Origin: Psococerastis gibbosa
Taxonomy: Eukaryota > Arthropoda > Insecta > Psocodea > Psocidae
DNA: 64,000 bases
Direction: 5' to 3'
Assembly (NCBI GenBank): GCA_963971405.1
Contig: OZ020484.1
Coordinates: 35,238,770 to 35,302,769, forward strand
Shown here: in pieces, positions 1-64,000 of the stretch
Numbering within the stretch: the first letter of the stretch is position 1
How the letters are laid out: every line of letters starts with the position of its first letter
Program-made: the position numbers and the translations under genes
The notes under the pieces: model-generated
The model's database searches: none
What the model was told of the DNA's origin: nothing
The model's input: only the letters and a program-made list of their open reading frames with translations

Positions 1-1476
1 TAGCACGTCTTATTGCGGCGTAAATACATGTTTAGAAGGCACTTCCTTTGCGTTGTGGCCTATTCACTAACGTTCCTACAGGTTACAGGTTTGCAGTTTT
101 TTTCAGTTTTTCGTCTCAGAGGTAGGACCAGTATTCTGCCAACCTGACGCCACGGTCGGTGCACACCCAAAGGTCGTTGAAGCCTTTGGTCTCTTCTCAG
201 TGGTGAAAGGATTAGCTGCTAGATGTTTCCAATTAGTGTTGCCCGGGGTACGTCCGATCGGTTTTTTATCCACGCGTATAAAAAGCGATTTTCGGGGAGG
301 CTTCTTTCCTGTACCCCACCCCCTCCCAGGTTTACACAAAAAAAACGGTTGTTAGCTCGGACGTCATGGGTCACTCCTGAGTATTTTTAAGTTACTGTAC
401 ATTAAACGAGATCAATTGAGTGTCTTATTCTCAGAAGGTAGCCGAAGATGAATACTATAAATGGCGTAGTCAGTAAGTAATGATAAAAGAAAGTTTAATT
501 GCAGTTACTTAATTTTGAAGCCTAAGTCTACAGATGGAAAAAAATAAAATGAAAAATTAATAGTCGAAGTTGTTACACGGGGCAGCCTACATTGTCATAT
601 CATTGATTCTAAATGCTATCGTGATAGTATCAGCCATAGATTGCAATGTTAATTTCCGAGCACGATCATTTTCGTGATTTCTTTTCATGATTTGTTCACG
701 CAATATTTTCAGATGCTTCCTGTAAGGGGGGCATGAAAAAGTTCCGTTCCAATAGATAGTATGCCACACGAATCTACGAGAGTTTCATTAACAGTAACTA
801 GGTACTTGTTTTTTATCAGAAATGTAAATCAGAATTGTACAATAAGTATAAAACCAATACATAATTCAGGAAATATGATAGATCACAAAATGCGACATAT
901 CTATAAATGAATTTAAAAAAAATCTTTCAAAACGCCAAGTGAGTATGCGGTTGAAGTGTAATAAGTGTATTGTGTGTTAATTTAATTACTTTCTTGCTTA
1001 TTGATTTGCGTTGCATTGAATTTCCTACTGAAATAGGCAAGTAGATGTTCCACAGTCCAAATTTACGGTAAGCAGTTTGTAAGCTAGCCCAATCTCCCAA
1101 TTTTCCCCGCTTCATTACTAGCTACAACTTGGAAGGTATTCCCATTATTAATTAGTAAAGTAAAGTTTGCTTTAAGCATCCATCACAACTACAAGAAGTA
1201 GCCTCCACATCGCAAAATAATATGCTACATTGCTACAATGTCATAAGTTATAAGAAGTGTAGAAAATATTAGAACAACTCCATGTGAAAGGAATATATTA
1301 ACTATCAACAGATGCCAGCAATCTTCAAAGTTCAAATCGTGCTGGAATGATTGATTTCTTCCTCAATGCATTTCGACTTGAGCCAGTTTCTACAGAGAGG
1401 CAAGTTTATGGCAAGAAACTTGAAGATTTATGGTGAATTGAAGTGGGTATAGTAAACAGTTGGGATGAAAGTTTAC
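1..1476. other. No supported gene
   Basis: AT-rich sequence with only short chance open frames on the minus strand (near 103-339, 587-769 and 927-1115). I see no splice-bounded exon, repeat with recognisable ends, or RNA gene. It could be intron or intergenic DNA. Confidence 0.5.
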
Positions 1477-1526
1477 CTCAAGATGAATGTGTCTAGCTCC
1501 ATCCGCTGCTGTTGTCGGAAACATAC
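1477..1526 (-). CDS. Candidate internal exon, 50 nt, protein not recognised
   Basis: Read on the minus strand, a pyrimidine-rich acceptor (TTTTTTCTTTGCAG) precedes 50 nt that end in GAG followed by GTAAAC. Two of the three frames are open; the frame matching the phase of the exon-like segment at 6149-6236 reads MFPTTAADGARHIHLE after a completed glycine codon. Base composition is higher in GC than the flanks. The protein family is not recognised. Both splice sites and the phase match are seen; that this is an expressed exon is inference, because exon-like matches of this size also arise by chance. Confidence 0.35.
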
Positions 1527-2861
1527 CTGCAAAGAAAAAAGGAGATTTTAAACATATGCTTCATTTTATAGCGCTTACATAGCACGTGAATGAGAAAGGC
1601 TGCTTAGTTTCGAAGATGATAAGCAATGATATGGCAATGTACATAATTATGATACAATATAACGGACCTCCTAGTATAGTTCGTATTGCTTATTTAGGCG
1701 TGAAATAATAGTAAATGGATTGATACCAGAAATGCATCGGATGGAATGAGCTAGCGAAATTTGGGAGAGATTAGTTACAAAAAAATGATACCGTACAAAA
1801 GGACTGGCTCAACGCAACAAAACATGGCTATAGGAGCCTCATTAAAACTGATGACTGCTTTGTGAAATCGATCGAATTGGAAATGAGCGAATGACGAAAC
1901 AGCCGGGCGGGACACAATCGCATATTGACTGGGGGGCCGGGGCCCGGGGCCCAAATTCCAAACGGCCCGTCCAACCACAGTCCTCTACGCGCTCGAACTC
2001 GCCAAGAATTTTGATTGGGACCCGACCAGGCCTATCGCCTTGTACGGTGAAGCCGGTAATGTCTGACCACATAGGAAAACACAATCGGCTTCTCTTGGTT
2101 TCGGCTACACAGCTTTGTGGGGTTATTGGGGTCTTTTTTGAAAAGGGTTTGATTAAATTTTCCGGTAAGATAACTCTGTGCATACTTGTGCGGGCAAGAG
2201 ATCTCAGGTGACCGAAGAAAATTGCTTCTGCTTTTATGTAGAGTACAAGTTACCCTCTTGTCGGGTTTTCTGCTGGAGAATGCTTAAGAGAAGCCACTTA
2301 TATGCGAAAGTGTTGCTGTGAAGGTTGGTCGTGAAGGTTGGTCGTGAATTTCACACAAATAAATAATAAATAGCCCTTTTTTTTTTCTCTTGTATTTTCT
2401 ATAAAGGCTCTAGCTATGTTAGGTTAGCCTAGTAGGTATTTCCTGCTACTTATAGTATGATCCATATTCCTCTTTTGTATTTAGGTAGTATTTCTGAAGT
2501 GTCTTGGACTTGTGTTTTATTTAGAATAAGTCTAAATTAATGTAGACGCAAATTCAAATTAATCAGAAACAGTAGTCGTAGCCTCTTTGTGGATAATTAT
2601 TTATTTTATTATATATTATATATTAAATTAATTATATACATTTTTCATTAATTATTATACCTAGGTACAATAATACATCATACGATGTGGTAAATACAAA
2701 AACCATAAGTAGTACAGTACATATAAGATGACATTATTGACATTGTTTGCATGGTACATATTTTGGTCTGAAAGACGACTACTGTTTATCAAAGATGTGG
2801 AAATGTAAAAATATGAAAATTTTTTTTTTTAATATACAGGGAATGTTGGAATTTATAAACA
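1527..2861. other. No supported gene; GC-rich patch at about 1890-2070
   Basis: Mostly AT-rich. About 1890-2070 is sharply richer in GC, with runs of G and C around 1930-1955, and stays open in more than one frame on both strands (1891-2211 plus, 1842-2183 minus). That pattern suggests a compositional island or inserted fragment rather than a recognised gene. Around 2320-2345 a 15-base unit (GAAGGTTGGTCGT core) is repeated twice. Confidence 0.4.
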
Positions 2862-3290
2862 TCATTCCTCATTACATAAATCCAACATGGTGGCCATCAG
2901 AGTAATGGCATTTTTAACTTCTTTGTTTACATTTTGTGGCGCGACAACCCTCTCTCTATACCTTACTCTTTGACGCTTCTGCCCGTGAAAGGCCCTGGCC
3001 TGCTCTGCTACATCGCTCCAGCCTGCGTGGTCCTGTGCTCTCATTCGCCAGTCATCGACGCCAAGGGTCACCAGATCCACATCGACGTCGTTCAGCCATT
3101 GCATCCGTTTTTGCCCCACTCGCCTTCTCGGTTGGAGCACTTTGTGTTGTGTAAGGCTGCTGCTCTTCTAGCCCTATTGTCTGGCATTCGTTCCAAGTGC
3201 CCAAGCCACCTGATACGGGCTCTCTTGATTTCGGCTACTGTCGTAGGATCTTGGTAAATCACGTCGACCTCATCATTTCTACAGATACGC
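2862..3290 (-). mobile_element. LINE (non-LTR retrotransposon) ORF2 C-terminal remnant
   Basis: Minus-strand translation gives a stretch with GEEREWRICRND, then TVAEIKRARIRWLGHLERM, and after a frameshift near 3140-3150 the stretch QKRMQWLNDVDVDLVTLGV followed by AQDHAGWSDVAEQARAFHG. This order (R-x-RWLGHxxRM, a basic stretch, then AxDRxxW) is the usual region downstream of the reverse transcriptase domain in many arthropod and other invertebrate LINEs. The reading frame is broken, so this is a dead, 5'-truncated copy. The clade cannot be fixed without a search. No poly(A) tail or target duplication is clear. Confidence 0.75.
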
Positions 3291-3456
3291 CACTCTCTCT
3301 CTTCACCAGTACACTATATTTGAGATGTGCTCAGCAACATGTCCGGCAGCTATTACCGATGATGGTAAGTTACCCATTAGGGTTGGGAAAAATATTCGTC
3401 GAGTCTTCTCTATCCCCAACATTCGTTTTCTAGACTAGTTCTCTCTGGGGGTCTTT

Positions 3457-3530
3457 TTTAATCTTAACCTGGGATTAAAAGTGTAAACAATATAATTTTA
3501 TAATGGAAATTGCTATTCAAAATTGAAGCG
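3457..3530. repeat. Partial copy of foldback family D
   Basis: Contains the spacer segment seen at the centre of the foldback at 46819-46991 (core ATAATTTTATAATGGAAA then GCTATTCAAAATTG). Only the middle and part of one arm survive. No terminal duplication is visible. Confidence 0.5.
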
Positions 3531-3934
3531 CCTATGAAGTCAAGGGGTGCAAGTGACATTTTTAGCGTTTTCGAGTTAAGTGTACCATTCTGTTACTCTA
3601 GCTGTTATTTATCCTATAATCCAACAGGAACATCGGTGTCTGTCATTTTGGATTTGCTGGAATTCATGAAAAAGCGTTATAGGCTACCTATGCATTTTCA
3701 TTTGAGTTACAAACTTTATATATATATATAAATTATTTCGAATGTTTAGTTTTGTAACTTGCACCCCTTGACCTCTAAGCGCTTCAATTGCTTTGTTGAC
3801 ATTTTAGCCCTGAGAATAAGGTAGTAGGCATACTATACGGTCGGCAGCTGGACTATTCCTGACCTGTGTTTGTTTGTATAGTTTCGTGAAATGATATAAG
3901 GGTCACTCGAACTTTAGAGTGCCGAATTCTAAGT

Positions 3935-4020
3935 AGGAAATGTAGCAAGTGTGGACTCGAACCAACAACCTTTCGGGTAAAAGTCACAGTTGAGTTCGTA
4001 CCACCACTCTACGATACAAT
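3935..4020 (-). repeat. tRNA-derived SINE, head only
   Basis: On the minus strand an A-box-like TAGAGTGGTGG (4001-4011) is followed by a perfect RNA polymerase III B box GGTTCGAGTCC (3953-3963), with ACCCGAAAGG between them. It matches the heads of the SINE copies at 34765, 55457 and 55690. The body downstream of the head is lost. It is too degenerate outside the boxes to be a functional tRNA gene. Confidence 0.65.
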
Positions 4021-6148
4021 ACGATGCAAATACCTTCACTGCCTCTATCCGTGACGCCGAATAGCTATGTCCATCTACATACTGTATGGCTAATGGTCGG
4101 AAGCAGCTAATAAAATTATGGGTAAGTCCTGATATACTCATATACTTATATATAGTCCTTATTACTGTAAGTGTCAATGTGAGTTACAGTACGGTAGGCA
4201 GAACTATTGAATATCAGTATACAAGTACGATATTAACGTATAGCAGTACACTGTTTACAATATGTCACACAGCCTACTTAATAGAATTTACATAGTTAGT
4301 GTGACACAGCCCGAACTAACTGTATTTGTAGTTTATAGGCTAAAACATCTACCCAAGTTTAAAAGACTTAAACAGCAAAGTTTGTCATTGAATAACGGAA
4401 TTAACTGCGAATTACCGCCAATTTCCGAAACTAATCTCAAGCCCAAGAAAAGCTCTTTCCATTAAATAAATATAATGGCTAGGAAGGAGTGAAATTATAC
4501 AACTTTACTTGATTGAGCACTAATAGCAGCTTATAAAATTTGACTTTAACTTCTTCTGGAAGGGCAACTTTAAAGAAAATAATCCATTAGAGCCAAAAAT
4601 ATATTAATTAAACAAATACAGTACATGATATGCGGTAAATGATTAATTATTATGATTTATAATAATGCCACATTTCATTTCTCCTAAAATTATAACATAA
4701 TGGCGACATAGCGGATGTAAAACCAAAAGCCTTCCTGCAGCCCGTTTATGGCATTATAATACCGGTTTATTTTTTAATACCGCAGTAGTAAGGTGTCTCG
4801 TGACGGAATTTAATTAATTATTTTATTTAGATTACTAGATATTACTATTATATTATATAGCCGGCCGCCATACCAAGTTGAATCCAGCGGACCAGAGCAG
4901 GTTCAAAGATGCAGATAACATGGTCGTGTGCACAGTGCCGGTAGGGAAACATGGTAGGACTTGTCCTGGTCACCTCCGAACTAATCGTGTGACTTCACTG
5001 TGTTTCCCAAGTGGTTCGGTATCCACTATAATCAGGAGGTCCACTGTGGGCCCACGCCGTGGCCTGGGACTGTGTCCAACCATTCTACTACTTCCATACT
5101 ATCACTATTATTATTATTATTATTTTATTACTAATTTTAATTAATGTGCCTACATATAAGGGAGAAAAAAAATTGAAAACTCACCAAAAATATTAATTTA
5201 TCAATTTGAATATCCCGCATATTTTGCACTAATTTGTTTACAACAATTGAATAAACCCCAGTATTATAATAATCCCAAATCACCATGATCGGGCTGCTGG
5301 TGGCGAATGCTCGAACTATTATTCAAATTGATTAGCACCATATGAATGGAAAACTTTGCTGCAAACCAATTGATAGATTGCGACTTAAAAGTTAAATAGT
5401 TAAGTTTAAAATCGCTCGAAGAGCTTTCTTAATGGTTTATTAGAATGCACACCAGAAAATTCAATTAATTAAGAGTGAAAAGTGGTGGATATCAGCTAGT
5501 TCCTGAAAACTGCTGAATTGGCTGTAAGCCGTTTTATATCCATAAAAAGTAGCGACCTGACACTCTAACGTAACCAGGTACGTATAGACAAACATTTCAA
5601 ATTGCAAAAAATCGCGTAGAACTGATGTGTTTTGTTGAGACCTTGGGTACACAATTACAAATAAAATACATGTGCCCGTCGAACCCATGTGTGATAAAAA
5701 AAGGATATTCAAGGTCAAATTCAAAATTTTTGTGTTTTTTACTAACGAGTAATTACCCACATGTCACCGTTAGTTGCAGTTATGCAGAATCATGTTAGTG
5801 AATTTTACACATCTGTCCCGAGACAATGACATTGTTCTATCAATCCAATGCTTTAGGATAGGGGAAATCGTTTCAGCATTAAACAAATTATTTCCAATGG
5901 ATAATTGGAACCACTCATAATTATGTATTACACCAATGAGGGAACAGCCGTGCGCGTTGATTAACAAATATGAAAGCATGTACGGGTCACCCTCAACGGA
6001 TCTTTTTTTTTAAACTTAAGTCTCAATGATAACTTACTTGCTATAGGCCTATGTATCTTACCTCCACGAATAAGTCATTAACACACCATTAACGTTACGA
6101 TACCCACAACCGTGGCTACTCATTTCAATTAGAAAGTCAAAAGATTAC
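4021..6148. other. No supported gene; GC-rich patch and simple repeat
   Basis: AT-rich. About 4735-4830 resembles the outer arm shared by the palindromes near 47 kb (TATAATACCGG, then TTTAATTAATT). About 4860-5095 is richer in GC and is open on the plus strand (4878-5144) with no recognised product. An (ATT)n tract lies at about 5105-5130. Nothing else has recognisable ends. Confidence 0.4.
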
Positions 6149-6236
6149 CTTGGAGGCTGGAGCACATTAAATTTTCACGCACAACATAAACTGAAGGCGG
6201 CAGCAGTATACTCGTAAAGGAGCCTTTTTGGCCTGA
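6149..6236 (-). CDS. Candidate internal exon, 88 nt, protein not recognised
   Basis: On the minus strand a strong acceptor (GATTTCTTTTTGCTGTGGCAG) precedes 88 nt that end in CCAAG followed by GTAATC. Only one frame is open; it starts in phase 0 and reads SGQKGSFTSILLPPSVYVV and then RENLMCSSLQ. It ends with one extra base, which fits the phase of the segment at 1477-1526, giving an in-frame glycine across the junction. No family is recognised. Splice signals and open frame are seen; expression and linkage to other segments are inferred. Confidence 0.4.
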
Positions 6237-7073
6237 CTGCCACAGCAAAAAGAAATCATAAACACAGTAAAAGGGATAGGGTGGTAAAATGGTCCACAGT
6301 GAGTTGAGCACAACTAACTGCGAAAATCCCTGGGTTGGAAACAAGATGAAACTAAGTGGTACGCGACCCCACTATGCCTCACTGATCTGAATTCTAAGGA
6401 GTCTTCCAAGTTTTTCTGTTGAAAATTTTCCACTTGGCTCACGTCTCTTTTCCTGTAGGCTGCAAGCCCCAAACTGTCATTTTTCATAAGTTTAGGTAAG
6501 TTATTTATATCTACCTATAATGAATTTCTAATGAAAGCTACCAGCAAGCCATTTGCAAGGGGCAACTTTACATTGGTAATTTATCAAAAAATTATAACCC
6601 TTTACAGGGGTGATGCACGAACTCAATTTTTATCCCTTGGATTCGTTTTGAATAAACCTAAAATACCACTAATTAGGATAAATTTATATACCCATCTAAA
6701 GGAAGTGGAACGAGGTGAGACTTGGTCACTGTCAATTCAGCTGTTTAATTTTGTTGCAAGTGTCAAACGTAAGAAGAATAAATTTATTGATGCATCAGTT
6801 TTTCTGGGTCTTCAACTTCCAAAAATCAAATGGAAAATAACTTATGTTTCAACCGTTATCCTTATAGATTGATAGTATATTTAGACCGCGCCGATCCTGT
6901 TCTTGGTCCTTTCTTATACTTGATAGTTTATCTGTAAATTCCATAAGCGTGAGTATAGGTATTGTCTTTATGTACTCTCAGTCTCTCACCTCAGACTCTT
7001 AAATTGGCGAATTATTTTTATCACTTGAACAATTAATGTACCTTGTACTAGTATGAGCGAGTCTTGTTGCTAA
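6237..7073. other. No supported gene
   Basis: Contains a 113-codon plus-strand open frame (6531-6872) in AT-rich sequence without recognisable motifs or splice support. I treat it as chance. Flanked on the right by a foldback element. Confidence 0.4.
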
Positions 7074-7457
7074 GGTGCCCATTCCATTGACCGGCTAGGG
7101 CTATTTCCAACAACGGTGACGTGGTAGCAGACATTCAAGACTTAGGTGGCGTTTCCACCGACCTCGCATTGCAGAATTGACGGAAATGTTTATTTTCCTC
7201 TATGCCATAGTTAAAATTGATCAATGATCATACAGTAGAATCACAAACAAACAAACTAAAATTAAAAAATGGCTTCATGGGATATGTTAATTACCAACAT
7301 TTTAATAGATTTCTATAAAAAGAAAAACAAACATTTCCGTCAATGTCATTTGCAATCTGCAATGCGAGGTCGGTGGAAACGCTACTTAAGTCTTGAATGT
7401 CTGCTACCACGTCACCGTTTTTGGAAATAGCCCTAGCCGGTCAATGGAATGGGCGCC
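7074..7457. repeat. Foldback MITE family A, copy 1 (TTAA-type)
   Basis: Terminal inverted repeats of about 150 bp start GGTGCCCATTCC on the left and end GGGCGCC on the right; the arms share the blocks GACGTGGTAGCAGACATTCA and TTTCCACCGACCTCGCATTG. The centre is AT-rich and carries no transposase. The flanks (CTAA and CTGA) look like decayed TTAA, judged from the intact copy at 56827. A transcript would form a long hairpin. The open frame seen in its right half also appears in other copies and is a by-product of the repeat. Confidence 0.8.
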
Positions 7458-7458
7458 T

Positions 7459-7795
7459 GAGCATCAGAAATCCCTCCTTATTAGGGAGCAGGGGCGGTTT
7501 CAGAAAAAGTTTTGGGGGGGGGGGTGACCTGAAAAATATCGCGTTTCCCTTAATTGAGTGACAATTTCTCTTCATTTCCTTCAAAAGTCCATTCTATCTA
7601 GTATAAAACTATTTTTCTCGGGGGGGGGGCGGTCGCCCCCCCCCCCAATGATCCGTCCCTGTTAGGGAGATGGCGATAGGTCTCGAGGAAGTGATGATGT
7701 TGTGATGACACGCTGTAGAGGGCCTAGCAGGTCAATACGCTTAAGTACGCATAGAGCTTCCATACCCCAATTTAATATTTTCTACCTAGGCCGTT
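7459..7795 (+). mobile_element. LINE 3' end, interrupted by a hAT-like MITE
   Basis: Outside the inserted element (7489-7661), the sequence aligns with the reverse complement of 61624-61912: shared blocks include AGGGAGAT-GG-CGATAGG, TCGAGGAAGTGATG and CTTAAGTACGCA, then CCCCAATTTAATA. The homologue at 61.6 kb has a poly(A) tail, so this is read as the 3' end of the same LINE family. It carries no intact frame. A third piece of the same family lies immediately downstream. Confidence 0.55.
7489..7661. mobile_element. hAT-like MITE, 173 bp, perfect 8-bp duplication
   Basis: Ends are CAGGGGCGG and CCGTCCCTG, a short inverted repeat with the CAGGG start typical of hAT elements. Both sides carry the 8-bp direct repeat TTAGGGAG (7481-7488 and 7662-7669). 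The inside has a run of G, an AT-rich spacer, then a G run followed by a C run. There is no coding capacity, so movement would need a hAT transposase encoded elsewhere. The perfect duplication suggests a fairly recent insertion. Confidence 0.85.
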
Positions 7796-7854
7796 ACCCC
7801 TAATAATAATAATGACTAATACATCCTTCTTTACCAAGATAGTATTGCATAAAG

Positions 7855-7975
7855 TAGAGCAGCATGCTTGGGAAACTTACAGGTACATGTAAATGAGCTA
7901 CCAGTCCTGAATCTTCTCAAGATCCTTGCCCTCCTTATGGAGTTAGGTCTTCAGGAAATGAGACACGCTAGATAA
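7855..7975 (+). mobile_element. LINE 3' end fragment, same family as 61.6 kb
   Basis: Shares GCATGCT, ACATGTAAA, CTACCA, CTGAATC and CTCAAGATCCT in order with the reverse complement of 61624-61912. The segment is short and diverged, and ends before the 3' terminus seen in the other copies. Confidence 0.45.
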
Positions 7976-8617
7976 AGGGTAGCCTACAATGTGCCAATAC
8001 ACTACAGTAAGTGCTCATACAATGGAACTTCAATACCCAAATTTAATAATAATAATGCCACTAGTGTCCGAAAAGGTTTAAAGGGCATCTGGTCTCTGTC
8101 CATAAAATCAAAATTATTAATCCCGTGGTTGCATTTATAAAACAGAAGATCAACATCTTAGTGAGGGAGTGATTCAGGATTAAAGCTCTCACGTACTGTG
8201 TGTCACCACTGGGTGAGATATAGCAAGACAAAGTGAGCGGGATCAATAATTATCAGGGGCGCACATTCATCTTGAAGATAAGAAACAAAGAACCGTATTA
8301 TTCTACACTGAAGACAATGCCAGAGAGCTGCAAATGAATTGTTCATTTTAACGAACTTTACAAAGAGAAGAACTGATAAGAAGCTCCGTTATAGAAATAT
8401 TCGTTAATGATTTACTGAATTGTAAAATACGGCCCTTTGGTTCTTTTGTGCTCGGGGTCAAATTTTTCAAGTTCAATTATTTTTCAAATATGTTGAAATA
8501 AAAATGGGTTTCAGGCGGTGTTTTAATTAATATTATACAATAATAATGATAATTTTTTATATCGATGATTCTCTAAAACAACAACTTCAACTCATTTTAA
8601 AAATATCTCAAAATGAC
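7976..8617. other. No supported gene
   Basis: AT-rich sequence with a short (AAT)n-like tract near 8047-8055. No repeat ends, exon-like segment or RNA gene seen. Confidence 0.45.
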
Positions 8618-8745
8618 ATGTACTAGATTATAGTGATACAGACTCTGTCTTTCACCCGAAAGATTGTTGGTTCGAGCCCCACACTTGCTATATTTTCTGG
8701 CTATGCTCCGGGGGGCATGCTGGGGAAACCTTCCTAATAGAATGA
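8618..8745 (+). repeat. tRNA-derived SINE, head and start of body
   Basis: Contains CTTTCACCCGAAAG and a B-box GGTTCGAGCCC (8669-8679), then a body start TTGCTATATTTTCTGGC-like segment and GGGGGCATGC as in the copies at 34.8 and 55.5 kb. The A box is eroded. Truncated after the body start. Confidence 0.65.
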
Positions 8746-10256
8746 AAGTCATTGGTTACTTATTTATTTAAAAAAAAAAAAATTATCATTTCAAATGGAA
8801 TAAACACAAACACGACTAACACATTGAAAGTCCATGTTATTGTGGTGAATGCTTCTTTAGAAACCTGGCAATATTATGAATAATATATTTAGCTACCGGT
8901 TTCGGTTTAATAGTGTCATTTCCGTTTGCATTTTGCTGTAATTTGTTCATAATTTCCCCGAAAACTGAGTAATGGTATCCCTCTGAAGTCACAAGAATAC
9001 CTACAATGTCGCTAAAGGTGGAAAAAGCTGAAAAATATTTCATAGCTAGAATATTACAGTGACTTGACTAATCATTCGTACATTAGAGCTTTTTCCCGGA
9101 AAATGAGCGCAAAAGCTTTCATCTGTAGCGCTCAAATTGAAACATGCCCGTAGGTGGCCATGATTGATGACCTGTGCTATGCCGTGGGTGACGAATTTTC
9201 TGTTTAAAATCTCGGACTTTTATCTTTAGTAGCTTGAAAGGTTAGAAAGAGATTGTAACCACGGAATGAAACGAGTTTGAATTTTTAGTTTTAGTATTAG
9301 TTTATCATTTTCAACCGCGGACCTACATCCAGTTCGCTGATTTTTTCGGTCCTCTTTCGTTCGACCCAGCTGACTTTTACTATTTTCAATGTTTTTACAG
9401 TTTGGTTCATCTCTTTGGCTCTCGGTTGAGGCCGACCTAAATCCGGAAGGAATCGCACCGATTCCATCACTAATATTTAGAGCCAGTTCGAATAAAATCC
9501 GATGAACATTCATGTATTCTAACTGGCTATGACTGTTTATGTTTAGTTTAATTTTACGGTTAATTTGTAGGTATGTACATCCTGTGTACTTTAATGTATC
9601 GTATTCAACAATTTACCTATTTTATGATATCACATAATTATTTCATGGTAAAGTAGGCAACTCAGTTATAATGTTAATTATAAATAAAAAATGAAACAAG
9701 CTCAATAAAATAACTTGCCTGACAAAGCGCAGTCTTTCAAAATGAGAAATCATTCTCTCACGCGATAACTTTGTGTTGAATTGTATTGTAAGTTTTTAGG
9801 GTCAACATCATTAGCAACTAACGTAATCTCATCAGCTTCAAAAATTGTACTGAACGTTCCATATCCAACAGTAAATAAATACCGAGATTCACCAAAATAG
9901 TAAATAAATTTTTTTATTACAGTTACTAAAATATGTGGCATTACATGCCATTTAGTACTCGGGAATCCAAAATTATGAACTGTAATAGAAGTACTTCTCA
10001 AAAATTATAAGTACAATCAATGGTGTAACAAATTTTTGGGGGCCCTTAAGCAAGACAGGGCAGCGGGGCCCCCTACAATTTTTTGCAATTACACTAGCCC
10101 TAAAATTTCACTTTCTTTTCTTAACTTAGTTTTTTTTTAATTTTTATATATTTTTCAGAAAACCCAAAAATATATCCGTTTTTTTCCTTTCTGTAGAGGG
10201 AGACCCCGTTTGGCCGGGGGCCCTTACGCCTTGCGTAACGTGCGAAGTAATGTCCA
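8746..10256. other. No recognised gene; open frame at 9750-10001 minus noted
   Basis: The minus-strand frame at 9750-10001 (83 codons) has a protein-like stretch including TVGYGTFSTIFEADEITLV, ending at a stop, but I see no family match and no strong acceptor. The minus frame at 9226-9513 is similar in status. From about 10020 to 10235 there are G- and C-runs with GGGGGCCCTTA occurring twice, probably a decayed G-rich element. Confidence 0.3.
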
Positions 10257-10910
10257 CGTAATAAATAATTCACATATCTTCAAAGACTGTACTTATGCAT
10301 GTAATGTTCCCTCTTCGACAGTTCTATTCCTAATCCTCGTACCGTGCAAGGTACCTCTACATATCCCTTCCTCTCTAACCTACTTGCAGTTCATAAACAC
10401 TCTTAACAGTTAACACAAAAAACAAATTGCGAGCAGTTAAGCCCATCATAACAGAATGGGACACGTCCTATCGAATTAGCCGCAAGGAGGAAATTGTATT
10501 GGCCCGAATTAGAATAGGGCATACAAACCTCACTCACAAACATCTAATGAGGAATGAGGCGCCCCCCCCCCTATGCACAAGGTGCGGAGTGGGCCTCACA
10601 ATAGCTCACCTTCTTCTCGATTGCCCAACCTACTCGGTCCAACGAGCCTCCGTCCTACGAGCACCCTCCTCCCTCTCCGATGCTCTAGGAAACACAATAA
10701 CAGCCACAAATAATATCATTCAATTCCTAAGAGCCACCGGTCTCTTCTTCAACATTTAACCACACCCCCCCCCCTCCCCACTACTTACACAAATGAACGG
10801 ATAACTCTCTACCACTAAATAATCGGTAAACATTCCCAATTTCCTAGCGCAAATTCCCAACAGGGACCCGCGCTTTAATAAAAATAAAAATAAAATAAAA
10901 AAAAATAAAC
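10257..10910 (+). mobile_element. LINE ORF2 C-terminus and 3' UTR remnant
   Basis: The plus-strand frame from about 10427 to 10759 reads RISRKEEIVLARIRIGHTNL, then a CTRCG ... HLLLDC segment, that is a C-x2-C plus H-x4-C knuckle, then ends soon after FLRATGLF. This is the typical C-terminal end of LINEs with a downstream RNase H region (I, Jockey and related groups). Upstream, the frame is broken near 10435 and contains stops. After the stop come a C-run, a 3' UTR, and an A-rich tail (about 10877-10909). Dead copy; no target duplication identified. Confidence 0.75.
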
Positions 10911-12330
10911 ACTCACACCACACTACTCCATACTATACACTATACCACACTTGCTACCCTTCTGCTACGCCACTGCGTACAATGTAAAATGACGTTAAAT
11001 ATATCTTCAATATTAAGAAATTGGAAATTAACTGCGGTACGTTATACGAGTAGCTGCAGTTTCTCCAAATTGCAAAAATTCCACATTCTCGGTTAAATAA
11101 GGCAAATACCAAAGCCATAATGTAGAAGAGAAAAAAAAACACTTAAATGCCCTGCACGCTTCTCAAACAGCTCTCCCTTTTTCGTGACACCCGATTCAGT
11201 AGGTAGGTAAATCCACTGAACTTTATCAGTTGTTAATTACTTTAGCTTAATCTGTCTCGAAGTGAAACAATGCAACATCGTCTCGTATATCACGAGTTAC
11301 ATGTACACCTTCACGACCAACAACTACCGTTTAGTGTTCCAACGAGGATGGAGCGAAAAGTTAGAACTGTGCATGTGGGAAACAATATTGGGCCTGGTTC
11401 GGGCACAATATCGTTTCCTAAGAAGGGTAAAGTTCTATACTAATCGCTTATTTCCATTCGACCAAACTTGTCCATGTTCATCGTGTATTTAATGGTAGCT
11501 ACAACATCCATTGCTGCATCTAACGATCTGCAAAAAGTTTACAATATATTTCCACCAAATCGAAATTTTAATTTCATATTTTCATTTCCTATTTTCCCTA
11601 ATAGCCTTAAGTCAACCCTCAAGTATCGGCGGAAATTAACTCTGTCATAGCCTGACTTGCGAGACAGTTTTAAAAGAGTTCAATATACAGGTACAAGTAT
11701 GATACGGTTAGAAAAATGGGATCAGCCTAAAAAAGCTTTTGGTCGACAGTTAGACGCATCTTAAATGATATTTTGTTAAAAGAAAAAAATGGAATAGAAA
11801 CTCTGCAAAATAAAGTGCCAAGAAGGGGGAAACAAAAATAATAATCCTAACACCAATCTTCATAAAGGACGCCCCTCGAAGCAGCAGCAGGGCCATGAAA
11901 GCGCGGAGGAAAATTTAAGAGCTCATATGGTATTGCCGGAAAATGCGCCTAAAGCTTTTCCGCTGACCGAAGTTGTTCGCACTTTTGGTATTTTATGAGT
12001 CACGCAGCAATAATAACTCCGAGGCTTTGGCTAGGCTCAGATTTTATGTGAACGGTTCTCTATGACTTTGATTAGTAGATGTAGGATATAGTAGTTACAG
12101 TAAATATGCCCTGTCTACAGCATTTATGGGGTAAGTAAAACAGCGATGAAGGAAATCACCAAATTTTAACGCGCATGCGTGAACCTCAAATCCTATGTAA
12201 ACAAAGAACGACCATTATCAATTTGATATTATGGGCCCTAGCCGTAGCAGTTCGATTCGGAACATAGGCCTACTCTGTATCCGATTTCAATTTATCACTT
12301 TGAAATCTGCAATAGATACCTATAAAATAA
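10911..12330. other. No supported gene
   Basis: AT-rich with short chance open frames (for example 11262-11492 plus). No exon-like or repeat structure that I can bound. Confidence 0.45.
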
Positions 12331-12721
12331 GGCGCGGTTTCCACCGACCTCTCATTGCAGAATGCGCATACGTTGACGTGGTAGCAGATATCATTAATAA
12401 AGGCGGGGTTTCCACCGACCTCCCATTGCAGAATTCAAATGACATTGACGGAAATTTTTGTTTTACTCTATGCCATAGTTAAAATTGAACAATGATTATA
12501 GAGTAAAATCACAAACAAACAAACTAAAATTAGAAAATGGCGTCATGGGATATGTTAAGTACATTTTAATAGATTTCTATAAAAAGAAAAATTCAAATTA
12601 CCGTCAATGTCATTTGCATTCTGCAAGGAGAGGTCGGTGGAAACCCCGCCTAAGCCTTGAATGTCTGCTACCACGTCAACGTATGTGCATTTTGCAATGA
12701 GAGATCGGTGGAAACCCCGCC
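12331..12721. repeat. Foldback MITE family A, diverged copy with doubled ends
   Basis: Core arms match family A (GACGTGGTAGCAGA, TTTCCACCGACCTC, central AATTGAACAATGATTATAG-like segment). Each arm contains the TTTCCACCGACCTC block twice, separated by the GACGTGGTAGCAG block, so the ends are partly duplicated relative to copies 1-3. Termini read GGCGCGG and CCCGCC, with ATAA and TTAG at the borders, close to a decayed TTAA target. Confidence 0.75.
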
Positions 12722-13480
12722 TTAGACTAACTGCTATAGGATCATAAGATAATGCTCCATAATGATTGGAGACTCTTTTGCGGACCTCCGGCTCCAGTAA
12801 TCCTGCAATGGGCCGTACATGGATTTTGTATTATTGTACTGTAGAACTACTGTTGATAAGTATCTGGTTTTTCAGATAGAAGGGAAATATGTAGCGTTCA
12901 TATAAAGTTCCTGTTTCAATCGAAAATATGACCTTAAACCTTGCAGTGGAAGGTTATACAGTACGTACATATAGGGAACAAAAAGATGGATGATTTGAGA
13001 AAAAGGTAAGTGGAGAAGCGGGAGAAAAATCAAAAGACAGTAGTAGTACTGCCTATAATATGCCCGAGAGAATCTTGAAAATGAGATACGCCACATGTAC
13101 TATGCTACTACCCTCACATAAAGTTGAAAACTAAATGCAGGCCCGCAAAAACAGAAATCACGTGTATTACAATACTAGTAATAGGCAGTATTTCAAAAGT
13201 AATTGTTTCACCCAAATTCAAAAGAAACCAAAATTTGGGGACAATGAAAAATAAGTACGATACTTAGCTACATTATCGAGAAACTAAATCATACATATTT
13301 TAAGGTAGGTAGCGTAATTGTTAGGTGAGTATCTTATACATTTGACTCGTTCTACCCCCAGCACTTCATGGTAGGCCTGCAGATATGAAGCACTATAAAA
13401 TACAAAAACAATAAATTTCAGGCAGATACAGATGTGAAGAAAGTAGGCTATATAAAAAATTGTTAAATTTTAAAATTGAA
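12722..13480. other. No supported gene
   Basis: AT-rich, no bounded repeat and no exon-like segment with both splice sites. Confidence 0.45.
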
Positions 13481-14035
13481 AATTGCTGGAAATTAATGAA
13501 AATTATTGCAAAATCTTTACACATTATCACCAGCGTCGCAACCCCAATTGGGGGAACTGCACTCCACCCCTAAGATCATCCATCAAAGACTCGCGCTGTC
13601 TCCCGAGCTATTTACGTTTTCGATGTCATCTTTGGGAACAAACCTTTCTCTGCCCAAGCTTTAATGTCTTTCATCATGATAAATCCCTTTACAAACACCG
13701 GTGTTTGCATTTTTAAGCCGAGTCTAAACCATCTCAAGTTTGTGTTTGGGCCTCATGATCTTCTTCTCTACAACCATTGATGGCCTCGACAACAGCCCTC
13801 TAGTCATCTCAGTTTTGCACGACGCTCTACCATCTATGAACTGCCAATTCGAGGAGGTCAGTTTCTTATTCGTGCTTCCAGTGCTTTCGTGAAAGCCCCT
13901 GGCGTCGTCATTGAGAATTTATTTTTTGCGTTGTTTCTAATACGCCACTCTCCGTTTTTGAGCAGGGGTCCATGGATTCTTCTTATTATCTTCCATTCCA
14001 AAACACGTGGATTGCGGGAGTCATTGGTAGTGACA
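13481..14035 (-). mobile_element. Degenerate LINE fragment
   Basis: On the minus strand, about 14000-13920 translates to KIIRRIHGPLLKNGEWRIRN, close to the common LINE motif KIxRxIxGPxxxxGxWRxRxN that lies between the reverse transcriptase and the C-terminus. Downstream the frame is broken, and I cannot place the remainder with confidence. Dead fragment; exact limits are uncertain. Confidence 0.55.
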
Positions 14036-15950
14036 TTTTAGGTTTCTTAGCCGCATGTTACACGTTGTAGGCGTAAAGAAGGAATATATTGTACAATTTC
14101 GACAAGTTTGAAAGAAGTTGAGAAGTGATAAGAGAGTCTTTTTTTATTGAACTTCTCTCGAATGAAATACCCTGCACATGTTAATGAGCGTGTAATTGCC
14201 GCAATAATTAAGGTACCAATACTGACTCATTATTAGACGCTATTATAGAAGAGGAGGCTGACTGTCTCTATGATGAAGCTCACTATGTCAAAAGTATAAA
14301 AGCTAAACTTTTGAACATTGCAAGCTGCCGACGAGTATACCAGTTATCTAATAAATGCTAAATTTTAGATGAAACTACGCATTATAATAAAATTGTGCTA
14401 AACTCTATATTATTTTATGTTTCATAATTAGGCGAAAACTTTTTCCCAGTGGAGAAATTTAAATTATGGCCTCATAATGAAGCGTTGAAACTAATAAAAT
14501 TAATTTACAGTCAAAGAAGCCCTTCAAAGGGTTAACATATTATGTAACATGAGGCCCCAATAAATTCTTTAAAAAAAACATCTGTTTGAGGCAGAAATCT
14601 TAGAGCAAGAAAAGTTCTCCATTCAAGCTAAGCAATTTGAAATTCACAAATTATTTCTTAGGAGTAATAATCCTTAACGACTTGAGAGCCAAGTGTATGC
14701 AAATTAAATGGCAAAGTTTCCCAGTAAAATTGTAAAAGCCTCCGCCCAAAAAAACCGCTCATATTTGCAGGAGCAATAAAGGCGAATGAACACCGGATGG
14801 GCAGGGAAGAAAGCTGTGGTTAGTCATACAAGATTGCCAGTTTGCATGGACAATGGGGATTTATCAAATACTTGTCAGGCAATTAATTTGAGATTTTATT
14901 GGTTTTAACCAAAGAAATAAATTCCAATCTAATAAGTGTCAAGTTTATCGAATTCTTGGCTTATGACTGTTGAGATTTATTCAAATTTGAAAGATGGCGA
15001 CAGCTACCGAGTAAAATTTATAGGCCTAGGCAGGTTCTTGAACGAATGGCAAGAGTGGGAAGTACAAGAGAGGGAAGCAAAGGCTTACTGTACATAATAT
15101 TTACAGTCTTTAATCATAGTGAGACGGCGTGTCGGTAAAGAGAGCACGCTACATAGTTGAGTGTATGGATCGTATTGTCACAGAATTGAAGACGTTATTA
15201 GCTTCATGTGATAGACCGTATCGGAAATATTTTTCCCAAAATAAGTAATACCGGAGTAACAAGGGAACTGTACTTTTGTGCAGTAAGCTATACTTTACTG
15301 TACAATAATACTATTTTATATTTGTAAACGAAGTAAAGAAACTCACGTCCCACTGCTAACGATATTTATATATCATGGCAAGAGAGGAAGCCAAAAGTGC
15401 TGGGGAGGATTTTGAGAAAAATCCAATGGTGACAACTCTTGTGGAGTCAGCACTTAAAAAACATGCGGATTATACGATCAATGCAAACTTCCCATAGGGA
15501 ATTCGATAAAAATCCCAAACATAAGCCCCCAGCCGTTCAAGCAGTCAGCCCGATTAAACAACTCACGACCATTATTTTATTTTTATTCCAGTTCACACTG
15601 TCTTTTTAAGCCGAGCCCCATAGCCCTTTTTCCGCAATTACAGTATAATTTATAAACCTTGTACTTGAAAACTTCACTTACAATACGAATAACAATACAA
15701 TACGAATACGTTGTTCAAGATGCAATATATAGTATTACAAAATACTTTACATTACGCCAAAATTATCTGGTACATACCAGCTTCAATTTCCCTTATAATT
15801 ATTTTCCGAATTTATCCATTTAATATAAATTTTTCTAACGCTTTATCCAACGTGACAACCCTTTTTCAGCACTAAAACTCCTCTCAGCAGCCTTAGCAAG
15901 CCTCATAATATTACCAATTTCTAATATAGACTACTTCTAATACACACACA
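14036..15950. other. No supported gene
   Basis: AT-rich sequence without repeat ends, splice-bounded exons or RNA genes that I can see. Confidence 0.45.
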
Positions 15951-16180
15951 AGAAGAGGCAAATGGATGGGGCATATTATGAGACACAAAGGGCTCCTCAA
16001 GAACATCATTGATGGTATGGTTGAAGGCACCAACTCAAGAGGATGACAGAGGAAGGAGTTCCTAGAGGGTGTAATGAAGGACCGAAGGTGCGACACCTAA
16101 ATAAAGGACCGAAAAGGCCCCCCACAAAACAGACAAGAGTGGATGAGAAGAATACAAGACTCGCTGCAAACCAAAGTATA
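15951..16180 (+). mobile_element. LINE ORF2 C-terminal remnant
   Basis: The plus-strand frame starting at 15951 reads RRGKWMGHIMRHKGLLKNII, then DGMVEG, then after in-frame stops DRKGPPQNRQEWMRRIQD. The order (KWxGHxxRxxxLLxxxIxGxxEG, then R-x-EW) is the standard LINE region downstream of the reverse transcriptase. Two in-frame stops show that it is dead. It belongs to a subfamily different from the copies at 2862 and 10257, judged by the motif details. Confidence 0.75.
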
Positions 16181-16758
16181 GATTGCAACTTGAGAAGAAG
16201 AATATACTGGAACAGGCTCAGGCTCTGTTCTGGTTGGTACGGCCGTTGGAAATATTTTATGCGATATACAATATATACATTAAAAATATTGTATTGCCAC
16301 CTATATAGAAATAATTCGTATGCAGGCCCATGCACACTTCAGAAATTCGGTGAACTTGTATTGAAAAAATAATTTTAATTTAGTAAAAAAAAGAAAACAG
16401 AGGAGGAATTTACACTAAGAGTGAAATGAAAGAAAAGATGGAAAATGGAGGATTGAGTCCACAACGAAACACTAATCCAATAACACCGGGAAAATAGGGG
16501 CGGGGGTGCTCGCAACTTTTTCAAAATTAAAATGAGAGGGGATTGAAGCTGGGAATGGGATGCTGAGATAGGGAGACGAGCCAAGTTTATCTTATTAATA
16601 CTCCCCTAAATGGAAATAGTACGGTGGATCATCCGCCAACTAGTTATTATTGTATCCTGGAAAAACAAATGAGAGAATAACTCATCTCCAGCAATAATGA
16701 GTTCACTTCAGATCTGGTTATTCTCCAGTTAATATTTTTTTATATGGTCAGATTTTAA
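16181..16758. other. No supported gene
   Basis: AT-rich, ending at a TTAA that borders the next foldback. Short open frames on both strands are chance or extend from the LINE remnant. Confidence 0.45.
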
Positions 16759-16920
16759 GGCGCCCATTTCACATACGTCAATCGTCAATGAAAAATTGAA
16801 AAATGACGTTTTAGCAGACATTAAAGACATACTAAAAGTTCTGCTACCACGTCAATTTACGTCATTTTGACGTCATTTTTCAATTTTTCATTGACGATTG
16901 ACGTATGTGGAATGGGCGCC
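16759..16920. repeat. Small foldback, 162 bp, with family-A-like ends
   Basis: Nearly perfect inverted repeat: left end GGCGCCCATTTCACATACGT and right end ACGTATGTGGAATGGGCGCC. Bordered by TTAA (16755-16758) on the left and CTAA on the right. It shares the outermost 10-12 bp and the GTAGCAGACATT/GTCTGCTACCACGTCA blocks with family A, but the rest differs (CAATTTTTCATTGACG arms). Not coding; a non-autonomous relative using the same ends. Confidence 0.8.
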
Positions 16921-17859
16921 TAACGGTTACTTACAACATTACCAATAAACTATTATGCGGGTGGGACGGCTACAGGCGGAGACACATTACATTAACATTT
17001 TTCTTTTGGTTTCCTCAGCTAATTAAATCGAATGTTTTATCAAGCTAACTACAGCATTGAAGTTCGACTGTGATAATTTTTTTGACATTTTTATTCATAA
17101 TTCTGATTTAATTAGAAATAAACCACATAATGGGTTGATAGAGGCATAATTTTTTTTATAGAATTTCAGAAATGAATAGTAAACTACGATAATAATAAAT
17201 TATGTAAATTTGTGTACCTATATAAGGTTTGTCTCCTCCGATTGCCTTTTATGGTTAAATATTTTTAAGAAATGATGGAGTAAAATGTAAGTAGAGTGGA
17301 GGAGAAATTTGGGGAAACAAAGGCGCTACACCCCTAACAATAGTGTCCTTCAGACTTTGACAGCTCCCCTTTTAATTAACTCCTCCCGCTTCCTCATTTT
17401 CCCGAGCCTAAAGCTTCTGCAACCTTTCATTATTCCTTCCAATAAGTTCCTTTCTTAGAATTAAAGATTTTGGGCGGTTCATCAGATCAAAAATAATTAA
17501 ATATTTAGGCCATCACCTACAGTAACTGCATTCCTACAGCTATAAATAAATAACTCTATTTTTCTGTTAAATTATACAATACAAGTAATCAACAAGTAAT
17601 TGACAAGAAAGTATAAAGTAAAATCGTCAAAATATCGTCAAAATCAGGTAGTTCTGTCATTGTGCTTGTGCCTCAGTAACAGCGTAGAAAGCTGATGATG
17701 AAGAGATGGCCCTGGGAATGAACAAAAAGAGAGGAGAATACGAGGGAAACGCGAGCTCGATAAGCTTTATGTAGTGATGCACGCGAAATGCGATAATAAG
17801 TATTAATGGCAGGGTATTGGGGCAAGGATTATCCGTAATTTAATATAAAAAAAATTTTT
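16921..17859. other. No supported gene
   Basis: AT-rich, no bounded structure seen. Confidence 0.45.
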
Positions 17860-18120
17860 TTTATACAATTCCATATCTTAGTTTGGAAATGCAACCAGTT
17901 TCGTTACTCTATTTACACCTATAACATACCTGAAGCGTCGATATAATGTCTTACAAAAAAATTATGTTTAAGTCTTTTACCTCCAGAACCGAAATATCAA
18001 GGGGCATTGAGTAGTTTGCCCACAAATCGACGGAAAGTTAGACAGAGAGACATTTCGTAAGACGTGTAAACCCACTGAAATCTCGAAATTGAAAATAAGA
18101 AAGCCTGCACTTTAATGATT
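17860..18120 (+). repeat. Diverged fragment of the approximately 870-bp element
   Basis: Shares with 24382-25251 the blocks CCAGTTTCGTTACTC, ACCTGAAG, TATCAAGGGGCA, GTAGTTTGCCC, GACATTTCGTAA and GAAATCTCG in the same order. The 5' half and the terminal CTACGTATAAATTGG are absent. Confidence 0.6.
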
Positions 18121-18696
18121 TTAGAATGAAGTAGACTGTTGAGTAGGTATGAGTATCCATTTAATATTGCAGATGATGATGATGGTGATACTTCAAAATG
18201 TGTTAAAACCTCTCTCTATAAATACACAGTATTATAAGCTCTTCTTTGTTAACCTATTAAGAAAGAAACTGCTACAAGCCACTCATTAATAATGATGGAG
18301 CTATGAGAATCAAAAGTAACTACTGACGATAATAGGGTAACAAAGTAAGGGTAACAGACCAAAACTAAATTTGCATTTTACCTTTAAACACAAACAAGGA
18401 AATAGAGGTAAAGTCAGGTCCATCAATGGGAGCATTATTCAAAATTAAGATGTAAATATAGTAAGTCAGAGGGAAGGGGAGGCTTGCAGACCGCAACTTG
18501 TTGGAAGATCCAGCGATGAATGCCAATCTCCGTCAGACTTCAGTCCTTTATTAATAGGCTGTTCTCCGGCTCAGCTTGGCATAAACGTTTATGGACACCG
18601 TTCACGCAGTTACTGGAGTTGTTTTAGGGTTAGTGCTGTGAATAAGGCTAGTATGTAGGATTTCACTTAGTGGGGGGGGGGAGGTTATTTAGTTTT
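18121..18696. other. No supported gene
   Basis: AT-rich; a G-run at about 18672-18681 adjoins the next repeat. No exon-like segment accepted. Confidence 0.4.
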
Positions 18697-18955
18697 GAAG
18701 GACTTTTTAAGGACCCAGGCCTGCTTATAGTGGCCCATAGGTCCCTTGTCCAATGTCAACGACCCCATTGATTTCTGACACTATTTGCATTGTCTCCGTA
18801 TAAATTTATGACCATTGGCAAACAGGTGTACGTTCTTGATATCAACCTACAAGCGATAATGGAGTATAGCTGAGACAAACTTACCATTGACGCAATGAAA
18901 CAGGCGAAGGTATGACTTAACCAAATACAGATACGAGTGGAGGGGGGGCGGTAAT
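18697..18955 (-). repeat. Interspersed repeat family B
   Basis: Shares, in order, AAGGACTTTTTA, GACCCAGGCCT, AGGTCCCTTGTCCAATG, CAACGACCCCAT, ATTGTCTCCGTA and GTATGACTTAACCAA with 29105-29365 and with the reverse complement of 47940-48190. No coding capacity accepted. Class is unknown; no target duplication identified. Confidence 0.65.
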
Positions 18956-21900
18956 GGTATATATAAGTATGTTGGCGAAAATATGGTGCGAGGCTTACTA
19001 GGAGGAAAATTGTTGATAAAATAGCCGTGGAATAGGAGTGGGGTTCACATATTTGATAGTAAAGATTAAGTTTTTACATGAAAAATCATATAACTGCAAA
19101 CAGGGGGGCCATGACAATGACAATACCCATATGGAACAGAAAAATAGTTTGACCCCGGGCCTGTTTACAAATTTCATTAGCTTCGTTTGAAACCATAGAA
19201 TAATATTTACTATAGAATGTTAGTCGGTATAGGACCGTCTGTGATTCCAACTAGGGAAATCACATGAGCCGAGTCACAAAATATTTGCGTCCCAGTTTTA
19301 ACCAATCAAATTAATTTATAAAGAAACAATTGTGAGTGTATTCGAACGTTCTATAAGACTTGGCCTACAATTGGCTGCCTGTTTTGAAGTCAACATTCAT
19401 ATTCAAAACAAAAACAACGCAGCAGTAATGAGTGGGTTTTTGATAAACACAAATGAAAAAAAAAATTATTTATTATTTCTATCTCTACAGCAATACCTAC
19501 TTTACTAATAAAATAAGTTCAGTTGTCGGATTGAAAACTTCACACTATACTACACATTATGTTAAGTACAGTAGGCCTACAATAATACTTCTAAAAGGTA
19601 AGTTAGTAATTTATATTCAACCCACAATAGCTTTAATTCTTCTTAAAATGTTGTATGTGTTGCATTGTTGCCGTCTTGTAGCCAAATTAAGTCACTTAAC
19701 ACACCCCCCAAACACACCTGAGTACAAAAAGTTACTGTACAGCCTACGAGAAACATTTTTAAGCCTTTTCATGCATGGGGCTTGCGAAGTAATAATTTGT
19801 GACAGTGACTTCCCTCTATGGGCCCACTGCAGTATACATTAACTAAAACAAAATAGGTTGTCTTATTTTAATTGGTATGTATCGGTAGGCTAATATTATT
19901 GACATTTTCAGGGCAACAGATTTCGAGGAACAGGAGCAGAGGAGGCGTCTCGTCCCGCCAGAGAAAATGTTGAAGCAAGGAAATTCGAATGGAAACTTTA
20001 AGTCCATGCAAGGCAATTCCTTCCAGAAGGAAAAAGTCAAAAATATTAGTTGTGTTCCTTCGATCCTCTTTACTGTAAATTACTGTATATTTGTTATTAC
20101 ATTAATGTTATTGCATTATGCTGTATTTTAAAAGCCTTTTTCATGGAACTCACCTTGGGTTTTCACTTGTCACCCATGGCTTACAGAGTCAAAAGGAAGG
20201 GAACATGGTGGGTATCACCGTATTGCGTTAGTGAGGAACTACCTGTCTGAATAAATATGGGTTGTGAAAATGTCCAATACATGGTACTGCTTAATGAACA
20301 CGACGCAAAGACGTTTGTTGCCACTTTCCTCATACAGGGTTTTGGTTTAAAATGTTAAACCCCCAGTGACCTGTACGAAAAGGCCCTAATGAATACTTGC
20401 CATAACGTAAATACAGTACTCTTTCTAAACTCATGTTGGAACATAATTTGAAGTATTGTATGTGAAACTTCCATACATTAATACATACTGCGTAGGATAC
20501 CACGAGCATTTTTTTTTTAATACTCATTGACCATTGTACTGTAGATAGGCCTAGGTGTGCGAATGATACAAAAAACTAGTTTGTTTCATTAAATTTGGGT
20601 CATTATGGATTAATCAATATGAAACGACACATTAAATTGATATTGACTACTACATTTCAATTTTTAAATTTGTGCGGGAGACACCCAAGCGCTACCAAGT
20701 GGCCAAAATCCGAAAGTGGGACGCAAATATTTTGTAACTTCGATCCTGTGATTTCACGAAAAAAATCACAAAACCCTGAAATACTGCATCCTATATATAA
20801 GCATAGGGATGCCAGTCTGCTTATTTCGATTGGCAGGCTATGTTTGAAACACCTTTTAATTACTGCAGTTTCTAATTTTGTTAACAAAATGATGAGTAAG
20901 GAGAACAAAATTTAATAAATAAGTACATACATACACACATACCATAGCTACCTACCCAATGGCCAGAGCCAGTCCAATTACACTGTAGAAGAAGTGTAGA
21001 GTATATGAATTGCATTATTTGCGTAAAGGTAATGGCTTCGTAAGTTGAACTTGCATAATATAAGGTTAAGTAGGCAAGTTTCATTAGAGGCCGGCCCCAA
21101 ATGGTTCCAGCCCGGCGGGGCAAAGTTTACATAGACCCACAGTCAATATTTACTTATTCAAATAAATGCTTGCAATTTGCTTGTAAGCCAACCAATGCGC
21201 CACAGATTTTGAGGTTCGGTAGTTTTTAAAATTATTATTATGTTAGATTTCCGATATTTTCTTCATTCTTGCCAATATATTTCGAGAAAAACTACGATAA
21301 ATGCTAAGTCATTTATATACGGTATGTAGTTACTCAATTTTCCGGAAGAATTACCCACAGTTCAGGGGTCCCAAAGAAAACCAAGGTATATCTTATAATA
21401 TTGTATAATGTTTGACCAATGCCATGACCCCTGGCAACGAAATCTGAAGAAAAAATGTGTCTTCTCAGCAATGAAGTTTTTCTTTTTATTTTGGGTTTAA
21501 ATTGCTGAATTGTCTGAAACTTGGAAATTGCTACGGATAATCAGTCCCTATGGTACTAGATGTTTCTATGGGCATAAATTTCTGAAATATCTCGGGGGTG
21601 GGGGGGGGGTGGCTTTAGAACCATAAGACTATGATTTTCTTATTAATTACTCACTCATTGCTGAAGTCTGGCTATCAAATTGTTTGACTATTTTCTTATT
21701 CAATTTTTTTAAAGTGTATGAAATACTATACATTATACACTATACTATCGTATTCAACTTCAGTACGAAAAAAAATTAAAAAAGTAAATTGCGTCATTTT
21801 TTGGAAACTTTTAAAATTTAATTGTTTGTTTTTAATCTCCTTACATTTTTTTTTACAAGTTTTGACACTCAGCGACCTAGTTGTCTCATTCTCTATACGT

Positions 21901-22312
21901 GTACCTATATATGCAAGACGGCCATATTGCTGAACCTGTTCTGACTGGTGGTAGCACGTGCGAATTTAGAAATGGCCAATGGATGTTGGTAGCAGAATCA
22001 AGCCGAGTCACGTATTGGTTTTGGCTCTTAGAGCATAAGGAATGAATTATAATAAGCTGTTATTATTTTACATTTTCACGAAGAAATCCAAAAAGACTAA
22101 AATAAAAATCACTCTTCATTCAATTTTAAAGCGAAGCGAAAGAATAAAAGGAGAAAGCAAACACCGCAGACGGTTAAAAAACTGTTTTAAAATTCTAAAA
22201 GAAAATTAATATGTTAAGTTAGACAGGGTGCTATTAGGGGGACCAGCTTTTCGCAGCCCAGTCAGCTTTTGATATGGTAATTTTGGGGGCAGACAGACAT
22301 GGTCTGTGTTGA
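18956..22312. other. No supported gene; small inverted repeat pair
   Basis: AT-rich. The minus strand of about 19225-19300 and the plus strand of about 20695-20775 share GGGACGCAAATATTTTGT and TGTGATTTC, so a short interspersed repeat occurs here in opposite orientations. The 129-codon plus frame at 19453-19842 and others show no recognisable motifs or splice support. Confidence 0.4.
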
Positions 22313-22441
22313 GAAGGCATTTTCAATGTACAGTATGCTTCTCATCCAGACATGATTGGCCCAAAAGCCACTATTGTTATGGAAATGCTGAAGAATAACG
22401 GTGGTGAAAAGCCTACAATGCGTTTTCCCTGCAACACTTGA
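22313..22441 (+). CDS. Protein-like open segment, not recognised
   Basis: The plus-strand frame reads FNVQYASHPDMIGPKATIVM, then EMLKNNGGEKPTMRFP, before a stop at 22439-22441. The composition looks protein-like. A possible acceptor (TTTTCAATGTACAG, ending 22333) and a possible donor (GGTG followed by GTGAAA) would bound a shorter exon. I do not recognise the family. It could be a decayed transposon gene or a chance frame. Confidence 0.3.
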   Translation, partial: EGIFNVQYASHPDMIGPKATIVMEMLKNNGGEKPTMRFPCNT

Positions 22442-24080
22442 CTTGTTTTCCCCTGGGAATGTTATTCGTTGAATGTGTGAGCAGATTTTGAGGAAGTTTC
22501 TCGACGGACCCTTGTGTGTTCTCGTTTTTTTTCTAGCATTTCAAAACGTGGTTTTCCCATGCAATTTTTTTTAAACCACTAGTGGTTTTCATGGTTAATA
22601 TTTTTTGTACCAGCAATATAAGGGTATTCGCTTTGGTATTTTCCTAAGAATGGGCCAGACAAAATCATTTTCTATGCCTCTAAAAATACTAATGTATCTA
22701 AAAAATCCATTTCGGCTCAGGACGATCAGGTGTAGGGAGATTCCGCAGATCCTGCTTTTCCTCTACGCTACCTACGCTATGTATGTAATAAAAAATTAAA
22801 AAATACTTCATTATTTTCCCGACCACAACATCAACACACAAAACACTCTTGTGTTCCAAATTTCGAACCACAATGCCAACTATGAACTTTACTTATCAAA
22901 TGATTTTCACTTTGACTGGACGCCATCTTAAAATGGTTGATTTGTCGTAAAAAGAGTTGATCTCCATTATCGTATATAATATAACGGGGTTTCAGTCAGA
23001 TTATAATTCATTCCTCTCTCTGCAACCAATATTAACTGAGATATGAATTATATAAGATTTCAATCGGCCGCCATCTAGTAACTAAATTGTGGATCTAGCT
23101 GTTTAAGGAACTCGATCAAGACATTTGTATGATCAATTTTTGTGCCATGTTTCAACAAAATCGGATAACATTTACGGAAGTTAGAGTGTTACCTAAAATC
23201 AACATACATACAAGTACCGTACATACATACGTATATATATAACATTTTGAACGAAGGGTGGTTTTAGGCTCAGGGGGTCATGAAATGAAAAGTTGTGAAG
23301 AAATTTTCCGGAAGTCAAACATTGGTCGCCGTCTCAATAGGAAGATGAATCTCCCTAAAATGACTTATGTGTAGCTTTTATAGAAACATACTTATACTTA
23401 ATCAACTTAGGATTATCTATTGTAGGTAGTTGCAGTAGTCCACAAGAGAGCACATTGAGTGTTATGGAGTTATATATAATATACATTTATAAAACGCTCT
23501 TCTGCAAACGCTGCTTTTTGCGTTACACGAACATCTTTAAAGGCGACGAATTCATGTTTCACCAGTTCTTTCGTAGATAAGAGATGCCATAGGCCGCGTA
23601 ACAGCCCCTATAAACTCCACGGCATAGCTTGTAGAAATAATTTAATTAAAGTGTATGAAAGAGAGGAAAATTGGAAAACTAAAATACAAGTAAATAGGCT
23701 ATAAAAGTAGTTTTGACGAAGAAACGTAATTTTTTTCGCATCATGCATTGGAACATGGCGGTGCATTCCATACCGAGACTTTTTCATTGGTCATGGGAGC
23801 CACCCTAATTGAGCAGCCTCTTCTAGAACAAAATCCTACTGGGTAGTTGTCATTTAAACCCGCTCAGTTCTCCTTGTACGCGACTCAATTGAAGTTCGCG
23901 TTCCATAAATAAGGAATAGCAATCCCCCGTGCCTAGAACAACAAATCGCACGGTCATCCCACGGTTTCCCATGATAATACGAAAACAAGATAACCCCTCT
24001 TCAAGAAAGACAGAGTAGACAGGGTAATCCACTCAAAGGTAGACGGGGTGGGGGCAGATCCGAAAGTAAATATCACTTAC
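22442..24080. other. No supported gene; repeat-like tail near 23130-23240
   Basis: Around 23130-23180 the wording ATGTTTCAACAAAATCGG and the following ACATACATACA tail resemble the 3' section of common arthropod interspersed repeats, but I cannot bound an element. A minus frame at 23850-24032 has no support. Confidence 0.35.
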
Positions 24081-24146
24081 TCGAAAACCCGGCGGGAAGA
24101 CTTGTCAATCACGGCTCCTATCTGTGACAGGGGGTGCATTGTCCTC
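24081..24146 (-). CDS. Candidate internal exon, 66 nt, protein not recognised
   Basis: On the minus strand a pyrimidine-rich acceptor (TATTGTTTCCCAATAG) precedes 66 nt that end TTTTCGA followed by GTAAGTGA, a near-perfect donor. Only one frame is open: it starts with one base, reads RTMHPLSQIGAVIDKSSRRV and F, and ends with two bases. The phase is compatible with either 41788-41860 or 34340-34430 as the preceding exon. GC content is higher than the surroundings. The family is not recognised. Confidence 0.4.
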
Positions 24147-24361
24147 CTATTGGGAAACAATATAGCAAGGAGGGTCGAAAGCGCCCCTAGCTATGTACCA
24201 AAGTGACATTTCGGAGGCTGATAATAACATGTAGTAGGGTGCGTCGTCTAGGAGACGGTAGCTACGCATTATAGTCGTCCCTCTATCACGAAGAAATTGT
24301 CACAAGTCATTTGAGCTTCAAAAGTGATCGATAACTGCAGAAGTGAGAATTTTATTTACAG
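24147..24361. other. Short spacer
   Basis: Nothing recognisable between the exon-like segment and the repeat element. Confidence 0.5.
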
Positions 24362-24381
24362 AAAATAGTATTACAGGTTTA

Positions 24382-25251
24382 AAGAACCGGTCCGAGTTTA
24401 CTCGAACATGCTTTCCAATTTATCAACATTACTACATAGAGAATATGAGTAATTTCATGGTAAATAATTTTCCAGTGGTTTAATTTCTGATATATCGGGG
24501 GGGGGGGGGGGGGGGTTTCCACCTGACGTCACTGGAAGTGAGATAAATTCTAGATAGGTCAGACCAACACATTAATTACCACACAGCAATAATGGCAGGG
24601 CACGCAATGCATTTGAGCGCGAATTTTCTATCATTTTTTCAAAAAATAATTTTTTGTGCAAAACCAAATATGTTTTGGGAAAGCAACCTATCCAGTTTCG
24701 TTACTCAATTTAACACCTAAAACATGCCTGAAGGTAGAAATCATCGATAGAAAGGTTTCGCAGAAAATTATTTTTTAGTCATTTTTCATTTAAATTTAGT
24801 TATTTTTATTTTTTTACCCCCAGAAGCAAACTATCAAGAGGCAAGCGACCCCCGCATTTTGTCAACATTAATAACGACTACAATATATGAGAATTTAAAA
24901 GAAATCGTTGGAGCCATTTTTGAGAAATAATTTTTTAGACGTTTTTTTGGAGTTTTTTGAGAATAAAACCTCCCTAAATTGAGTTAGCCCCAAATAAAAA
25001 AAAAATGGTTCCGAGGTATGATTTTTGTAAACCTACATGTCGAATCTCTTAAAAATCGACTGAGTAGTTTGCCCGGAAATCGAAGCATCGAAGCACATAC
25101 AGACAGAACGACAGACAGACAGACAGACATTTCGTAAAAACCACTTTTTTTGGTTCCTGGGACCTCAAAACATGTAAATCCGTTGAAATCTCGGAATCGA
25201 AAATTTCGACCGTCACAAAGCTTTCTTTATACTACGTATAAATTGGAAAGC
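24382..25251 (+). mobile_element. Approximately 870-bp non-autonomous element, copy 1
   Basis: Starts AAGAACCGGTCC and ends ATAAATTGGAAAGC, matching 30803-31644 over its full length. The left flank (24362-24381) and right flank (25253-25277) share AAAATAGTATTA and CAGGTTTA; the right copy has an extra GCCT or similar, so this is a target duplication of about 20 bp. A G-homopolymer of about 20 bases lies at about 24498-24516. An (ACAG)n tract is near 25090-25130. No open frame of useful length. The variable-length duplication suggests copying through target-primed retrotransposition, but the partner LINE is unknown. Confidence 0.75.
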
Positions 25252-25277
25252 AAAAATAGTATTAGCCTACAGGTTTA

Positions 25278-25852
25278 AAAAAAGCAATGACGATCTGTAT
25301 ATTTAATGATTATAATATAATATATATATATATATAATAATATAATATATAATCCTATAAAGTGTGCAGGCCTAGAACTAGAAACCAGGAATAAATGTAA
25401 TTTCCTCAACAAATCACTCTTACAGGCAAGCTATGAAAGTTTTCTAATAAACAAAGTGTTATTCCAATTACCCTCCTATCGTAGTCGGGTAGTATTATTG
25501 ATTGTGACTACTAACACAATGACAAATCTGCAACATTTTTTAAGAGCAGAAAACGTGAAAATGAAAAAAAAATTAACTTAAATTAATCCAGTATGGGACA
25601 CAATGGTCTGAGTGCTCCCGGGGGATGCAAAAGTAGACGTAGTCTCGGTTTAATTTGCTGATCACATGTCCTGAGATAGAACGAAACCACAGACGGCTGA
25701 GGAGAAAATTAACGAGGCGCGTCCGTAGGTCGCATCCACCAACTCGAAAGGAAAGTGGCCGGAGGGAAAAAACCACGGAGCAAAAGAGAAAGGTGAAATT
25801 ACCAACATGACGACTGGAAATGCAATCTCACCTGTGCCATTACCACCCCCTT
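25278..25852. other. No supported gene; AT-dinucleotide tract
   Basis: A TA-rich tract at about 25315-25350. The minus frame 25573-25776 has no splice or motif support. Confidence 0.45.
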
Positions 25853-26360
25853 GTTACAATCCGACTTATGAAACTGATTTGAAGCCAATAAAAACTTCAT
25901 GGCTCCTTATTTAGAGCTTTTATCATCACAGAATCATGAATGGTTCTGAGTTCTGCAATGATGATGGGCTTTCTTCCAACACGGAAGAGTCTTACCGTGT
26001 AAAGGAAAAACTTCCATTTTGAAATCCGTAATTAATGTTCGCCACTATGTTTTGACGCACCAAACGGCTATTATTACAATTGTTACAATCTGACTTATGA
26101 AACCGATTTGAAGCCAAAATAGACTTCAAATGAGGAGTTATTTGGAGCTTTTATTATCACATAATCGTGAATGGTTTTAAGTTCTGCAATGATGAAATTA
26201 TGAGCATAGCATGACTAATAATCGACTATAATTATGAAGGGCTTCCTTCCAAAACGGGAAAGTTTTACCGTGTAAAGGAAAAACTACCATTTTAAAATCA
26301 GTAAATGATAGATGCAATGTTTTGTGGCACCAAAAGGCCCTAAAGCCAGCTATTATGTGA
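25853..26360 (+). repeat. Degenerate tandem duplication, period about 229 bp
   Basis: Unit 1 begins GTTACAATCCGACTTATGAAA (25853) and unit 2 begins GTTACAATCTGACTTATGAAA (26082). Both contain GATTTGAAGCCAA, AGTTCTGCAATGATG and TTTACCGTGTAAAGGAAAAA in the same order. Unit 2 carries an extra segment of about 45 bp. Not a recognised element. Confidence 0.75.
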
Positions 26361-27170
26361 GAAATATTCACTCAGCAACTGCTATACAGAATTATTCAAT
26401 GAAACCTGGGTGATCTATTGCATATCGTGCTATCTTGAGATGTATTTCCATATTGTCAACTTCTGAATCTTGGCTGGTTTAGACAGCGATTTTTCACGAC
26501 CTCTATAGCGGAAAATTTGGCTCTTCTCAGATAGAACCAATCGGATATCATAAATTACTCGTCTCGCTTTGCACTCTCTTCCAAATATCTGCATGATCCC
26601 TGGGCTCATCCTCTCTACATTCTAAGAAACATATCTTCCCAACGTCAAATCCGTTAGAGAACCATTCTATCACAGCAATTCATCATCTATGGCACCCCAA
26701 CGCAAAATTTCTAGTTTGTTTTTCACTCAATTGAAAAACGGAGGAATCTGGGAGCACCGGATTGGATTTCAGATAAGATGATGTAATCGAAGGCATTTTT
26801 CTGGAACATTCGTATGTCACAACCAATGTCACACTATTTCTAGGTTTTTCGTGGGTGCTTTGAGTTTAGCAAAAAATACGTTTTAATTTTTAACAAAACT
26901 CTGTATGTCAACATTGCAGCATTAAAAAAAAAATTACAAATTACAAAACCTACTAGGATTTTTTTACATTAGAATAATAACCGAACGCGTTTAAAAAGAG
27001 TCATCCACGCGCTCATCAATTAATGCATACCTAACAGCTACGCACAAGTTCTTTAACATAGGCAACTTTTATAATTATTATGATCGCTAGATAATTATCG
27101 CTACTTCGGCAGAGAAAAGACACAACTCTAAATCTATCAACTCACAGAAATTCAAGTTTCAAGTTTTTTT
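26361..27170. other. No supported gene
   Basis: No bounded structure seen. Confidence 0.45.
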
Positions 27171-27295
27171 GACGAAACGTTTGGAAGTTCACTTTCAATT
27201 CGACCACGGCCCATCAGCCCGGATTCTACTGGTTCTTCAATCGACTCCGGCCGTGAAAGCATTTGCAGTTACTCTGCAATTACATTAAAAAAAAT
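27171..27295 (+). repeat. 5'-truncated copy of the hammerhead-like element
   Basis: Starts abruptly at GACGAAACGTTTGGAAGTTC, the 3' part of the hammerhead-like motif, and continues with CGACCACGGCCCATCAGCCC, GATTCTACTGGTTCTTCA and CCGGCCGTGAAAGC, as in the right arm of the foldback at 35198-35627. The upstream half of the motif is missing. Confidence 0.7.
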
Positions 27296-29104
27296 ATTTT
27301 AGCGTTATTAAGTCGAAATCGACAATTTTTGAGTTGTGTCCTTTCTTCTTCCAAAGTAGCGACATGTCTTTAACAACCGTTTTCGTTCAAATTTAAAATC
27401 TTATCTGCACTAATTAAAAGAAATTAAATCAAAACTAGGGGTACAAAGATTATTTAAAATTAAAGGTAGGGACGGTACGTTTTAAAACACACGCATAAAT
27501 GCAGCAGAAAATGCTTTGTTTGCAAGAAGGGGTAGGCTACAGAAGGGCAGTTTTTATCCACCTGAGCAAGCGGGATATTAGGGTTGTCGCCTAAGTCCGA
27601 AGAAAGTTTGATTTCCCCAGAGGCCAAAGAAGGGTCTTTTCTAGCCTATGTCTTTTCGCTACCATGCGTCGTCTAAGTTTCATCCCATATAGAACGCCCC
27701 ACGCCCCTGTAATCCCAAGGGGTGTTCCAATAGTCCTGACCTTTCTCGAGTGAAATATAATATTCGGTTCTGTCTCGCAATCCCTCCGACTATTATCATC
27801 CCCCTCATATTGATATTGCAACAGAAAGCTCGTGAGAATCCCCGAAATGGATGATAATTTCTCTGGGGGTTACAAAATCCCCGTTATTTACAATAGGGCG
27901 AGTGTAAATCTAGAAAATTATTTTTCACCGCGGGCGTTACTGTCGCTTCATCAAAAATTTACAGAAAAACAGTATGAATTAGCATTGAATATACAGTACT
28001 CTCTCTCCGACTCTAATTAAAATGAAAATAAGCCTGATACTCTATCTGTTAACATTCCAACAGAAGCGAGTTATCGGTATAATACAGTGTATAAAACTGC
28101 AATGGCGGAATAGGTGAGTGTAAAATTTCATTAATTTATTATTCAGTGGGCCTACTTTTGCCGTTAAATATTAATTTATTCTTGGAGGGGGGGGGGGGCT
28201 TAAAAATGTATACAAAACAATTTAGGATATCCTAAAATTATCAAAAAAATTTGTCCCAAGTCAAGATTAAAAATAATCGCCATAGTAGGCCCAAAGGAAC
28301 AATAATTATAGATTTATTCTACTAGTATTATTTACGTAATGTAGGCTACAAGTGGTTCCTAGGAAGTAGAAGGTATTAGAAATAAATTGCACTTATTTTA
28401 TTCATAAAAGAGCGGTATTACTCATAAGGCCTAATAGGCTTATAAATGTACTGTTTAATTTATTATATTATATATATTATATATTATAAAAATTATAAAG
28501 GTACTGTTTAATGTCAGCAGAGTACCAGAATGCCAGCTACTGATGGATAACCCCAGGAATAACACTATGGTAGCCGACATCGTGATGATTTTGTTAAAAA
28601 GAGAATTTGTAAAAATGGCTGATTATTTTTGACTGGTGGGCCCGGGCGAACATTTGCAAAGTTTTGTGCGCACTGGATAAGTTTTAAGAACGATTTAATT
28701 CTGTCTGGAATATTTAAATAGGACATGCATGAGTATTTTGGGCGTTTCCTGTGGTTCTAAGGCAAGTGTATAGGTAGACACCCCATATGCGTAGTTATAT
28801 GCGCGCGGAATTTTATTACAGGAACCAAAACACCTAGCAAGCATACTGGAATATTATATGTGGCACTTGAAGGTTCAAGTTCCGTCCGCCCGTGAATTAA
28901 ATCCTGTTGTCCTTTACATAATGCTAACAGGGGAGAACAGATAGTGGCCAAAAACATTAACTAGCAGGATCGATAAACGGTCGGAAACATTTGTGGAACA
29001 TTTTCCAAAGATGACTGGAGAAAACATTCCTTTAGAGATGTTAGAAAAGCTACGGAAAGTAGAATCCAACGGAGCATTCCTAAGCATAACGGCTTAGTTC
29101 TTAA
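27296..29104. other. No supported gene
   Basis: The minus frame at 27591-27821 is in moderately GC-rich sequence but lacks recognisable motifs and clear splice sites. A G-run is near 28186-28197. Otherwise AT-rich. Confidence 0.4.
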
Positions 29105-29365
29105 TTTTTTGAAGGTCTTTTTATGGACCCAGGCCTACTTATAGTGGTCCGTAGGTCCCTTGTCCAATGCCAACGACCCCATGGATTTCGGACATTATTT
29201 GTATTGTTTCCGTATGAATTTTTGGCCATTGGCAAACTGGCATACGTTTTCGATGCCAACCTACACCGGCTACAAGCGATAATTAACAAGCTGAGACGAG
29301 TTTACCATCATTGACGAAATGAAAGAGGCAAAAGCATGACTTAACCAAGTACAGATACGAGTCGA
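29105..29365 (-). repeat. Interspersed repeat family B
   Basis: Best-preserved copy: AAGGTCTTTTTATGGACCC, TAGGTCCCTTGTCCAATGC, CAACGACCCCATGGATTTC, and at the far end TGACTTAACCAAGTACAGAT then ACGAGTC. It matches 18697-18955 in the same orientation and 47940-48190 in reverse. Confidence 0.7.
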
Positions 29366-30179
29366 TTACGGCTTCCTTCGGATTCCAATTTCCATTGCTT
29401 CACCAACGATACGATGGTGGGATTCCCCCCTTACTCGTATAAATTTCCCGGCAATTTCCACGTCCCCCAAATTGCAGGGTAAAGACTAAAACGGCAATCA
29501 TGAAATTCACGATAGACTGATCCACGTACATGGTTCCCTAAGCGTTAAACAGTACATGGGGCTATTGATTCCATTAGCAGCTATAAACTGGGTTGTCGCG
29601 CAAACACAGACTCAGCCAGGGGCTAATGAACCTCACTAAGTCAATATTAGCCCTCAGGGTAAACAAGGTTTTACGAATCTTCAACCCCCCCCCCCCCCCT
29701 CCGGTCCCAACTATATCCTCTAGCTTATTGCGTCGCTTCCCACGCCTACAGACTATTGAATGTCCCCAAAGAGTGCGAAATATTGAGGCAGTTAATGCTC
29801 AGTGAAAAGACAACAGATGTCCCAAGCGTAATATAAAGTATTTTATGCTCAACATCTATAGCTGCGTCTAACTATAAAATGAATTTTTGAGAAGCAATAA
29901 AAGTTTTGAAACTTTAACGCCCTGCGTCAGATGTATGCTGATCCAATTTATTGGACGGGAGCGTTACTCATTTTCGGCGTGGCAAATAATGTTTAAGTTT
30001 TGGTAGTAATCACGCACGGCTTGTATAATTGTTTTTAATTTATAGCTAGCTTCTCATTATGAATTAAGTTGTTAGACCGTATTACACACGTCCGAAAGTT
30101 AATTAGATCCCATTAATTTTAAATACGGCCCAATTCAGGGGTTTAAAAATTTCCCCACTTACACATTTTAACTTTTTAA
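29366..30179. other. No supported gene
   Basis: C-run at 29683-29699 within a chance frame. AT-rich elsewhere. Confidence 0.45.
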
Positions 30180-30265
30180 CTGTATTCTTCTTCTGGTGAG
30201 CAACCACTAGGGGTTGGTTTGCAGCAACATGCTCCGGATCTATTCCGCTCTGTCCTCGGCAGCTT
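30180..30265 (-). mobile_element. Possible LINE C-terminal scrap
   Basis: On the minus strand a short frame reads EDRAE, then IRSMLLQTNP, then GAAGAAGAA at its 3' end, similar to the usual AxDRxxW ... end of invertebrate LINE ORFs and their GAA-rich tails. Very short and one residue interrupted by a stop. Low certainty. Confidence 0.35.
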
Positions 30266-30684
30266 TTTTGTAGGCCTATATTTTACATTAATGTAATATT
30301 ATACAATCTTCCTTTAAAGGGCGACTTCAAAGCATCAGCGACTCCTTCTGTATTCATATAAAGAAACCCACAGACTCTTGCGAGTGTGGAGGGTCTGTTT
30401 TATGCTTGATTGCGTGAACATGCCGCGGCGCGTTTTTTGACGGAATTCAACAAAACATTTTGGGTATCCAAACTTTTCCTCCAATTACCTTACATGTTGT
30501 GCATTAGTATTTATTAAACTATTTTATTTGTTTATTTTCGAAGCAAGATGTATCTACAGTCCACCATTCCATTCGACGCGGCGCGACGCCATAATTGTAT
30601 TCCGAGGTAAAATTAAAAAGTGATGTAGAAAATAAAAGAAGAATGAACCAGGTGAGTAAGAAGGACATCCGCAGCGTTTGTGAA
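30266..30684. other. No supported gene
   Basis: Nothing bounded seen in this stretch. Confidence 0.4.
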
Positions 30685-30783
30685 TGTTTACCAATGACCA
30701 AAAATTCATGTGGAAAGAATACAAATAATGTCCAAAATTCATGGGGTCGTTGGGATTGGAAAAGGGCCCTAGGTCCTTAAAAA
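30685..30783 (+). repeat. Interspersed repeat family B, partial
   Basis: Contains ATTCATGTGGAAAGAATACA, AATAATGTCC, TCATGGGGTCGTTGG and GGTCCTTAAAAAG, matching the end of family B. It lies just upstream of the approximately 840-bp element at 30803. Confidence 0.6.
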
Positions 30784-30802
30784 GTCATTTAAGAAAATTA
30801 CA

Positions 30803-31644
30803 AAGAACCGGTCCAAGTTTACTCGAACATGCTTTCCAATTTATCAAGTAGTAGCTAGAGAAAATGAGTAATTTCATGGTAAATAATTTTCCTATAGTTA
30901 AATTTCGGGCATCTCGGGGGGGGGGGGGGGGGGGGGGGGGGTTCTCCACCTGACGTCACTGGAGGTGAGGTAAATTCTAGACAGGTCAGACCAACAAATT
31001 ACCACACAGCAATAATGGCAGGGCACGCAATGCATTTGACCGAGAATTTTCTATCATTTTTTCAAAAACATTTTTTTTTGCACAAAAATTTTTTGGGAAA
31101 GCAACCTATCCGGTTTCGTTACTCAATTTAACACCTAACACATGCCTGAAGGTAGAAATAATCGATGGAAAGGTTTCACAGAAACATTATCTTTTAGTCA
31201 TTTTTCATTAAAATTTAGTAATATATATTTTTTTACCCCCAGAAGCAAACTATCAAGGGGCAAGCGACCCCTCGCATTTTGTCAACACTAATAAAGACTA
31301 CAATATATGTGAATTTAAAAGAAATCGTTGATGCCATTTTGGATAAATAATTTTTTTAGACTTTTTTGGAGTTTTTTTGGGAATAAACCCCCCCCCCCCC
31401 CCCAAATTGAAATAGCCCAAAATAAAAAAACAGTCCCGAGGTATGATTTTTGTGAACCTACATGCCGAATTTCATCAAAATCGACCGAGCAGTTTGCCCG
31501 GAAATCGACGCACAGACAGACAGACATTTCGTAAAAACCACTTTTTTTGGTCCCTCCTCAAAACGTGTAAATCCGTTGAAATCTCGGAATCGAAGATTTG
31601 GACCATCACAAAGCTTTCCTTATACTACGTATAAATTGGAAAGC
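30803..31644 (+). mobile_element. Approximately 840-bp non-autonomous element, copy 2
   Basis: Full-length partner of 24382-25251 with the same ends. Flanked by AAAATTACA on both sides (30794-30802 and 31646-31654), a 9-bp target duplication. It carries a G-homopolymer of about 25 bases (30916-30941) and a C-run near 31388-31403. Open frames on both strands at 31315-31677 come from the element and are not conserved between copies. Confidence 0.8.
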
Positions 31645-31654
31645 AAAAATTACA

Positions 31655-34339
31655 GTCAGATCGTAATTCAATGCTAATGTCAATTATTATACTACATGTC
31701 AAAAAGGGGGGTTTTTATATCGTATTTGGAGTCATTAAATAAGGTCGTGCCACAGCTAGGGCGACAGCCAATCTGGTAAGGGCACTACTGACTTATTAAT
31801 TCAACTTGTATGTTGACACAAATTATTACTACGGAAACACGCATGCCGCGGAACTGCACGAAAAACCTTTAAATAGTCGAAAAATGAGGTCACAAATTTA
31901 AGTGGACTCACTTACAACCTAAGGGAAATTAATTCAAAATGCACATTAAACCGAATATCATTGGTAACTATACAAGTAAAACTTATTTTTGCGTTCAACA
32001 CGCATGGGAAAAAATACACGAACACAACCATTAAGAGTCATTGTCTACTGATAAAGGGAAACAGCGAATTATACACGCAGTATACTTGTAAATGCCTGTA
32101 GTGTATATAAAATAATTCCGCACAAGTGCACAAGTTTGTCACATGAGTTTTATACTACAAATTTGCTTTAACTCAAACTTCACACTTGCACGGAAACATT
32201 ACCTACATTTTGGATTATTTTACCGCAGGATGAGTACTTTCAGTGAAATTTCAATGTAAAGACCTATACAAATTTACTGCTAAAATGCTGAGGTCATAGG
32301 CGTCACTCTCAAACTCTCAAATTTGATTGACTTCAATTTTTTTATTAATTTACTACGAAAATTATCAAAAATGTAAGACGTCTTAGTTGTAGATAACTAT
32401 TGTATCTTATGCATTGAATGATAAGTTTATAATTACTGGCAAAGTGAGGTTTTCTTTAAGTTTTTTGTCCACCTTCAGTTTTACGAAGAAAAAACAGTTC
32501 GGCAAGAATTAAAAACTAAAAAGGGAGTTTTTTTTTAATTTTTAGCGAAGAGATTTTGTTATTGTCATTCAATAAGAGAATAATTGAATTTCTTTGGGGC
32601 TGACCCCCGGGCCCCCCTCAGTGGTAGGTTTATTCGTCTGTATAATCTCAACGGTACTGTTTGCAAAATGCGTAAAACCTCCTTAATTTGGGCCTATTCA
32701 TTAATTTTTTTCTCCGTGGGAGACCCCCGGGCCCCCCTTTCTTCAGGATAAAATATTTGTAAAACCACACTTGCCCTTACAATTATCAGCTTTTTTTCGG
32801 GAGGGGGGGGGCTCCCCTTTCTCCTCAATAATTTGGGCCAATTTATCGATTTCAAGGTTTCAAGGTCTTGGGGTCCTAAAGCCCCCCCAGAAATTTTGGG
32901 AATTTACGCCAATGATTCAATTAATAAAATACTAGTAGCTCTGTATAATCGGTTAACAACACGAAACCTGGCACTGGCTGTCATAAAATCCAGTAAAGAA
33001 AATAGAATCAGAACACTCTTCATACATACGTTCTGCGGAATACTTTACATAAACAAATTATTTTTATATAAAAGAACTTTTTTTTTACATTTTAATCAGC
33101 TTTCACTGTCCATTAACTAACCCGGTAACACGGGGTAAAAGCAGCCTCAGGTTTATTTTTTGTTCCCACAATTTCCACATCGCTTGCAGCTCGACGCCGA
33201 ACAACGGCTATACATGCACGTTTTTTTTCGCGCCACTCCCAAAACATTTTCACTTTGTTTTCACCCCCACTTGGTTTCATTTTTTTTTTTCCTGAATTTT
33301 ATTGCACGTTCAGTGACAATCAACACTCGTCATACTTAATTGCGTTTCCCTCCCAGCCGTTTGCAGTCGCATTTATCGGTTTTCCAATAAATAATTTCAG
33401 GTTTCATTATGATAGAAATGAAGGCAATTGAAAGGTTTGCTAATGACGAAAATGACTTTGACAAGGGTCACCTTTTGATTAGCTAAGCCAAATTAATTTC
33501 GTATATTTTGTTCATCTTGGTCGCAGGTGATGATAGTCTGAAAACAGTTTCTGTGCATTTCAATTATGACCTTGAGAATTACAGGACCGTAAGTGCTTAC
33601 TCAAGAGAATGATGGCGAGTAGGGTTTTATATCAATATCAATATATCCTGTCAAAGACAAAGTGTTTCACACACCAGCGCAGCGTTATGAACGAAGGGTG
33701 TAAAATTGGAAATATTTCAGTCTTTGTAAAATTACAAAATTCAAAGAACCAAGAATTCAGCCATCAGCAACTCGTCAAAGTGAGCAATATGAACATTGTG
33801 TCTCCTGCTATACCCGATGGTACCATCATTGAGACTGCCTATAAACCTGTCAGAGTGTGTCATACTGGCAGGTCTGATAGAAATATTTGCAAAGGTTAAT
33901 GGCAATGGTGTAATACTATTTAACAAAGTGTTAGTTGGACTTACACTGTTGTGTTAATAGTCATTATAGAGGCATGAGCCTCATGGTCATCGAACAATTA
34001 GGGCGGAGCCCATTGTCAGGGGAAGGGATGACATTTCGGGAGTGGGTGCTACTCCTACCATCAGGCTTAGTCCTGATGGTTCTTGGTCGATTGACTAACC
34101 CGACCTGTTTCGACCTAGGAAAAAAGCTCGAACAAACCACAGTAAGTAATTGATCAATGCTTTTGGATAGTGGTAATTGTAGATAAATCAATCGAACCAC
34201 GACTAACCACTGATGGTTGCAAGTGCCTGATTAACCAAGTAGTGCGACACTATTTTCCATCTCCTGGAAAATAATATTAAATTGCTGAACACAATGAGAG
34301 CTTCTATGTACAGCAAATGTTTCCACTTTTTTTAACCAC
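31655..34339. other. No recognised gene; G/C-rich patches
   Basis: About 32600-32900 has three CCCGGGCCCCCC-like or G-run blocks separated by AT-rich DNA, likely a decayed G-rich element. A plus frame ending at a GTAAGT donor near 34140 (33935-34153) is protein-like but unrecognised. The frame at 33609-33899 has no support. Confidence 0.35.
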
Positions 34340-34430
34340 CTTCTGCTCCGAGCCTTGGCTACAGCAGATGTTCCCGGACAGCAATAAGATTCATCGGCAA
34401 TTACACGGCACAAACATAATGTCTTCATTC
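34340..34430 (-). CDS. Candidate exon, 91 nt, protein not recognised
   Basis: On the minus strand a strong pyrimidine tract (CCCTTTGTGTTTTCCGACCC, then CTCATTAG) precedes 91 nt that end GCAGAAG followed by GTGGTT. One frame is open: after two bases it reads MKTLCLCRVIADESYCCPGT, then SAVAKARSRR, ending with two bases. Its phases would let it join 57499-57608 to 24081-24146, but 41788-41860 would do the same, so one or both may be chance. Donor is weak. Confidence 0.25.
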
Positions 34431-34764
34431 CTAATGAGGGGTCGGAAAACACAAAGGGAAGCTGCGCATGATGAGTACGTGACAAAAAACTGGAATAAGG
34501 GTGAGCCACCTGTCACCCCCACCCCACAGCCACACAATATATATTTATTTTTAGCCCAGACTTGTATAATTTTTTCAAAGACACAAGTTTTCAGTCAGCG
34601 TCAACAAAAGTGGTACGCTCGAATCCGTACCCTCCCCACCAGATTTTTTGATGCTCAGAACAATTAAAGATTAATTATATATATTATAGATATAAATATT
34701 ATAGATATAAATGGTTCTCGGCAGCTGAGTGCTGATAATACGACGAGAGCTTATACCACGTCAG
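34431..34764. other. No supported gene
   Basis: AT-rich; a short AT repeat (TATAGATATAAA) near 34680-34710. Confidence 0.45.
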
Positions 34765-34965
34765 TTCATGTAGATTATACCTAGAGTAGTGGCTTTCACC
34801 CGAAAGTTTGTTGGTTCGAGTCCCCCGCTTGCTAACTTTTCTGGCCATGCTTTGGAGGGGATGTAAAGCAGGTGGTCCCGAGTCTTCCCACTATTTTAGC
34901 TGTACAGCCCCAACTCCGCTAGATTGGCTTAGTAGGTAAAACGGCAAGACTCATTATGTGTTTAT
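34765..34965 (+). repeat. tRNA-derived SINE, near full length
   Basis: A box TAGAGTAGTGG (34782-34792) and perfect B box GGTTCGAGTCC (34813-34823). Between them CTTTCACCCGAAAG resembles the anticodon arm of a tRNA-Glu(UUC). The body continues with CTTGCTAACTTTTCTGGCCA, GGCATGTA-like, CAGGTGGTCC, then CCCAACTCCGCTAGATTGGC, shared with 50575-50690 and 55690-55898. The tail is AT-rich. Flanking duplications not identified. Confidence 0.8.
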
Positions 34966-35059
34966 TTAATAATTAGTTTAAATGAATTTGGGAGTCTGAT
35001 ATTTTGGTAAGGAATAAGTTGGGCTCATCAAAATATTATTTATAGGTACCTATCGACTT

Positions 35060-35197
35060 CGATGGCAAGGTTGATAGCGTGCTTGTACTTGTGCGAGTCT
35101 CAGCACGCCATGCGATGTCGTAACTCAACACGGGTACTAACTTACAGAGGTACCAGAAGAGGTCAATCGGATACATTCATTAAATTGTTTGCATGCA
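35060..35197 (+). repeat. Interspersed repeat family F
   Basis: Shares ACTTGTGCGAGTC, GCCATGCGATGTCGTAACTC, AACACGGGT and CGGATACATTCATTAAAT with 57225-57350, and a shorter part with 50030-50125. It abuts the foldback at 35198. Confidence 0.6.
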
Positions 35198-35248
35198 GAA
35201 CCAGTAGAATCCGGGCTGATGGGTCGTGGTTGAATTGAAAGTGAACTT

Positions 35249-35289
35249 CCAAACGTTTCGTCAACATCTACGGTCGACATCTTCAGTGG
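35249..35289 (-). ncRNA. Hammerhead-like ribozyme motif, left arm
   Basis: On the minus strand: CCA, then CTGAAGA (matching the hammerhead CUGANGA core), then one extra T, then GTCGAC-CGTAGAT-GTTGAC, a 6-bp stem with one G-U pair and a 7-base loop, then GAAAC, then GTTTGG. CCA can pair with TGG to form stem I, and AAACGTTT is self-complementary, as in dimeric hammerheads with a tiny stem III. The extra T before stem II departs from the canonical core. Confidence 0.45.
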
Positions 35290-35535
35290 CGCTGCGTAGA
35301 CTTCGTACCTCGGTGGCTCCGTAGCCAGTGACTGGGTAGGGGGCTGGCGGGGGCTGGCGGGGGCTGCGCACTGACCTTTATATCTGGACGTTGTTGTTGT
35401 TGTTGTGTTGAGAGCGAGGATATACTCGCTCTCAACACAACAACAACAATAACGTCCAGGTATAAAGGTCAGTCCCCTACCCAGTCACACGCTACGGAGC
35501 CACTGAGGTATACAACCTTCGAAGTCTACGCAGCG

Positions 35536-35576
35536 CCACTGAAGATGTTGACCGCAGATGTTGACGAAACGTTTGG
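35536..35576 (+). ncRNA. Hammerhead-like ribozyme motif, right arm
   Basis: CCACTGAAGA, then T, then GTTGAC-CGCAGAT-GTTGAC, a stem that pairs through two G-U wobbles, then GAAAC and GTTTGG. The sequence differs from the left copy at stem positions but keeps pairing. Activity is not shown. Confidence 0.45.
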
Positions 35577-35627
35577 AAGTTCACTTTCAATTCGACCACG
35601 ACCCATCAGCCCGGATTCTACTGGTTC

Positions 35628-36755
35628 TTCATTTGACTCCGGCCGTGAAAGCCTTTGCAGTTACATTGTCTGCATGCAATCAACCTTTTTTTATAAGAAA
35701 CGAAAAAAAATTGATACCAAGTTTTAAAAGATAAGTACTGGAACATAATTAGGAGAGCCTTTAGCCGATAACAAATGTGGGCACTAAATGCCTCAGTTGT
35801 GACGGATCACTTCCTAAAAGAAAATAACAGAGTAAAAAACTAGAAGCCACGGATTTAATGAACCAGTGACAATTAGGGAAAGACTCGAGCGCAGCCTACC
35901 GTTCCGTAAAGTCAACTGTGTCCCGTACCACTCTCATTTATCATCCCTTCCTATATAATAACAGACTTTGTTTATTTCTCATGAGCTTTGACATTATAAT
36001 GTTTAATTGTTTAAATTCCGTTGATTTCTGGAAGTTCACAGAGTTGCAGAGAGCAGCACTACAAGTACAGCGGACGTCCATTTTTAAGTTATACTAAAAA
36101 ATTAGCCCAAGATGGTGGCCTAAGCAGAGACATTTTCGGATGGGGTAAACTCGACCACACCTGGTGGATGGTTTCAAAAAGCAAGTTTTATTCGAGGTTA
36201 AAAAAAAGTGCACCAGTGCAGTGGATTGCAACCCCCACACTCTCCATCTTTTGAACAAAATAATTTTCTTTGGAAATATCCATCGTAGAGCTAGACACCT
36301 AGCGGCCAACTGCAGCACTATGCTGACTCATGACAATTCCCATGCGTTTCGTTACACCAGATGTTGCCAATCACAACTCTTAAGACTTGCCATAAAATGT
36401 GTTCCAATTCTAAAAAATATATACTTAAACATGCTAGAACACAATGGACCTTATCAAATACTTTAAAGTTGCCAACCTATTAGAAGTAGTACCAGGATAA
36501 TTTGTTAAAATTGAAAATCATATGTTATCCACCTCCCTAAATTTCAACCTAAGTAAAAGCTGAGGAGCAAAATGGCAAACTTCAAAATCGTATTAAAAGT
36601 AAATTGCAATATCATCAAGTTTTGCCTCATTGTTGTGTTACAGCATTAGAACTCGGCAACATTGTCAGAAGAGAGAGCAACTTTGGGTTTCCTCTCCAGC
36701 TGTTGATTGCCATTCCAGGGAGTTCTTTGAAGTGTGAATATGTACATCTGAGCTC
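35628..36755. other. No supported gene
   Basis: Continues the element 3' part (to about 35680), then AT-rich sequence. The plus frame 36604-36840 runs into the tandem repeat and is not supported as a gene. Confidence 0.4.
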
Positions 36756-37390
36756 CATCTCACCTTTCTTACACCGAGGTTATTATCCCGCTGGAGACGT
36801 CTTCAAAGATGCCAACACACAGGCGCTCATATCCGGTTGAGAGGTTGGCACAATTGCTACGAAAAGAGAGATGCACAACTCTTAAATGCTTCCATCGCGA
36901 GATGTTTTAATGGCGTTGACACTAAAGTGGTTTTTATTAAAGAAATGGCAAGGGATACTGAAATTTAGTTTTGAATAGTCTCTCCTCGTTTTTCCCAGGC
37001 TCGTTGTCATGATTTACCATTCGAAGCAATATCTTCAGTGTTGTCGAGACCTCTCCAGCCTACATAGGGTTATTTTTATTTAATTAGAAATACCTTCAAT
37101 CTCACCTTTCTGATACCGAGGTTATTATCCCGCTGGAGACGTCTTCAAAGATTCCAACACACTGGCACTCACATCCGGTTGAGATGTTGGCATTATTGCT
37201 ACAAAAAGGGAGATACACAACACTTAAATGTTTCCATCGTGAGCTGTTTTAATGGCGTTGACACTAATGTGGTTTTTTTAAAAAGAAATGGCAAGATTGC
37301 TGCAAGGCAAGATGCTGAAATTTAGTTTTGTACAGTCTCTCCTTATTTTTCACTCGCTCGATGTCACAATTAATTTACCTTTTGAAAGAA
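36756..37390 (+). repeat. Degenerate tandem duplication, period about 342 bp
   Basis: Both units contain ATCTCACCTTTCT, CCGAGGTTATTATCCCGCTG, GAGACGTCTTCAAAGAT, ATCCGGTTGAGA, AATGGCGTTGACACTAA and AGTCTCTCCT. Unit 1 starts about 36756, unit 2 about 37098. No recognised coding content. Confidence 0.75.
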
Positions 37391-38403
37391 GCTCCCTTAG
37401 TCTACACAGAATTTTATCTATCTAAAATTTAACAAAAATAGTAGGTAGGTACCTAATTATGAATTATGAATTATACTCCCTACTAAGCATAAGCATTAAT
37501 TAAGCTTCCAAAGTTGATCTTGGGAACTAGATTAACTTCTTCCTTGAAAACTAGAGATAAAATTGCCTGGAATACTGATTGAAATAGGCTATAATATTGA
37601 TGAAGCCCACCAGAAGTTTTTTTTTGAAATTCCATGGTCGTCGATCCTATTGAGCAATATGAAAACGATAACATAAAAGTAGTTCCTGAATGCATTTCTA
37701 GCGGGCTGCATTAGGAAAGGCTGTATTTGTGCTGTATTTGAGCCTGTATACACCATACGATCGAAGATGAGTAGTAACTCGACTCAAGTACCTATTAGGT
37801 TACTTATTGCGGCAACTGAAGCGGTCAATCACATAAATTCTTTAAATGTGTGTTTGCATGTGATTAATTAACCTTTAATTTAAAAACTAATTGACTTCTT
37901 TCCTCTATGATACATGTCTGCATCCAACCAATTAAATCATTACGTTTTGACGTCATTTTTCTGTGGATTTCTATAGGAAAGAGGTCCGTCCGGTCTTTAT
38001 TTAAGGCGTTGTACTTGAATTCCCCATGCGCAGTTATATATTATTGTTGAGCAACCTTCTGTGTAACACGAGTCATAACGATAAAAATTTATGCTCACAT
38101 GTATTTTCGTTGGAAGCTTTTACGATTACATTGAAAATGGAAAACCAATACAAAATCTTTTAAAACTGCAGACGGAAGCTTTTTCAATATAAACGACATG
38201 CATCAATAAAAATAAATATCATAATTTATGGACAAAGTAGGAAAAAATTTGGCCAAAAGCCAATCGTGTAAGCTTCAACCATAAACACACAAGATAACCA
38301 ACAGTACAAAAAGGACACGTAACAAACAATAAATGTCACATTGAAATCCCAAAACCAAAGCCATAAAATGCTACGGAACATTTTTTTTTCTGCCTCAAGT
38401 CAG
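37391..38403. other. No supported gene
   Basis: AT-rich. Nothing bounded seen. Confidence 0.45.
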
Positions 38404-38703
38404 CGTAATGGATCATTAAGCGATGACAGAAGCATTAAGCTAAGTAACATCGGTTCTAAATCGGGACAAGATACCGGAACTCAGCAGACTTCTGTCATAA
38501 ATAATAATTTTTTGAAAAAGCACACGGGATTCATATTGGATTGTGGGTTGACAGTGGTGATGGGTTCGGCAGCTGCCAAGCACCCCAGCAAAGAGGTGGT
38601 TAAAGCTCAGTTGTCTACAGATTCATCATTAGGGCCCGAAATCGAATACACCTTCGTCAAGCAATCTCGTGGTGACTGTGTGACAAGGAAGGAGATGCAT
38701 GAG
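38404..38703 (+). CDS. Candidate exon, 300 nt, protein not recognised
   Basis: A strong acceptor (TTTTTTTTTCTGCCTCAAGT then CAG) precedes 100 open codons that start RNGSLSDDRSIKLSNIGSKS, pass through FILDCGLTVVMGSAAAKH and EIEYTFVKQSRGDC, and end at GAG followed by GTGAAG. The frame stays open to a stop at 38755-38757, so it could instead be a last exon. Longest open frame in the window (138 codons with its upstream part). Family not recognised, and it lies on the strand opposite to most exon-like segments, so it would be another gene or chance. Confidence 0.4.
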
Positions 38704-40324
38704 GTGAAGAAGAGGGGGCCAAGAAGATTGAAGTGGAGTCTGTCTTTACAAAATTGATTCGTTTGTTTTTCGTTTAGAAATCGCTAAACCCTTGTTTGCT
38801 CGTCATTATAAAAATAGCGTGGTGGTGAATTTGGAACGCTCTGCGACTTCAGCTCGTATTATAATGATCATTGTTACAAGTTCAAGCAACTTGTTACCGG
38901 TTCCTCTAGTGCATTATAAGGTATTGACTACCTACTTCAATAATATTTCTCGCTGGGAGTGGGGAGAAGTAATAAATTTTACACTATACATGGAGAAGGG
39001 GCATTATTTAAACACAAACGAGATCTTTTGTGGAGCAATTGGGCGCCTAAGCTAGCCACCGAGGATTCTTTGATTCGTTAAATTATATCGCAGTAACAAT
39101 TACTCTCAACTTAATCAATCATTGTGCAAATAGCTGGTGAGACAAAATACGATTTCGCGTCTTTTGTTACGATACTTTTTTTTTTAGTTGCAGATACTGG
39201 TGGAAAAAACCATTAAATATTGGTGAAAAACCGCCAAGATAAATTGCCTAAAAATTGAGAAAATTGAAGTTACTGTTTTACTACATGAGGAGAAGCATTT
39301 AAATAAAGGGAGTGACAACTGACAATCAATTGTTACTACCAACTCAATAAAATAACGGCTCACGACAAAAGGTGTACATTTCTTTTGTAACCAATATAAA
39401 ACTCGCACGTCACGGCAAAGGGAGGATGTGAATGTTTTCAAATTTTCCAGCCATAGAATCTAACTACTATCGGATTTAGATAATCTTAAGTCCTCCAGTA
39501 AAAAAACACTTCATTTTCTGAGCCATTTACTAGAAGTCTGAGCGCAATTACTCAGTCCCGCCACTCCCATCTCACTCCTTACCCTTTCACGTATTTCTCT
39601 TATGAGAATTTTTTTCTTCTGCTCCGGGGCTCTAGAAACCTGCAAAAAGGTTGAGATGTTTCCCTTGCTTTTTTTAATGCTCCTCTCGCGACTTGACTCA
39701 TTTTTTAGGAGTGACAGGGCAAGCTAGTATTCGATTAGTTTCGAGTTCACTTTCGCTCGGCGAGTCATGTTCATTTTTCTCCACTGCCACACGAGGGTGG
39801 CTCCTCATAAAATAACCAGCTTGTCCCCTACCTCCTTGAACAGGCGTTCCCCATTTTTAAGGTGTCAAATAAGAAAATTGGGCGTCGAAGGAGACAAATC
39901 ATCTACGAGTAAAATAGCTCAACTCCCGTGGTACGTAAGCATAGAAGAAATACAATTACGTTACTAAATCTGTCTGTTGTGAACACACAGAAGTGGACGA
40001 TGGGCTCACTTTTGTGCTCAGTTTGCTAGGGTTGTAGTCTTGCAGTAGCTTTGAATATATAATTATCATATTGTATGTTTATATATTGTACATTCAAAGT
40101 TAGTGGGTAGTTAGTTAATGTCGCAACTTATGTCACTCAATATTTTCATCATAATAACATGATGACGATTTTTTTTGTGATAATATTTTTCGAAATACTG
40201 TAAGTTAAGTCATCTTGTCTCCTTCCCCTTTCCACACATGCGGAAAAATCACTGCACCGAAACTAAAAAACATTTAGTGCTGCAAATGAAATACCTATTC
40301 TTCTGCAATTTCTGTATACAGTTC
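38704..40324. other. No supported gene
   Basis: AT-rich with short frames only (for example 39184-39441 minus). No bounded repeat seen. Confidence 0.4.
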
Positions 40325-40715
40325 ATTATAATTACAAAAGCCCTCACGGCCGGAGTCAAATGACGAAGCAGTCGATCTGAAAGCATGTTTCCAAACGTTT
40401 CGTCAACATCTGCGGACAACATCTTCAGTGGCACTCTGCAAACTTCAAATAATGTGACTGGTAGGTTTAGCAGCAACTGATTGAGCAAGGTCCTCGGGGA
40501 CCGGGAATCAAGTTGAGTAGGCAGCGAGTCAATCAGGGAGTAGGGTGTGTTCGCCTCCCACTCTTTCTTTTAGTATTATTAGTCCCCCGAACAGTTGCTA
40601 CTCAGCCTCCGAAATACAATCTTAGAAGTCACTGAAGATGCCGATCGCAGATGTTCGGAATGTTCGGAAGTAAGCCTTCAATCGACCACGGCCCATGAGC
40701 CCGCTTTCTATTACT
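40325..40715. repeat. Second inverted locus of the hammerhead-like element
   Basis: Left side holds CACGGCCGGAGTCAAATGA and a minus-strand motif (40391-40431): CCACTGAAGA, T, GTTGTC-CGCAGAT-GTTGAC, GAAAC, GTTTGG. Right side holds a plus-strand decayed motif near 40628-40668 where the stem reads CCGA ... TCGG. The outer part CGACCACGGCCCAT follows. The two motifs face outward as at 35198-35627 but about 190 bp of unrelated sequence separates them. Confidence 0.65.
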
Positions 40716-41547
40716 TCATCAATTATTCAGTGTATGTAATTTAAAACTTTGGTAGTAAAATAAATGAATAAATAAATAACACAAAAGTGATAGATTTAAG
40801 GTTGCCGACACTCTTAAAAAATAAGGAACTTAGGGAGATAAATAAAGTACGAAAATTCAGTAGTCTACGATTACATTGAGTCTTATTATAAAAAGAAGTC
40901 TTCCAGCTGTGCCACGTGGGAGAAAAGGGCAAGTGAATTTGGGGAGAATATCAATTGAGAATATTCAGCTACAGATGAATTTGACAGCAACACCAGCAGA
41001 GACGCCAGCAAACTTGGCAAATCACGCCGCACACGTCCACATTCATTCACAAGCTCGCTGCCGTCTGTTGTTAGCTCTGACAATGTTTACTGCAAGCCTA
41101 AATATTTATAATTTCCATAACGTTCTTTCATTATCATTATTTATCATCTCGACAGAGAGGCATTTGTTTAAAAGTCAGTTTATTTGCATTGAGTTTTATT
41201 GTAGAAGATTTTTCATGGGCTGTATAATATGAGTTTACTTTTTGTAACTTCCTTAAAATGATGCTGGTCACCCCAGGTTCACTACTAATACTGCCATTTT
41301 TTCAAACTTCAAACCCAAGTAGTTGATCAAAAATAATAATTTGTAATAAGTAGCCTCTGGATGATATACAGGACATGATATTTTCCCCACCCTGCACCGC
41401 TGTAGTAAACGGCAGGGAGTGAGATGCGATACCATGAATTTATGTTTTTGGGAGAATAAGACGACAAAGGTTTTTCCTGTGTGTTCTGCTTTGGATTTAG
41501 ACAGAGCAATTTAGACATTTAGACAAATTTAGACACAGCAATGCAGC
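40716..41547. other. No supported gene
   Basis: The plus frame 40876-41232 (118 codons) overlaps a minus frame and lacks recognisable motifs. No exon-like segment accepted. Confidence 0.4.
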
Positions 41548-41720
41548 CAAGGCCGTGCCGAGGTTATGATTTCGGGGGGGGGGGCAAAACATTTTTTTAA
41601 CGTAATTTATTAATGAATTAATCGATAAATTCTTCAAACCATACAGGTTTACATACAATTTATTTCGGGGGTTGGGGGGGGGTGGGTCCGGACCCCATGG
41701 ACCCCCCGGGCATGGCCATG
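41548..41720. mobile_element. hAT-like MITE, 173 bp, 8-bp duplication
   Basis: Ends CAAGGCCGTGCC and GGCATGGCCATG form an inverted repeat. Flanks are AATGCAGC on both sides (41540-41547 and 41721-41728). Internal G-runs border an AT-rich spacer. A related end, TGGCTACGGCCTTG, lies at about 47783-47796. Confidence 0.8.
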
Positions 41721-41787
41721 AATGCAGCCAGTTCTCAACCGGTTGTCATTATAATGCAAAGATTTACGAATGAGATTAATAACTTAC

Positions 41788-41860
41788 TTGATAAGTAGAA
41801 TTTCAGTTGCATCAACGTCTGCTACGATACGCTCGACACCATATTCACTGACTAATGACT
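41788..41860 (-). CDS. Candidate exon, 73 nt, protein not recognised
   Basis: On the minus strand the donor is excellent (ATCAA followed by GTAAGT) and the upstream tract is TATTATTCTTTATTTTAG, then GTAAG. The open frame SLVSEYGVERIVADVDATEI then LLI needs the second AG (GTAAG) as acceptor, because the first AG leaves a stop in frame. It starts with two bases and ends with two, so it could link 57499-57608 to 24081-24146. Family not recognised. Confidence 0.35.
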
Positions 41861-42039
41861 CTTACCTAAAATAAAGAATAATAATAAACTAATCATAAAA
41901 ATCACAAAAAATAATAACACTTTTGTATAGGTAGTAGGACCTTAGGTATAGCTATTTCAAAAGACCAAGTAGGTACCGTTTGAGCCATCGGCATAGCTTA
42001 TGAACACAGAGGGCTTCCTGTTGGACTCCCTGACATTCA

Positions 42040-42545
42040 GCAACTTGTCAAAGTGAACAATCAACGCTGTACATCCTGCGGCTGCTACGCTCGAAGGTAT
42101 CAATGGTTGTGCACATGATAGAGAAGTCCAAAAGACACCAACAGAAAGTGTAGCAGGTCTGTTAGGAGTGGAAAGTTTGGAAGACGGTTGCTAGATGGAT
42201 AAGCTACGAGGGCGAATGGTACACGGACTATAACGAAGCAAAGAGAGGTCCAGGCGCTGACAAAGCTACCTCCACTAAAAGAAAGTATAACCATGAGGGA
42301 CACAATGTGAAACCTCAGGCTACAAAAAGAAGGCGAACCAGGTTAAAAAAGGAGGAACCCGGATTACCATGAGCCAAAGGCTGCTATATTCCTCGAAAAC
42401 GCTGAAAGGATGAGTTGGAAACGAGTTGGGAGTCCGTAAATGGTGGGGCGTTGTACTAAACCGAGATGACTGGAGAATTGTTGTCACGCCAAAGCTCATC
42501 AAGGGCTGTAGAGCGAGAAGAAGTAGAAAAAGAAGAAAGGCTGCT
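42040..42545 (+). mobile_element. Degenerate LINE tail
   Basis: Around 42460-42545 the plus strand reads VVLNRDDWRIVV, then KLIKGC, and ends in a GAAGAAGTAGAAAAAGAAGA tail, like the AxDRxxWRxIV ... G end and GAA-rich terminus of invertebrate LINEs. Upstream text is too decayed to assign. Limits uncertain. Confidence 0.45.
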
Positions 42546-43182
42546 ATATGGGTTACCAAACCCAACTAGTTTTAACATAGAAAGAAAAGTACCAGACTAT
42601 AGGGTTATTCGTGTGGATTAGCCCAAAATTCAAGTAGCAATTTATAATAGTATTTGAATTCCATATAAATGGGTGGAATCTCACGCTACTTTACCCAGCT
42701 CACGTGAATTAAGGTTCAGCGAACCGCGTCTGATTTGGTTATGAGTCGCTGAGGTGACCTGCTAAAAACACTTGCCACTTGCAATGTAAAGTAGGGTATA
42801 AACTCACACATTTCACAGCAAACACTTAACCTCTCACAAGTTGAGACGAATGTCCGTCTGCAAAGTTGTTATCAGATGGGTCTCGCGAGTTGCCCGACCA
42901 CAAAGTTTCGGAATTGTTAAAACAATGGCTTGCTCGGGTTACCTTTTAAATAAAGTTGGTGTCAGGTGCGAGCGCTCTAGTACCGTAATCAAGATTACTT
43001 TCTAAGCATGGTTAATGGAGGGAAGAGGGTGCATTGCTGTTGTTCTTGTTTCTGAAAATTTTAAAACCGCTTTGATATTGTCAACTGTAGAATAGTTGAA
43101 GGGAGATAATGCTGAAGGCATTAAGATGGGAGAATAAGACACGATTTTCTAAAAATCCATGTGATATTATATTACTAGTATA
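42546..43182. other. No supported gene
   Basis: No bounded structure; ends at the 8-bp duplication of the next element. Confidence 0.45.
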
Positions 43183-43379
43183 CGCGGATCCAGCTATGGG
43201 CTAATGGGGCTAAAGCCTCCCCCCCTCCCCCCCTCCCCCTTCTCTTACCCAACTTACACTAGATAAAACGCACTTGCAAATTTTTTTTACACATACATTA
43301 ATAATTCTGACTATAGGCTTTCCATTTTCCATCCACTAGTTCAGCCCCCCCCCTCTAAAAATTTCTAGATCCGCTAGTG
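43183..43379. mobile_element. hAT-like MITE, 197 bp, 8-bp duplication
   Basis: Flanked by CTAGTATA on both sides (43175-43182 and 43380-43387). The ends CGCGGATCCAGCT and TAGATCCGCTAGTG are imperfect inverted repeats sharing GCGGATC. Contains two C-runs separated by an AT-rich spacer, like the copies at 7489, 41548 and 49410. Confidence 0.8.
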
Positions 43380-43700
43380 CTAGTATATCCAAAATGGAAA
43401 CATGATTTCGTCGAGTAAGCAGATGATACAAAATTGCTTTTATTTACAGATCTATAGAGTATAATTATTTGCGAGCGCAGTCTTGCAGCTACAATACAAC
43501 GCAAATGGAGAACCTTCCTATGAAAAATCCTACGAGGGCCTTCGTCTTGTTATGACGCGGCGCATCACTGGGCTTTTGGAGTAGCGTAGTTCAATTGTTG
43601 GTTATTACGAGTGGAAACGCTGTTGTAGGTGAAATATAATCAAACTGGATTGCCACCCCCGAAAACTAAAGATTGAACTGCATCTCTCTCCATAAGTTAA

Positions 43701-44075
43701 GCCTGAGTGTTCAAAATGTTTTGTAAACAAGAAATTATCGTACTTTTTGGACGAAATTAATTAATTGCTCGTTCCACAGCCACAAAGATTTAAAAGGGAA
43801 CAGATGAAAAAATCATAAAAAATACGAGCTTTCTGTGAAAGCCGTTTATATCCCTTACAGATTTACAACTGTGCTACAAAATGGGTTTAAGGCTCTTTAT
43901 CCAATTTTTTTAAGGTAATAATATTTCAGTTCAGAAAATATAAACTTCATGGATTTCTTATGAGTTTTTTATCTGTTCACTGTGTTATCTTTGTATCTGT
44001 GGAATGAGCAATAAATTATTTTCGTCAAAAAATCAGCAAAATTTCTTGTTTACAAAACATTTTCAACACTCAGCC
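43701..44075. repeat. Foldback MITE family C, TTAA-type, 375 bp
   Basis: Inverted ends GCCTGAGTGTT and AACACTCAGCC, with arms including AAAATGTTTTGTAAACAAGA and its complement. Bordered by TTAA at 43697-43700 and 44076-44079. The sequence is unrelated to family A and to 62367-62752, yet it uses the same target. Confidence 0.85.
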
Positions 44076-44181
44076 TTAAGTCAGGGGATGAGAGGAGGGC
44101 ATTGTTGTTAATTTGTTTTTTTGAGAAATTTTTCCATTAACAAAAACATTAGGGATTTACAAAAAAAAAGTAACTTATTGT

Positions 44182-44562
44182 GTATTATGTTATGTTATTA
44201 TGTATTATTTGTGGTTGGCACGCTTACGGGCCACGGCCACTTCAACAAACACATGCATAGGGTTGGCGTGAAAAACGACAGTAGATGCAGACTGTGTGAA
44301 GTTGAAGAAGAAACAGCTGAACACATTCTCTTTGAATGTGAAGCGCTGGGAAAAACTCGATACCAAACTCTTGGCCACCCTAGGTCTGAAGAGGAAACCA
44401 TCCGATCTAATCCCATCACAAAAACACTAGAATTTATCAAAAAGACTGGTGTTATAAGATGGGCGTAGACGGCAAACGTGGAAGCAAAAGACCTTCTAGG
44501 TCGACGCTTATAGGAACTCAAACGAGTAGGCCCCACGAAGGTAAAAAAAAAAAAAAAAAAAA
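44182..44562 (+). mobile_element. 5'-truncated LINE 3' end with poly(A) and duplication
   Basis: Plus-strand frame reads LTGHGHFNKHMHRVGV, then CRLCEVEEETAEHILFEC (C-x2-C and H-x4-C), then stops at GVIRWA, the usual C-terminal region of I/Jockey-like LINEs. A 3' UTR of about 75 bp and about 20 A follow. Flanked by AACTTATTGT (44172-44181 and 44563-44572). The frame is short because of truncation but is intact within the copy. Recent insertion. Confidence 0.85.
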
Positions 44563-44572
44563 AACTTATTGT

Positions 44573-46226
44573 AACAGCTTAGTACTCCATAACTATGATT
44601 GAGGGAGTCAGCTAAATCAACTACAGTGTAGTCGTGTATTTAAATTTTCTTTGGACATATTAATACTTGTGTCGAGCCTCGAACGAAAGGCCGAGGTTCG
44701 ATCAGGACTCAACAGAAAAAGTAAATACTCTCCGTCTGGCCTGAATACAACATACATTGCTTGCGGAAAAAAAAACTGCCGACGGACATATTGCTGGCCT
44801 TCTTATTCTTTAAGTGCCTCTCCTATCGAATATTGACTGTCATAATGAGAATTTGGGCCTTGGAGACTGCTGCTCTGACAAGAGACGTGCCCTTTCCAAA
44901 TCACAGTCCCAGGTTTTTCAACCTGTTCTTCATCTGCCAGGAGCCCTCAGTCCTTCTATCTTCCCTTGGATTAATACATGCAACATCCCAAATAGAGCAG
45001 TGGCCAAGAGAGAGGATCCTCCACTACCCTCATTGGGTTGTCGTGCCACGGCGGCGTCTTTGTTAATACGTCTGTTATGGACATTAATTGCAGGTGCAGC
45101 GTTGAATACGTCGAAAGGACGCGGACACTCATACAATCTATCCCTAATATATAAGATACATGACATGTGTAAAAAATGGCAGTAATAGATGAATTACTCT
45201 AAAGGGCACTGAATAAGTGCCGATCGCAGCACACAGAGTCAATTCCTGGACCCATGCCGTGAACTGTAATTTATACGTACCTATTTGACCAAAGTAAACA
45301 ACAAAACTTCATAGATGACTCGGCATAATACCGAAACATAGCCTTTTCTTCGACTAAGCCATCAAATCATACATCTCAATTTACCGAAGAAACTCAAGGA
45401 CGCTATTGAGAACTAAAATTGAATCCATAGCCTGAGTGGAACGCCTCGACCATTCCGAGGGATTTTCATTGGCGTCAACCTCAACTATGGAAAATCTTGT
45501 ACCGAAATGTTCAAGAGTGAGAACGCGAAGGATTTAATAGCGAACTGAAGATCCGAAGCGAATTACTTTTAAAAGTGGATATACTTTTGAGGTCAAGTAC
45601 GCGATGCCACCACTAAACATACTAAATCATTTTTTTTTTGACACACGCGCGTATTGCCGGAATATATCGGCCGCTTTTGCTGGGTTATCCCGAGAAAAGC
45701 AGTGTGATGAATGGATCTTCTTGTTGTAAAGATCCCAAGATAGAGACAGGGATTTTGCATGTGAATGTTAGGACAAGGCTCTTTTCAAGTGCGTCTATTA
45801 GGAAAATGGAATAGATTGTGTCTAGCCCAAAGCCGATGGCCGGTAGAGGGCAAAGGCAGGTGGCATTAGTCAAATAGTCGTGAATACAAATGTGACCAGG
45901 TTTGAAATTTTCTTAAGGTCATGCAAAATGAGAACAGAAATGATGCGATGAAGATCTGTACGCTTAGAAGTTGGGTCAAAACTGGTCAGAACTGAGGGAA
46001 TGGTTGATTACTTGAGCTGCGGACGGCCATTTTACCCACTTGGTTAAAACAGTTGAGTGGTTGCTGCAGTCATCTACTATAGCACAATTTTTTTCCCCAG
46101 TCGGTACCCCCAGCACTGGGAGCATTTAATACAGAATAATAATAATAATTTGTATATTTTCCACATACGGTTACATTTTTTTAAAACAAAAGAAGAAGTG
46201 GTCCCTCATGTCAGCGGGGGGTAGCA
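44573..46226. other. No recognised gene; GC-rich open region near 44850-45170
   Basis: Several frames on both strands are open around 44814-45185. The GC content is raised and the minus frame starts to look protein-like, but no motif or splice boundary is convincing. It may be a decayed transposon gene. The rest is AT-rich. Confidence 0.35.
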
Positions 46227-46230
46227 TTAA

Positions 46231-46638
46231 GGTGCCCATTCCATTGACCGGCTAGGGCTATTTCCAAAAACGGTGACGTGGTAGCAGACATTCAAGACTT
46301 AGGCGGGGTTTCCACCGACCTCGCATTGCAGAATTGACGGAAATGTTTATTTTCCTCTATGCCATAGTTAAAATTGATCAATGATCATACAGTAAAATCA
46401 CAAACAAACAAACTAAAATTAAAAAATGGCGTCATGGGATATGTTAAGTACAAACATTTTAAACATGTTAAGTACAAACATTTTAATAGATTTCTATAAA
46501 AAGAAAAATTCTAATTTCCGTCAATGTCATTTGCATTCTGCAATGCGAGATCGGTGGAAACGCAACCTAAGTCTTGAATGTCTGCTACCACGTCACTGTT
46601 TTTGGAAATAGCCCTAGCCGGTCATTAGAATGGGCGCC
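46231..46638. repeat. Foldback MITE family A, copy 2
   Basis: Ends GGTGCCCATTCC and GGGCGCC with TTAA on the left (46227-46230) and TTAG on the right. Arms as in copy 1, with a small duplication (ATGTTAAGTACAAACATTTT twice) near the centre. Confidence 0.85.
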
Positions 46639-46818
46639 TTAGATAAATTTAAATTTGTTAGACTACTCCCCGGACGTATCCGTTTGGGAGCCAGGAACTC
46701 TACCGAAACTGACAAGTACCTAACTACAATAATTTAAACAAGTCGGGCCCTTGCGAACATAAGCAGAGTGTTTTGTTTGTTTTTGTTTTAAGTGTTAGAA
46801 TTTAATTAATGAAATGAG

Positions 46819-46991
46819 CAGCAGGCTGATCATGGCGATTATAATACCCTTTTTTTTAATTCCCTGCTATTAAAAATATAAACAAGATAATTTTATAATG
46901 GAAAGTGCTATTCAAAATTTGTTTGTTTACATTTTTAATACCAGGGAATTAAATAAACACCGGTATTATAATCGCCATGATTACCCTGCTG
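46819..46991. repeat. Foldback family D, 173 bp
   Basis: Inverted arms: CAGCAGGCTGATCATGGCG then ATTATAATACC on the left, and the complement on the right. The spacer is ATAATTTTATAATGGAAAGT then GCTATTC. Related partial copies at 3457-3530 and 55255-55391. Confidence 0.8.
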
Positions 46992-47139
46992 AAGCATTTA
47001 AATAGGGCAAGAGTAAGTTTGCCGGGGTTCAAAGGAAGAAGCAAATACCGATCGGTTGCTGGTAGATACAATCAGTATAAAACCGCCCAGCGGCCTAAGC
47101 CAAATAATGTAGGGATACATTACTAATACCTGCAGCCTC

Positions 47140-47690
47140 ATTATGGCGATTATAATACCGGGGTTAATTAAATACCATGTCACGTGATGGGATTAATTCA
47201 ATTGTTTAAAATAAATTTTTTTTTTCTTCTTTTAAAAAAAAAAATATTTATTTTAAACAATTGAATTAATCCCATCACGTGACATGGTATTTAATTAAAA
47301 ATTAAAATAAAATAAATAAATTAAAAGCAAATTTCAGAATTTTTAAATATTGATGTTGGCAATGCTATACAACTGAACTGAACGCTGCTGTAGCATAAAT
47401 AAATAGCAAATATAAACACACATCGCCCTAGAAATAAACAAGTTTTAATATTTTGAATTAATATATTAAGGATTATAAATAATTTGCCTAAATCTAAGGC
47501 AGAAAAAATGAAGAAACCCACAAAAAATATAGCTGAAGGTAATTCAATTGTTTAAATTTGAATTTTCCGCGCTTAGCACTGCGACGATTACCAACATCAA
47601 AAATTAGAAAAATCTGAAATTTGCTTGTCTTTTATTTTAAACAATTGAATTCATCCCATCACGTGACATTGTATTAAAGAAACCCTAAAC
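47140..47690. repeat. Palindrome with a third dispersed arm
   Basis: 47164-47298 is a near-perfect palindrome with arms of about 50 bp (TTAATTAAATACCATGTCAC, then GTGATGGGATTAATTCAATT). Its left edge is joined to GGCGATTATAATACCG, the end of family D. A third, diverged arm in the same orientation as the right arm lies at about 47633-47686. Confidence 0.75.
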
Positions 47691-47939
47691 TAGATAGAAT
47701 CGGATTTTGAGAGGAAAAATAAAAACCACTATGTAATACCCAATGAAATTTCTAAACCCCCCCCCCCCCAAAAAAAAATCCTGGCTACGGCCTTGGCGCC
47801 ATCAGGAATAAAATATTACGAAACTTCGAGGAGTTTATTCGATTTTACAAATGTATGCTTCAATTTAATAATTGGCTATACAGTATATATATATACCTAT
47901 CTACATCATTCACAAAAAAATAGGAAAAATAGTTCAAGA
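47691..47939. other. Spacer with C-run and truncated hAT-like end
   Basis: 47758-47771 is a C-run followed by an A-run and TCCTGGCTACGGCCTTGGCG, the complement of a hAT-like end of the type seen at 41548. The other end is not found, so the element is truncated or decayed. Confidence 0.4.
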
Positions 47940-48190
47940 TCCCTTGACTCGTATCTGTACTTGGTTAAGTCATGCTTTCGGCTGTTTCATTGCGTCAATG
48001 GTTAGCTTGTCTCAGCAATCACATGTAGCCGGTGTCGGTTGGAATCGAAAACGTATGCCAGTTTGCCAATGTCCAAAAATGTATAGGGAAACAATACAAA
48101 TAATGTCCGCAATCCAAGGGGCCGTTGGCATTGGACGAGGGACCTATGGGCCACTTAAAGTATGCCTGGGTTAAAAAAAAGTCCTTCAAA
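47940..48190 (+). repeat. Interspersed repeat family B
   Basis: Reverse orientation relative to 18697 and 29105: GACTCGTATCTGTACTTGGT, TAAGTCATGCTTT, GGGAAACAATACAAATAATG and GGCATTGGACGAGGGACC. The open frame across it (47872-48174) is therefore repeat-derived. Confidence 0.7.
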
Positions 48191-48816
48191 AAAATGTTCG
48201 ACTTCGACTTTATTATCACTTTCTTACCAAAATAAAAACCACTTAGCGCATACAAAACATAGTGGGTACTAGTGAACGTTTATGTTTATACGAACCCCAA
48301 TTAAAAACACTCATATGGCAATGAAAAGATGTTATACATAAGCATCTTATTGCTTTGTAATTTATTTAGAATCTTCTGCTTGACATAATATGTAATCAAA
48401 ACTGTATACGTGCAGTACAAATCAAAGCTCAGCAGCAAAGGAAACATGCAAAGCTTTGCAAACCAAAATTGCTAAAATAGCGGAAGGGACCCTTCACCTT
48501 TGAACCTTTCTCTGGGTACGCAAACAGTTGGTTGCCAAGCCGGACTTAAAAGCACAATGTCCCAAGTCTTCTCTGAATTTTAAAGGGTTTTCCAATATTG
48601 GGAATGTATTTTGGAAAATAAAATTCCCCGAAAATTAACGAAGGTGCAGTATGTTAAATCGTACCTTATATTTCTTATATTTAGAGGGAAAAAAGGTCGC
48701 TCTACAGTATATACCTGTAAATTTATATATATATATATATATTTATTAAATCCTCATTCTCCTGAGTCTTGACAATAGACTCACAACTCGTAGTGTCCAA
48801 GGTCAAGACATGTCCT
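48191..48816. other. No supported gene
   Basis: AT-rich with an (AT)n tract at about 48725-48743. Ends at the 8-bp duplication of the next element. Confidence 0.45.
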
Positions 48817-49102
48817 CAGGGGCGTAATGTTGGGGGGGGGGGGGTGCACGGTCCAACTTGCCCCCCAGCCTCGAGTAATGTAAGACATGGTTCATGTCTC
48901 CCCGCGCCCTTTAGCAGAAATATGAATATAAGCATTCCTTTTTTAGCTTTGTAAAATCTACAGCTATACTTTACTACTATTAAAATGCGTAAAACCCTAC
49001 TATTTTGCACTTATATTTTCAATTTTTCCTTATCCTGCCTGATGACGTCTTATGGTATACTAAGCTTTGCCCCCACCATCATTCTAAAACTTTACGCCTC
49101 TG
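48817..49102. mobile_element. hAT-like element, 286 bp, near-perfect 8-bp duplication
   Basis: Ends CAGGGGCGTAATGTT and AAACTTTACGCCTCTG are inverted repeats. Flanks are CATGTCCT and CATGTGCT (one mismatch). Contains a G-run of about 14 and C-rich runs. Non-coding. Confidence 0.75.
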
Positions 49103-49169
49103 CATGTGCTATAAAAGTTCCTTGCTACAAGAATTTGGGTGCTCAAGATTTTGATGGTATACTACAACC

Positions 49170-49263
49170 GAAACATGGCCAGAAAATGTAGCCACTTTGG
49201 AACTTTAACCAACAGCCTTTATGGTGAAAGTTGGAGTAGTCACTGGCTACCCTATTATATGTC
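49170..49263 (-). repeat. tRNA-derived SINE, head
   Basis: On the minus strand GTCAGGACATATAATAGGG, CAACTTTCACC and GTTGGTTAAAGTTCC follow the SINE head layout. The B box is mutated. The body starts CATTTTCTGGCCATG. Confidence 0.55.
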
Positions 49264-49409
49264 CTGACCACTATTTCCATTCCACAAGACAAATTCCACG
49301 AGCAGGCAGCAGCGTACATAAAATTTTGTTAAGGGAGTTAATCAAAAAATATATTTTTTAAATAGTTAATACCCCCGTCATCTTTAGTGTTGTAGAGATG
49401 TCACCATTC

Positions 49410-49604
49410 CAATGGCGGATCCACAGGGGGGGTCATGACCCCCCCCCCCTAAATGAGTAAATTCGTAGTAAATTCATAAGATAGGCTACCTAGTAAAAAA
49501 AAAATGAATAAAACTCAACTTTTCTACAAAAAAAATTGCCTTTTAAACTTACAAAAAACTTGTGACCCCCCCCCCCCCTAAATTTTCGGCTGGATTAGCC
49601 CTAG
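49410..49604. mobile_element. hAT-like MITE, 195 bp, 8-bp duplication
   Basis: Flanked by CACCATTC on both sides (49402-49409 and 49605-49612). Ends CAATGGCGGATCC and GGATTAGCCCTAG are degraded inverted repeats. Two C-runs enclose an AT-rich spacer. Confidence 0.8.
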
Positions 49605-49612
49605 CACCATTC

Positions 49613-50199
49613 TCCTATTTTTAATATAATTCTCAATAATTATCATAACACACAACACTAAATTTCAATTACCCTTCAATTAATTAATTGACCTGTAACA
49701 TTACATTCCAAAAACTTCAAAATTGCCTTTTTAATAGCAATAATAATCCCTGACATCATATCATACGAAGCTGTAATCACTGAGAAGCAACTTTGTATAT
49801 TAATAAAAATTGGTGGTTGCCACATTATCAGTTTTATCACTTTCAAGATGCTGAAAATTATGAGCCCAAGTTTCGAGCAAGTTTAAATTATTTCGGCACG
49901 GTTATGAATATTAACGATAGTTTGTTGTTTTCAGATTAATATCGCGAAAACATCTTGGGTGTCTAACCGTCTCGTTTTTGCGTCATGGCAACTTAGGTCT
50001 TTAATTTCCGAGCATTTTGAAAGTAAGAGCCATTCGCTGGCATCCGTGCGAGTCCATACTCACCACGCGATCAGAGACATGTCGTAACTCAAAACGAGGC
50101 AACTGAATGGGTTATTTGCATGCACTCTTTACATTATTTATTTATGCGTTTATTCACCAAAATACACGGGTCTTGCTCATTTTACAATTTTGACCAAAA
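49613..50199. other. No supported gene; family F fragment
   Basis: 50030-50125 has GTGCGAGTCCATACTCACCA, CGCGATC and GTCGTAACTC, a diverged fragment of family F. Rest AT-rich. Confidence 0.45.
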
Positions 50200-50525
50200 A
50201 ATATTTTCATATATGGGCTATACAAAATTGAGTCTTTTTTTTTTGCCCCAGAACCAAACTATGAAGTGGCAAGCGACCTACTGGGTTTGGTATACTCATG
50301 CATTGATAATGTCTTTATTTATGTGAATTTAAATAAAATTTAAAAAAAAGTTGGAGCAGTTTTTGAGAATTTTAGAGAATTTTTTTGAGGGAAGCCCATC
50401 ATATTCATGGGTTCTTAGGACCTCAAAACGTGACAATCCACTAAAATCTCCTTTCCTTAAATAAAGCTGGCCACACACGATACATACATACTAGGTACGT
50501 ATATATGTACGAAAGCAAAAATAGA
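50200..50525 (+). repeat. Diverged fragment of the approximately 870-bp element
   Basis: Shares TTTTGCCCCAGAACCAAACT, GGCAAGCGACC, TGTGAATTTAAA and GACCTCAAAACGTGA with 24382-25251, and the terminal GAAAGCAAAAATAG. The G-run is lost. Confidence 0.55.
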
Positions 50526-50574
50526 TAGAACAAATTACATACACTCGTATGGTAATTTTACAAGTCACAATATA

Positions 50575-50690
50575 CACTATAAATAAATCAAATAAATAAA
50601 TCAATATTGACTTTCTTTGATCTATAACTAAGCCACCTAGCGGAGTTACGGTTATAAAGCCCTCTCTTACACTCATTGGCGGCCAATTAT
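50575..50690 (-). repeat. tRNA-derived SINE, 3' half
   Basis: Contains ACTAAGCCACCTAGCGGAGT, TATAAAGCCCTCTCTTACA, matching the 3' half of 55690-55898. The head with the Pol III boxes is missing. Confidence 0.65.
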
Positions 50691-52101
50691 GCAGCTGCAG
50701 CACATACCCATTTTTATGGTTGATATTTTAAAACTTTCAATAGTGGGTATCAATTTTAACACAAAATTGACTTTAGGCTGAAGAGGCAACCTCGTTAGGA
50801 CACTGTATCCGAACTAGAGTATCAAGAAAAAAACAGAATCCCGTGAAACAAGTAGCTAGATTACACCGTATTATAAAATATGATAAGAAAAGTGAACTCC
50901 TCATAAGAACACCCCAAGAGGGTTGATGCTTTCTTTTATCATGGACAGCAGGTGCGTCCGACTGCGTGTGGTCCCAGACCACTTTTGTATCTCAACAGCC
51001 TAGATTGCTGATGGGGAATTAATCATAGCTTATGGCCACTCCATCACTACTTTATGAGCTTCATTTAGTGCCTAAAGGCGGCACACACCCTGCTATAATG
51101 TAACGAATTGCCAGACTCAGATTCGCTTAATTTCTATGAGGAAAGATGAGTATTTCAACAACTGCAGGTATTTTCAGGTTTACACCGAAGAAAAGCCAGA
51201 AACTAACAAGACTCAAAAGCGAATCTATCAGCTCAACTTTATTACCGTGATAGTGACACTTTTGGACCCTTAAGAAGGCCTGTAGCTGTAGAAGGCTGTA
51301 AGGTTAATTTGCATATTATTGGACTTTGTCTGCTTGCAAATAAACGCTTATTTATTTATTTATTTATTAACCAGGGGGGGAGGTCCACCAGTTTACCTTT
51401 TCCTACCCCCAGCCCGATTTTGTGCCCACATTTTTTTTTAAATCTCCCGAGGTGACCCCCGGACCCACTAGTATGAGTCTTGGAGTGTAAAAATATGCAA
51501 TTAGAATATGATGTACGAAATAGTACGGTACATTACAACTTGAATAGACTAAGTCTGTATTAACTTGCTTAGTAAATTTAATAAAAACTAAAAATTCAAT
51601 AAAAACATCAGATTTGGTTGCAGGTAGGCCTACCAATTTCCTACGGTCCACGTCCACAAAAGGCTTCATAAAACTAATTGTCATCAGTATAAATAATAGT
51701 CTCCTTATTAACTGTGTAAAACTTACTGTCACTCATTGTAAATAAAATAACTTTGTGTTTTTTAAAAATATTTGATTGACGTAAACTTAAACTGTACAAA
51801 TTTATTTTATTCACAACGACAAACTGGCAAAATTGTGTCTACTACTGCTCTAGCCTATATAGTATGCACACCAGTTAATTTACGACTCATATATGGCAAT
51901 TATAAAAACCCCCCACTAACTTCGTCAAGAAAGATGAAAGTGAAAATGAGGGTAGAACGTGATGAGAGGCATTGGGATTTATGGCAATATTAGTTAAATT
52001 ATGAAGATGCGGTGAGAATGGCGAGAAGCTGACAAGAGCTGACTCAGCGTCTGCCTGTGCCGCAACAAAACCAACCCCAAGTCAGCACTTAGAAAACTCA
52101 C
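50691..52101. other. No supported gene
   Basis: Has (TTTA)n at about 51345-51368, then a G-run (51375-51381). The minus frame 51403-51732 is unsupported. No bounded element found. Confidence 0.4.
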
Positions 52102-52140
52102 CCTCAGCGAACACCCTCTTGCAACTTTATAGGTCATCAC
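52102..52140 (-). CDS. Candidate 39-nt micro-exon
   Basis: On the minus strand the acceptor AAAAACTTCTTTTTCAG and the donor CTGAGG followed by GTGAGT are both excellent. One frame is open (VMTYKVARGCSLR, phase 0 at both ends). Its phase does not fit between 57499-57608 and 41788-41860, so it belongs elsewhere, is alternative, or is chance. Confidence 0.25.
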
Positions 52141-52604
52141 CTGAAAAAGAAGTTTTTCAGTTTAGAGATTCTGATGTTCCTATTTTAGTTTTCTTATCTT
52201 ATTTAAGTTGTACTCTGCTGGGGAATAAGGTGGATAAGGAAATGTGAGAATCGTGCCGAAAAGTAGTGAATTGTTTACGGCCTTAGCTTTCCTTGTTTTG
52301 GTTGTGAATTTTCACAAACTACCAAAGTTTTCCGTAAATTTGTTTAGGTTAGACTACAAATATTTGAAAATTCTAGGGTGTAGGCATTTTGTAATAGCAA
52401 CTTTCTAGACAGTACAGATTCAGAAGAAAGTTTCCAAAATAGTTCATTTCAAATACACCACCCATTTTCATCAAAAACATTTGAATTTGTTATTTGCAGC
52501 TGCTGGGTAGGCCAAGTTTCCTTCTTAATAAACTTTTTTGGGGTAAGTGGCAATTGAGTGACACAAAGGCAATGCTTTACACATTATATTGCAGTGTTAT
52601 ATGG
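52141..52604. other. No supported gene
   Basis: AT-rich, nothing bounded. Confidence 0.45.
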
Positions 52605-52800
52605 TATATATAACGCTGACTGACCGGTTAGGCGTAGATCGTGGGTTTAAATCACGTCAAGCCCAGTTTTTCTCCTCTAATTTCGGTTATAACGAGGAGG
52701 GACGAGGTTACCTCTTCAACCAAAGTTTTAAACTGAACTGAGTCAACTGACCACCCTTTTGGGAGCAGATGTGGAAGGAGGGAACTGCTTATTTTTTCCC
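52605..52800 (+). repeat. Second tRNA-like or SINE-like head
   Basis: TGACCGGTTAGGCG resembles an A box region and GTGGGTTTAAATCACG a degenerate B box, separated by about 20 bp. Downstream text (GAGGTTACCTCTTCAAC) recurs near 56795-56812. Weak support; could be a decayed tRNA-derived SINE of another family. Confidence 0.35.
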
Positions 52801-53163
52801 CAACATCTGAGTCGTCTAGTATAAAAATTCACCACACACAGTCACACTGACAGTACAGTTACTACACCTACTATAAGTTTAGTTTAGTTTAATACAGTAT
52901 GCGGTTTGCACTGTATTTTCAGGTTTTGTGGTTTCTGAAAAATTGGTCAAACATTATATTAGTGACTTTGATACCGTATTAGAAGACTCATGTACGTCTT
53001 GGAGAGTCAGCAATTGGGAGAGTAAAAAAATCCGATAATAATGTTTTACTGTTTTACAACACACATTATCATAAAAACTAAAGTACTCTACAAACAATTG
53101 ACTTATTATTGAGGTAAAAGAAAGTCGATAAAAGAATTTGATATCGTAATGGGTAAGTAGGAA
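52801..53163. other. No supported gene
   Basis: AT-rich; nothing bounded. Confidence 0.45.
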
Positions 53164-53400
53164 ATGGTAAGATGCCTTTTCCAGGAGGATGCCTTCGCTT
53201 ATCTGGAGTCCCTCCGGCGGATTGGTGTTCTTTCGTGCTTGAGCAACTCCAAAAAAATGGAATTCTCCCCGCGGCGAAATCGGGAGGAGAACGTGCTCCG
53301 TTTCCGAGTCAGCACTGCCACCACTTCTTCACTCCATTCCGTATCAGCTTTTGCCCAAGCCCTCAATAAACTGATCTGTTTGGAAGGCTTACATATTTTA
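53164..53400. other. GC-rich open region on both strands
   Basis: The plus frame 53164-53565 (133 codons) and a minus frame both look protein-like in a GC-raised patch, for example ADTEWSEEVVAVLTRKRS on the minus strand. No motif or splice boundary identifies it, and the plus frame continues into the next foldback, so it is not one natural gene. Likely a decayed transposon or a host exon of unknown strand. Confidence 0.3.
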
Positions 53401-53477
53401 GACTTCCTTAAACTTGGATTTCTAGCGCTACGTTTACAGATATGGAGGTTAATAAGAGATATGCGGTCTTTCTTTAT

Positions 53478-53673
53478 AGCGGCCCCTACACGATTAGTAA
53501 TAATGACATTACCTTATCAAGATTACAGTAATAATGATCGTGTAAGGTGGACAAAGTTGGAATGACCAAAAATAATGATAGGGATCCGGATTTTCTGATC
53601 ACCGCTGCATCATTACTGATTAGTAATGACATTACTGATAATGTCATTATTATTGACCGTCTAGGGGCCGCTT
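53478..53673. repeat. Foldback MITE with GCGGCCCC ends, about 196 bp
   Basis: Ends AGCGGCCCCTACACGATTAG and TCTAGGGGCCGCT, with TAATAATGACATTA and its complement inside. Flanks read TAT on both sides, a possible 3-bp duplication. The internal TAATGACATTAC unit recurs. Different from the TTAA families. Confidence 0.75.
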
Positions 53674-55254
53674 ATGAATATTGGCAAAACTAGAATGGAT
53701 TATATAAAGAGATACTCAAAGGATACAATTGCGTACAAAAACAGCAATAAAAGATGGTAACAAAACAAATGTCATAAAAGATGACATCCAATACAAAAAC
53801 ACATATTCTCCCCCCCCCCCTCCTCAAATATTGATGATTTCAAATTAAATTAATTAATAATTATTATCAAGGATTTTCTCGGGGGCTTTCAAATCCAAAT
53901 TATGAGATGGTGTACATAATGACGTTCTTCTAATTAGTACAACCAGCAGCTGAGATCTTAGAGAGTTTATTCTACAGCATCTCTCTTTTGAGAGTTTATT
54001 CGATACATATTGAGAATAGTATGATATTAAGTTTATATTAGTGTTTATTGTAGTAATATTTTTAATTGAAATCCTTGTTAAATAACTGCATCTTAAAACA
54101 AGAGAATTCCTTTATATCACATTTCTCATATATAGTACCATGGGGAACATACTGGACACACTGTATTATACACACTGCAGAAATCCGTTCAGTGATAAGT
54201 TATTGTAAACAACAGCCGCAAAACAATATTGTTTTATAATGCGTTACATCCCTCATGTTCCATATTCGGTGGGGAACCTAAATTGGTAAAATAGTACGTA
54301 TATAGTAAGCATGTTATTCGAAATTATAGTTAAACACCTCAGCGGTACTCATTGTATGGGCTTACCAAAATATTAAACAATGTCCTCTGCATAGAATAGA
54401 AAAACAAATTGCGAATTTGCAATTCACTCAGAACAAATTCGCAGATTCCCATGGAGGCCTGGAATGTATGTTCCTGTACAGGGAGGAAACGTAGAGAGGA
54501 GCAGTCGGGACAATGCTTCCGTTGCAGGTCTATAAATTAGCCGTACTCTTGAATTATGTGGCTATTTTACACAGCAAAAATCTAATCTGCACCTTTCCCG
54601 CGTCTCCACCTTATTTGTACCTACATTGTGCCCACATTTGTTTTCCACTTGGAATAAAATTTAAATCTGAGGGAATGGAATTTATATACACCGGATCTAC
54701 AAAAAGTGCTTGTTTTAATCCTTACTTCATGTTGCGGCCGCATTATTTTACTTCATTCTTTTCTACTAACCTGCAGTCACTAGGCAATGTGGGTAGAACA
54801 AGGTTTAGACCTGCGGCGCTCTAACTACTCTATATCACCGGGCCTACTATTATTAGTCATTAGGCTGTAGACCGTTATCAATATGGCTGCTAGTGTAGCC
54901 TGCACAAATAGCACAAATAGTTATGGCATGTATATGTTTGGGCCTAGGGCCTCATTGGATGTTGCATCCGGAGGTACCTGCGCCGATATAAATTTTGTTC
55001 AATTTTATTTTTTTCAATTTATTTCCCTCACTTGGTGGAGTAACCACTGAGGACAAAGATAAGTACGCAATTTTGCTGGGAAAATAGCCTGCACAAACTA
55101 AGTACAGAGTTTTGACCGGGTCCAGGTATCCGTTTTGTTATGCTGCAATGTGTAAGACTTTGATATTTTTTACGTTGGTACTTATCTCTGATCGTTGGCT
55201 TATGGTTAATGGGTCCCCCGTAAGGGACATTATGGCTCCCACCGTTCCAGTTAA
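53674..55254. other. No supported gene
   Basis: A C-run at 53811-53820. The plus frame 54513-54824 has no support. AT-rich. Confidence 0.4.
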
Positions 55255-55391
55255 TATATTTCTATGATCATAACCTAGAAGTATAAATGTAAACAAGATA
55301 ATTTTATAATGGAAAGTACTATTCAAAATTGTTTGGTTTACATCTTTAACCCCAAGAATAAAGTAATGCTAATCGCCATGGTAGACCGGCT
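55255..55391. repeat. Partial copy of foldback family D
   Basis: Contains ATAATTTTATAATGGAAAGT, CTATTCAAAATTGTTTGG and GCTAATCGCCATGG on the right, with a decayed left arm. Confidence 0.65.
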
Positions 55392-55456
55392 GCACAAGTG
55401 ACGGTTTTGTAGCTTTGAGAAAGTAATTATAGAACAATTAATTTCATTTCCGTCAG

Positions 55457-55610
55457 GACATGTAGAGTAGTGGAACGGACTCTGACTTTCACCCGAAACG
55501 TTGTTGGTTCGAGTTCCACTACATTTGTTCGCCATGATTCGGAGGGCATGTATAGCGGGTGGTACCGGACGTTCCTAGTTGAGTGTAAGAGGAGGCTTTA
55601 TAGCACTAGA
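55457..55610 (+). repeat. tRNA-derived SINE, plus copy of a head-to-head pair
   Basis: A box TAGAGTAGTGG (55463-55473), GACTTTCACCCGAAACG, and B box GGTTCGAGTTCC (55506-55517). Body GGAGGGCATGTATAGCGGGT follows. It is paired with the minus copy at 55690-55898 with tails facing each other. Confidence 0.75.
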
Positions 55611-55689
55611 AAAAGTATTTTTTCAGGGAAGAATTGTATGTATCGTACGCTTGTACGTTGTAAATAAATATAAATAAATACAGTATAAA

Positions 55690-55898
55690 TCTATAAATAT
55701 TGATTGTTCTATTACTAAGCCAACCTAGCGGAGTTAGGGCTATAACGCCCTCTCTTACAGTCAACTAGGAAAGCCCAGGACCACCTGCTTTACATGCCCT
55801 TCGAAGCATGGCCAGATAATGCAGCAAGCTTTCGGATGAAAGTCTGAGTAAGTACCACTACTCTACATGTCCTGACCTGTCCTCTGCATAAGCTGGCA
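55690..55898 (-). repeat. tRNA-derived SINE, near full length
   Basis: Read on the minus strand: GTCAGGACATGTAGAGTAGTGG-like head, ACTTTCATCCGAAAGC, mutated B box, TGGCCATGCTTCGAAGGGCA, AGGTGGTCC, then TAAGAGAGGGCGTTATAGCC and CTAACTCCGCTAGGTTGGCT. The tail is AT-rich. Best copy for the 3' half. Confidence 0.8.
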
Positions 55899-56822
55899 TT
55901 AATAAGAACATTAATAATTTATTCAACTATTGTGTACGTGAATTTAAAAAAATTAAGAAACCCCCAAAAATAAAACCTCAATCGTTTTCTTATTAATTGG
56001 GGAGAGCACGCCTATATTTGGGGTAACGGAAGCTTTATTTATGACTTCTGTTTGTTTTTACGAGTCTAATATGCCTTAATCCCAAAGCCAGTATGAAAGA
56101 AGAAAGCAGAAAAGAAATTGGCTGAAGATAAGTTAGAGCGAACGGTAATCCAACATTTGTAGTTACAGGCATTTTGATAATCTTGTGGGGAGGGGATTCT
56201 GACAAGAGGTTGTATTAGAGAAAGCTATCATTCACCTATTTCATTCTCCCGGGCTATTTCATCCGCTATACGTTTTATTGAAACTGGAATTTTCCGTTTC
56301 ATTTCATTGCCTTCAATATTCTTTAGCAATTCAAAAATTACTTTCAATGCAGAAAAAAGTTATTTGCTCTACTAAGAGCTCATCATATTCTATACATACA
56401 GTTCCAAATCGACAATACTATTGTAAGTTATGATAGTTACTTTTAAATAAAATAATTAATTTTGCATGCGGCGCGGTTATCATTTGTGAAGCCAAAGTTT
56501 GCCATGTCTTTTAATTCTTATGGCTGCTGTGGGTAAAGTAACTTTAAATCAGAATAAGAAGTGTGCGAAAGAAATGTGATATTTTCCTACAAATAGGTAT
56601 TTCGGAAACCTTTGAAAGTTTTGATTCGTTATGATTTTATTTTTTATGTATACAGTATGCAGTTCAAGTTTACATCTCTATGGAGAAGATAATAAGATGA
56701 CTATTATCTATCCGAAATTGGGTGATTAATACAAAACTAAATCCGGGGGACTCAAATCCACAGCGGATTTTGGATACACTATTCTAAGTAGGTTACCTCT
56801 TCAACTAAAAGTCAGGTTAGTG
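55899..56822. other. No supported gene
   Basis: AT-rich; nothing bounded apart from the short sequence shared with 52.7 kb near 56795. Confidence 0.45.
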
Positions 56823-56826
56823 TTAA

Positions 56827-57209
56827 GGCGCATATTCCACCGACCGGCTAGGGCTATTTACAAAAACAGTGACGTGGTAGCAGACATTCAAGACTTAGGC
56901 GGGGTTTCCATCGACCTCGCATTGCAGAATTGACGGAAATGTTTATTTTCCTCTATGCCATAGTTAAAATTGATCAATGATCATACAGTAAAATCACAAA
57001 CAAACAAACTAAAATTAAAAAATGGCGTCATGGGATATGTTAAGTACAAACATTTTAATGATTTCTATAAAAAGAAAATTTCTAATTTCCGTCAATGTCA
57101 TTTGCATTCTGCAATGCGAGGTCGATGGAAACGCCACCTAAGTCTTGAATGTCTGCTACCACGTCACCGTTTTTGTAAATAGCCCTAGCCGGTCGGTGGA
57201 AAGGGCGCC
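56827..57209. repeat. Foldback MITE family A, copy 3, intact TTAA borders
   Basis: Ends GGCGCATATTCCACCGACCG and CGGTCGGTGGAAAGGGCGCC. Bordered by TTAA at 56823-56826 and at 57210-57213, which defines the target for the family. Arms and centre match copies 1 and 2. Confidence 0.9.
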
Positions 57210-57224
57210 TTAAATTGATGATGT

Positions 57225-57350
57225 CTAAAGTCAGTTGGTAGCTTCCTCGCACTTGTGTGAGTCCCACGCACCATGCGTAGTAACTCAACACAGGTCTTAA
57301 CTGCATAGGCGACTGATATGAAGAGGTTATTCGGATACATTCATTAAATG
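57225..57350 (+). repeat. Interspersed repeat family F
   Basis: Shares CTCGCACTTGTGTGAGTCCC, ACCATGCG, GTAACTCAACACAGGT and GGATACATTCATTAAATG with 35060-35197. Confidence 0.6.
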
Positions 57351-57498
57351 CAATTATTTTTTTTACAAACAATAAAAAATGCAATTCAAAACTTCAGTCA
57401 GTTTATAAACTAAGTGTAACATAAATAACAGGTTCAATGACTGCGTATAATGTATCGATTGTATTTTGTAATGGCACCTGTCACACTGTGCCACCTAC

Positions 57499-57608
57499 CA
57501 CGACCTTTTCGACGAGGAGGTATGCTCTGCCGCCCACTTTCAACGAATTTCAATGCACCTAACTTCTTCAATAGGGAATCAATTACCCCGGATTGAGCAG
57601 GATTTATG
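57499..57608 (-). CDS. Candidate internal exon, 110 nt, protein not recognised
   Basis: On the minus strand the acceptor GTTGTCAACTTCCTTCAG precedes 110 nt that end GGTCGTG followed by GTAGGT. One frame is open over 36 codons, INPAQSGVIDSLLKKLGALK then FVESGRQSIPPRRKGR, starting with one base and ending with one. GC content and amino-acid mix look like a real coding exon. Family not recognised. Its end phase fits 41788-41860 or 34340-34430 downstream. Confidence 0.45.
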
Positions 57609-60480
57609 CTGAAGGAAGTTGACAACTGAATACTAAGATTATAATCATGTAGCATTCACAACTCTCAGGGGGGAGTTAGACTAAGCAGGTACATAGATTG
57701 TAAGTCACACATCCTGAAACGCTGTAGGTCGTAGTAAATGTTCTTCTTGTTCGAATGAAATGCATAGTTTTATGCGTAGGTTTAGCTACAAGTAGACTCG
57801 TATTTGTAATTACGTGCCTACTTTATAGAGGACGAATTTCCAATCGCCTTGGTTAGGGATCTCTCAACTCTTTTTTTTACAAAATGGGGTTTTGATCCGA
57901 CCTTGCAGAAAATTTTAATGTCCAGTCTGCACGTAGTAAAGTAAAGTGACAAAAGCAGCAAGATTGCTCACAGAAGCGCTGAGAAGTCTAGGGTTAGGTT
58001 AACTTAATGCAATTTTCAACAGAAAATCCGCTCTACTGAAAGAATCTTGGAATTGGCCATGTTTGTGAACAGCCTCCTCGACTACTTTAGATTTAATTAA
58101 TTTGTTGAATATAATACATTGCCAAAAAATTAAATATCCCGTGAATAACTCAATTCAATTATTTATTAGGTACCTACACACAAAAATACAAGTCAGCGAT
58201 TTACATCAACTACAGTTAGGCATTTTAGACGTTTAGGCGGTTTAACATTGATCAGTTTGTTACTTATAGCTTCCTTTACAAATAGGACAAATTAGGACAG
58301 CTTGCCATCAGTTCCTGGGGGAAGTGAAGTGTGAGAGTGAATAAATGAGTGCCTGATTTGTAATTTGTTACATTAATGTTTTCTATCTTTTTCTTTTGTT
58401 GTAGTTTTTTTTTCAGGAAAATTGTTATATATATCTATATATATATATAGGGCCTATTAATTTTCAAAATAATTTGTAATCCAAAATAGGTGAGCTGGTA
58501 GAGTAGCCCTTTGGGGCTAAAGCTTGCCTAACATAAAGACGTTTTTCATTTCATTCATTTCATGTCATGCAAATAATATACAGTACATTGGCAAAGATAT
58601 AGGATAAAGATGTTATTATGTATATATGTATGTAATTGTATGGGTTAATTGAAAGAGTGGGACGATTTTATTTTAAACTTGTTTGCACTTGTACTGTATA
58701 ATGCAACAGAAATATATTTATTTATTTATTTATTTAAAGGCCCAAAATTCGCCCATATGGACACTAAAGACAATTTTCTTTCTTTTCTTTCTATCTTATA
58801 AATGCAAAAGGCATGGCTGTCAAAATAATAAGTACAACAATCACGTGATATCCGTATTTAAGTATAAGTATAGTAATAAAAGTATAGGATAAAGATATTA
58901 ATGCAAAAGACCCTCATGGCTGTCAAGAAATAAGTGCGACAATAACGAGATAACCTTATTTAAGAGGAACCAATTCTCCGGTGTAGCCAACAATATATCG
59001 CATCTTGTTCAGAAACCAATGACTGATGAGAGAGACCGCAACCGTTTTGTGTTTCATTGGTACCGTAGGCCCCGGGGCTTTCAATGGAAAGCTCCCTAGC
59101 TTTGAATTATTAGTCAGCTAGTAGGACTTAGCAAATAATCCGTGGACTTAGTGCCTTTAGAGCTTATGAGAATTGGCTTTGGACTCCTTATTGACAGGCA
59201 TTGTACCGTATTGATTAACGCAACATCGTCATCACAGCAGGTTATATCGTATTAAAAATTAAAATACCGTATTGAAAATTGTATTATACAACATTAATCA
59301 GTGAATTTGAATTTGATTCAAGAGTAAAACCTATTAAGTTCACGAAAAAGATTAGTTAAATTTATTCATAGTTTTTCCGACGCCATTGGTCCCATTACCA
59401 AAGTACTGAACCAGCTTTTACTCCTCGTAGCAAAACCTACTTCTCCAGAAGTATTTACTCTACATTTTTACATTTTTCCGCTATAAAAAGTTTTGCGTTT
59501 TTTAAGAATTCTACTTAATACGGTACCTACCTACTGAACCTTGTATGCGTTTGAATGACATTGGCAAATCAATGAATGAATGTATGGCTTGGATAATATA
59601 ATCACATGGCATGTTCAAGTCTTCACCTGACGCACACGCATTAACAGCAAACATTCGAAGGGTGGGGGTGGGGGGGGGGGGGAACGACTCTGAGAGAGAA
59701 AATTATATTAAAAAGTGACAAGAATATTTACGCCATTGCGGTTACCCTACCTCCTCTTTATATAGTAGAAGCAGAAAAAAACTGAAAGGAAAATTACGAA
59801 ACAAACCCTTTCATGTGGCTTTATGGGGAGTGACAAAGATACATTACGTTCGCTGAAGAATTCAGAAAGAAAAATGAAGTTACAAACATGCACTCACGCA
59901 CAAGAAACTGGTGGAGGGTCGTAAAACTTATGTTGGTTATGGAACTTCTCCAACCTCAACCGACAGTTTGTTTTGTTTGTCTATTTGTTTATAGAAAAAT
60001 GAAGAGGAATTTCAGTTTTATTCTATAGTTCAGTCACATTTTACAGATAGCTAGCAAAACTGAACTTTGCAGTTTAGGATATAAACTTTATACAATGTTT
60101 TTATTGCATAACTGTAAATCAGATATACCGTAGGTACTCTGTACAGGACCAAATGATAGATATTGCTAGTAACCTTTCAGAGTAGTCGTAATTGATGGTT
60201 TGCTGGGAGTTGGCAATTTAAGTAAAGCGGTTGTTAAATGGTAGAAATATCCGAACCATAGCGAAGCAAACCTTAAAAGAAATTCATTATCTCTTTAGGC
60301 ATCGTGCAACACATAACAAAACACCATAAACACGCATTTACTCAAAATAGTCCAACACCTAAAAAACAGTACAGAATTATTTGTGCATTTGTGATTCTAT
60401 TGACTTCTCTGGTGCAAAGTTCACCATTGGATAAATATCTTTAAATTGTAGTGTATTTCTTATATCAGTACCCCTATTGC
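57609..60480. other. No supported gene
   Basis: AT-rich with an AT tract (about 58430-58450) and (TTTA)n (about 58713-58737). A short tRNA-like stretch GAGCTGGTAGAGTAGCCC at about 58492-58509 lacks the rest of a tRNA. G-run near 59662-59682. No exon accepted. Confidence 0.4.
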
Positions 60481-60879
60481 CATTGCCGGATTAGCTATGT
60501 AGAAGAGTAGCAACTGGTACGGGCCCCACGAATTTGGGGGCCCCGCGCTCCTACGCCTGCCCATATTTTGCCCATACTAAATCCATTAAATCCAGAAAAG
60601 TTTATTTGTGATAGTTTTGTTATATTTAATCTGTTTCTGTTTTCAAACGCCTGCTTTCAGCATTTCTGCTTGAAGCAACCCCATCAGCCTGGCGGGGGGA
60701 GTGAGTCTGTTTATTAACTTGAGGCACCCAAAAGGCAGACTCCTTCACCTCGGGGAGAAGGGGAGTTGACTGACAGGGCGGACCTCCTGTTTTTTAATAG
60801 GTACCCTAAACTTGGGAACCTAATGCAAACCAAGGGCCCCTTGACAGAATTTGCCCCGCTCTGGCTTAATCGGGCACTG
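60481..60879. mobile_element. hAT-like element, 399 bp, near-perfect 8-bp duplication
   Basis: Ends CATTGCCGGATTAGC and GGCTTAATCGGGCACTG are inverted repeats. Flanks CCTATTGC (60473-60480) and CCTACTGC (60880-60887) differ by one base. The inside has GGGCCCC blocks. Open frames on both strands (60714-60951) come from the element and do not resemble a transposase. Confidence 0.75.
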
Positions 60880-60887
60880 CCTACTGC

Positions 60888-61259
60888 ACAGTGCACCAAA
60901 AAAACAATTCTAAGAACGGTGCAACGTGCAGACAACTCAAAATTTCAATAGAATTTCTGAGAGAAAACTTTATTTCCCATTTAGCTGCCGCAATAGCGTG
61001 CTTTTATGTTAGGTAGCATGATTGTGAGTCCCTGTAGCTGTAGTGTTGCGACAAGAGGTGCGGGTATAATGTGGAGGGCTAGGGGTTGGACGGGGGGAAG
61101 GGGTGAGAGGGGAAGGGGAAAAGTTTCTGAAGTGGTTTCCTCACATGCAGAGCAGTCTGCACGACAGTCATGCACTCTTTTTATTAGCATTTTGCTCCCT
61201 TAATAATCAACATTCGATCATGAAACTCTATATCTAAAAAAACTGCAAAATTAATTAAT
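60888..61259. other. No supported gene
   Basis: A G-rich patch at about 61075-61125. Nothing bounded. Confidence 0.45.
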
Positions 61260-61623
61260 AAGTTTATAGCCTATTATGCTGGGCATGAATTATGTTCCCT
61301 CTCCTACGAAAATTTAAACAAAAATCTTTTTAACTCAATTTGAAAAAATTGCATATCCACATACCCGTATATTGTATCTATTGTACTATATATACGGATA
61401 CATTTTCAGTGTCAGTGCTTGAGTAATATTTCTTTCACATTACCAATTTTTAATAATCTACCCTTAACTTGTAACGAGTTTAATGTTAATTATTATTCAG
61501 TGGCCCTGATTTCACATTCGAATGTTTATTCGACCCAATATTTATCTATTTATTAAGATATATTTATATTTATATATTTATAAGATATATTTAAAATGTT
61601 TACGTTTACATGAATTTGAACTT
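61260..61623 (+). repeat. 364-bp direct repeat, left copy
   Basis: Identical by eye to 61913-62276 over its full length. Runs from AAGTTTATAGCCTATTATG to ACATGAATTTGAACTT. AT-rich and without coding capacity. The pair flanks a poly(T)-started LINE end. Confidence 0.9.
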
Positions 61624-61912
61624 TTTTTTTTTTTTTTTTTTTTTTATAAGTTGGGGTACAGGTGTTACCTGTGTGCACTTAAGCCTATTGGCCTATTGTG
61701 CCCCCTACAACAAAGTATCTACATCACTTCTACATCACTTTCTCGAGGCCTATCTCCCTCACGAGAGCCAGGATCTTGAGGGGATTCAGAAGTGGTAGGT
61801 CTTTTACATGTAACTGCAAGCTTTCCGAGCATGCTGCTCTTCTTCGTGCGATTGCATCGCATCGCATCGCAGGTCCTCCGCACCTTCATTGCAGAATCTG
61901 CAAGACTAAAAA
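61624..61912 (-). mobile_element. LINE 3' end with poly(A), inserted in minus orientation
   Basis: Begins with about 23 T (the poly(A) of a minus-strand copy, plus 2 T shared with the flank). Read on the minus strand it includes PLKILALVREIGLEKVM before a stop, like the last residues of LINE ORF2, then CTTAAGTGCACACAGG and CCTGTACCCCAACTTATA before the A tail. A (GCATC)n stretch lies near 61853-61869. Same family as 7459-7795. Confidence 0.65.
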
Positions 61913-62276
61913 AAGTTTATAGCCTATTATGCTGGGCATGAATTATGTTCCCTCTCCTACGAAAATTTAAACAAAAATCTTTTTAACTCAATTTGAAAAA
62001 ATTGCATATCCACATACCCGTATATTGTATCTATTGTACTATATATACGGATACATTTTCAGTGTCAGTGCTTGAGTAATATTTCTTTCACATTACCAAT
62101 TTTTAATAATCTACCCTTAACTTGTAACGAGTTTAATGTTAATTATTATTCAGTGGCCCTGATTTCACATTCGAATGTTTATTCGACCCAATATTTATCT
62201 ATTTATTAAGATATATTTATATTTATATATTTATAAGATATATTTAAAATGTTTACGTTTACATGAATTTGAACTT
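61913..62276 (+). repeat. 364-bp direct repeat, right copy
   Basis: Identical by eye to 61260-61623. Followed by AGGTATTAC, while the left copy is followed directly by the poly(T). Confidence 0.9.
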
Positions 62277-62366
62277 AGGTATTACACTTTCTTGGACCCA
62301 TATTTATTGGATCGAATATTGGAACAATGGGGGAATCGCAATAATTAAAACCGCAAACAGTCTTAA

Positions 62367-62752
62367 GAGGATATGTCACGTAGAAAATTGGCACCCCAAA
62401 ATGAAATACTTTATATTTTTTATTTAATTAACTCATTAAATTATTAAAAATTTGGCTCATCTAAGTTGTAGAAGACTTCTTCCTGCATCATATAATCGGG
62501 TGTTTATACTTTTCGGTTTTGTGGTTCTTCCAAAAATTATAGAATACGCGTAATTTTAATCCGTTCTGGTATTTATGAATGAACTAAGGTTCCAAAAATT
62601 TGATATTTCCTATTACATGATGCATGAAGCAGTCTTCTACAACTTCCATGAGCCAATTCTTTAATGACTTGCTTTGGTAATTAAATAAAAAAATGAAAAG
62701 TCAATAAAAACAACAAATTTGGGGGTGCTCATTTTCTACGTAGCATGTCCTC
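62367..62752. repeat. Foldback MITE family E, TTAA-type, 386 bp
   Basis: Ends GAGGATATGTCACGTAGAAA and TTTTCTACGTAGCATGTCCTC. Inner arms GCACCCC and GGGGGTGC, then TTGTAGAAGACTTCTTCC with its complement. Bordered by TTAA at 62363-62366 and 62753-62756. Unrelated in sequence to families A and C. Confidence 0.85.
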
Positions 62753-62756
62753 TTAA

Positions 62757-63040
62757 TGATATTTTAAAGCCAAGAGCAACCGTATACAGCATAAATGAAA
62801 TATGAGGATTGCATTAAATGTCTTTGACTCGGAGATACAATATGCTAATATTGGGTCAATGGTCAACACAGGCGTCCATATTACACACTACTTAATTCAT
62901 TATTCTTCCAAATGCCAACATCTGTGCATCTCCACACACACATCTGGAGGCTGTACATACACATCTGGAGGTGTTAGTGTGAAACACCCGGTTTATCTCT
63001 TCTTACTTTTAGAGCTACGGTTAGGCACCAAGACCTAAAT
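62757..63040. other. No supported gene
   Basis: The plus frame 62802-63038 has an ACACATCTGGAGG unit repeated twice but no support. Confidence 0.45.
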
Positions 63041-63464
63041 CAGGTATTACCAACAAACTTTTATCAAGGACCCCCTCATCCAGTTTCGATAATGAAAACG
63101 ACCCCCCACTAATTCCTAACGCAACGCTACAGTCAATCCCCCCCCCCTATTAATTCTAATGAGCTAAGCTAGAATGTTATATGAGTACATGGTTGGTACC
63201 TTGCCATTGTTTTGTTCAAAATATGTGAGAAACAAGTAGCCTAATAACTAATGTGATACAAGGCACTATTACGTTATTATTAATTTTCAGTTCTTAATTA
63301 GATAAAAATGAAAACTGAATTTCTGATAATGTACTAAATATCATATACTACAATATATGTATATTGTATATATACCTACTTTTATTCTAATGATATCTTA
63401 CGGACCCCTCTGGCATGGCTTGCGGACCCCCAGGGGTCCACCGACTATCTGTTGGGAACTAATG
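63041..63464. mobile_element. hAT-like element, 424 bp, near-perfect 8-bp duplication
   Basis: Ends CAGGTATTACCAACA and CTGTTGGGAACTAATG match the common hAT end CAGTGGTTCCCAAC. Flanks ACCTAAAT (63033-63040) and ACCTAGAT (63465-63472). GGACCCC blocks near both ends. Non-coding. Confidence 0.75.
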
Positions 63465-63713
63465 ACCTAGATAATGAAAGTTTACTATTAAAAAAGGGAC
63501 GAAATAAAAAGTGTGAGTCAATTAAAGAAGCAAGAAATATGGCTACATAACGTTTGTCTAATTTAAATATTTTAATGAAGGTAACAATACAAGGATGGGG
63601 TATATCTAACCCATTGCACCAAGCTCTAAAAATATTCTTTGCTGGCTGAGTTTTCTCACGAGTATGGTTACATTCTTGTCCTAATTTGTGAATGACTATT
63701 ATGAAGATAACAT

Positions 63714-63881
63714 ATGATTAAGGCTGAGCTGCAGGTGACAAAGTTCGTAGTTCGTGACGGTCACTTGACGGCGTCGTCCGTATGGAACGGCTGCCCCACC
63801 AACAATATACTCGCTACAACTGACATTTTTCACGGCACGCCCAAGTGTATTGTCTTTGAAAAGCCGCTAAATATAGATAAA
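63714..63881 (+). CDS. Candidate exon, protein not recognised
   Basis: The plus frame from ATG (63714) reads MIKAELQVTKFVVRDGHLTA, then SSVWNGCPTNNI, then TDIFHGTPKCIVFEKPLNID, and ends AAA followed by GTAAGT, a perfect donor. 56 codons, phase 0 at the end. The GC content and amino-acid mix look coding. The start is unclear: the ATG or a CAG at 63732-63734 could begin it, and the upstream pyrimidine tract is poor. The window ends soon after, so the next exon is out of view. Confidence 0.4.
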
Positions 63882-64000
63882 GTAAGTACTGATCAACATG
63901 TCGTGGGTAGGACTAATGCCCTCGAAACGAAACTTTGTGTAGGCCAAATGTAATGTAGCAGAAAAGAAAACTATATAATAATATATTTAGATTATTATAT

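Follow-up and report, generated by a model that had tools for sequence, protein, structure and literature searches.

A palindrome with two hammerhead-like motifs in Psococerastis gibbosa, read as a truncated Penelope-like insertion with unlike ends

What places two mirrored hammerhead-like motifs within one near-perfect palindrome of ~470 bases in the genome of Psococerastis gibbosa, and does either motif do anything there? We addressed this in a window of 64,000 nucleotides (contig OZ020484.1, positions 35,238,770 to 35,302,769), in which the outer arms of the palindrome (35193-35305 and 35520-35632) are 96% complementary and are followed inwards by further arm pairs of 41 nt (90%) and 61 nt (89%). 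A sequence-only reading had described a palindrome with two mirrored hammerhead-like motifs at 35198 to 35627; both motifs lie where it put them and its left end stands, but its right end falls short, because the insertion reaches ~35666 and is then followed by a duplication at 35667-35678 (Table 1). The pseudo-LTR is present twice, facing outwards, within a 12-bp duplication, one end being short and the other tailed, and the two arms join head to head at the hairpin that begins the pseudo-LTR. We hold with high confidence that the palindrome is a non-autonomous, 5′-truncated insertion of a Penelope-like element (PLE), and that it carries minimal type I hammerhead motifs, most likely as passengers.

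Table 1 Features of the palindrome and of related copies in the window
Feature	Position	Strand	Remark
Left target-site duplication, TGTTTGCATGCA	35186..35197		12 bp, pairs with 35667-35678, one mismatch
Left arm, inverted pseudo-LTR, short 3′ end	35198..35421	-	Starts GAACCAG; no tail
Hammerhead-like motif of left arm	35249..35289	-	Stem II GTCGAC/GTTGAC; one loop change
Hairpin, 5′ end of pseudo-LTR	35401..35442		Palindrome centre 35421/35422 inside its loop
Right arm, pseudo-LTR, long 3′ end	35401..35666	+	
Sense hammerhead-like motif	35536..35576	+	Sequence pattern; numbering by hand
ATG formed by A9, extra U and G10.1	35545..35547	+	Here MLTADVDETFGSSLSIRPRP...; opens the element's frame in relatives
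3′ tail, TTCATTTGACTCCGGCCGTGAAAGCCTTTGCAGTTACAT	35628..35666	+	Right side only
Right target-site duplication, TGTCTGCATGCA	35667..35678		
Older, decayed related insertion	40326..40724		Same inverted layout, with third motif
Short 3′-end-only copy of same element	27169..27272	+	With tail; 104 nt, 97%

The match of the left duplication to the right side can be extended further upstream. The older palindromic insertion consists of pieces 73-84% identical to the element at locus L005; it too has a long and a short end, and its copy of the motif (40391-40431, minus strand) has one stem II pair broken. Elsewhere in the window, a direct repeat pair of 188 nt (89% alike, 342 apart) precedes one of 61 nt (82%, 357 apart) at 36754-37371, and a stretch at 34801-34960 contains GGTTCGAGTCCC, which we take to resemble the B box of a tRNA-derived SINE; an ARAGORN scan of the window found no tRNA.

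A search of the host genome (409 Mb) with the 430-bp palindrome returned at least 97 matches (40 of 2809 candidates scored), many of them covering only its right half, ~230 bp. We read 36 further distinct loci, excluding L001 (the window locus again) and L014 (the same place as L003). At L005, an open frame of 764 aa runs into the palindrome unit, which is the end of a larger element. This frame matched the reverse-transcriptase model RVT_1 (E = 5e-06, 26.8 bits, below the cut-off of 29.6) and the NCBIfam reverse-transcriptase models (best E = 1.1e-10, below the curated cut-off). A GIY-YIG-like motif (GVYRI...EVYIG) is readable in it by eye; no match to a GIY-YIG endonuclease was obtained in Pfam, PHROGs or PDB, the frame as a whole matched no PDB sequence, and no relative of the protein was found among IMG/VR viral contigs. 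At least 64 matches came from a protein search of the host genome in which 59 of 6250 candidates were scored; a second family, at ~73% identity, is among them. In that second family, L389 holds a direct tandem copy whose second frame begins with the ATG of the motif, no earlier ATG lying in that frame. The traits present are those of PLEs: tandem copies making pseudo-LTRs, inverted pseudo-LTRs, 5′ truncation, variable arm length, an optional 3′ tail of the 30-40-bp class, and short target duplications. The element is therefore taken as a PLE and the unit as its pseudo-LTR, and the link to PLEs that the sequence-only reading had drawn by inference is borne out at the level of sequence, the unit being the 3′ terminus of an element that has a reverse-transcriptase frame. 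The window copy is truncated and lacks that frame. Long PLE protein matches also occur head to head over several kb (C14:10761630-10766503, C20:3490681-3495572, and C12:23344425-23349403, with the 3′ ends scored).

End types were read by eye and measured from the long 3′ end of the L005 element, a long end lying at 0-5 nt and a short end at 29-37 nt; the short end of the window insertion (left, at 35198) can be placed at 33-38 nt, and its right end (~35666) is long. Both ends were readable in 26 main insertions from the 36 loci and the three insertions in the window, and a short end was paired with a long one in 26 of 26. A target duplication scoring ≥8 was present in 24 of the 26, against 7 of 140 in a mismatched-pair control, and the duplications comprise 11-16 aligned bases in nearly all cases. 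The two insertions lacking one at that score are L021 and the insertion at 40326, where a target duplication was looked for and none was clear. For family B, seven end-type predictions were written beforehand; five were scorable and all five were right, the remaining two elements having been left unscored, with a tandem pseudo-LTR there. Together with one family-B pair known before, short and long ends were paired in 6/6, with exact duplications of 12-13 bp. In two further families, five clear pairings of short with long were found among eight pairs (duplications 12-14 bp, end offset 42-45 nt), three pairs (L412, L415, and L416) being left out. Across all families, unlike ends were observed in 37 of 37 scorable two-ended insertions.

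Thirteen insertions with a single 3′ end went unscored, namely the copy at 27169-27272 in the window and those at 12 of the 36 family-A loci (L016, L017, L019, L020, L024, L026, L029, L030, L032, L033, L034, and L037). Six of these loci (L016, L017, L020, L026, L029, and L030) do have a second arm, which ends at some other point of the element; later events or the limits of the fetched stretch possibly cut L029 and others. Diverged fragments at L003, L010, L018, L026, L031, L032, L033, and L035 were excluded from scoring. Among the uncounted cases, L415 and L416 look short and long by eye, and so does an older inverted fragment pair at L031 (670-839), whose ends appear long (2 nt) and short (38 nt). 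At L412, a pair of the GGTGTAACACC family, one arm borders sequence like the PLE family of the window, possibly a nested or adjacent insertion. Several arms (within L002-L038) stop at the 5′ hairpin of the pseudo-LTR, ~269-271 nt from the 3′ end, and these stops may mark where the transcript begins at its 5′ end or where the polymerase halts.

The unlike ends in all 37 insertions support two reverse-transcription starts per insertion. Staggered target strands would both prime reverse transcription of the element RNA, the two strands would use different start sites out of a fixed pair, and a head-to-head junction of their cDNAs would yield a palindrome. A single start followed by self-priming, in which one cDNA or antisense RNA folds back at the pseudo-LTR hairpin and copies itself, was proposed for the rotifer Penelope (PMC3846280), and it would fit the palindrome centre within the hairpin loop, the arms that end at that hairpin, and the private variants that the arms of one insertion can share (as both L035 arms do). 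Self-priming would be expected, however, to leave the same outer terminus on both arms, whereas every scorable insertion is short and long; moreover, nearly all of the unlike ends are linked by a target duplication, and many arm pairs are unequal in length (e.g., 1122 and 63 nt in L027). We therefore regard self-priming as improbable, although it is the best placed of the competing accounts. Arm divergence does not discriminate between fold-back and two templates (within-insertion mean 0.027, 17 pairs; between insertions 0.030, 1414 pairs; copies below 92% identity excluded).

The motifs themselves are 41 nt long and share one arrangement (CCA-CTGAAGA-T-6-nt stem-7-nt loop-stem-GAAAC-GTTTGG). 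In the sense motif, stem I is CCA/TGG (35536-35538/35574-35576), followed by CTGAAGA (35539-35545), an extra U (35546), stem II (35547-35552/35560-35565), GAA (35566-35568), and stem III ACGT (35569-35572); H17 is U 35573, and the predicted cut falls between U35573 and U35574. The two stems II are GTTGAC/GTTGAC and GTCGAC/GTTGAC, as had been noted, and G-U pairing holds in both. When compared with a published definition of the hammerhead core (PMC3088659, in the sections available to us), both palindrome motifs contain C3 U4 G5 A6 N7 G8 A9, G12 A13 A14, A15.1-U16.1, and H17. They depart from the textbook core in that stem II does not directly follow A9; the single base that had been noticed before stem II is indeed there, one U being inserted between A9 and the stem. 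The pattern CTGANGA, one nucleotide, a 6-bp stem, and GAAA occurs twice in the window and in none of 100 dinucleotide shuffles; the version lacking the extra nucleotide is absent from the window and turns up a single time in the 100 shuffles. As a whole, the motif agrees with a minimal type I (dimer-type) hammerhead whose stem III (ACGU) is self-complementary, a feature that, in the available parts of PMC7761336, marks dimeric minimal hammerheads and is known from PLEs.

The stems were then compared across element families. Among 28 distinct motif strings from the host genome, collected by similarity of loci or by the inserted-W pattern and required to have a stem II of ≥4 bp, T is the inserted base in all 28, and a short palindromic stem III ending in U16.1 and followed by H17 is present in 25; in these 25, stem I pairs at 3/3 positions in 15, at 2/3 in nine, and at 1/3 in one. 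Other families yielded 26 pattern matches, and in 23 of them stem II is at least 4 bp long, two of its pairs being fixed by the pattern itself. With one representative from each of six stem families, 6 of 7 pair positions have changed on both sides. That all 42/42 pairs are intact in these representatives is by choice, as they were picked with intact stems and a stem II of 4 bp was required; with the pairing slid by one, 15/30 and 8/30 remained. As judged from these alignments, stems I and II differ between families of the host genome with compensating changes, and in this respect the hammerhead interpretation put forward earlier is supported by sequence.

The same cannot be said of the stem difference between the two arms, which is not compensatory evidence. 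Among 55 copies (those below 90% identity excluded), changes in stem II kept the pair in four cases, three of them the same C-to-T change, and broke it in seven, where random single changes keep 7 of 36. The left-arm stem II (GTCGAC/GTTGAC) is the commonest form among copies, that of the sense arm has a CpG in which C has become T, and the difference between arms looks like decay. The core is changed at 8 of 495 sites in the 55 copies, so that the motif decays as elsewhere in the element. There is no sign that selection maintains single copies, and function, if any, would lie at the family level.

In families A and B, the element's frame opens at the ATG that A9, the extra U, and G10.1 make up, and a motif kept for protein coding only, as the start of one frame and the end of the frame upstream, would need no RNA fold. 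Such a motif would lie in the first codons of the frame, as it does in both families, and would be conserved as a stretch: one copy each of families A and B are 97-100% identical per 30-nt block over the last 120 nt, from motif to tail (the final block at 29/30 by hand count with host letters excluded), and 41-83% identical per block over the preceding 150 nt. In other families, however, the letters differ and stems I, II, and III mostly still pair, and the GGTGTAACACC family has the same AUG with a stop after two codons and nevertheless keeps the motif. We consequently consider coding alone to be a poor explanation, ranking it somewhat below self-priming. Because of that early stop, the U is not there solely for the frame; the idea that it exists only to make AUG is further weakened by viral-contig hammerheads that carry the U (see below). 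On the RNA, cleavage at 35573/35574 would put the AUG on the 5′ fragment, apart from the rest of the frame, and cutting and translation of the same RNA would then be mutually exclusive. If functional, the ribozyme, the start codon, and the reverse-transcription start would be packed into ~130 nt. A more general proposal, that every two-ended insertion represents two target-primed reverse transcriptions from start sites ~30-45 nt apart, and that a ribozyme core holds the AUG by means of a tolerated extra U, with cutting and translation excluding each other, seems to us to have about as much for it as against it.

How serious an objection is the extra base? The pattern CTGAWGAWGG...CCGAAAC, in which the inserted base is A or T, has 1674 matches in the host genome, against five for a reversed-pattern control. 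Among the first 100 of the 1674 matches listed, the inserted base, read by eye, is T in 99 and A in one, only these two being allowed by the pattern. A pattern with no insertion and with N7 free has 27 matches (control: 3), 14 of which are one string that can be read as containing an inserted G. In IMG/VR viral contigs, type III hammerheads with three perfect stems have this core too, and between A9 and stem II they likewise carry an additional base; with the base left free in the pattern, it is U in 34, G in three, and A in two of at least 39 distinct sequences among the matches listed. They share with the window motif the core and mostly the extra U, but have full stems and show no link to a retroelement. 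Examples are found in L042, L052, L059, L122, L123, L139, L295, and L323, with several per contig in L295 and L323. In published tests, other insertions in the core reduced hammerhead activity (PMC3088659, as far as the available text covers them). Because the extra base is the norm in the host genome and is present in three-stem hammerheads of IMG/VR, it is no strong objection, and on this sequence evidence the extra U appears to be a recurrent hammerhead variant and no defect.

The Rfam covariance check that had been suggested was run on the window and on the motif, and it gave no hammerhead match at any threshold tried. This outcome says little, since most of the intact canonical hammerheads in the controls also escaped Rfam. 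At six loci with the extra U, only tRNA matched at the gathering threshold, and one of the six gave no hammerhead at E up to 10. In a control of four loci at E up to 0.5, Rfam detected one canonical type III hammerhead in L190 (53.6 bits), and a weak match in L160 fell below the gathering score. It missed the two canonical copies in L107, three of the four canonical ones listed in L160, and the copies with an inserted base in L107, L052, and L190. Some miRNA-like Rfam matches were rejected, as they fall on the long hairpin of the palindrome with scores below the gathering scores of their families. A missing Rfam match alone is thus no ground for dismissing such motifs.

Whether the two motifs could act at this locus depends on how its RNA would fold. 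The motif would cut only where two sense copies pair as a dimer, either as direct repeats within a tandem transcript or between two separate RNAs. The mirrored arrangement does not provide such a dimer: on either strand one motif is sense and the other antisense, and RNA transcribed from the entire palindrome is predicted to form one long hairpin (-394.8 kcal/mol, z = -35). Because the palindrome transcript would fold in this way, its motifs are most likely passengers, probably doing nothing at the locus. Folded as single RNAs, the motifs are no better than shuffles (z = -0.76, -0.29, -0.26, and 0.45). For the sense arm, the hammerhead fold is predicted at -3.2 vs. -7.1 kcal/mol for an alternative, and for the monomer of the common family form at -6.0 vs. 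-7.1 kcal/mol. Of three forms tested, that of the left arm alone folds as a hammerhead, and in dimer predictions it alone gives both stems II and the AAACGUUU helix.

Two further explanations concern the origin of the repeat. A retrozyme-like, non-autonomous element spread by RNA circles, with the hammerhead repeat as its unit, would account for a small hammerhead-bearing repeat of ~230 bp in many copies, but the unit forms the end of elements that have a reverse-transcriptase frame, into which the arms reach to varying extents. Furthermore, among the first 100 of the 1674 motif places listed, all 14 neighbor pairs less than 1 kb apart, read by eye, have the minus-strand motif on the left and the plus-strand motif on the right. 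Mirrored hammerheads therefore recur in the host genome, and we rate the retrozyme-like account as very unlikely. A DNA transposon of the foldback or MITE type, bounded by long terminal inverted repeats and carrying the motif by accident, would explain the inverted repeats at both ends and the fairly constant length of the target duplications, but is hardly credible given that no scorable insertion has two like ends, that inner arm lengths vary, that the coding part is a reverse transcriptase, and that motif stems change in step between families.

Taken as a PLE insertion, the locus has close counterparts. Cervera and de la Pena in 2014 and Lunse, Weinberg and Breaker in 2017 reportedly described minimal type I hammerheads of PLEs, and the 2017 study is said to have treated dimeric hammerheads. 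The available sections of a review (PMC7761336) describe thousands of copies of minimal type I hammerheads in many animal genomes, some of them mapped to PLE pseudo-LTRs, and the window motif resembles these in its tiny or missing helix III and its dimer type. In the Poseidon PLE of Anolis (PAc; PMC11167929, in the sections available), which has another host and another sequence, the hammerhead likewise lies at the junction of pLTR and ORF, the ORF begins at the start of stem II, and C3 and G8 precede the start codon. There, too, two reverse-transcription starts are present, whose spacing explains the "tail", and both target strands are cut and extended; the in vitro work detected no difference between the strands in where synthesis starts, whereas here each scorable insertion combines a short end with a long one. 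The same sections report that the Anolis hammerhead cut only with its protein present, that it was dispensable for insertion in vitro, and that no RNA-seq reads ended at its cut site.

The Penelope of Adineta vaga (PMC3846280), in the portions available to us, also has inverted pLTRs, a 31-bp tail optionally on one pLTR, and head-to-head junctions, together with target duplications of 8-10 bp and palindromes at the 5′ end of some pLTRs. That paper reads the inversions as self-priming, whereas the end types observed here favor two separate initiations. We did not find a strict rule of one short and one long end stated in the parts of the PLE literature searched, and we do not claim that the rule is unpublished. 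The locus is of a known kind of element and is well explained as such; it stands out by the pairing of unlike ends and by the standing odd base.

The pairing of a short with a long end, with no exception so far, speaks against self-priming and makes the model of two starts testable by sequence alone in other genomes. The host genome contains many readable insertions, which bear on how PLEs insert and on the reasons for their inverted pseudo-LTRs and their hammerheads.
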